DNA from: Methylophilus sp. TWE2
GTDB taxonomy: Bacteria; Pseudomonadota; Gammaproteobacteria; Burkholderiales; Methylophilaceae
Direction of reading: 5' to 3'
Assembly: GCF_001183865.1 (NCBI RefSeq)
Contig: NZ_CP012020.1
Span: 1,550,001-1,614,000 of the forward strand
DNA length: 64,000 bases
Both the position numbers and the translations under genes were made by a program. The first letter of the stretch is position 1; every line of letters starts with the position of its first letter. The notes under the pieces are model-generated. The model was not told the DNA's origin. It did not search any database and saw nothing but the letters and a program-made list of their open reading frames with translations. This document shows, one piece after another, positions 1 to 64,000 of the stretch.

Positions 1-1
1 G

Positions 2-121
2 ATAGATCAGGTGCTGGATTTGGCACTCGCCAGTGCACCGCAACCGTTAGCTGTGAATGCGCCAGCTGTTGAGATTGTCGCTTCTGGTGATGCGAATCCG
101 GAACAAGCGGTCACGCATTAG
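2..121 (+). CDS. lon: Lon protease, C-terminal end (partial)
   Basis: The last 39 codons of an open frame that enters from the left edge and stops at TAG 119-121. The visible protein starts IDQVLDLALA and ends in a short low-complexity tail. The motif resembles the extreme C-terminus of ATP-dependent Lon protease, just after the Ser-Lys peptidase domain. In gamma- and betaproteobacteria lon is normally followed by an HU gene, which is what comes next. Too little is present to check catalytic residues, so the name rests on the short motif plus gene order. Confidence 0.7.
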   Translation: MDQVLDLALASAPQPLAVNAPAVEIVASGDANPEQAVTH

Positions 122-162
122 TAAAATTGATGCGAATTATTGTCAAAAGGCCGGATTAGCGC

Positions 163-192
163 TTGACAGCTCGTTTTGCGGCTTGATATAAA
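163..192 (+). promoter_or_regulatory. Sigma70-type promoter of the HU gene
   Basis: A -35 box TTGACA at 163-168 and a -10 box TATAAA at 187-192 are separated by 18 bp, 50 bp before the HU start. It lies downstream of the lon stop, so HU probably has its own promoter. Confidence 0.7.
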
Positions 193-241
193 GACGGTAC
201 AGGATGTACCTGTCTTTTTAACTAGTTATTAGGGGAAACAC

Positions 242-514
242 GTGAATAAATCAGAATTGATAGATCATATTGCAAGTGCTGCTGGTATTTCTAAAGCCGC
301 TGCGGCTCGTGCTCTGGATGCAACAACTGAAGCTATTTCCGGCGCATTGAAAAAAGGTGATATGGTGACCTTGATTGGTTTTGGTACATTCTATGTAGGT
401 GAGCGTTCTGCCCGTTCTGGCCGTAATCCTCGTACCGGCGCAACAATTAACATCAAAGCTGCTAAATCTCCTAAATTTAGGGCTGGTAAAGGCCTGAAAG
501 ATGCTGTAAACTAG
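242..514 (+). CDS. hupB: DNA-binding protein HU
   Basis: A 90-residue histone-like HU/IHF family protein. It starts at a GTG codon preceded by AGGGGAAA (231-238). [11 protein letters not shown] is the usual HU N-terminus, and the DNA-binding arm signature [18 protein letters not shown] lies near residues 46-64. HU dimers bend and wrap DNA without strong sequence specificity. The gene follows lon, as in many proteobacteria, and precedes tRNA-Val. A second family member, ihfB, is at 39.2 kb. Symbol hupB is by gene order; hupA cannot be excluded. Confidence 0.95.
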
Positions 515-574
515 CATTCTTTGGTTGAGCAGCTAGTTTGCTCTGCCAGTAGTAGCAACACAAGTGGTTGTTAC

Positions 575-650
575 GGGTGCTTAGCTCAGTTGGTAGAGCG
601 TCGCCCTTACAAGGCGAATGTCAGCGGTTCGACCCCGTTAGCACCCACCA
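575..650 (+). tRNA. tRNA-Val (anticodon TAC)
   Basis: A 76-nt cloverleaf with encoded CCA. The acceptor arms are GGGTGCT and AGCACCC, the D-arm is AGCTCAGTTGGTAGAGC, the anticodon loop sits in CGCCC-TTACAAG-GCG with TAC, and the T-loop is GGTTCGACCC. It lies 60 bp after HU with no convincing promoter between, so it may be cotranscribed with it. Confidence 0.96.
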
Positions 651-660
651 AAACAATTTA

Positions 661-696
661 AATTAAGAGTGCGAAGTTTGCGCTCTTAATTTTTTG
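661..696 (+). terminator. Rho-independent terminator after tRNA-Val
   Basis: Inverted repeat AATTAAGAGTGC / GCGCTCTTAATT followed by a T-run; it ends the hup-tRNA-Val transcript. Confidence 0.8.
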
Positions 697-767
697 AGTG
701 ACACGGTACTTAAGAAGTTACTTTAATTAGCAATGCTAAGTACCGAATAAGTAATTAAAAAAATTAG

Positions 768-795
768 TTGATTTTATAAAAAACAATGTTATAAT
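768..795 (+). promoter_or_regulatory. Promoter of tRNA-Asp
   Basis: -35 TTGATT (768-773) and consensus -10 TATAAT (790-795) with a 16-bp spacer, 20 bp ahead of the tRNA. Confidence 0.7.
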
Positions 796-814
796 TTCAG
801 CTTAATGATTACCG

Positions 815-891
815 GGAGCGGTAGTTCAGTTGGTTAGAATACCGGCCTGTCACGCCGGGGGTCGCGGGTTCGAGCCCCGTCCGCTCCGCCA
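815..891 (+). tRNA. tRNA-Asp (anticodon GTC)
   Basis: A 77-nt tRNA with encoded CCA. Acceptor arms GGAGCGG / CCGCTCC pair fully, the anticodon loop is CCTGTCACG with GTC, and the T-arm is GCGGGTTCGAGCCCCGT. A single transcription unit is bounded by its own promoter and terminator. Confidence 0.96.
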
Positions 892-895
892 AATA

Positions 896-923
896 AAAGC
901 CCTGATTTTTCAGGGCTTTTTTC
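896..923 (+). terminator. Terminator after tRNA-Asp
   Basis: Stem AAAGCCCTG / CAGGGCTTTT with a short loop and a following T-rich tract. Confidence 0.85.
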
Positions 924-930
924 TTTTCTA

Positions 931-1122
931 GTGTCTTCTTCCTCGATTTTCGACTCAAAGCACTCGCTGCATAAAACTCAATGTCCAGCCCACATTTCTG
1001 ATAAAAGTAATCGCTTTTTTGAGGTCTATCGTCGGTTTAATTTGCAGTGCTTTAAATTGCCGGATTACTCTGTGGCTGATATCTGTTTAAACTGTGATGA
1101 ATGGGGTGAACATGCGGCCTGA
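931..1122 (+). CDS. Possible small hypothetical protein (63 aa)
   Basis: An open frame starting at GTG 931 between the tRNA-Asp terminator and ppiD. It has five cysteines, ends CLNCDEWGEHAA, and has no signal peptide. No convincing ribosome binding site precedes it and it begins right after the terminator. It may be a chance frame; no family recognised. Confidence 0.25.
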   Translation: MSSSSIFDSKHSLHKTQCPAHISDKSNRFFEVYRRFNLQCFKLPDYSVADICLNCDEWGEHAA

Positions 1123-1191
1123 GTCCAGCCATGATGGCGGGTTTATGGTATAGTTTGCTGTTGCAAAAAATCAGGTAATGGAAATTATAAA

Positions 1192-3090
1192 ATGTTGGAA
1201 GCACTCAGAAAACATACACAAGGATGGATGGCAAAAATCATTCTGGCGCTGATTGTGGTGCCGTTTGCTTTGTTTGGTATTGACTCTTATCTCAATCAGG
1301 CGGGCGGCCAGGTTGCCGTGGCCAAAATTGATGGTCAGAAAATTTCGCTGCAAGAGTATTCAAATGCAGTTGAAAACGCCCGTAACTTTTTGCAGTCGCA
1401 AGGGCAAAAAGTGGACACTCAAATGCTGGAAAGCCCAGCGTTCAAGCAGTCTGTACTGGATGGCATTATTACGCGCCGTCTGGTTGAAGGTGCGATTCAG
1501 GATTATCGGTTTAAAATCAGCGATGAGCAGTTAAGTCAGCACATTCTGGGTATGCCCGAATTCCAGAGCAATGGCAAGTTCTCTGAAGACACTTACAATC
1601 AGTTACTGACACAAAATAAACTGACCCCAGCGAAGTTTGAGCAAAGTGTGCGTAAGGATCTTGCAGTCCAGCAAGTGCGAGATGGTTTATCCGCGCTGGT
1701 ATTCATGCCTAAGAAAGTGGCTGAGCAATCTTTGATGTCCGAGTTTGAACAGCGCGAAGTCACTGTCACCGATATCAAGGTCTCTGATTTCATGAATCAG
1801 GTCAACGTGACACCAGATCAGGTGCAAGCCTATTACAAGCAGCATAAAACCAAGTTTATTGCGCCTGCCAAGGTTAAACTGCAATTCGCATTGTTGTCTG
1901 CTGCCGGTTTGATGGGGCAGGTGAGTGTGACTGATGAAGAAGTGAAGCAATACTACGACGAAAACGCTGCCAAATTTCAGGGTAATGAACAGCGACAGGC
2001 CAGTCATATCCTGATCGGCTTTAACAGCACTGCAAGCGCAGCAGAAAAAGCTGCCGCTAAAGAGAAGGCCGAAGCAATTCTCAAGCAGGTCAAAGCTAAT
2101 CCTAAGAGCTTTGAAAAACTCGCTATTGAAAATTCTCAAGACACTGGCTCTGCCAGTAACGGTGGCGACTTAGGCAGTTTTGGCCGTGGCGCCATGGTAA
2201 AACCATTTGAAGATGCTGCTTTCTCCATGAAGGTCGGCGAGATCAGTGACCTGGTCGAATCCGAGTTTGGTTACCACATCATCAAATTGACTGGCATTAC
2301 TGGCGAGTCTTCAGATTTTGATTCCATGAAGCTTAAAATCAAAGCTGAATTGTTGTTCCAGAAAGCCCAGGCAAAATATGCTGAACTGGCAGATGACTTT
2401 GGCAATACGGTCTATGAACAATCAGGTAGCCTGGACCCAGTCGCCAAGAAGTTTAATCTGCAGGTGCAAACTTCTCCAGCCATGAGCAAAGACGAAATCT
2501 CCAAGTTCTTCAAGAGTGATCGCTTGGCAAATATGGTATTTTCTGACGAAGTATTGAAAGAAAAACGCAATACTGAAGCTGTGGAAGTCTCACCTAACAA
2601 CCTCGTTGCCGCACGTGTGGTGGAATACACGCCAGAAGCACCTCGTAGCTATGATGAAGTTAAAGGTGGTATCGAAACATTGTTGAAAGCCGAAGCCGCA
2701 GGCAAGCTGGCGCAACAAAAAGGTGAAGCGTTACTGGCTGATCTTAAAGCCGGCAAAGCTGTCGATGCTGACTGGATCACCCCCGTCACCATAGACCGTA
2801 GAAATGCGCAAGGCTTGAGCGATGGCGTTATGAGAAACGTGTTTAAAGTAAATACACATGCCTTGCCTGCCTACTATGGCTTTAACGAAGTAAACAAAGG
2901 TTATACGTTAATTAAAGTGATCTCTGTCAACCAAAAGCTAAAAGATCAGCCAGACGTTGCTGAGCGTGCATTTAAAGCCTATCAGGCAGCCTTGGGTGCA
3001 GAAATGTCACATGCGTATGTGGCATCGCTGAAAGCCACAAAAGAAATTCAGTTCAATGCCAAAGTATTGTTATCCAAAGGTAACGAATAA
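1192..3090 (+). CDS. ppiD: Membrane-anchored periplasmic chaperone / peptidyl-prolyl isomerase PpiD
   Basis: 632 residues, the usual PpiD length. One N-terminal membrane helix (about residues 13-33, KIILALIVVPFALFGIDSYL) anchors a large periplasmic part: a SurA-like N-terminal chaperone region (about 40-220), then a parvulin domain (about 265-365) with QASHILIGF and GGDLGSFGRGAMVKPFEDAAFSM, and a helical C-terminal part. PpiD assists folding of outer-membrane and secreted proteins leaving the Sec translocon. Its place after lon-hup is the common proteobacterial order. It is monocistronic: a strong terminator follows. Confidence 0.95.
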   Translation: MLEALRKHTQGWMAKIILALIVVPFALFGIDSYLNQAGGQVAVAKIDGQKISLQEYSNAVENARNFLQSQGQKVDTQMLESPAFKQSVLDGIITRRLVEGAIQDYRFKISDEQLSQHILGMPEFQSNGKFSEDTYNQLLTQNKLTPAKFEQSVRKDLAVQQVRDGLSALVFMPKKVAEQSLMSEFEQREVTVTDIKVSDFMNQVNVTPDQVQAYYKQHKTKFIAPAKVKLQFALLSAAGLMGQVSVTDEEVKQYYDENAAKFQGNEQRQASHILIGFNSTASAAEKAAAKEKAEAILKQVKANPKSFEKLAIENSQDTGSASNGGDLGSFGRGAMVKPFEDAAFSMKVGEISDLVESEFGYHIIKLTGITGESSDFDSMKLKIKAELLFQKAQAKYAELADDFGNTVYEQSGSLDPVAKKFNLQVQTSPAMSKDEISKFFKSDRLANMVFSDEVLKEKRNTEAVEVSPNNLVAARVVEYTPEAPRSYDEVKGGIETLLKAEAAGKLAQQKGEALLADLKAGKAVDADWITPVTIDRRNAQGLSDGVMRNVFKVNTHALPAYYGFNEVNKGYTLIKVISVNQKLKDQPDVAERAFKAYQAALGAEMSHAYVASLKATKEIQFNAKVLLSKGNE

Positions 3091-3110
3091 TTTATTGGGC
3101 TGAAGTAAAG

Positions 3111-3137
3111 AAAGGAGGGCGCTGCCCTCCTTTTTTA
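3111..3137 (+). terminator. Terminator after ppiD
   Basis: GC-rich stem AAAGGAGGGC / GCCCTCCTTT with a 3-base loop and T6 tail. Confidence 0.9.
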
Positions 3138-3172
3138 TTTGCTGTCATTCTTTTTGGGTGTGCTTAGTTTTC

Positions 3173-3775
3173 TCAAAGCCTACCAATCACGTCCTCGATA
3201 AAAGCCAAGCCATCCATGGAAATCAACCAAGCTAATGCAGCGCAGTTAATCATAATGGTTGCCCAAAAAGGCACTTGAAAAGAAAGCTTCTTAGATTTGT
3301 GACGAAACAGTTTTTGGCCGATGATTGCCCCAGGCCAGCCACCGATCAATGCCCATAAATGCAACGTCTTTTCTGGCGTGCGCCTATGGCTACGTTTTGC
3401 GGCCATCTTATCCAGCTTATAAGCAATGAGTGTACAACTGCTTGCCAGCAAATATACTCCCAACACCCATAATGGGAGTTCCCCAGCGAAAACAGCTATC
3501 GCCATGCAAATAAGAAAAATGACAGCAAATAACAATAGCAACGTGCCGTCGGTTGATTGCTCCCGCTCATCAATGAATTGAACGCGCTCAGCCTTTAGTT
3601 TCCCATTCCTATCTTTATTGACTTCATAAGTCACAATGTCATTTCCAACAGGACGTCGCTGACGGTTTGAAAATGCAGTGATATGGACAAACACTTGTTT
3701 CCCGCAGTTATTGGGCGTGATAAAGCCAAACCCTTGTTCGTCTTTCCAGGAGGTGATTCTGCCTTGATAACGCAT
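3173..3775 (-). CDS. Cold-shock domain / DUF1294 membrane protein
   Basis: 200 residues. The N-terminal 65 residues form a cold-shock OB-fold (GRITSWKDEQGFGFITPN, then QVFVHITAF; the RNP motifs are visible). This is followed by membrane helices (about 78-95 and 100-117) and a DUF1294 region with a RRTPEKTLHLWALIGGWPGAIIGQ motif and a last helix near 170-187. The fusion of a nucleic-acid-binding domain to DUF1294 is a known architecture without an established function. It is on the minus strand, convergent with ppiD, and probably monocistronic. Confidence 0.85.
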   Translation of the reverse strand: MRYQGRITSWKDEQGFGFITPNNCGKQVFVHITAFSNRQRRPVGNDIVTYEVNKDRNGKLKAERVQFIDEREQSTDGTLLLLFAVIFLICMAIAVFAGELPLWVLGVYLLASSCTLIAYKLDKMAAKRSHRRTPEKTLHLWALIGGWPGAIIGQKLFRHKSKKLSFQVPFWATIMINCAALAWLISMDGLAFIEDVIGRL

Positions 3776-3829
3776 GTGTGATTGCTAGGTTTTCAAAATG
3801 AACAAAGGCATCCAGTTGGATGCCTAGTT

Positions 3830-4261
3830 TTAATTTTCAAATTCTTGTTCATATGAAATTAACTCTAATCTTCTATGGCGAACCAATTGCATGCCGCGAT
3901 GAGTGCCAGATAGTGGATGAATAGTCCCTTGTTGAGCTGAAACGATTTCAAGTATTGCCTTTCCTTCAGCATTTCTGAATTTTAGCCACTGCTGTTGCGC
4001 ATTGCGCAAAGTATTTTGCTGAGGTTTAGTTAGTTTTTGCATGAGGCGTTTATATACTTTATTCATCTCAGCCTCCCATTTCACCTGAGCTTGATATGTT
4101 ATCTCTCGCATTAAAGCAGTTGAACTTACTGTTTCCTCAGCCATTTTTTCTTCATACCAGGTATCTATCGGTTGCTGAGTTGGCTTAATTTCTGTGTCCG
4201 CGAATGCAGATAATGACATCAGGCTTAGGAGTGCGACGAAAAGATACTTAAAAAAAGTCAT
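3830..4261 (-). CDS. Secreted LprI / DUF1311-type protein
   Basis: 143 residues with a clear Sec signal peptide (MTFFKYLFVALLSLMSLSAFA, cleavage before DTEIKP). The mature part has the DUF1311 (lysozyme-inhibitor LprI-like) pattern: helices with MNKVYKRLMQKLTKPQQNTLRNAQQQWLKFRNAE, the LxxAQxxWxxFRxxE signature near residues 85-100. The family's usual cysteines are absent, so lysozyme inhibition is uncertain. A periplasmic location is predicted. It lies downstream of the AAA ATPase on the same strand with an 80-bp gap. Confidence 0.65.
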   Translation of the reverse strand: MTFFKYLFVALLSLMSLSAFADTEIKPTQQPIDTWYEEKMAEETVSSTALMREITYQAQVKWEAEMNKVYKRLMQKLTKPQQNTLRNAQQQWLKFRNAEGKAILEIVSAQQGTIHPLSGTHRGMQLVRHRRLELISYEQEFEN

Positions 4262-4342
4262 TATTTTATAAATTTAACGCCAACAGCATAGGAGACCAAA
4301 GCTGAGTGAAGCGGTGCTTTTGACTTACTGTGGATGTGTTTT

Positions 4343-5617
4343 TTAGCTTGTTTCTGCAAATATTGATGGTCGTGCATTCGAATAAGCAACAAACAGAGAG
4401 TCTTTAAATCGATAATAGCGCTCTCTTATTTTAACTAATTCTGCACCGTAATCGTCTGTTACCAGATGGCCAACAAATTGACTTGGATTATCGACACCAT
4501 GATCAATAGCTTTTTTATATGCATCTGCAGTATGTATCTCTAACTCGCTCGCTTGTACTTCAGCTAAAGCCTTCAACACAATTTCCCGTTGGCTTGAGGA
4601 TGCAACTGCTTTTTTGTATCGTCCCTCTAAAACAGGGTCTGTTCCAGATTCCGCGATTCCTGCTAGCGTATTATCTATATCAGTCGCAGAAAGGTCTGTA
4701 CCTCCATTTCTATAGGCCATTCTCAATGCGTATTTTCCAATAAGGTGTACCATATACGGGTGTCCCTGAGCTAAGCCAATTACTTTATTTGTAGCGTTAT
4801 CATCAAATCGTATAAAGTCATCAATACTCGCCTCTGCCCCGCGAATAATTTCTTTCAACTCATCGTTATTCATAGCGGGCAAATGAATAATCCCACCTGC
4901 AAAAAGCCTGTCCGACGATGCATGTTCTTTCATTAATTCTTGAATATCGTGCGCCACACCAACGATACAGAATTTAACGCCCGGTACGTTTGTTGCCAGT
5001 GCTTTTAAAAACGATGCAAACCCAGTCTTGTCTTGAATCTGATCGAATTCATCAATCACAAAAAGAAGCCCATTCTTAGCCATCTTTTGTTCAACTATCG
5101 CGCTAACAACATTTGTAAATACAGTCTCCACATCATGATCTGGTTGGGATGTTTCTGCTGCTATTTCAGTCGCTTTCTCCCCACTTAAGGATGTAATCCC
5201 TATACTAAATTTTGGCTGATACTTTTCTAAAGATTTTCTAGCCTTTGGAATATCATAAGACCAATCTGATAGGCAGTCTTTGTTTGTAAGTAGCTTTTCC
5301 AATAGCTCTTGATGTGTAGAAATACTTTTTCCGCACGCAAAGTATATTGGCAAAAAATCTAGTTTCTCATCAACATCGAGGCCAACTTTAGCTAGTAGCT
5401 CATTGTTACCAGTTGATATGTTAATGACTTGTCTAGAAAGGGACGATTTCCCGATTCCTCGATTTCCTATGATGGCGATATTTGTTCCTTCAGAAATCAA
5501 AGCGTAGTAACAATCTTCAACGGGCTTTGTTCTGCCCGCAAATCTTTCGGCATCGGTTATTTCTTTAGCAGGGAAGAACGCGTTCTCCACTTGGGTAATT
5601 GTTGGTTTACTTGCCAT
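4343..5617 (-). CDS. AAA-type P-loop ATPase of unknown role
   Basis: 424 residues. Walker A is GNRGIGKSS (about residues 51-59) and Walker B is LLFVIDEFDQI (about 184-194). The N-terminal phrase FFPAKEITDAERFAGRTKPV is typical of ORC1/Cdc6-like or AAA_16 ATPases that load or regulate partners. The C-terminal 120 residues look like a winged-helix part. No membrane segments. The start ATG follows AAGGCAAAAAT. Lower GC and its setting among palindromic spacers suggest acquired DNA. Possible roles include defence or phage/plasmid control; nothing in the sequence decides. Confidence 0.7.
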   Translation of the reverse strand: MASKPTITQVENAFFPAKEITDAERFAGRTKPVEDCYYALISEGTNIAIIGNRGIGKSSLSRQVINISTGNNELLAKVGLDVDEKLDFLPIYFACGKSISTHQELLEKLLTNKDCLSDWSYDIPKARKSLEKYQPKFSIGITSLSGEKATEIAAETSQPDHDVETVFTNVVSAIVEQKMAKNGLLFVIDEFDQIQDKTGFASFLKALATNVPGVKFCIVGVAHDIQELMKEHASSDRLFAGGIIHLPAMNNDELKEIIRGAEASIDDFIRFDDNATNKVIGLAQGHPYMVHLIGKYALRMAYRNGGTDLSATDIDNTLAGIAESGTDPVLEGRYKKAVASSSQREIVLKALAEVQASELEIHTADAYKKAIDHGVDNPSQFVGHLVTDDYGAELVKIRERYYRFKDSLFVAYSNARPSIFAETS

Positions 5618-5923
5618 ATTTTTGCCTTGGTAGTCCCTTTTCGAAATTAAACTCTGGTAGAGCTAACTTACATAGTTGAGCATCACCCCGCATCGCGGGT
5701 TAAAGCGGTCAATTGGTTTCCTTTGGTTGACCGCGCCCACGCAAGTCGGCGTAGTTGTTAGCAATGCTAACAATATGAGCTCCAACGAGGCGTTAGATTT
5801 TATAGTCGCACTTCTTGTGTCGGTCGTATAAGCTCATTTATGCGACGCTGCATTAGAGCTCTTCGCTTTTTAGTATCTTTTGCGCAGCAAAGCTTGAGCT
5901 CAGAGTCAGAAGTGAAATGGTTA
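5618..5923. other. Palindrome-rich spacer, attC-like in outline
   Basis: No gene. It holds three inverted repeats: CCCGC-ATC-GCGGG (5687-5699), GCGGTCAA...TTGACCGC (5705-5734) and TTGTTAGCA-A-TGCTAACAA (5755-5773). AGCTAAC at 5661-5667 could pair with the last. On the minus strand the order resembles a folded integron attC site between two cassette genes, but the 7-bp core boxes do not fit the RYYYAAC/GTTRRRY consensus properly. Confidence 0.4.
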
Positions 5924-6364
5924 TTACCATAACTTAGTAAGCCAACTCTTGAGTGGGGCGCTTAGCACGACACCCAACACGAAGAGGATAATGCCTGCAG
6001 CGATGTTAATAAGAAATGCAATCCAGCGCTCGCGACCTACATTTCGCCCAAGGGTTGTTTCAATTTGGGATAACAACGCCTCTACCTTCTTTGCCTCAAT
6101 CTGACCAAGCTCTGAATAGCGTTCATGTTCTCTTTGCAACGCTTCAAGTTTTTCACTACGCTCGCGCAAACTACTTTCTAGTCGGTTAACAAGTTCAGAG
6201 GTGTTCTTGATCGACTCAAGCGCATCTGTAACTTGGGCATCCACGTCCCATTGAGATTTCTTAACCGCTCGCAAAAGGTCAAAGAGTTCTGGTCCTGGCA
6301 ATATAGGAACCGACCGCAAGAATATACGGAGTAGTTTTTCTTTAACACCTTTATCCATACTCAT
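5924..6364 (-). CDS. Coiled-coil protein with C-terminal membrane anchor
   Basis: 146 residues. The first 40 are basic and helical, residues 45-100 are strongly coiled-coil (LVNRLESSLRERSEKLEALQ...), and one membrane helix lies near 120-139 (LINIAAGIILFVLGVVLSAP) with a short basic tail. This is a tail-anchored design, with no signal peptide and no recognised family. It lies upstream of the AAA ATPase on the same strand, 300 bp away, so the two may be functionally linked, but the spacer is palindromic and they may be independent insertions. Confidence 0.55.
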   Translation of the reverse strand: MSMDKGVKEKLLRIFLRSVPILPGPELFDLLRAVKKSQWDVDAQVTDALESIKNTSELVNRLESSLRERSEKLEALQREHERYSELGQIEAKKVEALLSQIETTLGRNVGRERWIAFLINIAAGIILFVLGVVLSAPLKSWLTKLW

Positions 6365-6519
6365 GGGTAGCTTCTAAGTGTAACTAGACCTCAAAAATGA
6401 ACCTAAAATTTTATTTAGTTAGATATCTATGAATACTAAACTATTAATTAGTAATTAAAATTCAATTTGTTATGTAATTTTCGTACACTATTATCAAGTC
6501 GACTTTGATTTAATGCACC

Positions 6520-6551
6520 TTGCATACTTGCATACTTGCATACTTGCATAT
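6520..6551. repeat. Tandem repeat, 4 x 8 bp
   Basis: Three exact copies of TTGCATAC and a fourth, TTGCATAT. A slippage-prone microrepeat outside genes. Confidence 0.9.
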
Positions 6552-6631
6552 GCGTTTATATTGTTACGAATCAACTTCAAGTAATTTAGCGCATTGTTGT
6601 TAAATAAGGCAAGCAACCTGAATTAAACTAT

Positions 6632-6672
6632 AAAAAAACGCCTGGCTTTGAGAGCTCAGGCGTTTTATTTTT
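6632..6672 (-). terminator. Terminator after fabI (bidirectional form)
   Basis: Stem AAAACGCCTG / CAGGCGTTTT, with T/A tracts on both sides. Confidence 0.85.
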
Positions 6673-6687
6673 TGCTAACAGATTATC

Positions 6688-7473
6688 TTAATCGATCTGA
6701 CCTGCAGCAGTGATATTCATACCACCATCTACGTAAGTAATTTCACCAGTCACGCCAGAAGCCAGGTCACTGGCCAAGAAGGCGGCGACGTTGCCAACTT
6801 CTTCAATAGTCACATTGCGGCGCAGGGCGGCGTGTTTTTCGTTGAAGCCGATCATTTTGTCGAAGTCTGCAATGCCTGAGGCAGCCAGGGTTTTGATTGG
6901 GCCGGCAGAAACTGCGTTGACGCGGATGCCGCGTGGGCCCAGGCTTTGTGCCAGATAGCGGACGTTGGCTTCCAGGCTGGCTTTGGCCACGCCCATAACG
7001 TTGTAATTAGGCATGGTGCGTTCAGCACCCAAGTAGCTGATGGTGAGCAGGCTGCCGTTGCGGCCTTGCATCATCGGGTAGGCGGCTTTGGCCATACCGG
7101 AGAAGCTGTAGGAGCTGATATCGTGGGCGATACGGAAGTATTCGCGATCGATGTTGTCGAGGTAGTCACCATCTAAAGCAACTTTAGGCACGAAAGCAAT
7201 CGAGTGCACCAGGCCATCCAGACCATCCCACACTTTAGCCAGCTCGACAAACAGGTTGTCGATTTGCGCATCTTCGGCGACGTCACACGGTAAAACGATC
7301 TCGGATTCGAAGTCAGCAGCCAGGTCGCGCACACGCTTTTCATGTTTGTCGACTTGATAGGTAAAGGCCAGCTCGGCCCCTTCACGTTTCATTGCGGCTG
7401 CGATGCCATAAGCGATTGAACGGTTGCTCAGCAAACCGGCAATCAGGATTTTTTTTCCAGCAAGAAATGCCAT
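6688..7473 (-). CDS. fabI: Enoyl-[acyl-carrier-protein] reductase (NADH)
   Basis: 261 residues, standard FabI length. A short-chain dehydrogenase fold: cofactor-binding [13 protein letters not shown] (about 13-25), and the active-site pair Tyr157 and Lys164 in YNVMGVAK, spaced Y-x6-K as in FabI. It reduces trans-2-enoyl-ACP in the last step of each fatty-acid elongation cycle; cytoplasmic. FabI is the target of triclosan-like inhibitors. Start [11 protein letters not shown] is canonical. It is the last gene of a minus-strand run after the ABC importer genes, 30 bp downstream of the permease. Confidence 0.96.
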
Positions 7474-7505
7474 GCTTGTTCCTGTGTGTTTGTTAGTTAA
7501 TGCGG

Positions 7506-8327
7506 TCAGCGGCTGTTAGACCTTGGGTCAAACACGTCACGCAAACCTTCGCCGAGCAGATTATACCCTAACACGGTAATTAATATGGCAAGTCCGGGGT
7601 AGAGTGAGAGCCACCAGGCAAACTGGATATACTCTTTGCCATCGGTGAGGATATTGCCCCACGAGGCTTGCGGCGGTTGTACGCCCAAGCCTAGAAAGCT
7701 CAAGCCAGACTCAAGCAGTACGGCACTGGCAATGCCGAGCACAATACTCACCAATACCGGCGTCATGCTATTGGGCAGGCAATGTTTAAAAATGACTCGC
7801 CAATCCTGGGCACCCAAAGCCGTAGAGGCCATGACAAATTCGCGTTGGGTCAGGCTCAGAAACTCTGCCCGGACCAGGCGGGTAACGCTCATCCATGAGG
7901 TGAGGCCAATGACGATCATGACGTTGGTGATAGAAGGACTTAAAAAGGCAATCACAGCCAGTATCAGGAAGAAACTGGGGATAGATAGCATGATATCCAC
8001 CAGGCGCATGATGACAGTATCTACCCACCCACGATAATAGCCGGCCAATGCGCCAAGAATGACACCAATGACGGTAGAAATACCCACTGCCACCAGCCCA
8101 ACTAATAATGAAACCCGGCCACCAAACAACATGCGGCTCCATACGTCGCGGCCGAGCCCGTCGGTGCCCATCCAGTGTTGGCCGGAAGGTGCAAGCAGGA
8201 TATGTTTCACATCGATAGCATCTGGATCATAAGGGGCGATCCATGGGGCGAGCAGGGCTAATAGCAGGATGACCCCTATCAGGCAAAGACCGGTCAGCGC
8301 TAAAGGATTTTGCAGGATTTTTCTCAT
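7506..8327 (-). CDS. Peptide-type ABC transporter permease (OppC/DppC family)
   Basis: 273 residues with six membrane helices. N-terminal OppC_N-type segment, then the binding-protein-dependent transport domain with the EAA loop [20 protein letters not shown] (about residues 165-185). [12 protein letters not shown] before the second helix is typical of DppC. It forms the inner-membrane channel with the neighbouring DppB-type permease. Only 11 bp separate it from the upstream permease, so they are one operon. ATPase subunits are not encoded nearby. Confidence 0.9.
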
Positions 8328-8338
8328 CGTTATTTTGC

Positions 8339-9364
8339 CTAGCGTTGTGGGATCACGCCTTTGCGCAGACGGGGGTCCGCCCAGGCATAAGCAAGATCTG
8401 CCAGCAAGTTACCAGCCAGTGTGAGCGCAGAACCAATAGTGAGTATGCCCATCACGACCGGGAAGTCACGCATCATCACGGCTTCATAAAACAATTTACC
8501 CATGCCAGGGATGGCGAAAATGGTTTCGGCAATCACAGAGCCACCGATCAGGCCGGGTAGGGATAAGCCTATGAGTGTGATCAGTGGGAGTAGGGCATTA
8601 CGCAAGGCATGGCGGTAGGTGACGGTTCTGTCACTCAGGCCTTTAGCGCGGGCGGTGGTGACATAGTCCTGGCTGAGTACATCAAGCATGCCATTTTTAA
8701 TAAACATGGTGACGCCTGCCAGGCCGGTGATGGCCGGAATCACTACTGGCAGGAATAAATGCATCAATAGGTCCTGGCACTTTTGCCAGAAATCCAGCTG
8801 TGCATAATTAAGACTATGCAAGCCAGAAATTGGGAACCAGGGATGAATTACCCCCAACCAATACATCAAGAGTAGCGATAACCAGAAACCCGGGATAGAG
8901 AAACCGATAAAGTTAAATAGTGTGATGCTTCGGTCTGGCCATCGTCCATATTTTTTGGCCGCGACTACACCTAAGGGCACAGCCAAGATGAGCGTCAACA
9001 TTAGCCCGGTGATATTCATCAGCAGGGTGATCGGTAGAGCTTCCTGGATCATGCCTGGGGTGGTATTGCCTTCTTTATCGGTTTCTGCCCAGAACACTGG
9101 TTTCTGGTGGCTGGCAAAAGAGTGACCAAAATCGAGGTGTACCATGCGTTCCAGCCATAGACCATATTGGACAATAATGGGTTTGTCTAAATGATAAAGT
9201 TCACGCAGTTTTTGCCTAGACTCTTCTGAAGATTTTGGATCAAAAGCGGCTTCACTACTGGTGATGTCGCCAGGGGCCAGGTGCATGATAAAAAAGGAAA
9301 TCAGACTGATGCCGATCAACATCGGGATCATCCATAGTACGCGTCTGATCAGGTAAGCCAACAT
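8339..9364 (-). CDS. Peptide-type ABC transporter permease (OppB/DppB family)
   Basis: 341 residues. MLAYLIRRVLWMIPMLIGISLISFFIMHLAPGD is the classic DppB start. Six membrane helices are visible, and the EAA loop TTARAKGLSDRTVTYRHALRN lies near 237-257. It pairs with the DppC-type permease downstream. Residues 100-120 hold an extra WAETDKEGNTTPGMIQEALP segment seen in the YejB/OppB-like branch. Three bases separate it from the binding-protein gene, indicating tight coupling. Confidence 0.9.
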   Translation of the reverse strand: MLAYLIRRVLWMIPMLIGISLISFFIMHLAPGDITSSEAAFDPKSSEESRQKLRELYHLDKPIIVQYGLWLERMVHLDFGHSFASHQKPVFWAETDKEGNTTPGMIQEALPITLLMNITGLMLTLILAVPLGVVAAKKYGRWPDRSITLFNFIGFSIPGFWLSLLLMYWLGVIHPWFPISGLHSLNYAQLDFWQKCQDLLMHLFLPVVIPAITGLAGVTMFIKNGMLDVLSQDYVTTARAKGLSDRTVTYRHALRNALLPLITLIGLSLPGLIGGSVIAETIFAIPGMGKLFYEAVMMRDFPVVMGILTIGSALTLAGNLLADLAYAWADPRLRKGVIPQR

Positions 9365-9367
9365 CGT

Positions 9368-11065
9368 TTATTCTGCCTGTATTTGCGTGCGTCTTAGTGG
9401 CTGTGGAATATACCACTTTTGAGAATCATAACTGACTCCAGCGGGTGGCACCGGGTTCATGATGCCTTGTACACGTTTATGAATTGCTGTCAGGCCGTAG
9501 CCTGCAGAAAGGTAGACCAGTGGGCTGTCTTCGTAGAGAACTTCGGCAAATTCATGGTAAATTTGCATGCGCTTTTCGGGATCAAATTCAAGGCGGCCTT
9601 GCTCAAGCAGTTTGTCGACCGCTGGGTTGTTGTAACCAATGAAATTAAACTGACCAGGTTTTTGCTGGCTAGAATGCCAGATGTTGTATTGATCTGGATC
9701 CAGGCCTAGGCCCCAACCCATGACCACGGCGTCAAAGTCCCCAGGTTTGATAAAATTGGTCAACAGGCTGGCCCATTCCAGCGTACGGATATGCGTTTCT
9801 ATGCCTACTTCTTTTAAACGGCGCTGGATAATCACAGCCGTTTTTTCTCGCTGTTTATTGCCCAGGTTGGTCAGGATTTCAAACGATAGTTTTTTTCCGT
9901 CACGGTCGACAACGCCGTCGCCATTAGTGTCTTCAAATCCAGCTTCAGCCAACAATTGTTTGGCTTTGGCCGGATCAAAAGTATACGGTATTAAATCCGG
10001 ATTACTCCAGCGCGTGCCAGGCTTATAAGGAGAGGCGATGGTAATGCCCAAGCCCAGGTAAACGCCATCGATAATTTCTTGCTTATCGATAGCGTAATTA
10101 ATCGCTTTGCGAACACGTACATCATCAAAAGGTTTGCGTTTGAGATTAAACCCCAGATAGGTATAGCTATTGCCTAACTCTTTAAATTGATTCAGGCGCG
10201 CTTGTAGAGCAGGTCTGGAAGGAATAATGCGCGCATAGGTAATCGGATCCATACTCATGCTGTCTATATTGTCCGCCATCAATTCGAGGAACTGTGCGGC
10301 CGTGTCTGGAATGATGCGCTCGATCAAGTGATCGATATTGGCTGAACCTAAGACTGATTTAGGGTTCTTCTCCAGCTTGATATATTCACCATGTCGCCAT
10401 TCCTTTAACTGGTAGTAATTGCTGCCCAGCGGCTTTTGCGCAAAACTGGTAGTGCGGATATCTTGCCCGGCCAGCTTGTGTTTTGGCAACACCTGCAAGC
10501 TGGCCCAACTCTCAAGCGCCGGCGCAAATGGCTGTGAGTAGTGGACGATAAAGGTATGTGCATCAGGTGCTTCTGCCTTGGTCACTAACTGGTAATCCGA
10601 GGCATAAGGACTATGCGTGTTTTCATCCGTGATCAATTGCCAGGTGAATAAGATATCCGCACTTGTCAGTGGCTTGCCATCTGCCCACTGCAACCCTGGT
10701 TTGAGTTTGAATGTGATGGTTTTTTTGTCATCGGCCACTTGCCAGGATTCCGCCAGTTCGCCTGCAAGATCCAGATTCTGGTCATATTTGAGCAGGGAGT
10801 TAAACAGATAAGAACCGATGGCCAGCGATGCGGACTCGCCCGCAACCATACCTATCATGCTACTGGGGTCGGAAGGCATGGCGCTAATCAGCGTGCCGCC
10901 AGGCTGTGCTGGGTAGGATTGGTCAAAGACTTTTGCGCTGTGATCAGGCGTGTCTGTACTGCAGGCGACCAAACCCGCACACAGCAAGTATGCCACCCAT
11001 CTCTGACTTGTTGCCGTCAGTGATTTTTTGCACAAGGAATACTCGCTGGACAATCGATTTGTCAT
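9368..11065 (-). CDS. Peptide ABC transporter substrate-binding lipoprotein
   Basis: 565 residues, SBP family 5 (OppA/DppA-like). The N-terminus holds a lipobox ending at Cys35 (LCAGLVAC-STD), so the protein is lipid-anchored. FDDVRVRKAINYAIDKQEIIDGVYLGLG (about 305-335) is the family signature. It binds peptides or related solutes in the periplasm and delivers them to the two permeases downstream. The ligand cannot be read from sequence. It is probably the first gene of the sbp-permease-permease operon, following mltD by 13 bp, so mltD may be cotranscribed. Confidence 0.9.
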   Translation of the reverse strand: MTNRLSSEYSLCKKSLTATSQRWVAYLLCAGLVACSTDTPDHSAKVFDQSYPAQPGGTLISAMPSDPSSMIGMVAGESASLAIGSYLFNSLLKYDQNLDLAGELAESWQVADDKKTITFKLKPGLQWADGKPLTSADILFTWQLITDENTHSPYASDYQLVTKAEAPDAHTFIVHYSQPFAPALESWASLQVLPKHKLAGQDIRTTSFAQKPLGSNYYQLKEWRHGEYIKLEKNPKSVLGSANIDHLIERIIPDTAAQFLELMADNIDSMSMDPITYARIIPSRPALQARLNQFKELGNSYTYLGFNLKRKPFDDVRVRKAINYAIDKQEIIDGVYLGLGITIASPYKPGTRWSNPDLIPYTFDPAKAKQLLAEAGFEDTNGDGVVDRDGKKLSFEILTNLGNKQREKTAVIIQRRLKEVGIETHIRTLEWASLLTNFIKPGDFDAVVMGWGLGLDPDQYNIWHSSQQKPGQFNFIGYNNPAVDKLLEQGRLEFDPEKRMQIYHEFAEVLYEDSPLVYLSAGYGLTAIHKRVQGIMNPVPPAGVSYDSQKWYIPQPLRRTQIQAE

Positions 11066-11078
11066 GATTCAGGGTGCG

Positions 11079-12599
11079 CTAATGTTTGCTGGAGGAGGTT
11101 TTTTTACGATGCGTACTGCTTGTTTTTTTATGTGAGGATGCCTGGCTTTTTGAGCCACGATTAGCCGAGGTTTTATGCGTCGATTTGCTGCTCATGTTGG
11201 CACCGCCTTGCTGTTTTTCCATCTGCAATACCTGCCCAGCGGACAGTGCCGTGGATTTCAGGTGATTTTGCTGCATGATCTGTTTGCTGCTGATGCCATA
11301 ACGTTTAGCCAGTTTCCCAAGCGTATCGCCCTGTTTCACTTTGTGTGAAATAGTAACAGATTTAGCGGAGGATTCTTTTTCTACTGGTACCTCGACGGAT
11401 AATTTCGCCATGCTGGCGACGTCTATTGGCCGGGTCAAGCCGGATTGCAGACTGGCTGGTACTAATAGTGGGCGCCGCACAATCAGGTTGCGGTTCGGTT
11501 TCAGGTTGTTGGTCGCGCTGAGCTCGTAAATACTGATACCAAAGCGGTTTGCAATCGCACCCAGGCGTTCACCTTTTTTAGGGTGGTAACTGTGCCAGCT
11601 GGACAGTGGGCGGTTATAGCCATTGAGGTTGTTAGTGAAATTGCTGGCTGCCCAGGTAGGCAACAACAATTTCTGGTGGCTCTTTTCAGTAATCAGCACC
11701 GGACGGGTAAAGCTAGGATTCAGTGCGTTAAATTCCTCGAGCGAAATGCCAGCCAGTTCTGCGGCCAATTTTGCATCAATCTTGTTAGGCGCTTGTACAG
11801 TCGTGAAATAAGGCTTATTTGGGATTTCATTGAGCGTCAGGCCGTATTCTTCGGGGCGGAAAATAATATTTTTGATGGCCTGCAATTTAGGGACGTAATT
11901 GCGGGTTTCATCCGGGAGTGACAAATGTTGGTAGTCGGTGGGTAATCCCAGGCGGCGGTTACGTTCTATGGCGCGCGCAACAGTCCCTTCACCGGCATTA
12001 TAAGCAGCGAGTGCAAGGTCCCAGGCGCCAAACATGGTATAGAGTTTTTGCAGATAATTAAGTGCGGCCTGCGTCGCGGCTGTCACATCCTTGCGCGAGT
12101 CTTTCCAGTAGTTTTGTTTGAGGCCAAAGTCCTTGCCAGTAGAGGGGATAAACTGCCAGATACCTGAAGCCTTACTGGTGGAAAGTGCTTTTGGGTTAAA
12201 GCCGCTTTCAATCATGGGCAGCAGTGCGATTTCGGTCGGCATCCCTCTTTTTTCGACCTCTACAACAATGTGGTAGAGGTATTTTTTACTGCGCTCCAAC
12301 ATGCGCGAGACGTAATCAGGGCGGGATGCATACCATTGCTCGTGTTTGTTGGTGTATACCGAATCAATATCCGGCATATTGAAACCGTCACGGACTCGAT
12401 CCCACAGGCTTTCCTGCAAGGTCAAAGAATCTTCAAACTGATAGCTGGAGCTGTAACTTTCCGATTCAGGCCCGCCATAACTTTCATCATAACTACTGTC
12501 ATTGTCAACGGATAATGTTGCCGGTTCCACATATTCTGCTGCGGCCCATAAAGGGGTGGCAGAAAGGGCGAGACAGAGCAATATTTTTTTAAAACGCAT
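11079..12599 (-). CDS. mltD: Membrane-bound lytic murein transglycosylase D
   Basis: 506 residues from the ATG at 12599, which gives a clean signal peptide (MRFKKILLCLALSATPLWAAA); a longer frame to 12740 adds an unlikely leader. The SLT domain lies near 115-260 with ALLPMIESGFNP containing the catalytic Glu and ASGIWQFIPSTGKDFGL. Two LysM repeats follow (HPKKGERLGAIANRFGISIYEL and VKQGDTLGKLAKRYGISSKQI), then a Ser/Thr/Lys-rich tail. It cleaves peptidoglycan glycan strands with 1,6-anhydro product. gloB is next upstream on the same strand, the usual gloB-mltD neighbourhood. Confidence 0.93.
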   Translation of the reverse strand: MRFKKILLCLALSATPLWAAAEYVEPATLSVDNDSSYDESYGGPESESYSSSYQFEDSLTLQESLWDRVRDGFNMPDIDSVYTNKHEQWYASRPDYVSRMLERSKKYLYHIVVEVEKRGMPTEIALLPMIESGFNPKALSTSKASGIWQFIPSTGKDFGLKQNYWKDSRKDVTAATQAALNYLQKLYTMFGAWDLALAAYNAGEGTVARAIERNRRLGLPTDYQHLSLPDETRNYVPKLQAIKNIIFRPEEYGLTLNEIPNKPYFTTVQAPNKIDAKLAAELAGISLEEFNALNPSFTRPVLITEKSHQKLLLPTWAASNFTNNLNGYNRPLSSWHSYHPKKGERLGAIANRFGISIYELSATNNLKPNRNLIVRRPLLVPASLQSGLTRPIDVASMAKLSVEVPVEKESSAKSVTISHKVKQGDTLGKLAKRYGISSKQIMQQNHLKSTALSAGQVLQMEKQQGGANMSSKSTHKTSANRGSKSQASSHKKTSSTHRKKTSSSKH

Positions 12600-12809
12600 G
12601 ACGGTAATACTTAGTCCTGAAGCTGGTGCGCAAGCGTGTAAAACTTGCACGGGCATTGGTAAACTCGATTGGCTGGTTAGGTCAAGCCAACCAGCGCGTG
12701 ATTGGCCTAACGCACATAAGCGCCTTAAGGAGGACATCATTCTACGTCAATTTCATTGCGAGACAAGCCCTTGCAGGCAGGCGGGCTTTGTGTATGCACG
12801 ATGATTGGC

Positions 12810-13589
12810 CTAAAAGTCATTCCGGCGGCGACGTAGTTCGGTAAATACATCAATGGCATGACGGTCCTTGAATTCAGGATGTCGCGAGATTTCCTCACAA
12901 CGTAAAAATGGATTGGTGGCCAGCTCTAAACGCAGATTGGTTGGAAGGGTGGGTGTGTGCTGTGCAAGCAAGGATGCTGCATCATGTGCTCTTTGTTTCA
13001 ATTGTGCATTGCCAGGCTCGACGGTCAGCGCAAATGCAATATTGTGCATAGTATATTCGTGAGCAGGGTAAATCAGGGTTTCTTCAGGCAAGGTTGCGAT
13101 AGTTTGCAGAGAGGCATACATCTGCGAAGGCGTCCCTTCAAACAATCGGCCACAACCGGCACCAAACAAGACATCTCCACTAAAAAGATGGCGATGGCCG
13201 ATATAGTAGGCAATGTGGTCCAGTGTGTGGCCGGGCAAGCCTAAAATTTCGCAAGAAAGCGCGTGAAAGTGCTCGAACTCAATATGGTCACCGGTTTTGA
13301 CTCGCCTTGCCTGTAGTGTCTCGTAAGCCTTGTGAGCAGAGTCAGGTGCGTAAACCGGGCATTGCCAGCGCTGTTGCAGTGCGGCGGCACCGTCTGTGTG
13401 GTCAGCATGATGATGTGTGAGTAAAATCGCATCGAGCTGCAGATTGCGAGTTTTTAAAGCACTTTCAACCACCTCAGCGTCACCTGGGTCAACAATCAGT
13501 GCGTGCTTTCCATCATGTATTAACCATAAATAATTGTCGCTAAATGCCGGTAGCGCAACGATTTCTATGCTTGCAGAAGTTTCTTGCAT
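12810..13589 (-). CDS. gloB: Hydroxyacylglutathione hydrolase (glyoxalase II)
   Basis: 259 residues, a metallo-beta-lactamase fold. The metal motif THHHADHTDG begins at residue 58; later ligands are seen in GLPGHTLDHIAYY, FSGDVLFGAGCGRLFEG and PAHEYTMHN. The C-terminal HAGH domain ends in the usual RxRRNxF tail. It hydrolyses S-lactoylglutathione in methylglyoxal detoxification. It is divergent from the methyltransferase-rnhA-dnaQ genes, an arrangement also found in E. coli (gloB, yafS, rnhA, dnaQ). Confidence 0.95.
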   Translation of the reverse strand: MQETSASIEIVALPAFSDNYLWLIHDGKHALIVDPGDAEVVESALKTRNLQLDAILLTHHHADHTDGAAALQQRWQCPVYAPDSAHKAYETLQARRVKTGDHIEFEHFHALSCEILGLPGHTLDHIAYYIGHRHLFSGDVLFGAGCGRLFEGTPSQMYASLQTIATLPEETLIYPAHEYTMHNIAFALTVEPGNAQLKQRAHDAASLLAQHTPTLPTNLRLELATNPFLRCEEISRHPEFKDRHAIDVFTELRRRRNDF

Positions 13590-13673
13590 CCCGCATCATT
13601 GAAAAAATGGTCATGATTGTCAAGATGCACCTAATTTGGCGATCTATTATTACTTGCATTTTCGGAGTCCACC

Positions 13674-14483
13674 TTGTCACCTAGCCGGCCTGCTTCCTCT
13701 GAAACGACTGTTTTAAAATCCACTGGCTTTGAAACAATGGCATTGGGCCAGTATATTGCGCAGCATGAAGCGGCGCTATACGCCCAAACTGTCGCCGATG
13801 TGTTTGGCTTTCATGCCTTGCAAATAGGCTGGCCTGCGTATGACTTGTTGGAAAGCTGCCGCATTCCTTACAAGTTCTCACTGCAACAGATGACCAGCCC
13901 CAATGCCTCCTTGTTGAGTGAAGCTGAATATTTGCCTTTTGCCGAGCATTCGGTAGATTTAGTTTGTATGCCACATGTGCTGGAGCAATGTGCCGATCCG
14001 CAGCAAACTTTGCGTGAGGCATTTCGCGTGCTGCTACCGGAGGGAACATTGATATTGACTGGCATTTGTCCTTTCAGTTACCTGGGGGTTCGTGCCAGGT
14101 TCGGGCAATTCAAACAAGCTGGTCAATTTCGACGGCTATTTACGGCCTGGCGCTTGCGTGATTGGCTGAATGTATTGGGATTCGAAGTCGTGCAAAGCGG
14201 CAGGCTGGTGCACGCACTCCCAGTAAATGATCCCGACTGGTTGGCACGGCAGTCTTGGCTGGAGCGGTGGGGGAAACACAGTTGTGGTGCAACAGGCGGC
14301 GTATATTTCTTGATCGCCAAAAAAAGGGTATTAAACGTACGCCTGCTCAAGCCGGAGTGGAAAAAGTTGCCGCTTAATCCGGCGCTACAAGTGCGAAAAG
14401 GCCACTCCGGCATGCAAAAACACACACAAAAACAGTTAGAATGCGCGGATGTCAAATCAACAATGGATAGAAATGTACGCTGA
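13674..14483 (+). CDS. SAM-dependent methyltransferase, YafS-like
   Basis: 269 residues. A Methyltransf_11-type core: LSEAEYLPFAEHSVDLVCMPHVLEQCADPQQTLREAFRVLLPEGTLI (about residues 80-125). The first glycine-rich SAM loop is degenerate (ALQIGWPAY), as in YafS. Start TTG 13674 is preferred because GGAG lies 6 bases upstream; the first ATG (13737) has no ribosome binding site. It overlaps rnhA by 35 bp, so the genes are coupled. Substrate unknown. Confidence 0.8.
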   Translation: MSPSRPASSETTVLKSTGFETMALGQYIAQHEAALYAQTVADVFGFHALQIGWPAYDLLESCRIPYKFSLQQMTSPNASLLSEAEYLPFAEHSVDLVCMPHVLEQCADPQQTLREAFRVLLPEGTLILTGICPFSYLGVRARFGQFKQAGQFRRLFTAWRLRDWLNVLGFEVVQSGRLVHALPVNDPDWLARQSWLERWGKHSCGATGGVYFLIAKKRVLNVRLLKPEWKKLPLNPALQVRKGHSGMQKHTQKQLECADVKSTMDRNVR

Positions 14484-14889
14484 CGGTGCTTGCAAAGGCA
14501 ACCCTGGCGTCGGTGGTTGGGGAGTTTGGCTCAAAGCCGGGCCCCATGAGAAGTCGCTATATGGCGGTGAAGCATTAACCACCAATAATCGGATGGAACT
14601 CACAGCGGTGATTCAAGGTCTGCAAGCGGTCAAAAAACCCTCTCATATCAAAATTTATACCGATTCCAGCTATGTACAAAAAGGCATGACTGAATGGTTG
14701 CCGGGATGGAAGCAAAAGCAATGGCGCACTGCAGACAAAAAACCGGTCAAAAATGCTGACCTATGGCAGATACTGGAAGCCCTGGCCCAGCCACACCAGA
14801 TTGAGTGGATATGGGTCCGTGGACATGCAGGTAATGAAGGTAACGAACGCGCAGATGCCTTGGCGAATCAAGGTGTACTGACAGTTTGA
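14449..14889 (+). CDS. rnhA: Ribonuclease HI
   Basis: 146 residues, normal length. Catalytic carboxylates are visible: Asp12 in MYADGACKGNPG, Glu50 in NNRMEL, Asp72 in YTDSSYV, and the late Asp in NERADALAN. It degrades the RNA strand of RNA:DNA hybrids. The start lies inside the end of the methyltransferase gene and dnaQ follows 17 bp later: a compact three-gene operon. Confidence 0.96.
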   Translation: MSNQQWIEMYADGACKGNPGVGGWGVWLKAGPHEKSLYGGEALTTNNRMELTAVIQGLQAVKKPSHIKIYTDSSYVQKGMTEWLPGWKQKQWRTADKKPVKNADLWQILEALAQPHQIEWIWVRGHAGNEGNERADALANQGVLTV

Positions 14890-14906
14890 TCGGATAGGGG
14901 TATTTC

Positions 14907-15587
14907 ATGAGACAGATTTTTCTCGATACAGAAACCACAGGCTTGTATCCCGATCAGGGACATCGCATTATCGAAATTGCGGCCGTGGAAATTTTCAATC
15001 GCCGTCCCACGCAGCGTCACTTTCATATCTATATCAATCCTGAACGGGAGATTGATCCCGGTGCGCAAGAGGTACATGGTATCTCGCTTGAATTCCTGCA
15101 AGATAAACCTTTGTTTGCGGCCATCGCTAACGAGTTTATTGAGTTCATTCGTGGTGCCGAGCTGATTATCCATAATGCGCCATTTGACGTCGGCTTCCTG
15201 AACATGGAGTTGGCCAGACTAAACCTGGACAAGCTGGAATCATATATCAGCGGTATTATTGATACCCTGAAAATGGCCAAGGAAATGCGCCCGGGACAAC
15301 GTAACAACCTCGACGCCTTGTGCCGCCACTATGGGATAGATAACTCTCAGCGAACCTTGCACGGCGCCTTGCTCGATGCCGAGTTGCTGGCTGAAGTCTA
15401 TATTGCGATGACGCGCGGTCAGGAAAGTCTGCTGATGGACTTATCCAGTCCGGCGGAGCATGTGAGCCAGACCAGCCTGACGGTGGATTTGTCGATGATC
15501 AAGTTGGTGACGGCAGATGAAGAAGAGTTGGTTGCTCATCAACAATACGTTGAAGGACTTGCCAAATCAGGCGCCACGCCATGGTGA
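14907..15587 (+). CDS. dnaQ: DNA polymerase III epsilon subunit (proofreading exonuclease)
   Basis: 226 residues. DEDDh exonuclease motifs: ExoI FLDTETTGLYP (Asp7, Glu9), ExoII IIHNAPFDVGFL, ExoIII HGALLDAELLAEVY. The C-terminal tail (about 185-226) would bind the alpha subunit. It provides 3'-5' proofreading in the replisome. It follows rnhA, as in many proteobacteria. Confidence 0.95.
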   Translation: MRQIFLDTETTGLYPDQGHRIIEIAAVEIFNRRPTQRHFHIYINPEREIDPGAQEVHGISLEFLQDKPLFAAIANEFIEFIRGAELIIHNAPFDVGFLNMELARLNLDKLESYISGIIDTLKMAKEMRPGQRNNLDALCRHYGIDNSQRTLHGALLDAELLAEVYIAMTRGQESLLMDLSSPAEHVSQTSLTVDLSMIKLVTADEEELVAHQQYVEGLAKSGATPW

Positions 15588-15648
15588 TGACCAGTTAGGA
15601 TAAAAGAAACGATTCTAGCTAGGGAAGGTGATGAGCTTTCTTGAAAAA

Positions 15649-16095
15649 CTACACCTGATCAAACGCATCTGTCCAGCTGTTCGGTGTCTCATACAGGCGG
15701 ACCCTGACGAGTTTTAACTGATTGCCAAAAGTATCCCGATACTGTGCCTTAAGTAATTTAAAGGCTTCTGCTGCCATATTTTCGGCAGTGGGAATGGTTG
15801 GGAAGATAATGGTTTTATGGTTGGGGAGGCTGTTCAGAAAGTTCAGAACTTCTGCATCACCTTGGTAAACCAGAAAGGCGTGGTCCCAGCGGTCGACTAT
15901 GGTTTCACGGGCAATACGCTTTACGTCGGCAAAATCCATCACCATTCCATTTTCTGAAGCGTGTTCAGCCTGGATAATATCCCCTGACAGGGTAATTTCT
16001 ATGGCGTAACGATGGCCGTGTAAATTGCGGCATTGACTCTTGTGATCAGGAATGCGATGTCCAGCATCAAATTCCAAGCGTGTAGTAATTTCCAT
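15649..16095 (-). CDS. queD: 6-carboxy-5,6,7,8-tetrahydropterin synthase
   Basis: 148 residues, PTPS/QueD family. Zinc-binding histidines are in FDAGHRI and LHGHRY, with the catalytic Cys in SQCRNLHGH (C-x3-HGH pattern). It converts dihydroneopterin triphosphate to carboxytetrahydropterin in queuosine (preQ0) biosynthesis. queF, the preQ0 reductase, is 2 kb away on the same strand, supporting the assignment over a pterin salvage role. No preQ1 riboswitch was recognised upstream. Confidence 0.9.
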   Translation of the reverse strand: MEITTRLEFDAGHRIPDHKSQCRNLHGHRYAIEITLSGDIIQAEHASENGMVMDFADVKRIARETIVDRWDHAFLVYQGDAEVLNFLNSLPNHKTIIFPTIPTAENMAAEAFKLLKAQYRDTFGNQLKLVRVRLYETPNSWTDAFDQV

Positions 16096-16179
16096 CCCGC
16101 TATTATATCAGTAACCATGACGCTCGCTGCGCATGTTGCTGAGGATGGTTAAATAGCTTTTGTCTGGTCGATGATGCTA

Positions 16180-16353
16180 TTAATACAAGTCGTCAAAGTT
16201 CATTAATGCATCTTCGTCGGCAGAGTAGTGCTTGTGACTTTTTTCATAGCTACTGTAGCCAGTATCAAAATCGTCCATCTCATCACCGGCAAAATCTTCC
16301 AGCATTTGGTCAATTTTTTTAAATTTGTCGGTAGGTGTGGTTTTTTGTAACAT
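16180..16353 (-). CDS. Small acidic protein (57 aa), unknown
   Basis: A short frame found by direct reading. ATG at 16353 is preceded by GAGGAG at good spacing, and the stop TAA is at 16180-16182. The protein begins MLQKTTPTDKFKKIDQMLED, is rich in Asp/Glu (pattern DEMDDFD, SADEDA) and ends NFDDLY. No signal peptide or membrane helix. No family recognised. It is 85 bp upstream of queD on the same strand. The strong ribosome binding site and biased composition favour a real gene. Confidence 0.6.
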   Translation of the reverse strand: MLQKTTPTDKFKKIDQMLEDFAGDEMDDFDTGYSSYEKSHKHYSADEDALMNFDDLY

Positions 16354-16410
16354 GATGTACTCCTCTTCGTGTTGTTGATTTACTCAAACATGTCAGTCCT
16401 TTATGTTCTT

Positions 16411-16447
16411 AAAACATCATTAGCATAGACTATGCCAATGATGTTTT
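16411..16447. repeat. Near-perfect 37-bp palindrome
   Basis: Arms AAAACATCATT / AATGATGTTTT enclose GCATAG-A-CTATGC with one A:C mismatch. It lies between the small acidic gene and the peroxidase gene, which diverge, so it is not an ordinary terminator; a regulatory or cruciform site is possible. Confidence 0.7.
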
Positions 16448-16575
16448 TTGTTCCTTACAATATTATTAACGGCACGTATTAAAAAAAGTAAAATATGCGC
16501 CTTTCATGCAGAACAATCAAGCTAACTGATTGTCTGTAAACGCATAACATAAAGATGATTAACAGGAGAGATACA

Positions 16576-17106
16576 ATGCGAGGTTTGATATTAATGTTGT
16601 TCGGGTTGCTTGGTATGCCGTTGGCCAAGGCAGAGTGTTTACCTATATACCAGCATCAATTTAAAACCTTGCAGGGTCAAACTGTCGATTTTTGTCAATT
16701 TCAAGACAAACCCGTGCTTGTGGTCAATACCGCCAGTAAATGTGGTTTCACGCCACAATTTGAAGCGCTGGAGTCCTTATATGAGCAATATAAAGATAAA
16801 GGCCTGGTCATTATTGGATTCCCTTCAAATGATTTCAGGCAAGAGCCAGGCAATAACAAGCAGATTGGTGACTTCTGCAAACTGACCTATTCTGTCAAGT
16901 TCCCCATGGTAGAGAAATCCAGTGTCACAGGTAGTAACGCAAATTCCCTATACCAGCAACTTATCAAGCAAACCGGCCAGGCGCCTCAGTGGAATTTCTA
17001 TAAATATGTCATTTTGCCTGGTGGTCAGAAGGTTTACTCATTTAACAGCATGACGCGACCAGAGAGTGAAGATATCCTGGGCAAAATCAAACCTTACCTT
17101 AAATAA
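16576..17106 (+). CDS. Exported glutathione peroxidase-like protein
   Basis: 176 residues from ATG 16576, chosen because AGGAGAG (16564-16570) sits 5 bases before it and it gives the signal peptide MRGLILMLFGLLGMPLAKA. GPx fold: peroxidatic Cys in NTASKCGFTPQF, Gln in RQEPGNNKQI, Trp in QWNFYKYV. Cys replaces selenocysteine. Bacterial GPx of this type usually use thioredoxin-like reductants. Periplasmic location is inferred, which is less common than cytoplasmic BtuE-type enzymes. Confidence 0.88.
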   Translation: MRGLILMLFGLLGMPLAKAECLPIYQHQFKTLQGQTVDFCQFQDKPVLVVNTASKCGFTPQFEALESLYEQYKDKGLVIIGFPSNDFRQEPGNNKQIGDFCKLTYSVKFPMVEKSSVTGSNANSLYQQLIKQTGQAPQWNFYKYVILPGGQKVYSFNSMTRPESEDILGKIKPYLK

Positions 17107-17201
17107 CGCATTTCAATCCTCGGCTATTGCTGAATATTTGAGCAATAGCCATAGAAAACAAAACGATATGAAGTTTTTTTCAAGTTTTGTTGTGAAATGC
17201 G

Positions 17202-17230
17202 TTGACAAGACTTCTGGCCATCATTAATAT
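17202..17230 (+). promoter_or_regulatory. Strong promoter upstream of tRNA-Ala
   Basis: Consensus -35 TTGACA (17202-17207), 17-bp spacer, -10 TAATAT (17225-17230). A 5' leader of about 45 nt precedes the tRNA. Confidence 0.8.
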
Positions 17231-17283
17231 GGCGCCTTCTTTGAATTGCACTGCAAAACAAAGAACTGCAATACCAGAGATTC

Positions 17284-17359
<76 letters not shown>

Positions 17360-17447
17360 AGTGATTGAAAATATTGAATTTTTTATAAAATAAATATTTT
17401 AATTATTTGAAAAACTGGTATAATGCACGGGTTGTTAAATTTCTTAG

Positions 17448-17523
17448 GTCCCCATCGTCTAGAGGCCTAGGACACCTCCCTTTCACGGAGGCGACCGGGG
17501 TTCGAATCCCCGTGGGGACGCCA
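17448..17523 (+). tRNA. tRNA-Glu (anticodon TTC)
   Basis: 76 nt with CCA. GTCCCCA / TGGGGAC acceptor, anticodon loop CCCTTTCACGG with TTC, T-arm CGGGGTTCGAATCCCCG. A TATAAT box at 17419-17424 could give an extra start, though it is likely cotranscribed with tRNA-Ala. Confidence 0.96.
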
Positions 17524-17566
17524 AAATCACTCAGTGATTTCTAGCAATAAAACTCAATAATTTAGA

Positions 17567-17671
17567 ATGCTGACTGTTCCTGAATGCTACGCATGCGGAG
17601 CCTCATTCTATTTGTATTCTGAACACAATCTAACAACCATCACATACAAAATTCTACCGAATCCTGATTGA
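17567..17671 (+). CDS. Possible 34-residue ORF, probably a chance frame or remnant
   Basis: ATG 17567 to TGA 17671 encodes a peptide starting MLTVPECYACGASFYL with a CxxC pair. No ribosome binding site. Nothing else is visible in the 17524-17821 spacer. Confidence 0.12.
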   Translation: MLTVPECYACGASFYLYSEHNLTTITYKILPNPD

Positions 17672-17821
17672 TGTTTACCGTCATCGTGGAGCGCTGTAGG
17701 TGTGATCGGATAGTCCGACTGGCAATCAAAAGCCAACGTTAAAATTTCAGGCTCATTGAATTTTCATCTCATTTAGCGTGTTTCTGTGAAATACAGCATT
17801 GATAAAAATAGAAAGACAAAT

Positions 17822-17977
17822 ATGCTATCGAAATTAATCTTTGTCACAGGATTGATAGTTTCAACAGGGGCGTACGCCATGACCTCTATTAGCACACCTG
17901 TGCCAGAGCCAGAAAGCATGAGTTTAATTGCCATTGGTTTGGGGCTCATTGGCGTGATCGTCCTTAGAAAAAGGTAA
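17822..17977 (+). CDS. Minimal PEP-CTERM sorting-domain protein (51 aa)
   Basis: From ATG 17822 the protein is a signal peptide (MLSKLIFVTGLIVSTGAYA), about ten residues, then VPEPESMSLIAIGLGLIGVIVLRKR: the PEP motif, a membrane helix and a basic tail that exosortase recognises. Almost no mature sequence lies between. A longer GTG frame (17786) lacks a ribosome binding site. It may be a remnant of a larger surface protein or a true micro-substrate. A terminator follows directly. Confidence 0.6.
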   Translation: MLSKLIFVTGLIVSTGAYAMTSISTPVPEPESMSLIAIGLGLIGVIVLRKR

Positions 17978-18007
17978 CTCTGACGGAAACGTTAAATAAA
18001 CCACTGG

Positions 18008-18033
18008 AGCCCCACGGAATGTGGGGCTTTTTC
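18008..18033 (+). terminator. Terminator after the PEP-CTERM mini-gene
   Basis: AGCCCCAC / GTGGGGCT stem with 5-base loop and T5. Confidence 0.88.
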
Positions 18034-18085
18034 ATAGGTATGAACAGGGCCAGGATTGGTCTGGAGGTGGGGGTTACACCTCACA

Positions 18086-18110
18086 ATAAAAAGCCCGGCA
18101 GGACCGGGCG
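18086..18110 (-). terminator. Terminator after queF
   Basis: On the minus strand, GCCCGG / CCGGGC stem followed by TTTTTA. Confidence 0.85.
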
Positions 18111-18128
18111 TGATCTTTTTGCTTGAGC

Positions 18129-18575
18129 TTATCCGCGGATATTACTTTGCGCAGAAAATTGCGATAACTCAACATATGGTTGCGGTTGCCAACCCGCGGC
18201 GCGATGTTCTGCCACGACATTGGTAAAGATCCCGCCACGCACATAGAATTTGGCGGTGACACGCATAAATTTTGGATCAATCGCAGCGACCAAGTCGTCC
18301 AGAATCTGGTTGGTCACGGCTTCATGGAAGCAGCCTTCATCGCGGAATGACCAGATATACAGCTTCAGGCTCTTCAATTCCACGCATAATTTGTTGGGAA
18401 TGTAGTCCAGGTAAATCACTGCGAAATCAGGTTGGCCGGTTTTTGGGCACAGGCAGGTAAACTCCGGGATTTCCATATGAATATGAAAGTCTCGGCCAGG
18501 GTTGGGGTTATCAAAAGTTTCCAGTGTTTTGCTAGGTTGGGCCGTTGGTTTGCCACCGAGTAAATGTTCGTTCAT
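18129..18575 (-). CDS. queF: NADPH-dependent 7-cyano-7-deazaguanine reductase
   Basis: 148 residues, the short (unimodular) QueF form. Catalytic Cys in [14 protein letters not shown], the QueF signature [22 protein letters not shown] (Glu and His substrate residues visible), and [15 protein letters not shown] at the C-terminal part. It reduces preQ0 to preQ1 in queuosine synthesis and works after queD (15.6 kb). Divergent from smc. Confidence 0.95.
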
Positions 18576-18661
18576 TGCACTCTTCTTGGTTGTTTCTTGG
18601 TAAAAATGGGTATTATAACGCTTAAGCGACTATTCAAATTCTTATAAGCGGTTTTCTTACT

Positions 18662-21600
18662 TTGCGTCTGACACATTTAAAACTGGCGGGGTTCAAGTCT
18701 TTTGTCGATCCGACCACCATTCACCTGCATGGACAGCGTGTAGGGGTGGTTGGTCCTAACGGCTGTGGCAAATCCAATGTCATGGAGTCAGTGCGTTGGG
18801 TACTTGGTGAATCATCAGCAAAAGAAATGCGTGCCGATGCCATGGATGCCGTGATTTTCAACGGATCATCCAACCGAAAACCCATTTCACGTGCCAGTGT
18901 TGAACTGATTTTTGATAACAGCCTTGGCGGCGCGAGCGGTGAGTGGAGCCAGTATGCTGAAATCTCCGTCAAACGAGTGATTGAGCGAGATAAAGGCTCG
19001 ACATATTACATTAATAATATTGCCGTGCGCAGGCGCGATGTTGCAGACCTTTTTTTGGGGACTGGCCTTGGTGGGCGGGCTTATGCAATTATCGGCCAGA
19101 ATACGATTTCACGGATTGTAGAAGCACGGCCTGAAGAGTTGCGTGTGTTCCTCGAAGAGGCTGCCGGCATCAGTAAATATAAGGAGCGCAGGCGGGAGAC
19201 GGAACTCAGGTTACGCGATACCCGCGAGAATCTGGAGCGAGTAGAGGACATTTCCCGTGAACTCAATAAACAGATTATCAAGCTTGAGGCCCAAGCAGTA
19301 GTCACACAAAAATACCATGCTTTGCAGGCAGCCTTTAAGCTGGCTGAGGCACAGTGGTGGTGGTTGCGTAAGAGAGATGCTGTGCTGGCTTATGAAGCTG
19401 CTTCGCAAGCGGTAGAAAAGGCCGTGAATGGACTAGAAGCCCAAATGGCAGCTTTACGCAGTAGTGAATTGCAACTGGAGTTGAGCCGACAACAGCATCA
19501 AGATGCCTCCAACCAATTGCACATTGCACAAGCCGCCTTTTATGAGGCCAATGCGCAGGTGTCTAATCTTTCCTTACAGGTCAAGCAGTCCGAAGAAGCG
19601 CGTGACCGTTTATTACAACAGCAGCAACAATTACATGCCCAGCGTGAACGCAGTGGCCAGCAATATCAGCAGTTACAGGTGCAATTGTCTGAGAAGACAG
19701 CAGCCCTCGCCCTCGCAGAAACAACGGTTGCCGAGAAGGCAGAGGCGTTACGGATGTTGCAACAGGGCTTGCCTCAGCAGTCAGCACAGTTGCAACTCGT
19801 CCAGCAAGCGGCGCATCAGGCACAACAGGCTGTGCAGCACAGCCGCCAGCAGACGCAACTGGAGCAAAATAATGCGCAATTTTTACAACGAAACCTTAAT
19901 GAGGTATCACAGCGTTTACAGCAATTGCAGCGTGAATTAGAACAGTGGACATTACCGGATATGCAGGTAATGTCGCTTTATCAACAGCAGTTAACTGACC
20001 AGCAAGCTGCGCTGGATAATGAAGAGCAGTCTTTAAATCAGCTGCGTAGTCAGGAGAACAGCCAGCAGCAAGCCTTGCAACAGGCCAGGCAAGATTGGCA
20101 GCAGGCCCAGCGAAATTTGCATCAGCTGGAAGCTGAAATCCAGTCCCTGCAGAAATTGCAGCAAAGCAGCAAGCAAGACCAGCAGTTGGGGCCCTGGTTG
20201 CAAAAAACAGGCCTGCAATCGGTACCTCGCCTATGGCAGGCTGTGCAGATTCAGTCTGATTGGCAATCGGCACTGGAAGCGTTTCTTGGCCATAAATTGA
20301 ATGCCTTGTTGCCTGAACAATTATCCGGTTGGGCACAGTGGCCCCATCCGCACGCGGCACTGGCGGTTGCACAGCCAGCTGAGGTGAGTGAAGCTAGCGC
20401 TACGCAATGGCAGGGATTGCCCAGCTTGTATAGTTTGTTGACGATCAAGCAACCCGCTGTGGCTGGTGCCTTGCAACATTGGCTGGCGGGTGTGTACGTC
20501 CTGGAAGATATGCAGCAACTGGCACAGTATCAGTCCCAGTTGCCCGTTGGCGTATCATTATTGACAAGAAATGGTGATGTTTACCAGCGGTATAGTGTGG
20601 TGTATCACGGACGCCAGACTCACATGCAAGGTGTCTTGGAACGGCAACAGCATCTGGATAGCCTGCAGGCTGATCTTGAGCCTGCACAAAAAGCCGTTTT
20701 CTCAAGCCAGCAGCTTACGCAGCGCATAGAACAGGATTTGCAAGTCATTCGCCAACAGCAGCAGCAATCGCATCAGCGTATCAAGCAACTCACGACCAGT
20801 ATGCACGAATTGCAAATGCAGGTCTCAAGTATTCAGCAAACGCATGATAACGCTGTGCGCCGGCAAACCTCCTTGCAACAGGATTTGGCGCAGGCTGAAG
20901 CCAAACAAGCGAGCCTGGGTAATGAGCTGGCTTTAGCACAGGGCCGGATGGCTGAATATGAAGCGCAATTCGCTGGTTTGGAGCAAGCGGCACGCGAAGC
21001 GCAATCGCACAAACAGCAAACTGAGCAACGTTATTTCAATCTGCGTGACAGCGTGCAACAGGCTGAAAAGGCCCAGCAATCGCAAGAGTTCGAGCAAACT
21101 CTGCTCAAAAATGCCGTCAATGACTTGCAGCAACGTCTGGTCTACAACGCGCAGGAGACTGAACATTTACAACACCGTCTGGCTGAAATTGAGCAAGCGT
21201 TAACCATCAGTAATATGGAGGCACTTAAAGCCAATTTGGCGCAGGCGCTCACGCAGCAGCATCACTGTGAGCAGGCGCTCGCGCAGGCCAGAAACCAGTT
21301 GGCACAACAAGAGGCGGCATTGCAGCAGCAGGAACGCGACCGCATGCAGGTAGAGCAGCAATTACACCCTTTGCGCGATGCTGTGGAGCAAAAGCGCCTC
21401 AAGCAGCAGGAATGCCGTTTGCAAGTAGAACAATGTCAGCAGGCGCTGGCAGACACTGGGCTGAATGAAGAGGACATTCAGCAAGGGCTGGATTTATTAA
21501 CATCTGTGCAAACCCAGGCGCAAGCCACACAGAAACTGCAGCAGCAAATCCAGCAATTGGGTCCTGTGAACATGGCGGCCATTGAAGAACTGGCGACAGA

Positions 21601-22171
21601 AAAAGAGCGCAAAGGTTATTTGGACAGCCAGCTCAAAGATTTGCTAACGGCCAGTGAAACACTGGATGAAGCCATACAGAAAATTGACCGGGAAACACGT
21701 GGAAAACTACGCGCAACCTTTGATGAAGCCAACCGCAATTTTGGCGAGCTGTTCCAGACACTGTTTAATGGTGGAAATGCCAAGTTGGAGTTGCTAGGGG
21801 ATGAAATCCTGGACACGGGTGTGCAGGTGTTTGCACAGCCTCCGGGCAAGAAAAATACCACCATTCAATTGCTGTCTGGCGGCGAAAAGGCATTAACGGC
21901 AATGGCGCTGGTATTTGCCTTGTTCCGTTTAAATCCAGCGCCATTCTGCCTGATGGACGAAGTGGATGCGCCGCTGGATGATAGTAATACCGAGCGTTTT
22001 TGCCAGCTGGTACGCGTGATGTCCGAAAAAACACAGTTTCTCTTCGTGTCACACAACAAAATCACCATGGAAATGTCTCAACAGCTCATTGGCGTCACCA
22101 TGCAGGAGTCGGGCGTATCACGGATTGTCGATGTAGATATCGAAGAAGCGATCCGCATGCATGCGGCTTAA
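18662..22171 (+). CDS. smc: Chromosome segregation protein SMC
   Basis: 1169 residues. TTG start giving the family N-terminus MRLTHLKLAGFKSFVDP. Walker A GPNGCGKSN is near residue 32. Long glutamine-rich coiled coils (about 170-500 and 670-1000) flank a hinge (about 505-660). At the C-terminus are the signature LSGGEKALTAMAL and Walker B FCLMDEVDAPLDDSN. It is the condensin core ATPase that organises newly replicated DNA. zipA follows at 53 bp and ligA overlaps zipA, the usual betaproteobacterial smc-zipA-ligA operon. ScpA/ScpB are not in the window. Confidence 0.97.
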   Translation: MRLTHLKLAGFKSFVDPTTIHLHGQRVGVVGPNGCGKSNVMESVRWVLGESSAKEMRADAMDAVIFNGSSNRKPISRASVELIFDNSLGGASGEWSQYAEISVKRVIERDKGSTYYINNIAVRRRDVADLFLGTGLGGRAYAIIGQNTISRIVEARPEELRVFLEEAAGISKYKERRRETELRLRDTRENLERVEDISRELNKQIIKLEAQAVVTQKYHALQAAFKLAEAQWWWLRKRDAVLAYEAASQAVEKAVNGLEAQMAALRSSELQLELSRQQHQDASNQLHIAQAAFYEANAQVSNLSLQVKQSEEARDRLLQQQQQLHAQRERSGQQYQQLQVQLSEKTAALALAETTVAEKAEALRMLQQGLPQQSAQLQLVQQAAHQAQQAVQHSRQQTQLEQNNAQFLQRNLNEVSQRLQQLQRELEQWTLPDMQVMSLYQQQLTDQQAALDNEEQSLNQLRSQENSQQQALQQARQDWQQAQRNLHQLEAEIQSLQKLQQSSKQDQQLGPWLQKTGLQSVPRLWQAVQIQSDWQSALEAFLGHKLNALLPEQLSGWAQWPHPHAALAVAQPAEVSEASATQWQGLPSLYSLLTIKQPAVAGALQHWLAGVYVLEDMQQLAQYQSQLPVGVSLLTRNGDVYQRYSVVYHGRQTHMQGVLERQQHLDSLQADLEPAQKAVFSSQQLTQRIEQDLQVIRQQQQQSHQRIKQLTTSMHELQMQVSSIQQTHDNAVRRQTSLQQDLAQAEAKQASLGNELALAQGRMAEYEAQFAGLEQAAREAQSHKQQTEQRYFNLRDSVQQAEKAQQSQEFEQTLLKNAVNDLQQRLVYNAQETEHLQHRLAEIEQALTISNMEALKANLAQALTQQHHCEQALAQARNQLAQQEAALQQQERDRMQVEQQLHPLRDAVEQKRLKQQECRLQVEQCQQALADTGLNEEDIQQGLDLLTSVQTQAQATQKLQQQIQQLGPVNMAAIEELATEKERKGYLDSQLKDLLTASETLDEAIQKIDRETRGKLRATFDEANRNFGELFQTLFNGGNAKLELLGDEILDTGVQVFAQPPGKKNTTIQLLSGGEKALTAMALVFALFRLNPAPFCLMDEVDAPLDDSNTERFCQLVRVMSEKTQFLFVSHNKITMEMSQQLIGVTMQESGVSRIVDVDIEEAIRMHAA

Positions 22172-22224
22172 TGCCAGTTTTGTTGTATTATTACGCAAGC
22201 GTTTTAAAGGATAAGTAAGGTCAC

Positions 22225-25658
<3,434 letters not shown>

Positions 25659-25659
25659 G

Positions 25660-26538
25660 ATGAATTCTAAAATTACTTTAGCTTTAATCATCAATGTATT
25701 GATTTTAAATCAATCTTTTTCCAAGGATGCCAGCCTGGATTCATGCGATGCTGCGATAAAAAATCGACAATACACTCAGGCGATCGCCATCGCGGAACAG
25801 CACGTCGACCAAGCCGGATTCTGGTTATGTAAAGGCCGGGCGCAATCTGCTTTAGGCCAGAATGCCGCGTCGCTAGACAGTTTTAAGCAAGCCATTGCGC
25901 TCAAACCTAATGGCCTGGATTTAATCTCCGCATATATGTTGTTGGGCAATGCCCAACTTGAAGCCAAAACGCACGCTTTGGCTATTGATAGCTATCAGCA
26001 GGCGCTCAAATTAAGTGAGCAGCAAGAGATGCGCCGTTATAGCCGTATTGCGCATAATTTAATTGGCGAAGCCTATTATGAAATCGGACAATATACAGAG
26101 TCATTGAAAGCATTTGAAGCTGGCGAGAAGCTGGCCATGAATGATGACGAGCGAGCGGACAGCTATATACATGAGGCCCTGGTTTACCAGCAAATGCAGC
26201 AGACTGATAAAGCAATTGAGTACCAACTCAAAGGCGTGCTGATGCTGCGTAAATCTGGCACGCCTGATCAATATGCCGAAGCCAGTTTAGTCTTGGGTAA
26301 ATTATTTGTCGCCAAGAAAGATCTTGTAGGTGCAAGTAAAACCTATCAGCGTCTGATGGAATATGCCAGTGAGAATGGTGGCCTGTTTTATGAGGCTAAG
26401 ACGGCGATTTATTGGGCCGAAGTAAAACGTGCTGAAGGTGATATTGCTGGAGCTGATCAATTAATGAAACAAGCTGAAGCGATTGCAATGCAATATAAAG
26501 ACCCTGAACTCGATGAATTACTCGCAAAGTCAAAATAG
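25660..26538 (+). CDS. Exported TPR-repeat protein
   Basis: 292 residues. N-terminal hydrophobic signal (ITLALIINVLILNQSFS) and at least five tetratricopeptide repeats across about 35-285 (for example FWLCKGRAQSALGQNAASLDSFKQAIALKP). Likely periplasmic scaffold. It begins 2 bp after ligA, so it belongs to the smc-zipA-ligA transcript. No more specific function can be read. Confidence 0.75.
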   Translation: MNSKITLALIINVLILNQSFSKDASLDSCDAAIKNRQYTQAIAIAEQHVDQAGFWLCKGRAQSALGQNAASLDSFKQAIALKPNGLDLISAYMLLGNAQLEAKTHALAIDSYQQALKLSEQQEMRRYSRIAHNLIGEAYYEIGQYTESLKAFEAGEKLAMNDDERADSYIHEALVYQQMQQTDKAIEYQLKGVLMLRKSGTPDQYAEASLVLGKLFVAKKDLVGASKTYQRLMEYASENGGLFYEAKTAIYWAEVKRAEGDIAGADQLMKQAEAIAMQYKDPELDELLAKSK

Positions 26539-26560
26539 GGTTATCACGCGCAGGTAGCCG

Positions 26561-26592
26561 AAAACTCAGCTTGAGACAGGCTGAGTTTTTTA
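26561..26592 (+). terminator. Terminator of the smc-zipA-ligA-TPR operon
   Basis: AAAACTCAGC / GCTGAGTTTT stem followed by T's. It lies 12 bp before the dif site. Confidence 0.88.
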
Positions 26593-26603
26593 GTATTTCC
26601 ATT

Positions 26604-26631
26604 ATTTAACATAATATACATTATACGAAAT
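26604..26631 (-). other. dif: dif site (XerCD recombination), left end of integrated element
   Basis: Read on the minus strand: XerC arm ATTTCGTATAA, centre TGTATA, XerD arm TTATGTTAAAT. The centre and XerD arm match the E. coli dif site exactly, and the XerC arm is of the common ATTTCGxATAA type; in total 24 of 28 positions agree. dif is where XerC/XerD resolve chromosome dimers, activated by FtsK, and marks the replication terminus. The same position in the right-hand copy is 1908 bp away. Confidence 0.9.
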
Positions 26632-26703
26632 TAACCGTATCATTTAGCGGAATAGTTTTGCAGTTTTTCTACCTCCTACTTTTAACCCTTTGGAGACGAA
26701 AAC

Positions 26704-27102
26704 ATGAAAAAATTTCCGGCATTTTCTGACGCAGTTATCTTGCATCAAATTAACCAGCAGCAAGCAAAAATTATTTTTGCCGCTTTGCGTGTTCTCGATG
26801 CGCACTTATCACTTGAAACCCCAGCTTCTGACCTGGCTTTTGTGAAGACACAAATTCAAGACGTTCAAGAGTCTTTCGGCTTCAAGTTCTCGGCTGACCA
26901 AGTCAGCGACCCCCGCACCATGCAACCGGCTTTGCACCAGATGATTGATGCCCTTTGCGATGCATATACAAATGCTCAAGACAAACAGATACGCATGGCC
27001 AGCGAGTTTCTGAATGACCAATACGCTGAAAACTTTGAGCCTGATGTATTTAACCTGCCTAAAGGCGAAACATTAAGGATTGCAGGCCATGAGTACATCT
27101 AA
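26704..27102 (+). CDS. Hypothetical protein of the dif-integrated element (132 aa)
   Basis: ATG 26704 is preceded by GGAGACG. The 132-residue protein is soluble and mainly helical (KKFPAFSDAVILHQINQQQAKIIFAAL...), ending in a proline/glycine-rich tail (FNLPKGETLRIAGHEYI). No recognised domain. It overlaps the next gene by 14 bp, so the two are translationally coupled. First gene inside the left dif site. Confidence 0.6.
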   Translation: MKKFPAFSDAVILHQINQQQAKIIFAALRVLDAHLSLETPASDLAFVKTQIQDVQESFGFKFSADQVSDPRTMQPALHQMIDALCDAYTNAQDKQIRMASEFLNDQYAENFEPDVFNLPKGETLRIAGHEYI

Positions 27103-27277
27103 TGCCCAATCCAACAGAGAGCCCATTTCAGTGGCTACTTTTGCCCGCAATCTTGGCTTGTCAGAAGTCGTGGTCTACAAGTATTGCAAGCAAGGCCGCA
27201 TCTTTGGTGCTCGTAAACATCCTTTGACCAAGAAATGGTGGATTTACCCTCCAGCCAAACTCTTGCCTAAGCCTTGA
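27089..27277 (+). CDS. Excisionase-like HTH protein (62 aa)
   Basis: From ATG 27089 (overlapping the preceding stop). Residues about 15-50 form a MerR/excisionase-type winged helix: VATFARNLGLSEVVVYKYCKQGRIFGARKHPLTKKWWIYP. Such proteins bind attachment or operator DNA. A longer frame from 27080 is possible. Function in the element: likely recombination directionality or transcription control; inference only. Confidence 0.65.
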   Translation: MSTSNAQSNREPISVATFARNLGLSEVVVYKYCKQGRIFGARKHPLTKKWWIYPPAKLLPKP

Positions 27278-27741
27278 AGCGTAAGGCTAAGCGATACAAG
27301 CGCAAGCCATACAAGCCCATAAACCCTGATGATTTTCGATTGATAAGGCTAATGAACAAACTAACGATAGAAGATGTAGCCAAGTTGCTACATGTGACCA
27401 GCCGAACGGTTGCACACTGGGAATGCGGATCCGCCCGCATTCCCTATGCTGCCTTTAAGCTGCTGCGCATGAAAGCCAATGGCGAGTTTTTAAATCAAGT
27501 TTGGGAAGGCTGGACGATTAGAGCTGACGCCCTCTATTCTCCCACGGGTAGAGCCTTCAAACCTCACGAACTCACTTATCTCGCAAATTACTTCACGATG
27601 GCTCGCTACTGGCTAGCAGACTGTAATCAAAAAATGGCAAAACGACAACTCCAGCAACCCGCTAAGGTTCTGCGGCTTGTCACTTCTCAACCTGACAGTG
27701 AACGCGTCTCCTTGCTGCCGCATATGAGGTTTAAACGATGA
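27274..27741 (+). CDS. XafT / VC1465-like Xer recombination activation factor (DUF3653)
   Basis: 155 residues. Basic start MKRKAKRYKRKPYKP, then an HTH (DFRLIRLMNKLTIEDVAKLLHVTSRTVAHWECGSARIPYAAFKLLR, about 20-67) and a conserved second half (WEGWTIRADALYSPTGRAFKPHELTYLANYFTMARYW). This order and the phrases WxSGxARIPYAAYKLLR and WxGWxxRGDxLxSPxGxxFxPxE are what I remember of the VC1465/DUF3653 family, whose TLC-phage member XafT activates XerD for integration and excision without FtsK. Recognition is from memory. Start ATG overlaps the previous stop by 4 bases. Confidence 0.72.
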   Translation: MKRKAKRYKRKPYKPINPDDFRLIRLMNKLTIEDVAKLLHVTSRTVAHWECGSARIPYAAFKLLRMKANGEFLNQVWEGWTIRADALYSPTGRAFKPHELTYLANYFTMARYWLADCNQKMAKRQLQQPAKVLRLVTSQPDSERVSLLPHMRFKR

Positions 27742-28118
27742 GTTACTTTCATTTTAAAAAAAGCGCGGAGGAAGAGCGCCAAGCGATGACGACAAGCGTT
27801 TTTAAAATATCGCGGGGGGATGGGGGATGCCTTAATCCCCCATGCAGACAGCAATCTAACGCGCTACAAGCTTTTTTTCCGCGTGTCCCTGCCCTCTGCA
27901 CTCAACCCATGCTTATTACGCGCCCTGAAGACGGTTTTATGAATGGGCTGATTGCAAACCGCAGTCACGCGAAGCGTGATCGCGGTTTGCAACAGCACAT
28001 GGATGATTCTGGCTTCGTCTTCTTAATAACCAGCGAAGAAAGTCTCATGGGTGAGATAAAAGGAAAACGGCAAAATAGCCCGCTAAGGCGCGCCCTGCAT
28101 GGGTTTGGAGGTGTTTAG
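27738..28118 (+). CDS. Doubtful ORF across the hairpin region (126 aa)
   Basis: The ATG overlaps the stop of the Xaf-like gene (ATGA), which would allow coupling. The translation is low in recognisable structure and runs through two large hairpins (27820-27843, 27952-27992). I think this stretch is mainly a non-coding intergenic region of the element; a short coupled peptide cannot be excluded. Confidence 0.25.
   Translation: MSYFHFKKSAEEERQAMTTSVFKISRGDGGCLNPPCRQQSNALQAFFPRVPALCTQPMLITRPEDGFMNGLIANRSHAKRDRGLQQHMDDSGFVFLITSEESLMGEIKGKRQNSPLRRALHGFGGV
27820..27843. repeat. Hairpin with 9-bp perfect arms
   Basis: ATGGGGGAT - GCCTTA - ATCCCCCAT. It lies between the Xaf-like gene and the second HTH gene of the element. 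Confidence 0.85.
27952..27992. repeat. Long hairpin with GCGAAGC tip, candidate single-strand origin
   Basis: Arms TTGCAAACCGC / GCGGTTTGCAA (11 bp), one mismatch and one G:T, then TCACGC-GAA-GCGTGA. The tip contains GCGAAGC, a DNA mini-hairpin known to be exceptionally stable in single-stranded DNA and present in some phage origins. It fits a complementary-strand or rolling-circle origin. Confidence 0.65.
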
Positions 28119-28119
28119 C

Positions 28120-28443
28120 ATGAAAAAAAACTATTCCCTCTCAAAAAAGCCCGAATTCTACTATGACGACCGAGGTTATACGGTCGGCTGCACGGTTGAA
28201 AAGGCCGCCGAATACTTCGAGATTTCAACCCGCAGGGTTCGGCAAATGCTCATTGATGGCAAGCTGAAAGGCACAAAGCAAGGCCAGTCATGGCGCGTTG
28301 ATTATCCATTTCAGCGAACCATCGGCACCCGTGGCCCCGCTATTGAAAAGTATCGCAATCAAGGCATACAGCCATTAAAACAGCGCGGAAAACGCTGGAA
28401 TACTGGCAAGTTCAACAATCAGAAAATCAAGAAAGGAGAATGA
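28120..28443 (+). CDS. HTH (excisionase-type) DNA-binding protein
   Basis: 107 residues from ATG 28120, which has GGAGGTG upstream. HTH near 20-55: CTVEKAAEYFEISTRRVRQMLIDGKLKGTKQGQSWRVD, the layout of excisionase/MerR-like proteins that read helix-turn-helix plus wing. The C-terminal 45 residues are very basic. Last larger gene of the element; the start of a 20-codon ORF overlaps its stop. Confidence 0.65.
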   Translation: MKKNYSLSKKPEFYYDDRGYTVGCTVEKAAEYFEISTRRVRQMLIDGKLKGTKQGQSWRVDYPFQRTIGTRGPAIEKYRNQGIQPLKQRGKRWNTGKFNNQKIKKGE

Positions 28444-28502
28444 AATTCCTTCACTGGCTGAAACCCACACGGGAGACGAAACAGGAAAAACTCCCAAGGT
28501 AG
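28440..28502 (+). CDS. Short coupled ORF (20 aa), possible truncated gene
   Basis: ATG overlaps the preceding TGA (ATGA) and has AAAGGAG upstream, so translation signals are good. It encodes MKFLHWLKPTRETKQEKLPR and stops 10 bp before the right attachment site. It may be the truncated beginning of a longer gene lost from the element. Confidence 0.35.
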   Translation: MKFLHWLKPTRETKQEKLPR

Positions 28503-28511
28503 AAATCCTGC

Positions 28512-28539
28512 ATTTACCCCGCTATACATTATGCGAATA
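28512..28539 (-). other. dif-like attachment site with degenerate XerD arm, right end of element
   Basis: Read on the minus strand: XerC arm TATTCGCATAA, centre TGTATA, XerD arm GCGGGGTAAAT. The XerC arm and centre are canonical; only the outer TAAAT of the XerD arm is kept. With the left dif this is the product expected when an element whose attP has a poor XerD site integrates at dif. Confidence 0.75.
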
Positions 28540-28643
28540 TATTGATGTAATAAGATTGGATTAGCATGATTTCATCTCATTTATCGGCAATTTGTGAATT
28601 CCAAACATGTGTACCATCACAATTCAATATAGGGAGATGCCAT

Positions 28644-29138
28644 ATGCAGTTATTACCCACCCCTGACATGATGAAAAAAATATCAGAGTCATGGTCATTT
28701 GTGAGCGGCGAGGCTTTCGAATTTAAGGAAAGTAATCACTACACATTTCACAATCATGAAAACCTCATGGCTGTCATCTTACCTTTATTTGTAGATAGTC
28801 AGCCTCAACGCGAGTCGATCGCGATTGGTTTGATATTGGACGATGCAGAAGCCATTAAAGTGGCTGCACATATGTTTGGTCTATCCAAAGAAACACTTTC
28901 TGCAGCTGACGTCCAGGATGCAAAAAAAGAAACATGCAATATTTTAGGTGGTGGTTTGATTGTGGACAAAAACAGTGAGTTGGGTCTGCCACAAGAGATT
29001 CCATTAGAAGAGTTTTTTAAATTACAAAAAGATGCGACTTTCAGCAGGTTATTCGTTAGCGAAAAGCCGAATGAAGATCTGGTGAATCTCGTTATATTCG
29101 ACGTAAAAAATGCGTTTTCAGGGGTACTTTTATCATGA
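28644..29138 (+). CDS. CheX/CheC-like phosphatase domain protein
   Basis: 164 residues from ATG 28644, with AGGGAG 7 bases upstream; the longer frame from 28566 lacks this. The motif DAKKETCNILGGGL (about residues 94-107) fits the CheC/CheX active-site pattern D-xxx-E-xx-N with a Pro about 21 residues later. CheX-type proteins dephosphorylate CheY-P. It is the first gene of a three-gene set just outside the dif element and overlaps the response regulator gene by 4 bp. Confidence 0.6.
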   Translation: MQLLPTPDMMKKISESWSFVSGEAFEFKESNHYTFHNHENLMAVILPLFVDSQPQRESIAIGLILDDAEAIKVAAHMFGLSKETLSAADVQDAKKETCNILGGGLIVDKNSELGLPQEIPLEEFFKLQKDATFSRLFVSEKPNEDLVNLVIFDVKNAFSGVLLS

Positions 29139-30031
29139 GCACATCAACAGGCAGTGTAGCCAAATTTTTGATTGTGGATGACAGCCGGGCGATCCAGAGC
29201 ATTATTAAACGAGTGATTGAATCCTGTAACTATCCAAAACTGGAAATTCAGAGTGCAAGCGATGCCGAATCTGCCATGGATATCCTTGAGAAGTTCAAGC
29301 CAGATTTAATCATTACTGATTGGCATATGCATAAAATCAGTGGGCTTGAATTTTGCCAGCATGTTTCCCAGACTTATGGAAACAAGATTCCAATTGGGTT
29401 TGTGACGACTGAGTCCAGCCAAGAAAAAATCGAGTTGGCATATCAAAGTGGTGCGAAATTCGTCATTAATAAGCCCTTTCAGGATATGGACTTAAGGACG
29501 CAGTTGGTACGCTTTGTACCACTGAATGGCGCTGCGAAAGCAAGCACAGTCCCTGATGAGCTAAAAAACACAATAAACACCCTGTCGACGCTGTTGAAAG
29601 GCGAACCATTTACTTTCGAGCCCTGCCCTCCACTGGCACTGGCCGACTTCAGTGAAAATAATTTCCTTGGTTTATTTGGTGAAAACGGTAAAACGCCTCC
29701 GGTCAATGCATTGGCGATTATGGATATGGGGGCCGTCGGAGTATTATGGGGCGTCCACAATGATCAGCAGTCAATGATTCTGTCCATTGTCAAAAATGGC
29801 ACTGCGGCTAATGAACAGCTGGACGAAGCACGAAAATTTATGGATGAATTTGGTGCAGGGTTATCGATTGGGTATAAAAATGGCCCCCTTAAACTCGCCC
29901 GTTCAAGTATCGTTAACAGGCAGTTCCCCCGGCTGGAAATGTCTCTTGCCTCGAATGAAGGGCGTACAGACTATAAGTTAACTGTGCCAGGGATAGGTGT
30001 GGGTTATATAACCTACCTTAAGCTAATTTAA
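29135..30031 (+). CDS. Response regulator with C-terminal domain of unknown function
   Basis: 298 residues. An N-terminal receiver domain (about 10-128): acidic pair in FLIVDDSRAI, phospho-acceptor Asp in LIITDWHMHKISG, Thr in GFVTTES, Lys in FVINKPF. The remaining 160 residues (LLKGEPFTFEPCPPLALADF..., MGAVGVLWGVHND...) resemble a CheX-like sheet domain in general style but lack the ExxN motif. Start overlaps the CheX-like gene. Probably a dedicated phospho-relay pair with it. Confidence 0.7.
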   Translation: MSTSTGSVAKFLIVDDSRAIQSIIKRVIESCNYPKLEIQSASDAESAMDILEKFKPDLIITDWHMHKISGLEFCQHVSQTYGNKIPIGFVTTESSQEKIELAYQSGAKFVINKPFQDMDLRTQLVRFVPLNGAAKASTVPDELKNTINTLSTLLKGEPFTFEPCPPLALADFSENNFLGLFGENGKTPPVNALAIMDMGAVGVLWGVHNDQQSMILSIVKNGTAANEQLDEARKFMDEFGAGLSIGYKNGPLKLARSSIVNRQFPRLEMSLASNEGRTDYKLTVPGIGVGYITYLKLI

Positions 30032-30040
30032 GGGACATGT

Positions 30041-30802
30041 ATGGCTTACAGTTTCACTGAGATTGTTGGTAGCCTTGCACTCATCATCAGTTGTGGTGCG
30101 GCGGTATTGCTCGTTAAATTATTGCTCAGCAATACCATGCAACAAGAAAAGTTTTTTAATGCATTGGGGCGATGCCATAGCGAGCTTCAAAGTTCTTCCA
30201 ATAAACTTGAAACACTTTGCACCATACTAGACCGACGTTTCTCAAATATGGAGAATGATTCTGCACAACCAGATCCCATGATAATCAATATGTTACAGCG
30301 GTTTGATAAAGTCTCTCAAGAGCTTCTTGAGTGCGTTGATGATTTATTGCTACCCAATCAATCTCCTGGATCAACCAGGTCTAACGCAGAGCTACCGCAT
30401 GAATCTGTCATGCAGGAAATTTCCAAGTTGCAGTCCAGTCTGGAAGAAATTACTCACCAGCTAAGAAGAGGCAATTATCTTTCTATGGATGAGAATGCCG
30501 AAATGGCGGCAATGCGTAAAAGAATTGAAAGCTACCAGTCGATGGTCATGAAGGCTAGAGCCGATGCTAAGGAGTCAGATAGCATGATGGCAAGCCTCAA
30601 GGAAGAAATCGCGCGACTCAGCAATATGACTGCTCAAACGCTCTCCTCCGCTAACGCAGATACCCCATTGCAACAAGAGGTTCAAGTGTTAACACAAGAA
30701 AAACAAGCGCTTGAAGCAAAACTGGTGGCGTTACAAGATGAAATGCGACGCAACACAATTGAAAAAGAGTTTATTGAAGAGCGGTTTATAGGCCTTTCAT
30801 AA
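30041..30802 (+). CDS. Membrane-anchored coiled-coil protein
   Basis: 253 residues. One N-terminal membrane helix (about 8-28, VGSLALIISCGAAVLLVKLLL), then long predicted coiled coils (about 45-80, 125-250) with a Ser-rich break. No family recognised. It follows the response regulator by 9 bp and ends at a terminator, so it is the third gene of that operon. It may be the output or scaffold of the signalling pair. Confidence 0.65.
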   Translation: MAYSFTEIVGSLALIISCGAAVLLVKLLLSNTMQQEKFFNALGRCHSELQSSSNKLETLCTILDRRFSNMENDSAQPDPMIINMLQRFDKVSQELLECVDDLLLPNQSPGSTRSNAELPHESVMQEISKLQSSLEEITHQLRRGNYLSMDENAEMAAMRKRIESYQSMVMKARADAKESDSMMASLKEEIARLSNMTAQTLSSANADTPLQQEVQVLTQEKQALEAKLVALQDEMRRNTIEKEFIEERFIGLS

Positions 30803-30848
30803 CAATCTATTTCAACTCATCGAGCATCAGGATGAGAAACCATTATTA

Positions 30849-30878
30849 CGCCTCTTTATTTTAAAAGAGGTTTTTTTC
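30849..30878 (+). terminator. Terminator of the CheX-like operon
   Basis: CCTCTTT / AAAGAGG stem followed by T7; it overlaps the last codons of the convergent KfrA-like gene. Confidence 0.85.
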
Positions 30879-31782
30879 TTTCAATCTGTTTTAGCTTATT
30901 GGATGCCACCAGTTGTTGCCTTTGGGAATCTTTTAACTGGCCCTTAATCAGGCTTATGTTTTCGCGTAGTTCGTTGACCAACTTTTGATTCTTCGCCGTT
31001 TGACTTTTGGTGGCAGCATGTTCTTTTAACAATGCTTTTTTTAGCTCGGCGATTTCGGATTCTAATTTATAAACCCGCTGCCGCTCTCGATCAAGTTCAA
31101 TGACTGATTTCGATTCAAGCTTCTTATAACGGTCATCAGCCATTTTCAGTGCGGCATGCAATTTATGTATTTTTGCCGTGAACTCATGGCTCATGTTTTT
31201 GAGGGACGCCTCCAGCGTTGCTTTCTCGTTTTGCAAAGTGATGACTGTTTCTTTATGTGTTGCTAGTACCTGACTATCAATCAGTCTTCTTTTTTCATCT
31301 TCTTGCAGCTGTTTTTTTGCATGCTCGAGTTCTCGTTGCTGTAGCGCATAACGCTCCTCAAGATGCTTTAATTGGGATTTGTATTGTTCCAGCTCATGCT
31401 TGTTCGTGTGTTGCTTGCCATCGATTTCAAATTGGTTAGTTTGATAATTTTGCTTGGCAACTTCCAATGCGCCCTTCCATAAAGTGCTGAGTGCTTCCCC
31501 AGCAAATTCACGTAATGATTCTGGTAAGCCTGGCTGCTCAATATCTACGCGTCTTTTTTCCCTGAGTTCTGACCAGAAACTATTGACCGCCTGGGTCGGC
31601 GTTGCCATCGTTCCTTTGCGTACAAGTTGATATAACTTATTTGCCGTGGGTTGAATGCCATATCTAAAAAACATTAAACGGCAGACCTCACGATATAGCT
31701 CTTTTGTTTGGGGAAATTGAACGCGTAAATTCTCTACATCTTGAACCAGTTTAATTTCGTCTGTATGCGTCAAGCTCATCAT
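30856..31782 (-). CDS. KfrA-like DNA-binding coiled-coil protein
   Basis: 308 residues from ATG 31782. The first 100 residues resemble the KfrA N-terminal DNA-binding domain (plasmid replication-region type): LYREVCRLMFFRYGIQPTANKLYQLVRKGTMATPTQAVNSFWSELREK. The rest is one long coiled coil (about 135-300), the alpha-helical tail typical of KfrA, which binds its own operator and organises plasmid DNA. A perfect 20-bp palindrome lies upstream. Its presence next to phage-like genes suggests acquired DNA. Confidence 0.72.
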   Translation of the reverse strand: MMSLTHTDEIKLVQDVENLRVQFPQTKELYREVCRLMFFRYGIQPTANKLYQLVRKGTMATPTQAVNSFWSELREKRRVDIEQPGLPESLREFAGEALSTLWKGALEVAKQNYQTNQFEIDGKQHTNKHELEQYKSQLKHLEERYALQQRELEHAKKQLQEDEKRRLIDSQVLATHKETVITLQNEKATLEASLKNMSHEFTAKIHKLHAALKMADDRYKKLESKSVIELDRERQRVYKLESEIAELKKALLKEHAATKSQTAKNQKLVNELRENISLIKGQLKDSQRQQLVASNKLKQIERKKPLLK

Positions 31783-31969
31783 CTTTATCAATTCTGGGAT
31801 TGCTTACATTTTTGTGACAAAAACCTGACGCATTTAGTTTGCAAAAAATTGCGTATATTGATTTTCTAAGGACTCAATTTTTGTATTGAAGGCAATCTAC
31901 TCGTGTTTTTGCAACAAGTTAACTGTCTGATTTTTATATTTTAATTTGACTGAATAGATTTTTTATTAC

Positions 31970-31989
31970 GCAACATCTGCAGATGTTGC
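31970..31989. promoter_or_regulatory. Perfect 20-bp palindrome, candidate operator
   Basis: GCAACATCTGCAGATGTTGC is its own reverse complement. It sits in the AT-rich divergent region between the KfrA-like gene (start 31782) and the HTH gene (start 32070). Confidence 0.7.
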
Positions 31990-32069
31990 CACAGGATAAT
32001 TAACATATTTTTGTCATGTGTTAATATTTTTAGCGCAGTGGAAATTTGTCATATCAGGAGAGGAAAAGG

Positions 32070-32441
32070 ATGAAAAATAAAAGAAAATACAAAAAACTAT
32101 ATACGCAAGAATCATTGAGATGGAGCCTCAAAATTGGCGACTATTTGGGGACATTGACACCGCATCAAGCTGTCAGGTTGGTAAACGCTAAACCTGCCAT
32201 TTTTCATCGCTGGATGTCTGGTAAGCTCGCTGCGCCGGTGAGTAAACTTGAGAAAATTAAAAGCTGTGCGTTTGCCGAGTTTAGGAGGCGTCACCGAAAA
32301 GTATCCCGTTTGCAACAGGTAACTGCGTCAGATGTAGAGGTGATCAAAGCAAAATTCTTATGGAAAAATATGATTTTTGACCAAATGAATATGATCACGA
32401 AACGCAGGTTCTGTATTGGATTAAAAAAATTATACAGATAG
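32070..32441 (+). CDS. Small HTH-like basic protein (123 aa)
   Basis: From ATG 32070 with AGGAGAGG upstream; the longer TTG frame (32046) includes the ribosome binding site and is unlikely. Strongly basic. Residues about 15-65 (LRWSLKIGDYLGTLTPHQAVRLVNAKPAIFHRWMSGKLAAPVSKLEKIKSCAF) have the spacing of an HTH and loosely follow the DUF3653 layout of the Xaf-like protein at 27.3 kb. No firm family. Divergent from the KfrA-like gene. Confidence 0.5.
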   Translation: MKNKRKYKKLYTQESLRWSLKIGDYLGTLTPHQAVRLVNAKPAIFHRWMSGKLAAPVSKLEKIKSCAFAEFRRRHRKVSRLQQVTASDVEVIKAKFLWKNMIFDQMNMITKRRFCIGLKKLYR

Positions 32442-32464
32442 CATGCACCTACAAAAGCAGATAA

Positions 32465-32496
32465 AAAAGACCACTTCCAACTGGAAGTGGTCTTTT
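32465..32496. terminator. Bidirectional terminator
   Basis: 14-bp stem AAAAGACCACTTCC / GGAAGTGGTCTTTT with AACT loop; serves the HTH gene and the convergent PEP-CTERM gene. Confidence 0.88.
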
Positions 32497-32535
32497 GTGC
32501 TGGGGTCAACCAAACAGAAGTATTGATTATTAGTA

Positions 32536-33372
32536 TTAAATGCGGCGGCGCGCTATAAATGCTATCAAACCCAATCCTACAAACAACATTGCTGTACTTT
32601 CAGGCTCAGGCACGGTTGTTATGTGACCTGTTGTAATGGCCCAAGTGAAAAATCTGTAACCTTTAGCGGTTATATACTGATTGCCCGCACTGGTTCCAAA
32701 GTGGTACGCATAGTTTGGGTCTGAAGCGAACTCTGTTCCGGTGCTATAAGCATCAGATTGCTCGTTGTCAAATAAACTGCCGGGGTCTTTTATCCCAGCA
32801 TAAAATTGATAGTTCCCATCTTTGTCGAGTAAAGGTCTGCCAATTGACTCCGCATTAAATAGCTCGGCATATTCATTACCCACCGCAGAACCATTTGTGA
32901 CTACGTTATACCCACAATAAGTACTACCGTTATAACCTGTTGTGCAATCGTCATTTACAGGTGCTGTCACAGTTGGTAAACGCCACTGATTATTTCCAGC
33001 ATAGTTAATACTATTAAGGTAGTTGATAAAGGCATGCGCTCCCCACCATGTCGTCTGTCCATTTGATTCAAAGCTGGATGCGTCTAAATAGTATTCAGTA
33101 GTGCTGCCATAACTTTTTCCGGCGCTTGCTTCAAGAATTGCTTCTATGACGTCTTTCGTTCCATTAGCATTTGCATCACTACTGTTAGCAATCATGCTAC
33201 CTAGTAAATTACCATCTTTGGTCCAAGTCACATTACTGACTGAGCTATAGACTAAATCAACACCGTTCGAGCTGTATGAAGTTAATGCAGCATTGGCAGC
33301 TAAGCTATTAATGGTGAGAATTCCAGTAACGAAAGTCTTATTAATAATTCGCATGTCTGAGAAATTAAACAT
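32536..33372 (-). CDS. Exported PEP-CTERM protein with DUF1566-like domain
   Basis: 278 residues. Signal peptide (MRIINKTFVTGILTINSLAANA; the start may be ATG 33354 instead of 33372, neither has a good ribosome binding site). The mature domain has the DUF1566-type fold signature NNQWRLPTV (about residues 128-136), WGAHAFINYLNSINYAG, and a Cys pair (DDCTTG, TYCGYN). The C-terminus TTVPEPESTAMLFVGLGLIAFIARRRI is a PEP-CTERM exosortase signal. Expected to be exported and sorted to the surface or the exopolysaccharide matrix. Exosortase itself is not in the window. Confidence 0.85.
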   Translation of the reverse strand: MFNFSDMRIINKTFVTGILTINSLAANAALTSYSSNGVDLVYSSVSNVTWTKDGNLLGSMIANSSDANANGTKDVIEAILEASAGKSYGSTTEYYLDASSFESNGQTTWWGAHAFINYLNSINYAGNNQWRLPTVTAPVNDDCTTGYNGSTYCGYNVVTNGSAVGNEYAELFNAESIGRPLLDKDGNYQFYAGIKDPGSLFDNEQSDAYSTGTEFASDPNYAYHFGTSAGNQYITAKGYRFFTWAITTGHITTVPEPESTAMLFVGLGLIAFIARRRI

Positions 33373-33479
33373 AAATACGCCACTAATTTTTAGATAAATT
33401 TAGTGGTCATTAAATATTATCTTTGTGACAAGCAGCCACACTTTAATAGACCATGCGGACTAGTTACCAAGAAGCTTGA

Positions 33480-33841
33480 TCAACATACGCTAAAGGTGAT
33501 GGTGTCACTATCTAGCCTTAAGGCTAAACTTCCCTCCCATTCACCATGTCTTTGCTTGTCGCAATTCAACATAACCTGCGGCTTATCAGGCAGGCCCTGT
33601 TTATTAGCCCATACAATAAGGCTATCAGCGACGTTATCAGCAACTGCACCTGACCCTTTTGCTAATATCGCCCAGGTATTATTGCTTCGTCACCTTTGCG
33701 GGCGTAATGTACTAAATGGATATGGCAGTCTAAATCTCTTGCAATCGAACACAACTGGACAACAAAATCCTTCTGTTGGTTGTATGAATCCTCACCAGCG
33801 ACTACCCGCATCAAGCTATCAATGAAAAAGTGTCCTATATG
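33480..33841 (-). pseudogene. Frameshifted fragment of a phage-type DnaB/RepA helicase
   Basis: Minus-strand reading gives FIDSLMRVVAGEDSYNQQKDF, then LCSIARDLDCHIHLVHYARKGDEA, and after a frameshift near 33665 ILAKGSGAVADNVADSLIVW and DKQRHGEWEGSLALRLD. These are the C-terminal motifs of RecA-fold helicase/primase proteins of phages and plasmids (Walker B, HLVHxxRKG, KGSGAxADN, KQRHGEWEG). The 5' two-thirds with Walker A is missing, so this is a decayed remnant. Confidence 0.7.
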
Positions 33842-33880
33842 TCAATCAATCTTGTGATACGTCATGACAATGTTTAGATA

Positions 33881-33906
33881 AACAAAAACCCGCATTTAAG
33901 CGGGTT
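33881..33906 (-). terminator. Terminator of ssrA
   Basis: Minus strand: AAACCCGC / GCGGGTTT stem followed by TTGTTT. Confidence 0.85.
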
Positions 33907-33941
33907 TGTGAGGTGTTTTGGTATTTCTTGATTTTGGTAAT

Positions 33942-34306
33942 TGGTGGAGCTGGGGGGAATTGAACCCCCGTCCGCAAGCCCTCCACAGACAGTTCTACAT
34001 ACTTAGCTGTGTTGTTTATATTTAACCAGGCACCCACCAACGAGCAAGCAGATGACTAGCGAGTTGCCTTGGATTTAATGCCTTACCAAGCAACCCGGTA
34101 AGACACGATCCTCTCTAAATGACGCTGCTGCCGGTTACCCGGCCCGACCGAGAGGCTCTTCGGTGCAGCGTCCGGCTGGATTAAGCAGCCAGAGCGTAAG
34201 TTTCGTCGTTTGCGACTATACTTGTTCAGATGGATTTACGAGGGAACCTGAATCCTCGGTATGCCCTGCACTGCTTTGCAACCCACGTCGAAACCGGGTC
34301 AGCCCC
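33942..34306 (-). ncRNA. ssrA: Transfer-messenger RNA
   Basis: 365 nt. 5' end GGGGCTGACCCGGTTTCGACG pairs with the 3' CAGCTCC-ACCA, the T-arm near the 3' end is GGTTCAATTCCCC, and the tag reading frame (34213 down to 34181) encodes ANDETYALAA and stops. tmRNA releases stalled ribosomes and tags the product for degradation. Pseudoknot-like GC repeats lie between. It is divergent from tyrA. Confidence 0.95.
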
Positions 34307-34320
34307 AATGCAATCTTGCG

Positions 34321-34349
34321 ATTATACGCCTTAAAGCTTGGGGAGCCAA
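34321..34349 (-). promoter_or_regulatory. Promoter of ssrA
   Basis: On the minus strand -35 TTGGCT (34349-34344), 17-bp spacer, -10 TATAAT (34326-34321), 15 bp before the RNA. Confidence 0.7.
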
Positions 34350-34388
34350 ACTTAAGAGCGCGTTTCTATGACATGGTACAATTCGACT

Positions 34389-35258
34389 ATGTTCAAAAAA
34401 ATTGTGATTTTTGGGGTAGGTTTAATCGGGGGATCAGTTGCTCTCTCACTGAAAAAACAGGCAATTATCCCTCAAGTGGTGGGTGTTGGCCGATCTGGTC
34501 AAAGCCTGCAAGAAGCGCTGAAACTGGGTTTGATTGACGTCGCTGAAACAGACGTTGCCCATGCAATGCAAGATGCCGACCTGGTACTCATCGCCGCCCC
34601 CGTGGCACAAACGCCTGCAATTTTACGTTCGATTCGCCCGCATTTAAATGCGGCGACGATCATTACTGATGCTGGCAGCACAAAATCGGATGTGATGGCT
34701 TATGCAAAAGCTGAGTTAGGTGACAAGTTTGACCAGTTCGTCGGGGGGCACCCGATTGCCGGTGCTGAAAAAAGCGGCCCAGCGGCTGCCATGGCTGATT
34801 TATATATTGGCAAAAATGTAATCCTGACGCCGGACGCAGATACACAGTCAACAGCGATAGACAAAGTCACCGCACTTTGGCAACAATGTGGGGCCATGGT
34901 GTCCAGAATGAGCCCTCAGGAGCATGATAGTGTTTTTGCGGCTGTCAGCCACTTACCTCATCTACTGGCATTTGCCCTGGTAGAGGACCTGGCTAAACGA
35001 GACAATGCCGAATTGCTGTTTAAGTTTGCGGCGAGTGGTTTCAGAGATTTTACGCGCATTGCCGGCAGCCATCCTGAAATGTGGCGTGACATTGCTCTCG
35101 CCAACAAAACGGCTCTGCTAGGCGAACTCAAGCTTTACCAGCAGGCCTTGAGTGAAATGACCGCCCTGCTTGAAAAGGCAGATGCCGATGGGTTGCAAAC
35201 CCTATTTGAACACGCCAGCCGTGCCCGCAACGATTGGGCCAAAACTAAAATTCAATAA
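34389..35258 (+). CDS. tyrA: Prephenate dehydrogenase
   Basis: 289 residues from ATG 34389, which places the NAD(P)-binding motif IFGVGLIGGSVALSL at residues 6-20; a longer frame from 34368 exists and neither has a strong ribosome binding site. TyrA features: ITDAGSTKSDV, FVGGHPIAGAEKSGP and HDSVFAAVSHLPHLLAFAL with catalytic His. It oxidises prephenate (or arogenate) in tyrosine synthesis. 13 bp before aroA: aromatic amino-acid operon. Confidence 0.93.
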   Translation: MFKKIVIFGVGLIGGSVALSLKKQAIIPQVVGVGRSGQSLQEALKLGLIDVAETDVAHAMQDADLVLIAAPVAQTPAILRSIRPHLNAATIITDAGSTKSDVMAYAKAELGDKFDQFVGGHPIAGAEKSGPAAAMADLYIGKNVILTPDADTQSTAIDKVTALWQQCGAMVSRMSPQEHDSVFAAVSHLPHLLAFALVEDLAKRDNAELLFKFAASGFRDFTRIAGSHPEMWRDIALANKTALLGELKLYQQALSEMTALLEKADADGLQTLFEHASRARNDWAKTKIQ

Positions 35259-35271
35259 TTAGCATACTGTT

Positions 35272-36552
35272 ATGGAACAATTGCATTTACCAGCTGCACA
35301 TCAAGCTCAAGGCACCATTACCCTGCCAGGATCTAAAAGTATCTCAAACCGAACATTATTACTGGCAGCGTTGGCCGATGGCGTCACGATTATTCGCGAC
35401 CTGCTTGCTTCGGATGACACGGCAAGGATGCTGGAGGCTCTGACTTCATTAGGTGTGCAGCTTGAGAATATTGGCGAAAATGCCTGGCGGGTGACAGGTT
35501 GTGGTGGCAATTTTCCCAATAAGCAAGCGGATCTTTTTTTAGGCAATGCAGGTACCGCATTTAGGCCGTTGACCGCCGCTCTTGCGTTGTCTAAGGGGGA
35601 ATATCATTTACATGGGATTGCCAGAATGCACGAACGTCCGATTGGTGATCTTGTTGATGCTTTAAAGCAAGTCGGTGCACAGATTGCTTATCAGGGAAAT
35701 CAGGGCTACCCTCCCCTGCAAATCTCCCCAGCCAAACTGGATGTCAGCAAACCAATTCAAATCCGTGGCGATGTTTCCAGCCAGTTCCTGACGGCATTAC
35801 TGATGGCGTTACCGCTCAGCGGTCAAGCCGCCACCATTGAGGTTGTGGGTGAATTGATCTCCAAGCCTTATATCGAAATTACCCTCAACCTGATGCAACG
35901 CTTTGGTATCACCGTTGAACGAGATGGCTGGCAGCGTTTTTATATCCCCGCCGCAGTCCGCTACCAATCACCAGGCGAAATCTATGTAGAAGGTGATGCT
36001 TCAAGCGCTTCTTACTTTATTGCCGCGGGTATCCTGGCTGGGGATGTCACTGTTCAGGGCGTTGGTGAAAAAAGCATCCAGGGCGATATCCGCTTTGCAG
36101 AAGCAGCCAATTTGATGGGCGGTCGTATCAGCTATGGTGAGAACCATGTACGTGCAGAGAAAACTGCTGCTTTAGAAGCCATTGACCTGGACTGTAACCA
36201 TATTCCAGATGCTGCGATGACATTGGGCGTCATGGCGATGTTTGCTGAAGGCACAACCACCCTGCGCAATATTGCCAGTTGGCGTGTCAAAGAAACCGAC
36301 CGCATTGCCGCTATGGCCACAGAGTTACGCAAAGTGGGGGCGACCGTCGTTGAAGGCTCAGATTTTATTCAGGTGACTCCGCCAGCGCAGCTCACGCCTA
36401 ATGCGGTGATTGATACTTATGATGATCACCGCATGGCCATGTGCTTTTCATTAATCAGCCTGGCAGGCGTCCCCATTACGATTAACGATCCCAAATGCGT
36501 GGGTAAAACGTTCCCAGAGTACTTTAAGGTATTTGCCGACATTGCTCACTAA
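35272..36552 (+). CDS. aroA: 3-phosphoshikimate 1-carboxyvinyltransferase (EPSP synthase)
   Basis: 426 residues, normal length. Signatures [18 protein letters not shown] (about 21-38), [11 protein letters not shown] (about 90-100), [20 protein letters not shown] and [16 protein letters not shown] near the C-terminus. It transfers enolpyruvate from PEP to shikimate 3-phosphate. [10 protein letters not shown] shows the usual Gly in the class-determining loop. Its TAA directly abuts the stop of the convergent DUF2061 gene. Confidence 0.97.
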
Positions 36553-36771
36553 TCAGGCCGCGTATGCCCATTCATGCTCGTCAGGTTCTGTTGAGTCTGC
36601 GCCATGCTGATGACGTTGCCAGGCGCGTTCGTGAAAATAGAATACGACTGTGTTGCAGGCAGGCTCGACCAGCGCCATGAGACCACCCACTAGAATGCTC
36701 CCTGTGAACAGGTAGGCAATACTAAAAGCAACGCTGAAATGCAGCATGGCAAATGACATAGTCTTAATCAT
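36553..36771 (-). CDS. DUF2061-type small membrane protein (72 aa)
   Basis: From ATG 36771, with AAGGAG 8 bases upstream; the longer frame to 36834 is unlikely. Two membrane helices (about 5-20 and 24-45) and HERAWQRHQHG afterwards, the DUF2061 pattern (KxxxxRxxxTxxxFxxHERxW). Unknown function. It interrupts the aroA-cmk order on the opposite strand, a small insertion in an otherwise conserved cluster. Confidence 0.75.
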   Translation of the reverse strand: MIKTMSFAMLHFSVAFSIAYLFTGSILVGGLMALVEPACNTVVFYFHERAWQRHQHGADSTEPDEHEWAYAA

Positions 36772-36863
36772 GAGGTGCTCCTTAAGTAACGATGTAGCCA
36801 TGATATAAAGCCGATTAATCAAAATCCAATTCATTGTTTTTAAGTGTTTGATAAATTAAATTT

Positions 36864-37541
36864 ATGAAAGAATCCTTACTCCCTCCTGTGATTGCCATTG
36901 ATGGGCCATCTGCCTCCGGTAAAGGCAGTGTTGCTGAACGTGTGGCAAAACATTTTGGTTTCCACTACCTGGACTCAGGCGCCATCTACCGGTTGCTCGC
37001 ATTCGCGGCCTATCAACAACAAGTTGCCTGGTCAGACGAACACGCGTTGGCTCAAATAGCCGCTAACCTTGATATCAGGTTTGAGCATGGCGAGGCTTAT
37101 CTGTCTGGGGAGCAGGTCAGCTCAGAGATACGGTCTGAGCAAATGGGTAAAGGCGCTTCAGAAGTGGCAGTACATCCTGAAGTACGCACCGCCTTGCTCC
37201 AGGCGCAGCGTAACTTTAGAAAGGCACCAGGACTGGTGGGCGATGGGCGTGATATCGGTTCGGTCATTTTTCCTGATGCAGGTTTGAAAGTATTTCTTAC
37301 CGCGGGCGTAGAAACCCGAGCTAAGCGCCGATACGATCAATTAATAAGCCGTGGTGAAGCCGCTGACTACGCGTTGATATTGGCTGATTTACAACAGCGC
37401 GATTTGCGTGACAGTCAGCGAGCTGCCGCGCCTTTAAAACAACTGCCAGACGCCATTTTGCTCGACACCACCGACAAGAACATCGAACAAGCCGTCAACA
37501 TCATTATCGAAGCCTTTAAAAAAGCCGGGCAAAACGCATAA
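36864..37541 (+). CDS. cmk: Cytidylate kinase
   Basis: 225 residues. P-loop IDGPSASGKGSVAERVA (about 11-27), LDSGAIYRLLA, the NMP-binding insert and VGDGRDIGSVIFPDAGLKVFL, RAKRRYDQL lid. It phosphorylates CMP/dCMP. It precedes rpsA, as in almost all proteobacteria. Confidence 0.96.
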   Translation: MKESLLPPVIAIDGPSASGKGSVAERVAKHFGFHYLDSGAIYRLLAFAAYQQQVAWSDEHALAQIAANLDIRFEHGEAYLSGEQVSSEIRSEQMGKGASEVAVHPEVRTALLQAQRNFRKAPGLVGDGRDIGSVIFPDAGLKVFLTAGVETRAKRRYDQLISRGEAADYALILADLQQRDLRDSQRAAAPLKQLPDAILLDTTDKNIEQAVNIIIEAFKKAGQNA

Positions 37542-37557
37542 AAATCTGCATAAGTCA

Positions 37558-37586
37558 TTGAACTCAATAATTTTTTTGTGTATAGT
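37558..37586 (+). promoter_or_regulatory. Promoter of rpsA
   Basis: -35 TTGAAC (37558-37563), 17-bp spacer, -10 TATAGT (37581-37586), with a leader of about 130 nt before rpsA. Confidence 0.65.
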
Positions 37587-37719
37587 TTTGGATTCGGATT
37601 GCTCAAGTCATGCTTGGGCAATATTTTTTAAACCTTTTCCATTGTTTGCGCCTCTGCGTTGCAATGGCTCGCTGAAAGATGTCTGTCGTTCATGCGAGTA
37701 AAAATTGGACAATTTTTTA

Positions 37720-39216
37720 ATGGCTTCTATTTCTAATACATCCTCCTCCATGGAATCTTTTGCAGCCCTCTTCGAAGAAAGCCTGGCCCGCCAGGAAATG
37801 CGCGCAGGTGAAGTGATCACCGCCGAAGTAGTGTCTGTAGACAATGATTTCGTTATCGTGAACGCTGGCCTGAAATCCGAGAGCGTGATCAACGCTAGCG
37901 AATTTAAAAATGCTCAAGGCGAGCTGGAAGTTGCTGTTGGCGACTTCGTTAAAGTAGCGATTGAAAAACTGGAAGATGGTTTTGGTTCTACACAACTCTC
38001 TCGCGAAAAAGCGAAGAAAATGCAAGCATGGCTGGATCTGGAAGAAGCCATGAATGAAGGCCGCGTGGTCAAAGGTTTTGTCAGCAGCCGTGTTAAAGGC
38101 GGTCTGCGTGTTTCTGTCAGCGGCATCATGGCATTCTTGCCAGGTTCACTGGTAGACATTCGTCCGGTAAAAGACACCACTCCTTACGAAAACAAAGAGT
38201 GGGATTTCAAAGTCATCAAACTGGACCGTAAGCGTAACAACATCGTGGTTTCCCGCCGCGCAGTCATGGAAGACACCCTGGGTGCTGACCGTGAAGCCTT
38301 GTTGGGTAGCCTGACTGAAGGTGCTGTGATCAAAGGTATCGTTAAAAACATCACTGACTACGGCGCGTTCGTGGATCTGGGTGGTATCGATGGCCTGCTG
38401 CACATCACTGACCTGGCATGGCGCCGCGTGAAGCACCCATCTGAAGTGCTGACCGTTGGTGAAGAAGTTGAAGCCAAGATCCTGAAATTTGACCAAGAGA
38501 AAAACCGTGTTTCCCTGGGCATCAAACAATTGGGCGACGACCCATGGGTGGCATTGAGCCGCCGTTACCCAGTTGGTACACGCCTGTTTGGTAAGGTTTC
38601 TAACCTGACTGACTACGGTGCGTTTGTTGAAGTTGAGCCAGGTATCGAAGGTTTGGTACACGTCTCTGAAATGGACTGGACCAACAAGAACATCCACCCA
38701 GGCAAAATCGCTCAATTGGGTGACGAAGTTGAAGTCATGATTCTGGAAATCGACGAAGACCGTCGTCGTCTGTCCTTGGGCATGAAACAGTGCAAACCAA
38801 ACCCATGGGATGACTTTGCTGCTACCCATGCTAAAGGTGACAAAGTATCTGGCCAGATCAAGTCTATCACTGACTTTGGTGTATTCATCGGCTTGCCAGG
38901 TGGCATTGATGGCTTGGTACACTTGTCTGACCTGTCCTGGACACAGTCTGGCGAAGAGGCGATCCGCAACTTCAAGAAAGGTGACGAGCTACAAGCTGTT
39001 ATCTTGGGTATTGATGTTGAGAAAGAGCGTATCTCCCTGGGCGTTAAGCAGTTGACTGAAGATCCAAGTGGCAACAGCGCACCAATCGGCGAAGACAAAG
39101 GCGGCAAACCAAAAGCCAAGAAAGCCAAGGCTGATGATGTGATGATTGACGAAGCTTCTGCAGGGACAACTAACCTGGGTGCTTTGTTGAAAGCCAAACT
39201 GGACAGCAAAAAATAA
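37720..39216 (+). CDS. rpsA: 30S ribosomal protein S1, short form with five S1 domains
   Basis: 498 residues from ATG 37720 ([21 protein letters not shown]; a TTG frame at 37705 is less likely). Five S1 domains can be counted: [89 protein letters not shown]. Typical betaproteobacterial S1 has six and about 560 residues. Here the sixth is replaced by a Lys/Ala-rich tail ([14 protein letters not shown]...[11 protein letters not shown]). S1 brings mRNA to the 30S subunit. ihfB follows at 14 bp. Confidence 0.95.
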
Positions 39217-39230
39217 GAAGGCTTTAGATC

Positions 39231-39518
39231 ATGACACGATCTGAACTGATAGATCTGCTTGCCCAACGCTTTCCGCAATTAGTGCTGAAAGATGCCGAGT
39301 TATCCGTCAAAACCATTCTGGATGCAATGACGGAAAATCTGGCCACAGGCGAGCGTATCGAAATACGCGGTTTTGGCAGCTTTAGCCTCAATTACCGCCC
39401 GCCCCGTTTGGGACGTAACCCAAAAACAGGCACCAAGGTGCAAGTTCCGGCTAAATATGTCCCTCACTTTAAGGCTGGTAAAGAGCTGCGTGACCGGGTA
39501 GATGCTATCGAATCTTAA
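39231..39518 (+). CDS. ihfB: Integration host factor beta subunit
   Basis: 95 residues, HU/IHF family: [17 protein letters not shown] start, [25 protein letters not shown] arm (about 43-67), [14 protein letters not shown]. The RPPRxGRNPKTG arm is specific to IhfB. It bends DNA at specific sites with IhfA. The position after rpsA is standard. Confidence 0.95.
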
Positions 39519-39540
39519 TTTTTTGTAATTAACAGTCAAA

Positions 39541-39571
39541 AAAAACGGTATCTTCGGATACCGTTTTTTTT
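39541..39571 (+). terminator. Terminator after ihfB
   Basis: AAAAACGGTATC-TTCG-GATACCGTTTTT with extra-stable UUCG loop and a T8 run. It separates ihfB from lapB; lapA, normally here, is absent. Confidence 0.92.
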
Positions 39572-39647
39572 ACCTGCCATTTGTATATACATGGCGCATC
39601 CTTAGCGGCTTGGGTAAAATAAGGCCTGTTCTGAAAAGAGACCTCCT

Positions 39648-40880
39648 ATGCTGGTTGAATTTGAATACTGGTGGCTATTGATTTTGCCACTCTTTTTTAC
39701 TTTGGGCTGGATTGCAGCCCGCGTGGATATCAAGCAACTGATTGCCGAGTCAACCTCCCTGCCAGCCACTTATTTCAAAGGGCTGAATCTATTGATTGCA
39801 GACCAATATCACAAAGCGGTGGATGCGTTTAGTGAAGCGCTTTACCTGAATAAAGATTCCCTGGAGCTGCATTTTGTGCTTGGTAGCCTCTTCCGCCGTA
39901 CAGGTGAAACTGACCGTGCAATTCACCTGCACATGAATCTATTGGAAAACTATGAGCTGACTGAGCAGCAATCAACGTCTATCAAGGTAGAACTGGCTCA
40001 GGATTACTTCAAGGCCGGCTTATATGATAGAGCTGAAGAGTTGTTCCTGACCTTGCGCAATACGCGTTATGAGCAGGCCGCCCTGCGCCACCTGCTTGAA
40101 ATCTATGTGAAGGAACGTGAGTGGTCACAAGCCATTGCCATTGCCATCGAGTTAGAGCGCTCATCCGGCATTTCTTTCCGTAAAGAGGTTGCACAGTATT
40201 ATTGCGAGTTAGCTGCCAATGCCATGATCAGTCAGGATTGGAAACACGCTAAAACCCAGCTGGAACAAGCGCTAGATGCGAATAAAAACTGTGTGCGTGC
40301 CAATGTATTGCTTGGGGATATTGCGGCACAACAAGGCCATCATAGTGACGCGATTGCTTTCTGGAAACGTATTGAAATGCAATCTCCAGAACATTTAGGT
40401 TTGGTCGCACAGAAAATGCTCAAAAGCTATTCACTGCTATATGGTGAAAGTGACACTGAAACCAGTCATCAGATTGGCAAGGGACTGAGCGAGGGGCTAA
40501 ACCAGCTGCATGAATATCTGGAAACCTATCAGATCAGCAGCATCATGTCGGTACTATATGAAGCGACATTGCAAACAGAAGGTGCTGAAAAGGCCGCAAA
40601 GCTTGCACGTAACGAACTCATCCGCAAACCCAGCCTGAAATCACTGGATCAGTTATTACAGGCGCGAGCGATGCAAGATGATGCGCAACATGATCTTCAA
40701 TTGATGCAGCAAACTGTCCGCAATGCGATTGGCGACCGTGCTGCCTATTATTGCGATCAGTGTGGTTTCCGCGCCAAACAATATCACTGGCAATGCCCCG
40801 CCTGTAATGCCTGGGAGTCTTTGCCGCCAGAGCCTACAGAGGCCACCATTCGCGATATCAAATTGCTCAAACGCAAGTGA
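39648..40880 (+). CDS. lapB: Lipopolysaccharide assembly protein LapB
   Basis: 410 residues. N-terminal membrane helix (about 8-24, [20 protein letters not shown]), nine or so TPRs in the cytoplasmic part, and a C-terminal rubredoxin-like metal site CDQCGF...CPACNAW. In E. coli LapB (YciM) controls LpxC degradation by FtsH. It is normally preceded by lapA; here there is only a terminator. Next is pyrF. Confidence 0.92.
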
Positions 40881-40914
40881 TGCGCTCTATTTAACCCATC
40901 TTTTAAATCCTTAT

Positions 40915-41610
40915 ATGACAGATAGCAAAATAATTGTCGCCCTCGACTATGCCGATGCCAGCGCTGCCATGGCGCTGGTAGATCGACTGGAACCATCACT
41001 CTGCAAACTTAAGGTTGGCAAGGAGCTGTTCACAGCGGCAGGCCCCGCTTTTGTCGAATCTTTGGTCAAGCGCGACTATGATGTGTTTCTGGATCTCAAA
41101 TTCCACGATATCCCTAACACCGTTGCCAAAGCCTGTCAGGCGGCAGCCAATCTGGGGGTATGGATGCTTAATGTGCATGCCAGTGGGGGCTTGCCAATGA
41201 TGCAGGCTGCCCGTGAAGGCCTGGATAAAGTGTTTGGCGACCGTGCTCCCCTTTTGATCGCAGTCACAGTGTTGACCAGTATGGATGAAGCCACATTACA
41301 TAGTCTGGGTATTCAGCGTTCGTTAAACGATCATGTCTTGGCACTAGCAACCCTTACCAAACAAGCCGGCCTGAACGGGGTTGTTTGCTCTGCACAAGAG
41401 GCCAGCATGCTCAAGCAATCTTTAGGCGATGACTTTTGCCTGGTCACGCCTGGTATCCGCCCCCAAGATGCCAGTCAGGATGATCAAACGAGAATAGTTA
41501 CCCCTGAACAGGCGTTGTCGTTGGGAGCTCATTACCTTGTCATTGGGCGCCCCATTACACAGGCCGCAGACCCAGTTGTTGCAATAAACACAATAATTAA
41601 AAATATTTAA
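40915..41610 (+). CDS. pyrF: Orotidine 5'-phosphate decarboxylase
   Basis: 231 residues from ATG 40915 ([15 protein letters not shown]); the open frame extends further upstream through lapB but only this start fits the family. Catalytic motif [10 protein letters not shown] (D-x-K-x-x-D-I-x-x-T) near 60-69, and PGIRP and GRPIT phosphate-binding loops at the C-terminus. Last step of UMP synthesis. Confidence 0.96.
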
Positions 41611-41668
41611 CATATATTAATTAAACGGTGGGTGCGAATCCTTTATTAGGATCACCTCTATGTAGAAT

Positions 41669-41700
41669 AAAAACAGGCTCCTAAGCCTGTTTTTATTTTT
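41669..41700 (+). terminator. Terminator after pyrF
   Basis: AAAAACAGGCT / AGCCTGTTTTT stem, CCTA loop, T-rich tail. Confidence 0.88.
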
Positions 41701-41714
41701 ATAACGGAGGATTT

Positions 41715-42029
41715 ATGAAAAAAGTCATACTGGGTTATTTGATGTATCTCATGTTGTTGCCTGCTGCATATGCAGTTGTTGATCTCAATGTTGCCAGCCA
41801 AGCGGAATTAGAAAGCCTGAACGGCATTGGGCCTGCAAAAGCACAGGCCATTATTGATTACCGCAAAAAGAATGGTGGTTTCAAATCTGTAGATGAGTTA
41901 GACCAAGTCCCTGGTATTGGTCAGGCTACTTTGGCAAATCTTAAAAAAGATGTCAGTATTGGCGGCAAAAAACCACAATCTGCTGAAGCTATCGTCAAAA
42001 CAGAAAAATTAGGTGAGAAAAAGAAATAA
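41715..42029 (+). CDS. comEA: ComEA-like helix-hairpin-helix DNA-binding protein
   Basis: 104 residues. Signal peptide ([20 protein letters not shown]), then [56 protein letters not shown]: two HhH motifs, the ComEA repeat. A Lys-rich tail follows. Such proteins bind incoming DNA in the periplasm during natural transformation. Good ribosome binding site ACGGAGG. Confidence 0.9.
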
Positions 42030-42059
42030 GTAGATTAGTTGGATAGAGTAACAAAAAGT

Positions 42060-42083
42060 AAAAGCACCCTGGTGGGTGCTTTT
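42060..42083 (+). terminator. Terminator after comEA
   Basis: AAAGCACCC / GGGTGCTTT stem plus T's; part of the duplicated block related to the tRNA-Ser 3' end. Confidence 0.8.
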
Positions 42084-42108
42084 CGTATTTGGCGGAGAGA
42101 GAGGGATT
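42075..42108. repeat. Duplicate of tRNA-Ser 3' end (34-bp direct repeat, copy 1)
   Basis: Identical to 42253-42286 over 34 bp. It contains the last 21 bases of tRNA-Ser including CCA and 13 bp beyond (into the terminator). The body of a tRNA is not present here. Confidence 0.9.
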
Positions 42109-42238
42109 GTGGCGATGCCATCTTTCGGCATTCGCCTCAAGACCGCCTCCGCTGTCGGCGTCCAGCCTTCACTGATGTTCAGGCTAGTCGAACCTGCCCT
42201 TTATTTATACTCGGGTTCGTATCCCACTCACGCATAAA

Positions 42239-42262
42239 AAAAGCACCTTAAAGGTGCTTTTC
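42239..42262 (-). terminator. Terminator of tRNA-Ser
   Basis: Minus strand: AAAAGCACC / GGTGCTTTT stem followed by T7. Confidence 0.85.
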
Positions 42263-42286
42263 GTATTTGGCGGAGAGAGAGGGATT
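42253..42286. repeat. 34-bp direct repeat, copy 2 (inside tRNA-Ser 3' end)
   Basis: Pairs with 42075-42108; spacing 178 bp. Direct repeats of a tRNA 3' end are a common trace of integrative elements. Confidence 0.9.
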
Positions 42287-42357
42287 CGAACCCTCGATAG
42301 AGTTGCCCCTATGCCACCTTTCCAGGGTGGTGACTTAAACCGCTCATCCATCTCTCC
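42268..42357 (-). tRNA. tRNA-Ser (anticodon GGA)
   Basis: 90 nt with CCA and a long variable arm. GGAGAGA / TCTCTCC acceptor, anticodon arm CACCC-TGGAAAG-GTG with GGA, T-arm GAGGGTTCGAATCCCTC. Confidence 0.95.
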
Positions 42358-42678
42358 GAAAGAAGGCGCGATTATACCCATAAAACGCCATCCCGCCAAA
42401 TCATTTGAAAGAATTTTTCTGGTTATTGGATTCATCAATTTCACAGCAAAAGCCACTCTAAAATACCACTCTGATATCTTATAAATCATCAAGCACTTAG
42501 CTAAAAAAGCTTGCTTTTGTGACTATGAAGGTTTAATGTTTAGCACACGAACAGACGCCTGAGCCTTATAAAATAAGGATTTAGTGTATGTTTATCGCGA
42601 TATTCAATTGCGATTGTATGTCAGCGGTTTGGAGAGCAGTTCTGCTACGATATTAATAGAAAAAGCACAGGAGTAACT
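42358..42678. other. Intergenic region upstream of aldehyde dehydrogenase
   Basis: No gene seen. Two short inverted repeats, CCTTAT/ATAAGG (42564-42578) and ATCGC/GCGAT (42594-42614), may be operator-like. An AGGAG ribosome binding site precedes the dehydrogenase ATG. Confidence 0.5.
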
Positions 42679-44199
42679 ATGAGTTTGGATATTCTTAAGG
42701 CCATGGGCGTAAAAGTGCCCTACAAAGCCAAGTATGACAACTTTATCGGTGGCAAATGGGTAGCGCCGGTCAAAGGTGAGTATTTTGACGTGATATCACC
42801 CATTACAGGTAAACCATATACCCAGGCTGCCCGTTCCAGCGCTGAGGATATCGAGCTGGCATTGGATGCTGCGCATGCTGCAGCGGATAAGTGGGGCAAA
42901 ACGCCTGCTGCTGAGCGCTCCAACTTGTTGTTGAAGATCGCTGACCGCATTGAGCAAAACCTGGAACTGATTGCGACCGCAGAAACAGTCGATAATGGTA
43001 AACCGATCCGTGAAACCATGAATGCGGATATTCCATTGGCAGCCGATCACTTCCGTTACTTTGCTGGCGCATTGCGCGCACAGGAAGGCAGCCTGAGTGA
43101 ACTGGATGAAAATACCGTTGCTTACCATTTCCATGAGCCATTGGGTGTTGTGGGTCAAATCATTCCGTGGAACTTCCCTATTCTGATGGCAGCCTGGAAA
43201 TTGGCACCTGCCGTTGCGGCGGGTAACGTGGTAGTCATGAAACCAGCTGAATTTACCCCTATCAGCCTCTTAATCCTGCTGGAAGTGATTGCAGACCTGA
43301 TTCCACCGGGAGTCATCAACGTAGTGAATGGTTTTGGCCGCGAAGTGGGTGCACCATTATCCACCAGCAAGCGTATCGCTAAGATTGCCTTTACAGGTTC
43401 AACTGCCACCGGCCGCTATATTGCACAGGCTGCGGCGAGCAATTTGATTCCTGCAACACTAGAACTGGGCGGTAAGTCTCCTAACATCTTCTTTGAAGAC
43501 ATTATGTCTGCTGACGATGACTTCCTGGATAAGGCTGTAGAAGGGTTGGTGCTGTTTGCATTTAACCAGGGCGAGGTCTGTACCTGCCCTTCCCGCGCGT
43601 TGATTCAAGAGTCTATTTACGACAAGTTTATGGAACGTGTCTTGCCACGCGTCGCTGCCATCAAGCAAGGTAACCCGCTAGATCCAAACACCATGATCGG
43701 TGCCCAGGCATCGCAAGATCAGGTCAACAAGATCCTGTCTTACATGGACATCGGTCGCCAGGAAGGCGCTCAACAGCTATGTGGCGGTGAGCGTAATATT
43801 TTGGGAGGTGATCTGGCAGAAGGATATTACATCAAGCCAACACTGTTCAAAGGTCATAACAAGATGCGTATCTTCCAGGAAGAGATTTTTGGACCAGTAT
43901 TGGCTGTGACGACCTTCAAAGACGAGGCTGAGGCCTTGAGTATTGCCAACGATACCATATTCGGCCTGGGTTCAGGCGTATGGACTCGTGATGGTAGCCG
44001 CGCTTACCGTATGGGCCGTGGCATCAAGGCTGGCCGTGTTTGGACAAACTGCTACCATGCTTATCCAGCACATGCGGCTTTCGGTGGTTACAAAGAGTCA
44101 GGAATTGGCCGTGAAACCCACAAAATGATGTTGGATCACTACCAGCAAACCAAAAACCTGCTGGTCAGCTATAGTCCGAAAAAATTGGGATTCTTCTAA
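42679..44199 (+). CDS. NAD-dependent aldehyde dehydrogenase (AldB/ExaC type)
   Basis: 506 residues. ALDH superfamily: oxyanion Asn in [12 protein letters not shown], Glu in LELGGKSPN, catalytic Cys in [14 protein letters not shown] (CxC), and [11 protein letters not shown] at the C-terminus. The close match in style is to acetaldehyde dehydrogenases AldB/ExaC (about 506 aa, ending with KxLGFF), which oxidise short aldehydes from alcohol oxidation. The next gene encodes DUF779, a regular partner of this ALDH subgroup. A role with short-chain alcohols in a methylotroph is inferred. Confidence 0.9.
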
Positions 44200-44235
44200 T
44201 TTCAGGTGAAGTGTTTGGAATAACAAACGGCTATT

Positions 44236-44267
44236 AAAAGGAGCGAATTTTTCGCTCCTTTTTTTAT
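44236..44267 (+). terminator. Terminator after aldehyde dehydrogenase
   Basis: AAAAGGAGCGAA / TTCGCTCCTTTT stem, T7 tail. A TATAAT-like box (44270-44275) follows for the DUF779 gene. Confidence 0.9.
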
Positions 44268-44301
44268 CTATAATAATGATTACCACAACGGGGAATACAA
44301 C

Positions 44302-44682
44302 ATGACAGATCGCGTTTCAGCAACACCGGCCGCAATCGCGCTCATTGAACAATTGACCGCACAACATGGCCCTATCGTTTTTTTTCAGTCTGGCGGCTGT
44401 TGTGAAGGCAGTGGCCCGATGTGCTTGCCGGCGGCTGAGTTCAAACCTAGTCCGTCTGATGTCAAATTGGGTGAGTTGCCAGGTGGAGCGATTTTTTACA
44501 TGAGTGACAGCCACTTCAGCTTTATGCACAGCACGCATACCATATTGGATGCCATGCCCGGTTCAAGTGGCTCTTTTTCGCTGGATTGTGGCAGTGGTAT
44601 GGCATTCATTACGCGGGGACGACTGTATTCGGATGAGGAGCTAGCGAATCTCCAGCCAGAGCAGCGTATTGGTTTTCAATAA
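44302..44682 (+). CDS. DUF779 protein
   Basis: 126 residues. FFQSGGCCEGSGPMCLP (about 31-47) with a Cys-Cys pair and a third Cys, HTHTILDAMPG-like HSTHTILDAMPGSSGSFSLDCGSG. DUF779 proteins occur beside AldB/ExaC aldehyde dehydrogenases and may be redox or metal cofactors for them; function is not established. Good ribosome binding site GGGGAA. Confidence 0.85.
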   Translation: MTDRVSATPAAIALIEQLTAQHGPIVFFQSGGCCEGSGPMCLPAAEFKPSPSDVKLGELPGGAIFYMSDSHFSFMHSTHTILDAMPGSSGSFSLDCGSGMAFITRGRLYSDEELANLQPEQRIGFQ

Positions 44683-44684
44683 AT

Positions 44685-44712
44685 AAAAAAGCATCCGAAG
44701 ATGCCTTTTTTA
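44685..44712 (+). terminator. Terminator after DUF779 gene
   Basis: GCATC-CGAA-GATGC stem with A and T flanks; may also end the convergent chemotaxis operon. Confidence 0.75.
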
Positions 44713-44735
44713 TACAAGCATGGCGATGACTCGGC

Positions 44736-45416
44736 TTAGAAGCCCAAGCTATCCAGTAAATCATCTACCTGCTCTTGGTTAGCGACCACATCGACAGTAT
44801 TATGTGGATCAATTTGTGGACCATTGAGCAAAGAGTCTTCATCTTTTTTCACGGCAGGTGCAAAGTCCACTAACACCTGAACCAATTGTCTTTCCAGATC
44901 TTGTGCCAGGGTCGTCACTTTTTTGATCACCTGACCAGTCAGGTCCTGAAAGTCCTGCGCCATCATGATATCCATTAACAACGACTTGGTTGTCGTAGTA
45001 TGGTCATTGGTTAGCGATAAGTATTCCAATGTTTCTTTTACAACGGCATCATATTCCGACTTGAGTGCCGCACGCTGCATCACCTCTTCCCAGCGCTTTT
45101 TGAGTGATGCGGCACGGTCAGACAACTCAGATTGAAGAGGTGTTGCCATATCAGTCGCATTCAATACACGCTCGGCTGCCTGCTCAGTCATTTTTGCCAC
45201 ATAACTCAACCGGTCACGTGCATCAGGAATTTCCTGTGCAACCTGCTCAAGTACCTTGTCATAGCCAAGAGCACTCAGGTTGTCATGCAGCGCCCGGGTC
45301 ATATGACCAATCCGGCTGATCATGTCTTCTTGTTGGGTTTCATTCAGGCCGTGCATCATTGTGGACGCGATATCCACAACGATATTCTGCTGATTCGGAT
45401 TGACAGCTTCGGTCAT
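44736..45416 (-). CDS. cheZ: Chemotaxis phosphatase CheZ
   Basis: 226 residues. Long helical hairpin with the active-site phrase AQDFQDLTGQVIKKV (Asp and Gln that attack CheY-P; about residues 145-160), and the C-terminal CheY-binding peptide VDDLLDSLGF. It dephosphorylates CheY-P. Directly follows cheY (2 bp). Last gene of the operon. Confidence 0.95.
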   Translation of the reverse strand: MTEAVNPNQQNIVVDIASTMMHGLNETQQEDMISRIGHMTRALHDNLSALGYDKVLEQVAQEIPDARDRLSYVAKMTEQAAERVLNATDMATPLQSELSDRAASLKKRWEEVMQRAALKSEYDAVVKETLEYLSLTNDHTTTTKSLLMDIMMAQDFQDLTGQVIKKVTTLAQDLERQLVQVLVDFAPAVKKDEDSLLNGPQIDPHNTVDVVANQEQVDDLLDSLGF

Positions 45417-45418
45417 GG

Positions 45419-45817
45419 TTACACCTCGCCTTTTTCCATTTTCTCAAAGATTTTGGATAGTTTTTCTTCCAGGGTGGCCGCTGTAAAAGGCTTCACCACA
45501 TAACCACTGGCTTTGGCCTGTGCGGCAGCGATGATATTCTCTTTTTTGGCTTCAGCAGTCACCATGAGTACTGGTAGTTTAGAAAGCTTGTTATCGGCCC
45601 GGATGTTCTGCAACATGGTTAAACCGTCCATGTTAGGCATGTTCCAGTCTGAAACAACAAACTCAAAGTCACCGTTACGCAGTTTGTTCAATGCGTCTGC
45701 ACCGTCTTCGGCCTCTTCCACATTGTTATAACCCAACTCCTTGAGCAGGTTACGTACGATTCTACGCATGGTGGAAAAGTCGTCCACTACCAGAAATTTA
45801 GTATTAGGGTTGCCCAT
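45419..45817 (-). CDS. cheY: Chemotaxis response regulator CheY
   Basis: 132 residues, single receiver domain: acidic pair in [18 protein letters not shown], phospho-Asp in [14 protein letters not shown], Thr in MVTAEA, Tyr/Lys in SGYVVKPFT. Near-identical in layout to E. coli CheY. CheY-P binds the flagellar switch FliM. Confidence 0.96.
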
Positions 45818-45928
45818 TTGTTACTCCACTATCATTAGTTACCTATCCCGTAGCGTTGATTATCTACTGTTTTATGTGCAGTGTTATTGCCGATAAAACT
45901 GGGAATTGTCGGTTTATTCGCCGCTACG

Positions 45929-46999
45929 TTATACACGCAGGGCACGTTCACTATTAGTAGCTAAATAATGCAGCACCATTCGCGGTAGGTCTTTCAGATG
46001 GCCGACTTCATGGACGCCACCATGTGCGACTGCTTCACGTGGCATGCCATAGACGACACAACTTTCTTCGTTCTGTGCAAAATTGTACGCACCGGCATTT
46101 TTCATACGCAACATGCCGGCAGCACCATCTTTGCCCATGCCAGTAAGGATAATCCCAATCGCATTTTTACCTGCATTGGTCGCTGCAGAATCAAACAATA
46201 CATCGACTGAAGGCTTGTGTCTATTCACCGGTTCAGCATCCGATAACTTGGTGATATAGTTTGCTCCGCTTCTCGCCAGCAATAAGTGCTGATCGCCAGG
46301 AGCAATATAAGCATGGCCTGGAAGCACACGCTCGCCATCGACGGCTTCTTTCACAGAAATCTTGCAAAGGCTGTTGAGGCGCTCGGCAAAGGACTTGGTG
46401 AAACCAGCAGGCATATGCTGGGTAATCAGAATGCCCGGACAGTCTGACGGCATTTGCATCAATACTGATTTAATCGCCTCAGTCCCACCAGTAGACGCAC
46501 CAATGATCAGCAGCTTTTCACTACTGATGAGCGGGTTGCGGATAGCATTTTGCTGTACCTGGGTATTGGAGGCCTTAGCAATACTCTGCAAGGTACTGAC
46601 TTTAGCACGTGAGGCGGTACGGATTTTATCGGTAATTTCGTCTGCATACTGCTGCATGCCTTGCGAAATCCCCATTTTGGGTTTGGTCACAAAATCTGTG
46701 GCCCCCAGTTCCAACGCGCGTAGCGTGATTTCAGAACCTTTTTCGGTCAGGGTAGACACCATGAGCACTGGCATGGGCCGTAGACGCATGAGTTTTTCCA
46801 GGAAATCCAGGCCATCCATACGTGGCATTTCCACGTCCAGCGTGAGCACATCCGGGTTCAGTTGCTTGATCATTTCACGCGCCACCAGTGGATCCGGGGC
46901 GGTTCCTACCACTTCCAGATCCTTGGTGTCATTGATAATTTCACTCAGCAAGCTGCGTATCAGTGCAGAGTCATCAATCACAAGCACTTTAGTTTTCAT
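45929..46999 (-). CDS. cheB: Chemotaxis methylesterase/glutamine deamidase CheB
   Basis: 356 residues. N-terminal receiver ([31 protein letters not shown]), linker, then CheB esterase with catalytic Ser in [12 protein letters not shown], His in [10 protein letters not shown] and Asp in [11 protein letters not shown]. It removes methyl groups from receptors and is activated by phosphorylation. 23 bp after cheD. Confidence 0.96.
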
Positions 47000-47022
47000 G
47001 GCAATTCCTCTTTTAATTATTA

Positions 47023-47631
47023 TTAGAACAAATCGATATCCCCACCCACATCGTTTGTCTGCAGCTTGCTGGAGTAAGCTTGCTCGCGTTTGACCAATGT
47101 GTAGTTGTTCAGTTGTTTCAGTTTTTTGACCAGCACCTTCCCGGTTTTGGGAAAGAAGTAGACTTTGCGTGGATAGATATCCAGCAAGTCTTCGCCAGTC
47201 ACTTTGATGCCTTCTTCTTTGAGGTATTTTTTGACGAAAGCTGCATTGCGGTCCCCAACGTTATTAGTCGTAAAGCTGCGCAAGACGTTGCCGCCACCAA
47301 AAATCTTGGCTTCCAGGTTTTCACGTTTGGCACCATTACGTAACAATTGGTTGATCAATACTTCCATGGCATAGGTTCCATAGCGCATTGATTCGGAAAC
47401 CGGGCTGTCTTTATCGGCACTGCCTCCTTCCGGCAACATGAAGTGATTCATGCCACCAATGCCGGTACGGCTGTCGCGGATACAGGCTGACACACACGAA
47501 CCAAGCACGGTGACGATCAGCATGTCTTTATCTGTATAGTAATACTCCCCTGGCGAGATTTTGGCAGCGTTACAATTAAACGTTCTGTCAAAATACAGGG
47601 TGTTCGAAATTTCTTCTTGCATGACACTCAT
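47023..47631 (-). CDS. cheD: Chemoreceptor glutamine deamidase CheD
   Basis: 202 residues. Catalytic Cys in [14 protein letters not shown], His in [11 protein letters not shown], and Thr region ([10 protein letters not shown]). It deamidates receptor glutamines. Its start ATG overlaps the cheR stop by 4 bp. Presence of both CheD and CheX-like proteins in this genome is notable. Confidence 0.95.
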
Positions 47632-48527
47632 GACGATTTCCGATTCGTAAACAGGCTGGAACGTGCCGCGCCACTGGTTTTTAATTTATAGACGGTTTTC
47701 CCCAACAGCTGCAGGTGATCAGACACATACAAAAAGTTTTCTGAGTGCCCTGCCAACAACAAGCTGTCTTCATGCATTAAGGTGACAAATTTATCAATGA
47801 TTTTGCCTTGTGTAGGCTTGTCAAAGTAAATCATGACATTGCGGCAGAAAATCACATCAAAGCCGTCATGAAATGGCCATTGCGCATCCAGCAAATTGAG
47901 CTGATGGAAATGGATCAACTCGCGTACTGCTTTTTTCACGCGCACCAGACCGTCGTGTTTGCCGGTGCCCTTCTCAAAAAATTTGCGTACTCTGGCCTCT
48001 TCCATTTTTTTGATGCGATCCACTGGGTAAACACCAGCTGCAGCAGTTGCCAATACATTGGTGTCAATGTCGGTTGCAATAATTTCAACCGGTGGCTTGA
48101 GCGAGTTAAATGCCTCACATGCCGTCATCGCAATCGAATAGGGCTCTTCCCCTGTCGATGCCGCAGAGCACCAGATGCGTATTGGTTTGGCATGCCTGCT
48201 AGCTGCGAGTTTGGCCAGATGGTCTGCCAGAATCGGGAAATGATGTTCTTCCCTGAAAAACGACGTCAGGTTAGTGGTCAGGGCATTGGTAAAAGCCTGC
48301 CATTCATCTGCATCATTATGCTGTTCGAGTGCATCCAGATAATGCTTAAAGCTTTGCATATCCAGTGCACGTAATCTTCTGCCTATGCGGCTATAAACCA
48401 TATCGGTCTTTGCATCGGACAAAGAAATGCCTGCATGGCGATAAATCAGACTTTTAATTCTGACAAAATCATCGCGCGTAAACAAAAACTCGCGCTCTTC
48501 CTGTTCTTGTTTTTTCAATGCACTCAC
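47628..48527 (-). CDS. cheR: Chemotaxis protein methyltransferase CheR
   Basis: 299 residues from GTG 48527. N-terminal helical CheR_N (about 15-80), then SAM-binding domain: RIWCSAASTGEEPYSIAM (about 118-135), IIATDIDTNVLATA, FDVIFCRNVMIYFD. It methylates receptor glutamates and docks on C-terminal pentapeptides, which four of the five receptors here carry. Confidence 0.96.
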   Translation of the reverse strand: MSALKKQEQEEREFLFTRDDFVRIKSLIYRHAGISLSDAKTDMVYSRIGRRLRALDMQSFKHYLDALEQHNDADEWQAFTNALTTNLTSFFREEHHFPILADHLAKLAASRHAKPIRIWCSAASTGEEPYSIAMTACEAFNSLKPPVEIIATDIDTNVLATAAAGVYPVDRIKKMEEARVRKFFEKGTGKHDGLVRVKKAVRELIHFHQLNLLDAQWPFHDGFDVIFCRNVMIYFDKPTQGKIIDKFVTLMHEDSLLLAGHSENFLYVSDHLQLLGKTVYKLKTSGAARSSLFTNRKSS

Positions 48528-48565
48528 TTCGTTATCCTATGCAAATCCGTTGACGTTGCTTGAAA

Positions 48566-49273
48566 TTAAGCTTTAGTGGTATCAATACGTTCTTTCATTT
48601 GTGCGACTGCCAATTCAAGCTGTTTTTCCTCTCTGGCTTTTTCTTCTGCACTCTTGCGAACATAATGGCTACGCTCTTTCATTTGTGAAATGGCCAGCGC
48701 TGCTGCCTTGTCATCGGCACGGCGGTTTTGCGCTTCTGGTGTTTGTGCTGCAAATGGATGCAATGCTTCTTTGTACTGTTTCACAACATCAGCGGCTTTA
48801 GGTTCACGAGCAACCGCGGCTTTAATCGCTATTTTTGTGGCACGGTAGTTCCAGTCCTGGATACGGTCATCCATATCAGCCTTGCTGTCGATAAAGACGC
48901 CTACGCAGATAAATACGTCATCTGCTTCTTCCAATGGGATGGTGCCATCAGCGACGCAATCCATCACAGCCATGGCGACGCCACGTTGTGCCGGACCAAA
49001 CATTTGTGTTGCCTGGCGACCATCTTTGATCGTCACTTTGTTAAACATCACAGTATTTGGTTTTACCATCATGTTTGGCGCTGCAATCGCCAATAAACCG
49101 TTTACCCCTTGTTTTTGGTCGGTGAGCGTACGACAAAATGCGTCTTCTGCAGCGCTACCGCGTGGGCCCATAATTAAGTCAATGTGAGCCACGTTTTTCA
49201 AATCCAGGCCACCTTCTGGACGTTCTTCGATGACCAAACCTTCACCAATCAATACTCGATCAATCACTGCCAT
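48566..49273 (-). CDS. Formaldehyde-activating enzyme (Fae) homologue with C-terminal extension
   Basis: 235 residues. The Fae fold covers about 1-170: [18 protein letters not shown] (His30 aligns with the catalytic His17 of Methylobacterium Fae), [54 protein letters not shown]. Two departures: a 12-residue insert near 15-27 ([11 protein letters not shown]) before the His, and a 65-residue charged extension (about 171-235) holding two QMKER repeats. Fae condenses formaldehyde with tetrahydromethanopterin. It lies between a chemoreceptor gene and cheR, 38 bp before cheR, as part of the operon. Confidence 0.9.
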
Positions 49274-49327
49274 TTTTAACTCCTGATAAAAAGTACTACG
49301 CTATTAAAGGGCGAGAGTTCACTTGCC

Positions 49328-51433
49328 CTAACCGTTGCTGACAAGGCGATAATTTTCGCCTAAGCCCGCATTTACTGCTTTGTGGCCGGACGGTGCTGCA
49401 TGTCCATCCACGATAAATACACCGACGGCGGTTGCCAGCTCGTTGGCATGATCCATGAGAGATTCGGCAGCCGCAGCTGCTTCTTCTACCAGGGCCGTAT
49501 TTTGTTGTGTGACATCATCCATGCGGATAACGGCATCATTTACCAGGGCAATCCCGGCACTTTGTTCATTCGAGGCAGAGGCAATTTCGCCGATAATGAC
49601 GCTTACCCGTTTTACGGAGTCCACAATCTCGTGCATGGTTTGGCCAGCCTCTTCTACCTGGCGGCTCCCCTCTGCCGTTTTATTGACGGAGTCAGTAATC
49701 AATTCTTTAATTTCACGTGCGGCTACTGATGAGCGTTGTGCAAGATTGCCAACTTCGGCAGCCACTACCGCAAAGCCACGACCTTGCTCGCCTGCACGTG
49801 CCGCTTCTACTGCAGCGTTCAAGGCCAGGATATTGGTCTGGAAAGCGATACCGTCGATGACAGAAATAATGTCTTCAATTTTGTGAGCACTTTCATTGAT
49901 ATCGCTCATGGTGCTCACCACCGCATTCACCACCTCACCACCTTTTACCGCCACCACTGACGCTTGTGATGCCAAATGATTGGCTTGCTTGGCATTTTCC
50001 GCATTTTGTTTCACTGTTGATGCCAGTTCATCCATACTAGAAGCGGTTTTTTCAAGGTTAGCAGCCTGGTCTTCGGTACGACGACTGAGATCCGCATTGC
50101 CTTGAGCAATCTCCTTGGCAGCAATGTTGATCGATTCAGCAGCCGCTTTCACTGTGAGCACTGGTTCAATAATCATATCCAGGGTGTTATTCATGCCCTC
50201 AACAATCTTGCGGTAATCGCCAGGATGTTTTTCAGCATTGGCCCGTACAGTCACACGGCCTTCACGAGCAGCTTCAGCAAGCATCTGCGCATCCGCATTC
50301 AATGCTTTCAGGTTGCTGCGTACTTTTTCAATCGTTTTATTGATGTCGGCTTTCTGCCCAGGGAACTGCTCCAGTGGTGCATCAAAGTTACCATCGCCAA
50401 ATGCTTGCACGCAGGCCATGGCTTTTTGGTTCAATTCAATGTGTCCGGCAACGATATTATTAATACTCTCTGCCAGCACTGAGAATTGGCCTTTGAACAT
50501 ATCGGCACGCAAAGTCATGTCGATATTGCCTTTTTCGTGTTCGGCATTGACCCAGTTAACAGAGTCCACAATGCCCTTCAGGTTGCCACGGATTCGGTCC
50601 ACACTCTTGTTCATGGCGACTTTTTTACCTGGCATCGCTTCCAGCTGAGCAGTTAAGTCACCGCGGCCGATGCTGTCCATCACGGCAATGAATTTCTCAA
50701 TTTCTGTCACATAGGTATTCACCATCGTATTGAGTCCAGTCGCAATGGTTTTAAAATCACCATCAAAATGCTGGGTATCCATACGTGTTTCTGTTTCGCC
50801 ATTGGCATGATCGGCAGACATGGCTGATATTTCATGAATCAGTGTCTGGATATTGTTTTTTAATCCATCAAACCCTTGGTTAAGCACTGCGAGATCACCA
50901 GGCATTGCTTCGAGTTGTGCATTAAAATTGCCCTGCCCCAGTGCCTGTATAGACACGCCGGTCTTATGCAGCGTCTCGACATGCATGTTCAGCAGGCGAT
51001 TCATGGCTTTTGCCATGTTGCGGTATTCGCCAGTAAACGCATCCAGATCAATCATTGCATGGATATTGCCTTTTGCATGCTCTGACTCAACAGATTCCAT
51101 TTGCTGCTTCAAAGCGCCAAGCGTCTCTTTTGACAGGTTCAACGCACTAATCAGACCATCTTGTTCCAGCGCTGATGTATGGCTAAAGTCGCCATCCGCA
51201 ATGGATTGTGCTATTGCACGTGCTTGGCTTGTAGTACGTTGGACTGACGCGACGAACAGCAAACTGGTCATCACCATGATAGGCACCATAATGCCGTACA
51301 CAATCCAGTAATTATTGATAAGCAAAGGCGAGACCATGCAGATGCCAACGCTGGCAAGCAGGATCCCAAGCTGGGATGATAATTTTACATGGGAGAATTT
51401 CCCCACCAAGGCACTCCAGTTCTCTCCGGACAT
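49328..51433 (-). CDS. Methyl-accepting chemotaxis protein without periplasmic domain
   Basis: 701 residues. Two close membrane helices (about 20-40 and 43-63) with only a few periplasmic residues between, then a string of HAMP-like modules (about 65-400) and the MCP signalling domain (hairpin tip [42 protein letters not shown]). It ends ENYRLVSNG, lacking the xWxxF pentapeptide of its neighbours. Likely senses cytoplasmic or membrane state. First gene of the Fae-like/cheRDBYZ operon, 54 bp upstream of the Fae-like gene. Confidence 0.92.
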
Positions 51434-51485
51434 GTGTGCTACTCCTTTTTGATTCCAAATCCACTAATCGCCAATTCGTTTTTAT

Positions 51486-51493
51486 TTATCGGC
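51486..51493 (-). promoter_or_regulatory. Sigma28 (FliA)-type -10 element
   Basis: Exact GCCGATAA on the minus strand; 15 bases further upstream is TGAA, a poor match to the TAAA -35 element. Suggests flagellar-class expression of the chemotaxis operon. Confidence 0.5.
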
Positions 51494-51701
51494 TTATGTC
51501 AGCGATTATTCAACATTTAAGGTGGATTTGAATCGCATGTAAAAAGGGAAATATACGCTCTGTTGCTGTAATTGCAAGCCTAAAGAAATCAGAATTGGCG
51601 AAATAGATTCTCAAAGCCAAGTGAAAAAAACAATCACAGAAACGCAATCCTGCCGAATCGAGTCAAGCTAAAAAATGACTCGTTGAGACGGGTGAAAAAA
51701 C

Positions 51702-51728
51702 AAAACCGACTGCCTTGCAGTCGGTTTT
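51702..51728 (-). terminator. Terminator after the 902-residue MCP
   Basis: AAAACCGACTGC / GCAGTCGGTTTT stem; T/A tracts on both sides. Confidence 0.9.
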
Positions 51729-51748
51729 GTTTTGTTTCATGTGGCTCT

Positions 51749-54457
51749 TTAGAACTCTTCCCAATCACTGTCATCGGTACCCGTTTTGGCCGTCATCTTG
51801 GGACTGCCGGACGAGGGATTTGGTTTATCAACATATCCCGTTGGCGCCGAGACTGACCTGCCACTGGTACGATGGTTATCAGCACCCGGCCTTGGGGCTG
51901 AAGATAGGCTGGCACTAACAGGCTTGAAGCCTCCATGATTGATATTGCCAGACCCACCTCCAATCCGCCCTTCGAGTTTGAACTGGCTGATAGCATCTGC
52001 CAACTGATTGGCTTGATCAACCAATGATTCAGCCGCAGCGGCTGCCTCTTCTACCAAGGCCGCATTCTGCTGTGTAGTTTCATCCATGCTGGTCACAGCC
52101 TGGTTCACCTGGTCAATCCCCGTGGTCTGCTCAGTAGACGCTGCTGAAATCTCGCTGATAATATCAGCCACACGCTGGACTGAGGAAACGACCTCTTCCA
52201 TGGTGTTACCGGCATTCTCAACCAGCTTGGTCCCCTCGGTGGTTTTATTCACAGAGTCAGTAATCAGTTCTTTGATCTCTTTCGCAGCACTGGCTGAACG
52301 CTGTGCCAGGTTACGTACCTCGCCTGCCACCACCGCAAAGCCACGGCCCTGCTCCCCTGCACGTGCCGCTTCTACCGCCGCGTTCAAGGCCAGGATGTTG
52401 GTCTGGAAGGCGATACCGTCAATGACAGAAATAATGTCTTCGATCTTCTTGGCGCTTTCGTTGATCGCACTCATGGTGGCAACCACTTCATTGACGACCT
52501 CACCGCCTTTTACAGCCACGCCGGAGGCAGTCAGTGCCAGCTGATTCGCCTGTTTAGCGTTCTCAGCATTCTGTTTCACGGTAGAGGCCAACTCTTCCAT
52601 GCTGGCCGCAGTTTGCTCCAGGCTGGAAGCCTGTTGCTCAGTACGGGCAGACAAGTCTGAGTTACCGCTGGAGATTTCATTGGCGGCAGTGGTGATGGTT
52701 TCCACCGCTTCTGTCACGGCAATGATCGGCTCTACGATCATGTCCAGGGTGTTGTTCACCCCTTCGATGATCTTGCGGAACTCGCCATTGTGTTTGTCGA
52801 CATCCGCACGGACCGTAATACGGCCATCGTTTGCAGCTTCTGTCAGCAAGTCAGCATCAGCAACCAGCATGTTGACCGCATCAATACAGGTATTGAGGTT
52901 GTTCTTCAGCTCATTGAAGTCACCGTTGTAATGGTCGGTAATCCGTTCTGGGATATCGCCTTTGGAGATACGGTCTACGTAGTTCGCAGCCACATTCAAT
53001 GGGCCAATCACCGAATCCAGGGTGTTGTTCACGCCTTCGACAATCTTGCGGAAGTCGCCATTGTGTTTGCCAGCATCGGCTCGGGTTGAGAGCTGGCCAT
53101 CCACTGCTGCTTGTGACAGCATATTGGCGTCTGCTACCAGGGCGTTGACGGCGTCAATACACTGGTTCAGGTTGTCTTTAATGGTATTGAAGTCACCATT
53201 GTAGTGATCTGTGATCTTGGCTGGGATATGGCCTTGTGAAATGTCTGCCACGTATTTTGCAGCCACATTCAATGGGTTGATCACTGCATCCAGGGTGTCA
53301 TTGACCCCTTGGACAATCTTGCGGAAATCCCCTTGGTGCTGGCTGGCATCTGCACGGGTAGACAGGCGACCTTCTACCGCAGCATGCGCCAACTCATCAG
53401 CATCATTCACCAGGCGCTTAATATTGGCGCGCACCTGTTCAATCGCTTCGTTAACAAACGCTTTTTTACCTGGGAACTGCTCAAGAGGCATGTCCAGATT
53501 GCCCTCACCAAAAGCCTTAACAACTTCGATGGCGCTTCGGTTCATAGCGATGTGGCCAGCAACCATGTTATTGATGCCTGCGGCCATTTCACCGTAGCCA
53601 CCCTTAAAGCGGTTCTGGTCAACGGTACACTCAATATCTCCTTCGTCATGCTGCTGACTCACGTATTTGAGAGACTGTACCAGGCCATCCAGGGTGCGTT
53701 GTAGAACGCGGATGGAATAAGCCACACTGGATTTGTCATCGGCCGGCAAATCAATCTTCTGGTTCAGGTTACCCTCAACAAAGTTGTGGGCAATGACTGT
53801 CAATTCAGCAGGTTCCATCCCCAGTTGCTTGAACAGGTTACGCTTGATATAAAAGCCCAGAGAGACCACACCTGCCAATACGGCAATGGCAATCCCAATC
53901 AGCATGAGCACTGCTGTATTCTTCATGCTAGCTGCCTGCTCTGCACTTTGTTTGGCGAGCTGGTTGTTAAACTGTCTGTGTGTGCGAATAGCAGCTTGTA
54001 CACCTTCAATTGCGGCCTGATTGGCAAGCAGCACATCCCGGGCTTCTGTTTTCTTGTTAGACAGGGATAGTGTTAACGCACTACTCCCTAACTCATCATA
54101 GGCTTTAATCGCCGCATAATCCGCTTCGAGCAGCTTTTTGTCCTGCGCGTCACTGATAAAATTGTCATAGCGCTTTAATGCAGTCATCAGATTGGCATGC
54201 GTTTCCGCCACGCGTTTCTCAATTAACTGCATTTTGTCATTATCTGTATTCAGCATATGCTGCCAAATCAGACTATTCAATTTCTCAAATTCGCTCAGCG
54301 TGTCATCAAGTATCTCTATGCTTGGCGCTGCCATTTCATTGGCAAAGTTGGTATATTTAAACACCCGTTCTGTTTGAAAATAGCTGATTCCGGCCAGCAG
54401 GAATAAACCCAAGGCGGTCACAGCAATCAGAATGTACATTCTCTTAGCAACACTCAT
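51749..54457 (-). CDS. Methyl-accepting chemotaxis protein, four-helix-bundle type with HAMP array
   Basis: 902 residues. Membrane helices near 10-28 and 180-200 frame a helical periplasmic domain of the 4HB_MCP kind (about 30-180). After the first HAMP come tandem 91-residue modules beginning PLNVAA (two full copies: [28 protein letters not shown]), then the signalling domain and a glycine-rich linker ending in the docking pentapeptide DWEEF. 1.15 kb of its 3' half is identical in DNA to the MCP at 59.2 kb. Start ATG has GGAG upstream. Confidence 0.93.
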
Positions 54458-54620
54458 AATTTAGACTCCACAATCCAATTTAATATCAATGCCTGTATTG
54501 GCTTTCTTATATTCTGCACTAATCTTTTTCGCCAGCATGTATTAATAAAGAGGACTTTAACCAGTTTATTCTTGTTAAAGTTTTGCTCAATGCTGACGTG
54601 TCCGTATGATCAAACTTTAT

Positions 54621-54647
54621 AAAAAATCCCCCTATTTTCAGGGGGAT
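54621..54647 (-). terminator. Terminator after small secreted protein 1
   Basis: Minus strand: ATCCCCCT / AGGGGGAT stem followed by TTTTTT. Confidence 0.9.
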
Positions 54648-54667
54648 CGCCTACTTAAAAAGAGAGG

Positions 54668-54892
54668 TTATTTTTTTGCTTTTGAAGCGTCAGCAACCTC
54701 TACCTTTTTCTTAGCAGCATTTGCCTCAGCAACGGCGTCGCCTTTCATGTGTGAGGAAGTCAATTCTGCACTACCCTCTTCATAACACACGCGACCCATC
54801 ATCGAGACTGTGCATACCTCTGCAGCAAATGCGGATACAGAAAGTGTAGACAATGCAGCGATAGTCAAGGCTGTTTTCAAAGTTTGTTTCAT
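54668..54892 (-). CDS. Small secreted two-cysteine protein, paralogue 1
   Basis: 74 residues from ATG 54892, preceded by TATGGAGACTTT, the same leader as its paralogue; a longer frame to 54907 is less likely. Signal peptide MKQTLKTALTIAALSTLSVSAFA, then AEVCTVSMMGRVCYEEGSAEL with two Cys nine residues apart (probable disulphide), then a Lys/Ala-rich helical tail. No family recognised. It has its own terminator and leader hairpin. It is placed among chemoreceptor genes. Confidence 0.75.
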   Translation of the reverse strand: MKQTLKTALTIAALSTLSVSAFAAEVCTVSMMGRVCYEEGSAELTSSHMKGDAVAEANAAKKKVEVADASKAKK

Positions 54893-54917
54893 AAAGTCTC
54901 CATACAATTTGAGAAAT

Positions 54918-54937
54918 GGTGGTTATTGATTACCACC
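54918..54937 (-). promoter_or_regulatory. Leader hairpin of paralogue 1
   Basis: GGTGGT / ACCACC arms with 8-base loop, 26 bp before the start; a matching hairpin precedes paralogue 2. Confidence 0.6.
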
Positions 54938-55126
54938 TGAGTTCTTTTACGGTGTTTTTTGTATGATCTTTAGATGCGAAGACAGATTTAAATGCTTGAA
55001 TCGATGATAAAAAACGGCTGTCCTAGCAGCTACTTTTTATTTGGAAGTTAACCCTAAAATGCCTCCCAATTGCTATCAAAAATTGTAGCCATCCAAGACT
55101 TAGAGGAGGTATAGCTTGACAATGGG

Positions 55127-55157
55127 CACAAAAAATCCCCTTGAAGGGGGATTTTTA
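55127..55157 (-). terminator. Terminator after small secreted protein 2
   Basis: AAAAATCCCC / GGGGATTTTT stem around a 6-base loop, T's on the minus strand. Confidence 0.9.
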
Positions 55158-55171
55158 GCTCAAGAAATGAA

Positions 55172-55396
55172 TTATTTCTTGGTTTTCTCAGCTTCGGCAA
55201 CGTCTACTTTTTTCTTCGCTGCTGTTGACTCAGCCACTGCATTACCTTTCATGTGTGCAGCTGTCAATTCAGGGCTACCTTCTTCGTAGCATACACGCCC
55301 CATCATCGACACAGTGCAGATTTCAGCCGCAAATAGCGGCGTCATCAACGTTGATAATGCAATAATGCTTAATGTTGTTTTTAGGTGTTGTTTCAT
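55172..55396 (-). CDS. Small secreted two-cysteine protein, paralogue 2
   Basis: 74 residues, the same length as paralogue 1. Signal peptide MKQHLKTTLSIIALSTLMTPLFA, mature AEICTVSMMGRVCYEEGSPELTAAHMKGNAVAES and a Lys/Glu-rich tail. The core CTVSMMGRVCYEEGS is identical in both proteins while signal peptides and tails differ, so the Cys loop is under constraint. Each gene is a separate transcription unit. Function unknown; periplasmic or secreted. Confidence 0.78.
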   Translation of the reverse strand: MKQHLKTTLSIIALSTLMTPLFAAEICTVSMMGRVCYEEGSPELTAAHMKGNAVAESTAAKKKVDVAEAEKTKK

Positions 55397-55703
55397 AAAG
55401 TCTCCATAAAATTTTTAACCATGGTTGAGGTGGTTTTTCACTACCACTTATTGTTAATAACGACAGACCCTATATTTTCTTTAGCGTTGTTACACAAAAA
55501 TTACAATTCTATTTATTCATCATAAGTCCCTTTTTCCAAGTTGCTTGAAAGTGACTGATTGATGGTAGCTTTTGATTGTGAAACGGCTGACCAAGGCTCG
55601 CAGTTTTGACACCTCAACCAATGATTCTGCTAATGCTGGTGCTCCACTTTATCGAAGCCACTGAAATTTAATTGATGTGGCTTTCTTCACAGAGTCAAAG
55701 GCG
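55397..55703. other. Intergenic region with leader hairpin of paralogue 2
   Basis: The hairpin GTGGT / ACCAC lies at 55429-55447 (minus-strand leader of paralogue 2). An inverted repeat AGCCAC/GTGGCT (55657-55683) near the upstream MCP stop has no T-run. No gene seen. Confidence 0.5.
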
Positions 55704-58700
55704 CTAGTACTCATTCCAGTTATTGTCATCTGTACCAGTTCTGGCCTTTGGCGGCTGACCTAAGTAAGCTGGGCGCGCCTGATCTATTCGCACTGAAGGG
55801 TGCCCAGTTCGCGACGACGTATAGCCAAGGGATATCGATGCTGAGCTACCCAGAGCATGCTGTTTGAAACCGAATGCTTCTTTGTTATGCGATACCTCAC
55901 CAATCCGCCCCTCTAGCTTAAATTGACTGATGGCATCGGCTAACTGGTTAGCCTGGTGTACCAGTGATTCAGCTGCCGCTGCCGCCTCTTCTACCAAGGC
56001 CGCATTCTGTTGCGTGGTTTCATCCATGCTGGTCACCGCCTGGTTCACCTGGTCAATCCCTGTCGACTGTTCGGTTGAGGCTGCTGAGATCTCGCTGATA
56101 ATGTCAGCGACACGCTGGACGGAAGAAACCACTTCGTCCATGGTGTTACCCGCATTCTCAACCAGCTTGGTCCCCTCAGTGGTTTTATTCACAGAGTCAG
56201 TAATGAGCTCTTTGATCTCTTTCGCAGCACTGGCCGAACGTTGCGCCAGGTTACGTACCTCACCCGCTACCACCGCAAAGCCTCTGCCCTGTTCACCTGC
56301 ACGCGCGGCTTCTACCGCTGCGTTCAAGGCCAGGATGTTGGTCTGGAAGGCAATACCGTCAATGACAGAAATAATGTCTTCGATCTTCTTGGCACTTTCG
56401 TTGATTGCACTCATAGTGGCAACAACCTCGCTAACTACCTCCCCGCCCTTCACGGCGACACCTGACGCAGTTAATGCCAGCTGGTTAGCTTGCTTGGCAT
56501 TCTCAGCATTCTGTTTCACGGTAGAGGCCAACTCTTCCATGCTGGCCGCAGTTTGTTCCAGGCTGGATGCCTGTTGCTCGGTACGGGCAGACAAGTCTGA
56601 GTTGCCGCTGGAGATTTCATTGGCCGCGGTAGTGATGGTTTCTACCGCTTCTGTCACCGCAATAATCGGTTCTACAATCATATCCAAGGTGTTGTTCACA
56701 CCAGCAATGATCTTGCGGAAGTCTCCATTATGTTTGTCGACATCTGCACGTACAGTGATACGGCCTTCTTTGGCAGCTTCCGCCAGCAGGTTGGCGTCAT
56801 TCACCAATGAATTCACTGCATCAATACAAGTATTGAGGTTGTTCTTCAGCTCATTGAAATCACCATTGTAGTGGTCGGTAATCCGCTCTGGGATATTCCC
56901 TTTGGAAATATCTGCTACATATTGGGCCGCCACGTTAAGTGGATTAATGACGGCATCCAGAGTGTCATTGACGCCTTGTACAATCTTGCGGAAGTCGCCT
57001 TGATGCTGGCTGGCATCTGCACGGGTAGTGAGTTTGCCATCGACGGCTGCTTGTGACAGCATGTTGGCATCGGCAATCAGGGCATTGACGGCGTCTATAC
57101 ACTGGTTGAGGTTGTCTTTAATCGTGTTGAAGTCACCATTGTAGTGATCGGTAATCTTGGCCGGGATATTGCCTTTGGAGATGTCCGCCACATATTGGGC
57201 TGCGACATTCAATGGGTTGATCACCGCATCCAGCGTGTCATTGACGCCTTGAACGATCTTGCGGAAGTCGCCTTGATGCTTGCTGGCATCTGCACGGGTG
57301 GACAAACGCCCTTCTACCGCTGCGTGCACCAACTCGTCGGTGTCATTCACCATGCGGTTAATAGTTTCTATACACTGGTTCAGATTATTTTTAATGGCGT
57401 TAAAATCACCTTGATAGTCCGCCGTAATCTTTTCTGGAATTTCACCTTTTGCAATCTGTTCCACGTAGCTCGCAGCCACCCCCAAAGGCGTCACCACCGC
57501 ATCCAGTGTTTCGTTAATTCCTTCAACTACTTTGCGGAAGTCCCCTTGATGTGGCTGGATGTCTGCCCGTGTAGAGAGATTGCCTTGCACAGCAGATTGT
57601 GCCAGGCCATGGGTATCATCAATGAGTAACTTAATCGACTTGACCATACTCTGCATGGCCGTCATTAACTGGCCAGTTTCATCCTGGCTATGCACTTCAA
57701 TTACCACATCTGTTCTACCCAGTGATAAGTCTTGTGCAACCTGCGCGGCTTCACGTATCGGTTTTGCAATTTTTGCGGCCGAAAACCAGATCACAGCAAT
57801 CCCGGCTGCCGTCACCATCAAACCTAACAATAACTGCCATAACGCCGCTTGATTCGCGCCGCTGGACAATCGTTGATCCAGCGCTTGCGCTTCTGCCAGC
57901 ACCACAGCCGTTGGCACTTTAATCAGCACAGACCAGGGTTTGCCAGTACGACCCAACATAATGGGGGCTAGCGCCATCATTTCACCAGCCTGTTGATCAA
58001 TCGCGGCCATATTGCGGCCAGACTGAATCTCTTGCAGATACTTTGCGCCGTTGTCGCCAACAATCTTGCCAAACGGTTGACCAATCAAGCCTGGATTACG
58101 GCTGTCAGCAACGATCAGCCCCATATTACTGACGATAATCACTTCGCTTTTACCGTCAAATAGATTCTTGCTGGCGCCTTCAGCGGTTTTTTGCACAAAG
58201 TCCAGATTGTAGTCGGTCCCGGCCACACCATAAAATTTGCCGTTCTTGATAATGGGCACCGACAGTGTGGTCAGCCACACAGATTTTCCCTGCACAATAT
58301 ATGGAAATGGGTCCAGGACACTTTCGGTCTGGGTTGCTTTGGGGCCAAGATACCAGCCGCCTTTCATCACCCCATTCGGGTGTTTATCCAGCGTGTCATA
58401 CTCCACCAGTGGTTGCACCGCAATCCGTCCGCTTTCATCACGGTTCCAATACGGCGTAAACCGTCCGGTAAGGCTATTGTTGCCATCCCTACCGGTTTTA
58501 AAAGTGTCATCTTTACCATCAAGCGCATCCGGCTCCCAACAACTATAGGTGCCGTTGAACTCTGGATTTTGTTTCAGCACATTAAGCAAGATGGCATTAA
58601 TCTGGTCACGCCCTAGTGCCACCGAACCTTCTTTGCTTAACACAAAAGTATGGGCCATGGTACGTGCCGCATCCAGTGCGACATCAAACTTGGCCTGGAT

Positions 58701-58910
58701 TTTTCCAGCTTCTGAGCCGGCCAGATTCTTCAAGCTGTTTTTGGTACCTTCGTTGACTAACAACGATACGTTTTCAGACACCAGTTGCTGATTATTTTTA
58801 GCGGAAAGATAAGAGGAACCGACGAGGATGCTGCCGCTGACCAGAATGGACAGCCCGGCCATCAGGACGATTTTGCCCTGAATAGATTGAAAACGCTGAG
58901 ACAACTGCAT
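55704..58910 (-). CDS. Methyl-accepting chemotaxis protein with dCache sensor and HAMP array
   Basis: 1068 residues from ATG 58910 (AAGGAAG upstream); the frame extends to 58961 but that adds a leader unlike MCPs. Membrane helix near 14-34, a large periplasmic dCache_1 domain (about 40-340; [30 protein letters not shown]), second helix about 355-375. Then three 91-residue modules ([24 protein letters not shown]), signalling domain, tail ending NWNEY (docking pentapeptide). dCache domains bind amino acids, carboxylates and similar small ligands; the ligand here is unknown. Confidence 0.94.
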
Positions 58911-59228
58911 ATTGACTTCCTTTGCATAAAAATAAATGGGGGGCGTGCATCGCTGACGCATTGCTCTTCCGAGTTATTTCTAGCTAGAAGTCAATAAATG
59001 ACCATAAAGCCAATTTTTATATGAATAATAAAGTCTGTTTAGAAGACTCTTTATTCACTGTTTATGTAATGATTATCCCGCTAACGATCAAGATTCAAAT
59101 CGAATGTGAAACGTACTTTTATGGTTCTGTTTAAAGTCATTCACAGGCATGATGGTTTACAAATCCTACCCGATGATGCCCTTACAGAAAAAACGGCTGC
59201 CAAAGCAGCCGCTTCTGGATGAGTGAGG
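58911..59228. other. Intergenic region between two MCP genes
   Basis: Contains the terminator at 59188-59212 and AT-rich sequence upstream of the dCache MCP; no sigma28 consensus and no gene recognised. Confidence 0.5.
59188..59212 (-). terminator. Terminator after the 1026-residue MCP
   Basis: CGGCTGC-TTTG-GCAGCCG stem followed by TTTTTT on the minus strand. Confidence 0.9.
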
Positions 59229-62200
59229 TCAGAACTCTTCCCAATCCGAATCATCCGTGCCGGTTTTAGCCCTTGAACCCTGGCTGGAATATGACTGATG
59301 CGGTGGCATCGAAGGCGGACCACTCCGCGCGGGGGCATGCCCTCCATGTGACCGCTGGGCTGGCGAACTCACTGCCTGTCGTTTAAAGCCTGACTTGACC
59401 TGATGGCTAGACCCACCTCCAATCCGCCCTTCGAGTTTGAACTGGCTGATAGCATCTGCCAACTGATTGGCTTGATCAACCAATGATTCAGCCGCAGCGG
59501 CTGCCTCTTCTACCAAGGCCGCATTCTGCTGTGTAGTTTCATCCATGCTGGTCACAGCCTGGTTCACCTGGTCAATCCCCGTGGTCTGCTCAGTAGACGC
59601 TGCTGAAATCTCGCTGATAATATCAGCCACACGCTGGACTGAGGAAACGACCTCTTCCATGGTGTTACCGGCATTCTCAACCAGCTTGGTCCCCTCGGTG
59701 GTTTTATTCACAGAGTCAGTAATCAGTTCTTTGATCTCTTTCGCAGCACTGGCTGAACGCTGTGCCAGGTTACGTACCTCGCCTGCCACCACCGCAAAGC
59801 CACGGCCCTGCTCCCCTGCACGTGCCGCTTCTACCGCCGCGTTCAAGGCCAGGATGTTGGTCTGGAAGGCGATACCGTCAATGACAGAAATAATGTCTTC
59901 GATCTTCTTGGCGCTTTCGTTGATCGCACTCATGGTGGCAACCACTTCATTGACGACCTCACCGCCTTTTACAGCCACGCCGGAGGCAGTCAGTGCCAGC
60001 TGATTCGCCTGTTTAGCGTTCTCAGCATTCTGTTTCACGGTAGAGGCCAACTCTTCCATGCTGGCCGCAGTTTGCTCCAGGCTGGAAGCCTGTTGCTCAG
60101 TACGGGCAGACAAGTCTGAGTTACCGCTGGAGATTTCATTGGCGGCAGTGGTGATGGTTTCCACCGCTTCTGTCACGGCAATGATCGGCTCTACGATCAT
60201 GTCCAGGGTGTTGTTCACCCCTTCGATGATCTTGCGGAACTCGCCATTGTGTTTGTCGACATCCGCACGGACCGTAATACGGCCATCGTTTGCAGCTTCT
60301 GTCAGCAAGTCAGCATCAGCAACCAGCATGTTGACCGCATCAATACAGGTATTGAGGTTGTTCTTCAGCTCATTGAAGTCACCGTTGTAATGGTCGGTAA
60401 TCCGTTCTGGGATATCGCCTTTGGAGATACGGTCTACGTAGTTCGCAGCCACATTCAATGGGCCAATCACCGAATCCAGGGTGTTGTTCACGCCTTCGAC
60501 AATCTTGCGGAAGTCGCCATTGTGTTTGCCAGCATCGGCTCGGGTTGAGAGCTGGCCATCGACGGCTGCTTGTGACAGCATGTTGGCGTCTGCTACCAGG
60601 GCATTGACGGCATCAATACACTGGTTCAGGTTGTCTTTAATCGTATTGAAGTCACCATTGTAGTGATCGGTAATCTTGGCTGGGATATGGCCTTGTGAAA
60701 TGTCAGCCACGTATTTGGCCGCCACATTCAATGGGTTGATCACTGCATCCAGGGTGTCATTGACGCCTTGGACAATCTTGCGGAAATCCCCTTGGTGCTG
60801 GCTGGCATCCGCACGGGTAGACAGGCGGCCTTCTACCGCTGCATGTGACAGCATGTTGGCATCCGCAATCAGCGCCTGCACAGCATCAATACACTGGTTG
60901 AGATTGTTCTTGATGGTATTAAAATCGCCTTTATAAGCTTCCGTGATTTTGGCTGGAATTTTGCCTTTGGAAATATCGGCGACATATTGCGCGGCAACAT
61001 TCAATGGAATAATGACGCCATCCAGTGTCTGGTTGATACTTTCTACCAACACCTTGTACTCGCCTTCAAACTGCTTGCTTTCACCGCGAGCACTCAGGTT
61101 ACCGGCACTTGCCGAAACCGCAAGCTGTTTGGATTCCTTAACTAGCGTATGTATGGTTTGATTCAGTTTCCCTGCCGAAAGAATCACTTGGTCCAGCTCA
61201 TCATATGGCGTCATGTCTTGTTGTATTGACTTGATATTGCCTTGCACCAGATCGTCCATCATCTTTTGGGCAGTGTTCGATTTGGTAATGATGTCCCTTG
61301 AAACGATATAGACAGTCCAAAGCACCAGGCACAAACTTAATCCGGCGATGGCCAGGGTAATATACAACTGCTGATTTTCCCCTGTTCCGCGCTTTTGCAG
61401 TGTGGCCTTCAATCGGTCCAAAAGCACATAATAGCGCTCATAAGCAATATCAATCTGAACGCTGGCCTGCTTGAAATACTCTTGAGAATCATACGACAGT
61501 GATTGATCATGCAAAATGGCCTGGCTCAATAATTGTTTTAGGTGCTCTGTGGCATCCAGCAGTGGTTGAATTTCCTTTGTATGACTTTGGTCGTAACGCG
61601 CCAATACATGCATGTTGTGCATAAACCGGCTATCAGTCTGCTCTATCGTGTTCACCAGGCCTTCCAGTTTCAGTCGCTCGTTCTCGCTGATCGATTGCTT
61701 GGCCAACACGCCAGCACCCAACCCTCGTACTTGCGCCATGACTTCAATCAGCGGAGGCACTTTCAACACTGCAGTGTCCATCATGTAATAGGACTCTTCC
61801 TTGGGATCCAGTGTTAACCCACTAATATCTGCCTTAATGACGGTGGCTTCTATCAGGAAATTAATGATTGCCGAGTGCTGGGCAAAACTTTCTTCCTTGC
61901 TGATTGCGGCGCTGGATAACCTGAGTGCCTTGTAGTTCTGGATGATGGTTTGCCATTTACCGGAAAACTCAACCCAATAGGGATCATCATGGCTCAACAA
62001 GTCTGAGGTGTCATGCAACAGGCGAATCGCTTCAATGTCCTGTTCCAGTTTGGACTCAATATCAGCGATCTTGGGCTGCAACTCAGTTTTGCCAGCAAGG
62101 TAATTTGCCATGAGTCCACGATGTTTCTGCATATCTTCAATCATGCCCATCAATGGTTTGATTAAATCAATGCCCTGGATTTCTGACTGGGTTGTTTGAA

Positions 62201-62309
62201 GATCAGCCTGATTCTTGAAAATATTGACCGCAGCCAGGTAGGTCAACGGCAATAAAATAATACATGCCATCAACGTCAGTTTTTTGGTGATTGAAAGCCT
62301 GTTAAGCAT
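59229..62309 (-). CDS. Methyl-accepting chemotaxis protein, NIT-like helical sensor with HAMP array
   Basis: 1026 residues. Membrane helices near 10-30 and 318-338. The all-helical periplasmic domain (about 31-315) has [18 protein letters not shown] and STLxPxxxSYYMMD-like [18 protein letters not shown], reminiscent of nitrate/nitrite-sensing NIT-type domains. Three tandem 91-residue PLNVAA modules follow, then signalling domain and DWEEF. Positions 59410-60558 match 51951-53099 exactly where I compared them. Start ATG with AGAGGAT upstream. Confidence 0.93.
59410..60558. repeat. 1.15-kb near-identical block shared by two MCP genes
   Basis: Same as 51951-53099 (offset 7459 bp); no difference found in the lines compared. 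It encodes the signalling domain, linker and last HAMP modules. The match begins in the linker before the C-terminal tail and weakens after 60558 / 53099. Confidence 0.85.
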
Positions 62310-62757
62310 GACGCATCCTCTAAAGGTGAATTAATCGAATGCCATCAATCGATTAAACATTGAGAAAACGTAAATATGGGCATTCCAGCGTGAGAGGTTT
62401 CATTTCCGTGGCATGAAATGAGGCATACTTCGTTGCATGCACCTCAATCGTGTTGCATCTGCATATTGTTCTCGCCGTTTGGCGCGTTGTATTGATAGGC
62501 AATGGGATTGCCTGGATCAATACCCTGCATCTCAATGGTCACTGCCTCGTTGCAATTAACCACTTGGATAGATGGTGTGGACATATTAAGTGATGGGCAT
62601 ACATTTCAATTGCGGAAAAAAGCAGATGTTTTTATTTCAATCTATTTGGTATAGATTTTTATGCTGTTTTCATTGGATACCCGCATTGAAAATGACAAAC
62701 TCCCCAGCGCTGCATGGCAACGACCGGGGAGGCTGTATGTGAAAGGATTAATGAATG
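62310..62757. other. Intergenic region with one possible micro-ORF
   Basis: 448 bp between two MCP genes. It holds the 46-codon frame listed separately (62444-62584) and an imperfect CTCCCC/GGGGAG hairpin (62701-62732) that may end the upstream MCP transcript. Nothing else seen. Confidence 0.5.
62444..62584 (-). CDS. Possible small protein (46 aa)
   Basis: ATG 62584 to TGA 62444 on the minus strand. Starts MSTPSIQVVNCNEAVTIEMQ, acidic and Asn/Gln-rich, no signal peptide. The ribosome binding site is weak. Composition looks protein-like, but no homologue is recognised. Confidence 0.3.
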   Translation of the reverse strand: MSTPSIQVVNCNEAVTIEMQGIDPGNPIAYQYNAPNGENNMQMQHD

Positions 62758-64000
62758 CTAGAACTCTTCCCAGTCATTATCATCAGTGCCGTTTTTTTTG
62801 AAAGTAGCAGCGGTGGGTTTCGATATTGACGGGGGATGGCCTGCGCCCGAGATGACCCTGGATAAATTATCAATAGCCACATGCGTTTCTTTCGACTTTC
62901 TTGAGAAGTCCCCGCCAAGCAAGAATTTGGCTTTTTCGGTATTTTTCGCTTCGACACATTCAATAATGTCTCCAACACTTCGGTGGAAATGTGCATGTGC
63001 CTCTTTCAAATCACGATACTCTTTGCGATGACTGTGTTGTTTGCCTTCGCCATAAATCCATTTGCCTAAATCACATTTGTGATCGCTGGCGGCCTCTGCA
63101 TGATTGATCGGCTCCTTATTGCGGCCGTTCATGTAATCAATCAGACGTGTTTTCCACTTTGCATGTGCTGTACTGGCATCATCCAGAGAGAACTTTTTTG
63201 TAGAAGCCCCTCCTTGGAAATGGCTTGTATGTAAATTAGCTTTCGCAGAAACACGTCGATGCTGAGGTTGGCTCGTGACCGCCCCCAAATGCCGCCCTTC
63301 CAGTTTAAACTGACTTACCGCATCTGCCAGCTGATTGGCCTGATCCACCAGTGATTCAGCTGCCGCTGCCGCTTCTTCGACCAATGCCGCATTCTGTTGC
63401 GTGGTTTCATCCATGCTAGCCACGGCCTGGTTCACCTGGTCAATCCCTGTGGTCTGTTCAATAGAGGCCGCAGAAATTTCACTGATAATGTCAGCCACAC
63501 GTTGGACTGAGGAGACGACCTCGTCCATGGTGCTTCCGGCATTTTCAACCAGCTTGGTGCCTTCTGTGGTTTTATTCACAGAGTCTGCAATCAGCTCTTT
63601 AATCTCTTTCGCAGCACTGGCTGAACGCTGTGCCAGGTTACGTACTTCCCCTGCCACTACCGCAAAGCCACGGCCCTGTTCACCAGCGCGTGCCGCTTCT
63701 ACCGCTGCGTTCAACGCAAGGATGTTGGTCTGGAAGGCAATGCCGTCAATGACAGAAATAATGTCTTCGATCTTCTTGGCACTTTCGTTGATCGCACTCA
63801 TGGTCGCGACAACCTCGCTGACCACTTCCCCGCCTTTGACTGCGACACCTGACGCAGTTAAGGCCAATTGATTTGCTTGTTTGGCGTTGTCGGCATTCTG
63901 TTTCACGGTAGAGGCCAACTCTTCCATGCTGGCCGCAGTTTGTTCCAGGCTGGACGCCTGCTGCTCGGTGCGCGCAGACAAATCAGCGTTACCGCTGGAG
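62758..64000 (-). CDS. Methyl-accepting chemotaxis protein with C-terminal CZB domain (partial)
   Basis: The gene runs off the right edge; 413 codons are visible. It contains the MCP signalling domain ([42 protein letters not shown]), a linker, and a chemoreceptor zinc-binding domain: [34 protein letters not shown], with the His/Cys residues that hold zinc in CZB. It ends DWEEF. CZB domains sense zinc/oxidants (for example hypochlorite in Helicobacter TlpD). Sensor part not in window. Confidence 0.93.

Follow-up and report, generated by a model that had tools for sequence, protein, structure and literature searches.

What is the small gene cluster that lies between two XerC/XerD-type recombination sites in Methylophilus sp. 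TWE2, and how did it come to lie at dif? The cluster is part of the 64,000-nucleotide stretch of DNA analyzed here (the window), and the initial annotation had interpreted it as an integrative mobile element exploiting Xer (IMEX), based on two same-orientation sites 1908 bp apart around genes that include no recombinase. Both sites are on the + strand, and their starts are indeed 1908 bp apart. The left site, attL (26605..26631), reads TTTAACATAA-TATACA-TTATACGAA from 26605 and consists of a XerD arm (26605-26614), a centre (26615-26620) and a XerC arm (26621-26631); the right site, attR (28513..28539), reads TTTACCCCGC-TATACA-TTATGCGAA from 28513, with a degenerate XerD arm (28513-28522), the same centre (28523-28528) and a XerC arm (28529-28539). 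These sequences agree with the earlier description of a canonical centre and XerD arm on the left and a preserved XerC arm and centre on the right. The 15 bases of centre plus XerC arm have two matches in the window whether one, two or three mismatches are allowed, and a mean of 0 matches (at most one mismatch) in 20 first-order Markov sequences. The left site holds the only occurrence of the pattern TATACATTATNCGNNNT in the 3.08-Mb genome, which places dif at position 1,576,605 of 3,079,044, or 51% along the contig. A 20-base dif pattern (at most one mismatch) is likewise found in one copy each in 18 of the 22 genomes of the genus.

Relatives lacking the element had been expected to carry one intact dif at this locus, and the close relative G005 does: a single uninterrupted dif joins both flanks without the 1.9 kb, and therefore the element was inserted at dif. 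The flanks of the two genomes are 95.7% identical over 1525 bp on the left and 96.6% identical over 1510 bp on the right, and their CheX-like proteins are 98% identical; in G021, dif likewise immediately precedes the CheX-like gene. The XerC arm of the empty dif in G005 is TTATGCGAATA, which the window has at its right site, with TTATACGAAAT at the left. The element therefore contributed the XerC arm at the left site and the XerD arm at the right, and the point of exchange lies in the centre or ahead of it, as it does in Xer recombination. The insertion is precise: attL is a rebuilt dif in which the XerD arm and centre are as in the host dif and the XerC arm (TTATACGAAAT) is supplied by the element, while attR joins the degenerate, element-derived XerD arm to the XerC arm of the original host dif. 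As the initial annotation had held, no recombinase or integrase is recognised within the element by Pfam, PHROGs or NCBIfam; elsewhere, the genome encodes XerD, which exceeds its cut-off with 386 bits, and another protein of XerC/D type (287 bits). The element can be called an IMEX: it sits exactly at dif, a relative has an intact dif without it, and the host has XerC/XerD, whereas no integrase of the element's own is recognised. Elsewhere in the family, several genera also have dif near ligA and a TPR gene.

The initial annotation had also predicted that KOPS polarity and GC skew would switch near 26.6 kb. Left of the element the window contains two forward and no reverse KOPS octamers (GGGNAGGG), and right of it none forward and four reverse, so polarity switches at the element, on few sites; the looser motif RGNAGGGS gives 6 forward and 2 reverse on the left and 0 and 13 on the right. 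The prediction for skew held only roughly, with the maximum of the plain cumulative GC skew at 44,742, 18 kb rightward of the element.

The genes of the element, OrfA to OrfD, are all on the + strand. OrfA (26704..27102; 132 amino acids) has no assigned function; a protein search gave six relatives, and its structure model is mostly helical at low confidence (mean pLDDT 57.5). OrfB (27089..27277; about 62 amino acids) is a small helix-turn-helix protein that matches HTH_17 below the cut-off and is weakly Cox-like. OrfC (27274..27741; 155 amino acids) matches the NCBIfam model NF040522, 'VC1465 family Xer recombination activation factor', with 86.5 bits (cut-off 70), and PF12375 (DUF3653) with 38.6 bits (cut-off 22.4), and by the curated model it is a predicted Xer activation factor of the VC1465/XafT family. 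VC1465 is a gene of TLCphi, the satellite phage of Vibrio cholerae, and the proposed relation of the element to TLCphi itself is based on this family model. Among annotated phage records, all 21 matches to OrfC are Vibrio phages, the 20 listed being 8.0-21.0 kb long, and several, such as VfO3K6, are filamentous. PHROGs names one OrfC match a 'tail assembly protein', which we treat as a misnomer, and eight matches among PDB sequences are helix-turn-helix regulators and antitoxins. OrfD (28120..28443; 107 amino acids) is an excisionase-like helix-turn-helix protein, with 28.9 bits to HTH_17 (cut-off 27; scored for 28099-28443) and 28.7 bits to TIGR01764, just under the cut-off of 28.8. Virion, export or replication genes were not recognised in the element, either by Pfam, PHROGs and NCBIfam or by tblastn with phage Rep and Zot queries.

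A 126-amino-acid frame between OrfC and OrfD (27738..28118, + strand) was rejected as a gene. It has no Pfam or PHROGs match and one NCBIfam match far below the cut-off, and it is most likely no gene because conserved hairpins sit within it. The structured non-coding region through which it runs contains, all read on the + strand, a G-rich hairpin followed by ATGCAGAC (block i, 27815..27849), the sequence GCGCCCTGAAGACGGTTTT (block iii, 27920..27938), a strong inverted repeat, GCAAACCGC...GCGGTTTGC (27954..27990), that accounts for the self-match of the element, and a double hairpin (28010..28061) that is a candidate rolling-circle (+) origin, here called type B. Blocks i and iii are common to filamentous phages, in several of which they are located just after zot, and block i is a candidate packaging signal.

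The double hairpin was modeled on nine sequences from eight satellites, the window's copy not among them. In this model 96.7% of cells are paired and 10 of 14 pairs have changes on both sides; the covariation is matched by none of 500 shuffles on four of five measures and by 22 of 500 on the fifth. The model finds two matches in the window, the better being the copy in the element (23.6 bits, E 0.0023), which carries a bulge, and the other scoring 15.4 bits (E 0.15). When the filters are tightened, so that the copy in the window is itself missed, 11 of 187 family genomes have a match at E 0.001. Three of 14 Zot-bearing regions of the family also match (G162, 61.8 bits; G039, 42.4; G031, 30.3), none of them used in building the model, as do the satellite of the IMG/VR locus L124 and the satellite side of L103. 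There is no match in the other 11 Zot regions, in four IMG/VR contigs with the type-A Rep or in 17 dif regions of the genus. The origin as a blastn query had no match among annotated phages, and the pattern GTCTCAYGGGTGAGA is found in 77 stretches of IMG/VR, about the chance level by a rough estimate. Among 80 further loci (L158-L237), 20 rows passed a filter for a hairpin just upstream or a Rep/Zot match, and 10 had Rep/Zot; origin-model matches on these loci are biased by that selection and are left out of the evidence. L129, L134 and L133 were selected on Zot alone.

The IMEX reading of the initial annotation is correct, but it missed the protein of the Xer activation factor family, the TLCphi-class attachment site and the non-coding DNA of filamentous-phage type. 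Nor is the element the one-off it was taken for: counting it, we find 21 complete elements of 1433-2716 bp, spread over Methylophilaceae, Gallionella and further genomes of the order. In every one of them the right site combines the centre TATACA with a XerC arm that is almost intact and a XerD arm that is degenerate, and 18 have a left site with a dif-like XerD arm, the exceptions (G136b, G460 and L124) adjoining another element. An OrfC homologue is present in 21/21, OrfB in 16/21 and OrfD in 15/21 (weakly in G233), the models used for these counts having been built partly from the elements counted. Six Rep and Zot queries (tblastn, E 0.01) match none of the 21. Type-B origins are recognised by the model (E < 0.01) in 12 elements, 8 of them in its training set, and a type-A motif in two (G047 and G084), the same motif that follows zot in phages with the other Rep; seven have neither, though one counted among these, L093, shows a clear double hairpin by descriptor scan.

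Bounding sites were sought around OrfC and OrfB matches, around IMG/VR loci and around OrfC matches in nine genomes outside the family; G107, G108, G097, G125, L090, L096, L103, G174 and G178, in which a contig ends or one site is missing, are left out of the 21. OrfC relatives are found in 21 of 150 family genomes, some of them outside such elements, and a search of one public genome collection with OrfB gave 16 loci. Across the order, 155 of 399 genomes have an OrfC match at E 0.001, most of the matches listed covering a short part only; nine strong-match genomes were examined, of which five have complete elements, three of them new. An OrfC alignment finds seven loci in IMG/VR, of which L102 and L103 were taken up as filamentous phages; searches of IMG/VR with a single OrfC sequence or an OrfB alignment returned no relative. 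Names among the loci include Methylotenera, Pseudomethylobacillus and Gallionella, and L099 lies on a contig assigned to Latescibacterota, possibly through misbinning.

The elements have blocks of non-coding DNA in common with filamentous phages. When attachment ends are trimmed and an equal fixed search space is used, 21 phage regions (258 kb) are matched at E 1e-3 by 15 of 23 satellite sequences, and host DNA from around dif in 17 genus genomes (306 kb) by 1 of 23; the sole host match falls on an origin motif of phage type next to the dif of G014. The set of 23 includes five partial elements and lacks G233, G337 and G499, found at the level of the order. An initial comparison drew on the 7 Zot regions, out of 14, in which a dif site or motif had already been seen, and all 14 gave the same 15/23; the 14 Zot regions alone (214 kb) are matched by 11 of 23. 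The window's element itself matches the G031 phage region over 143 bp at 69% identity (E 1.5e-9).

Satellites and phages are also found side by side. In L124 (7831 bp), the ends of which have 17 bp in common including the att core, a 1569-bp satellite adjoins a phage with Zot and a G2P-type Rep, and in Gallionella G460 a 6740-bp phage with Rep and Zot follows dif and is separated by an att site from a 1986-bp satellite, after which comes a further att. In L103, dif separates a phage from a satellite-like stretch that carries an origin, OrfD and OrfC, and G136 has two satellites in tandem. In both L124 and G460 the phage has sites of the TLCphi type; the OrfC model finds no activation factor in these phages, and NCBIfam gives such a name to none of four of their small proteins. 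The G460 satellite has no non-coding block in common with the neighboring phage beyond the att core, so neighbors need not be matched helper and satellite.

On this evidence, the window's element is most probably a filamentous-phage (inovirus) satellite of small size, brought into dif by the host XerC/XerD. It could otherwise be a decayed filamentous prophage, a deletion remnant that kept its ends, regulators and origin by chance; the lack of a helper found in the genome, the bulged, low-scoring (23.6 bits) origin hairpin and the non-coding blocks in common with phages would all fit such a remnant. We consider this improbable, given that 20 other complete elements of 1.4-2.7 kb repeat the att layout with an OrfC homologue, 15 or 16 of the 21 also carry OrfD or OrfB, and rep and zot queries match none. 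Moreover, such elements would not readily arise from these phages by deletion: among 29 phage loci the OrfC model has a single strong match, in L103 (165.9 bits), and it lies on the satellite side of dif, although weak matches remain on the phage side of L103 (25.0 bits) and in L163, L187, L204 and L227 (16.7-17.2 bits). Very improbable is a small plasmid-like element that integrates via Xer and replicates by its own means, in which OrfA or OrfC would be an initiator that escaped recognition. The double hairpin is rolling-circle-like and OrfA has no assigned function, but OrfA is short and modeled, at low confidence, as mostly helical, while the curated model makes OrfC a Xer activation factor, and no HUH motif was seen by eye among its invariant residues. 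Moreover, the origin model also matches phages, among them that of G039, which has its own Phage_CRI/G2P Rep. That the region is ordinary chromosome with a chance dif-like right site can practically be dismissed, for the empty site in G005 refutes it and tandem arrays speak against it, even if the GC content of the element (0.474) lies between those of its flanks (0.493 and 0.410).

How would such a satellite of filamentous phages live? The TLCphi class is defined by an attP with a dif-like centre and XerC arm and a degenerate XerD arm, and its integration is described as XerD-first and FtsK-independent (PMC4246890); a V. cholerae IMEX is reported to encode the XerD-activating factor XafT (PMC9765430). 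Our best reading of the element is a satellite of this integration class without a replication gene of its own, and its integration would most likely be XerD-first and FtsK-independent as well. We infer that it is mobile, and that it would be replicated and packaged by a helper, because its origin and blocks are common to phages. The element would arrive as single-stranded DNA in a helper virion and become double-stranded, after which OrfC would activate XerD on attP and dif without FtsK, leaving dif at the left. With a helper present, OrfC and the excisionase-like OrfD may promote excision; the helper's G2P-type replication protein could then nick the double hairpin and copy the circle, and its Zot motor could export the single strand, selected by blocks i-iii. 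Neither Zot nor a Rep of the Phage_CRI/G2P kind or of type A turned up in this genome, so this copy must either await a helper or be dead. Among 187 family genomes, 18 have Zot (17 of them above the cut-off), and among the 22 of the genus none does; of the 16 family genomes with a satellite found, only G174 is also Zot-positive. The G2P-type Rep genes of G005, G001 and G020 have no origin match beside them.

At 1.4-2.7 kb, the elements would, to our knowledge, rank among the smallest phage satellites. They resemble the Ff miniphages, which hold scarcely more than an origin and a packaging signal and depend on a helper; unlike the element, miniphages are unintegrated deletion derivatives without genes of their own. 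RS1 of CTXphi, about 2.7 kb in size, is also a small satellite near dif with a helper. However, RS1 is essentially identical to the CTXphi replication module RS2, and so has rep, and also encodes an anti-repressor (PMC4439123), and its integration is listed under the CTXphi class (PMC4246890), unlike that of the element. TLCphi is like the element in its att layout and in having no virion genes, but according to the same source it has its own replication module (PMC4246890), and none was found in the 1.9-kb element. RS1 and TLCphi, both Xer-using satellites of filamentous phages, thus bring a replication gene, unlike the elements described here. In the gonococcal genetic island, similarly, one side has dif and the other a dif whose XerD arm diverges, but the island is 57 kb long and has type IV secretion genes (PMC5357621); it is not a phage satellite. 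Titles and abstract openings of open-licence papers contained no account of such Rep-less mini-elements, which is not proof of absence, and by word counts 'satellite' and 'XerC' do not occur in the main text of a survey of cryptic inoviruses (PMC6813254). NCBI annotation already uses the activation-factor name for some Methylotenera proteins; what is added here is the element that surrounds proteins so named.

A satellite may get by with an attachment site, a protein that activates the host recombinase, an origin that is borrowed and a signal for packaging. It is a speculative and, in our judgement, rather unlikely extension that Rep-less satellites of filamentous phages are widespread, each combine a Xer activation factor with a phage origin drawn from several that are interchangeable, and engage in a two-way trade in the arrays, in which the satellite may give the key to integration and excision and the phage gives replication and export. 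The arrays supply phage-satellite pairs suited to testing helper dependence. Contigs near 1.9 kb in length also occur among the OrfA and OrfC matches, and these may be excised circles.

The filamentous prophages found at dif in two of the genomes compared, G066 (locus L135, 6612-13168) and G038 (L136, 6373-13158), carry att sites in which the XerC arm is degenerate and the XerD arm and centre are retained (TTTTACATAA-TATACA-GTCGCGGCG), that is, with a polarity opposite to the standard right-hand Xer site of the satellites. A conserved gene of ~100 aa is also located close to dif in both prophages. In G014, a gene that resembles it by eye adjoins dif, together with a 141-aa frame and the type-A origin motif (L040, 9959-10914). 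Zot, the export motor of filamentous phages, is not found in the G014 genome. The stretch may be a remnant, or it may represent another type of mini-element.

Replication genes of the filamentous phage type (Phage_CRI/G2P) lie 2-8 kb away from dif in G005 (L033, 1807-2913), where dif is uninterrupted, and in G001 (L029, 8253-9284); Zot was not detected in either genome. Near the G005 gene there is also a putative tyrosine integrase gene, judged by appearance.

Outside Methylophilaceae, G234 contains two matches to the predicted Xer recombination activation factor OrfC, spaced 1.4 kb apart (L286, 6934-8602), and no standard right-hand Xer site was recognised at this locus. The G084 satellite contains an additional 212-aa frame (L073, 10754-11392), which is possibly cargo.

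Within the window, cumulative GC skew reaches its maximum at 44742, a position 18 kb further right than dif, and the main gene direction switches at about the same place.
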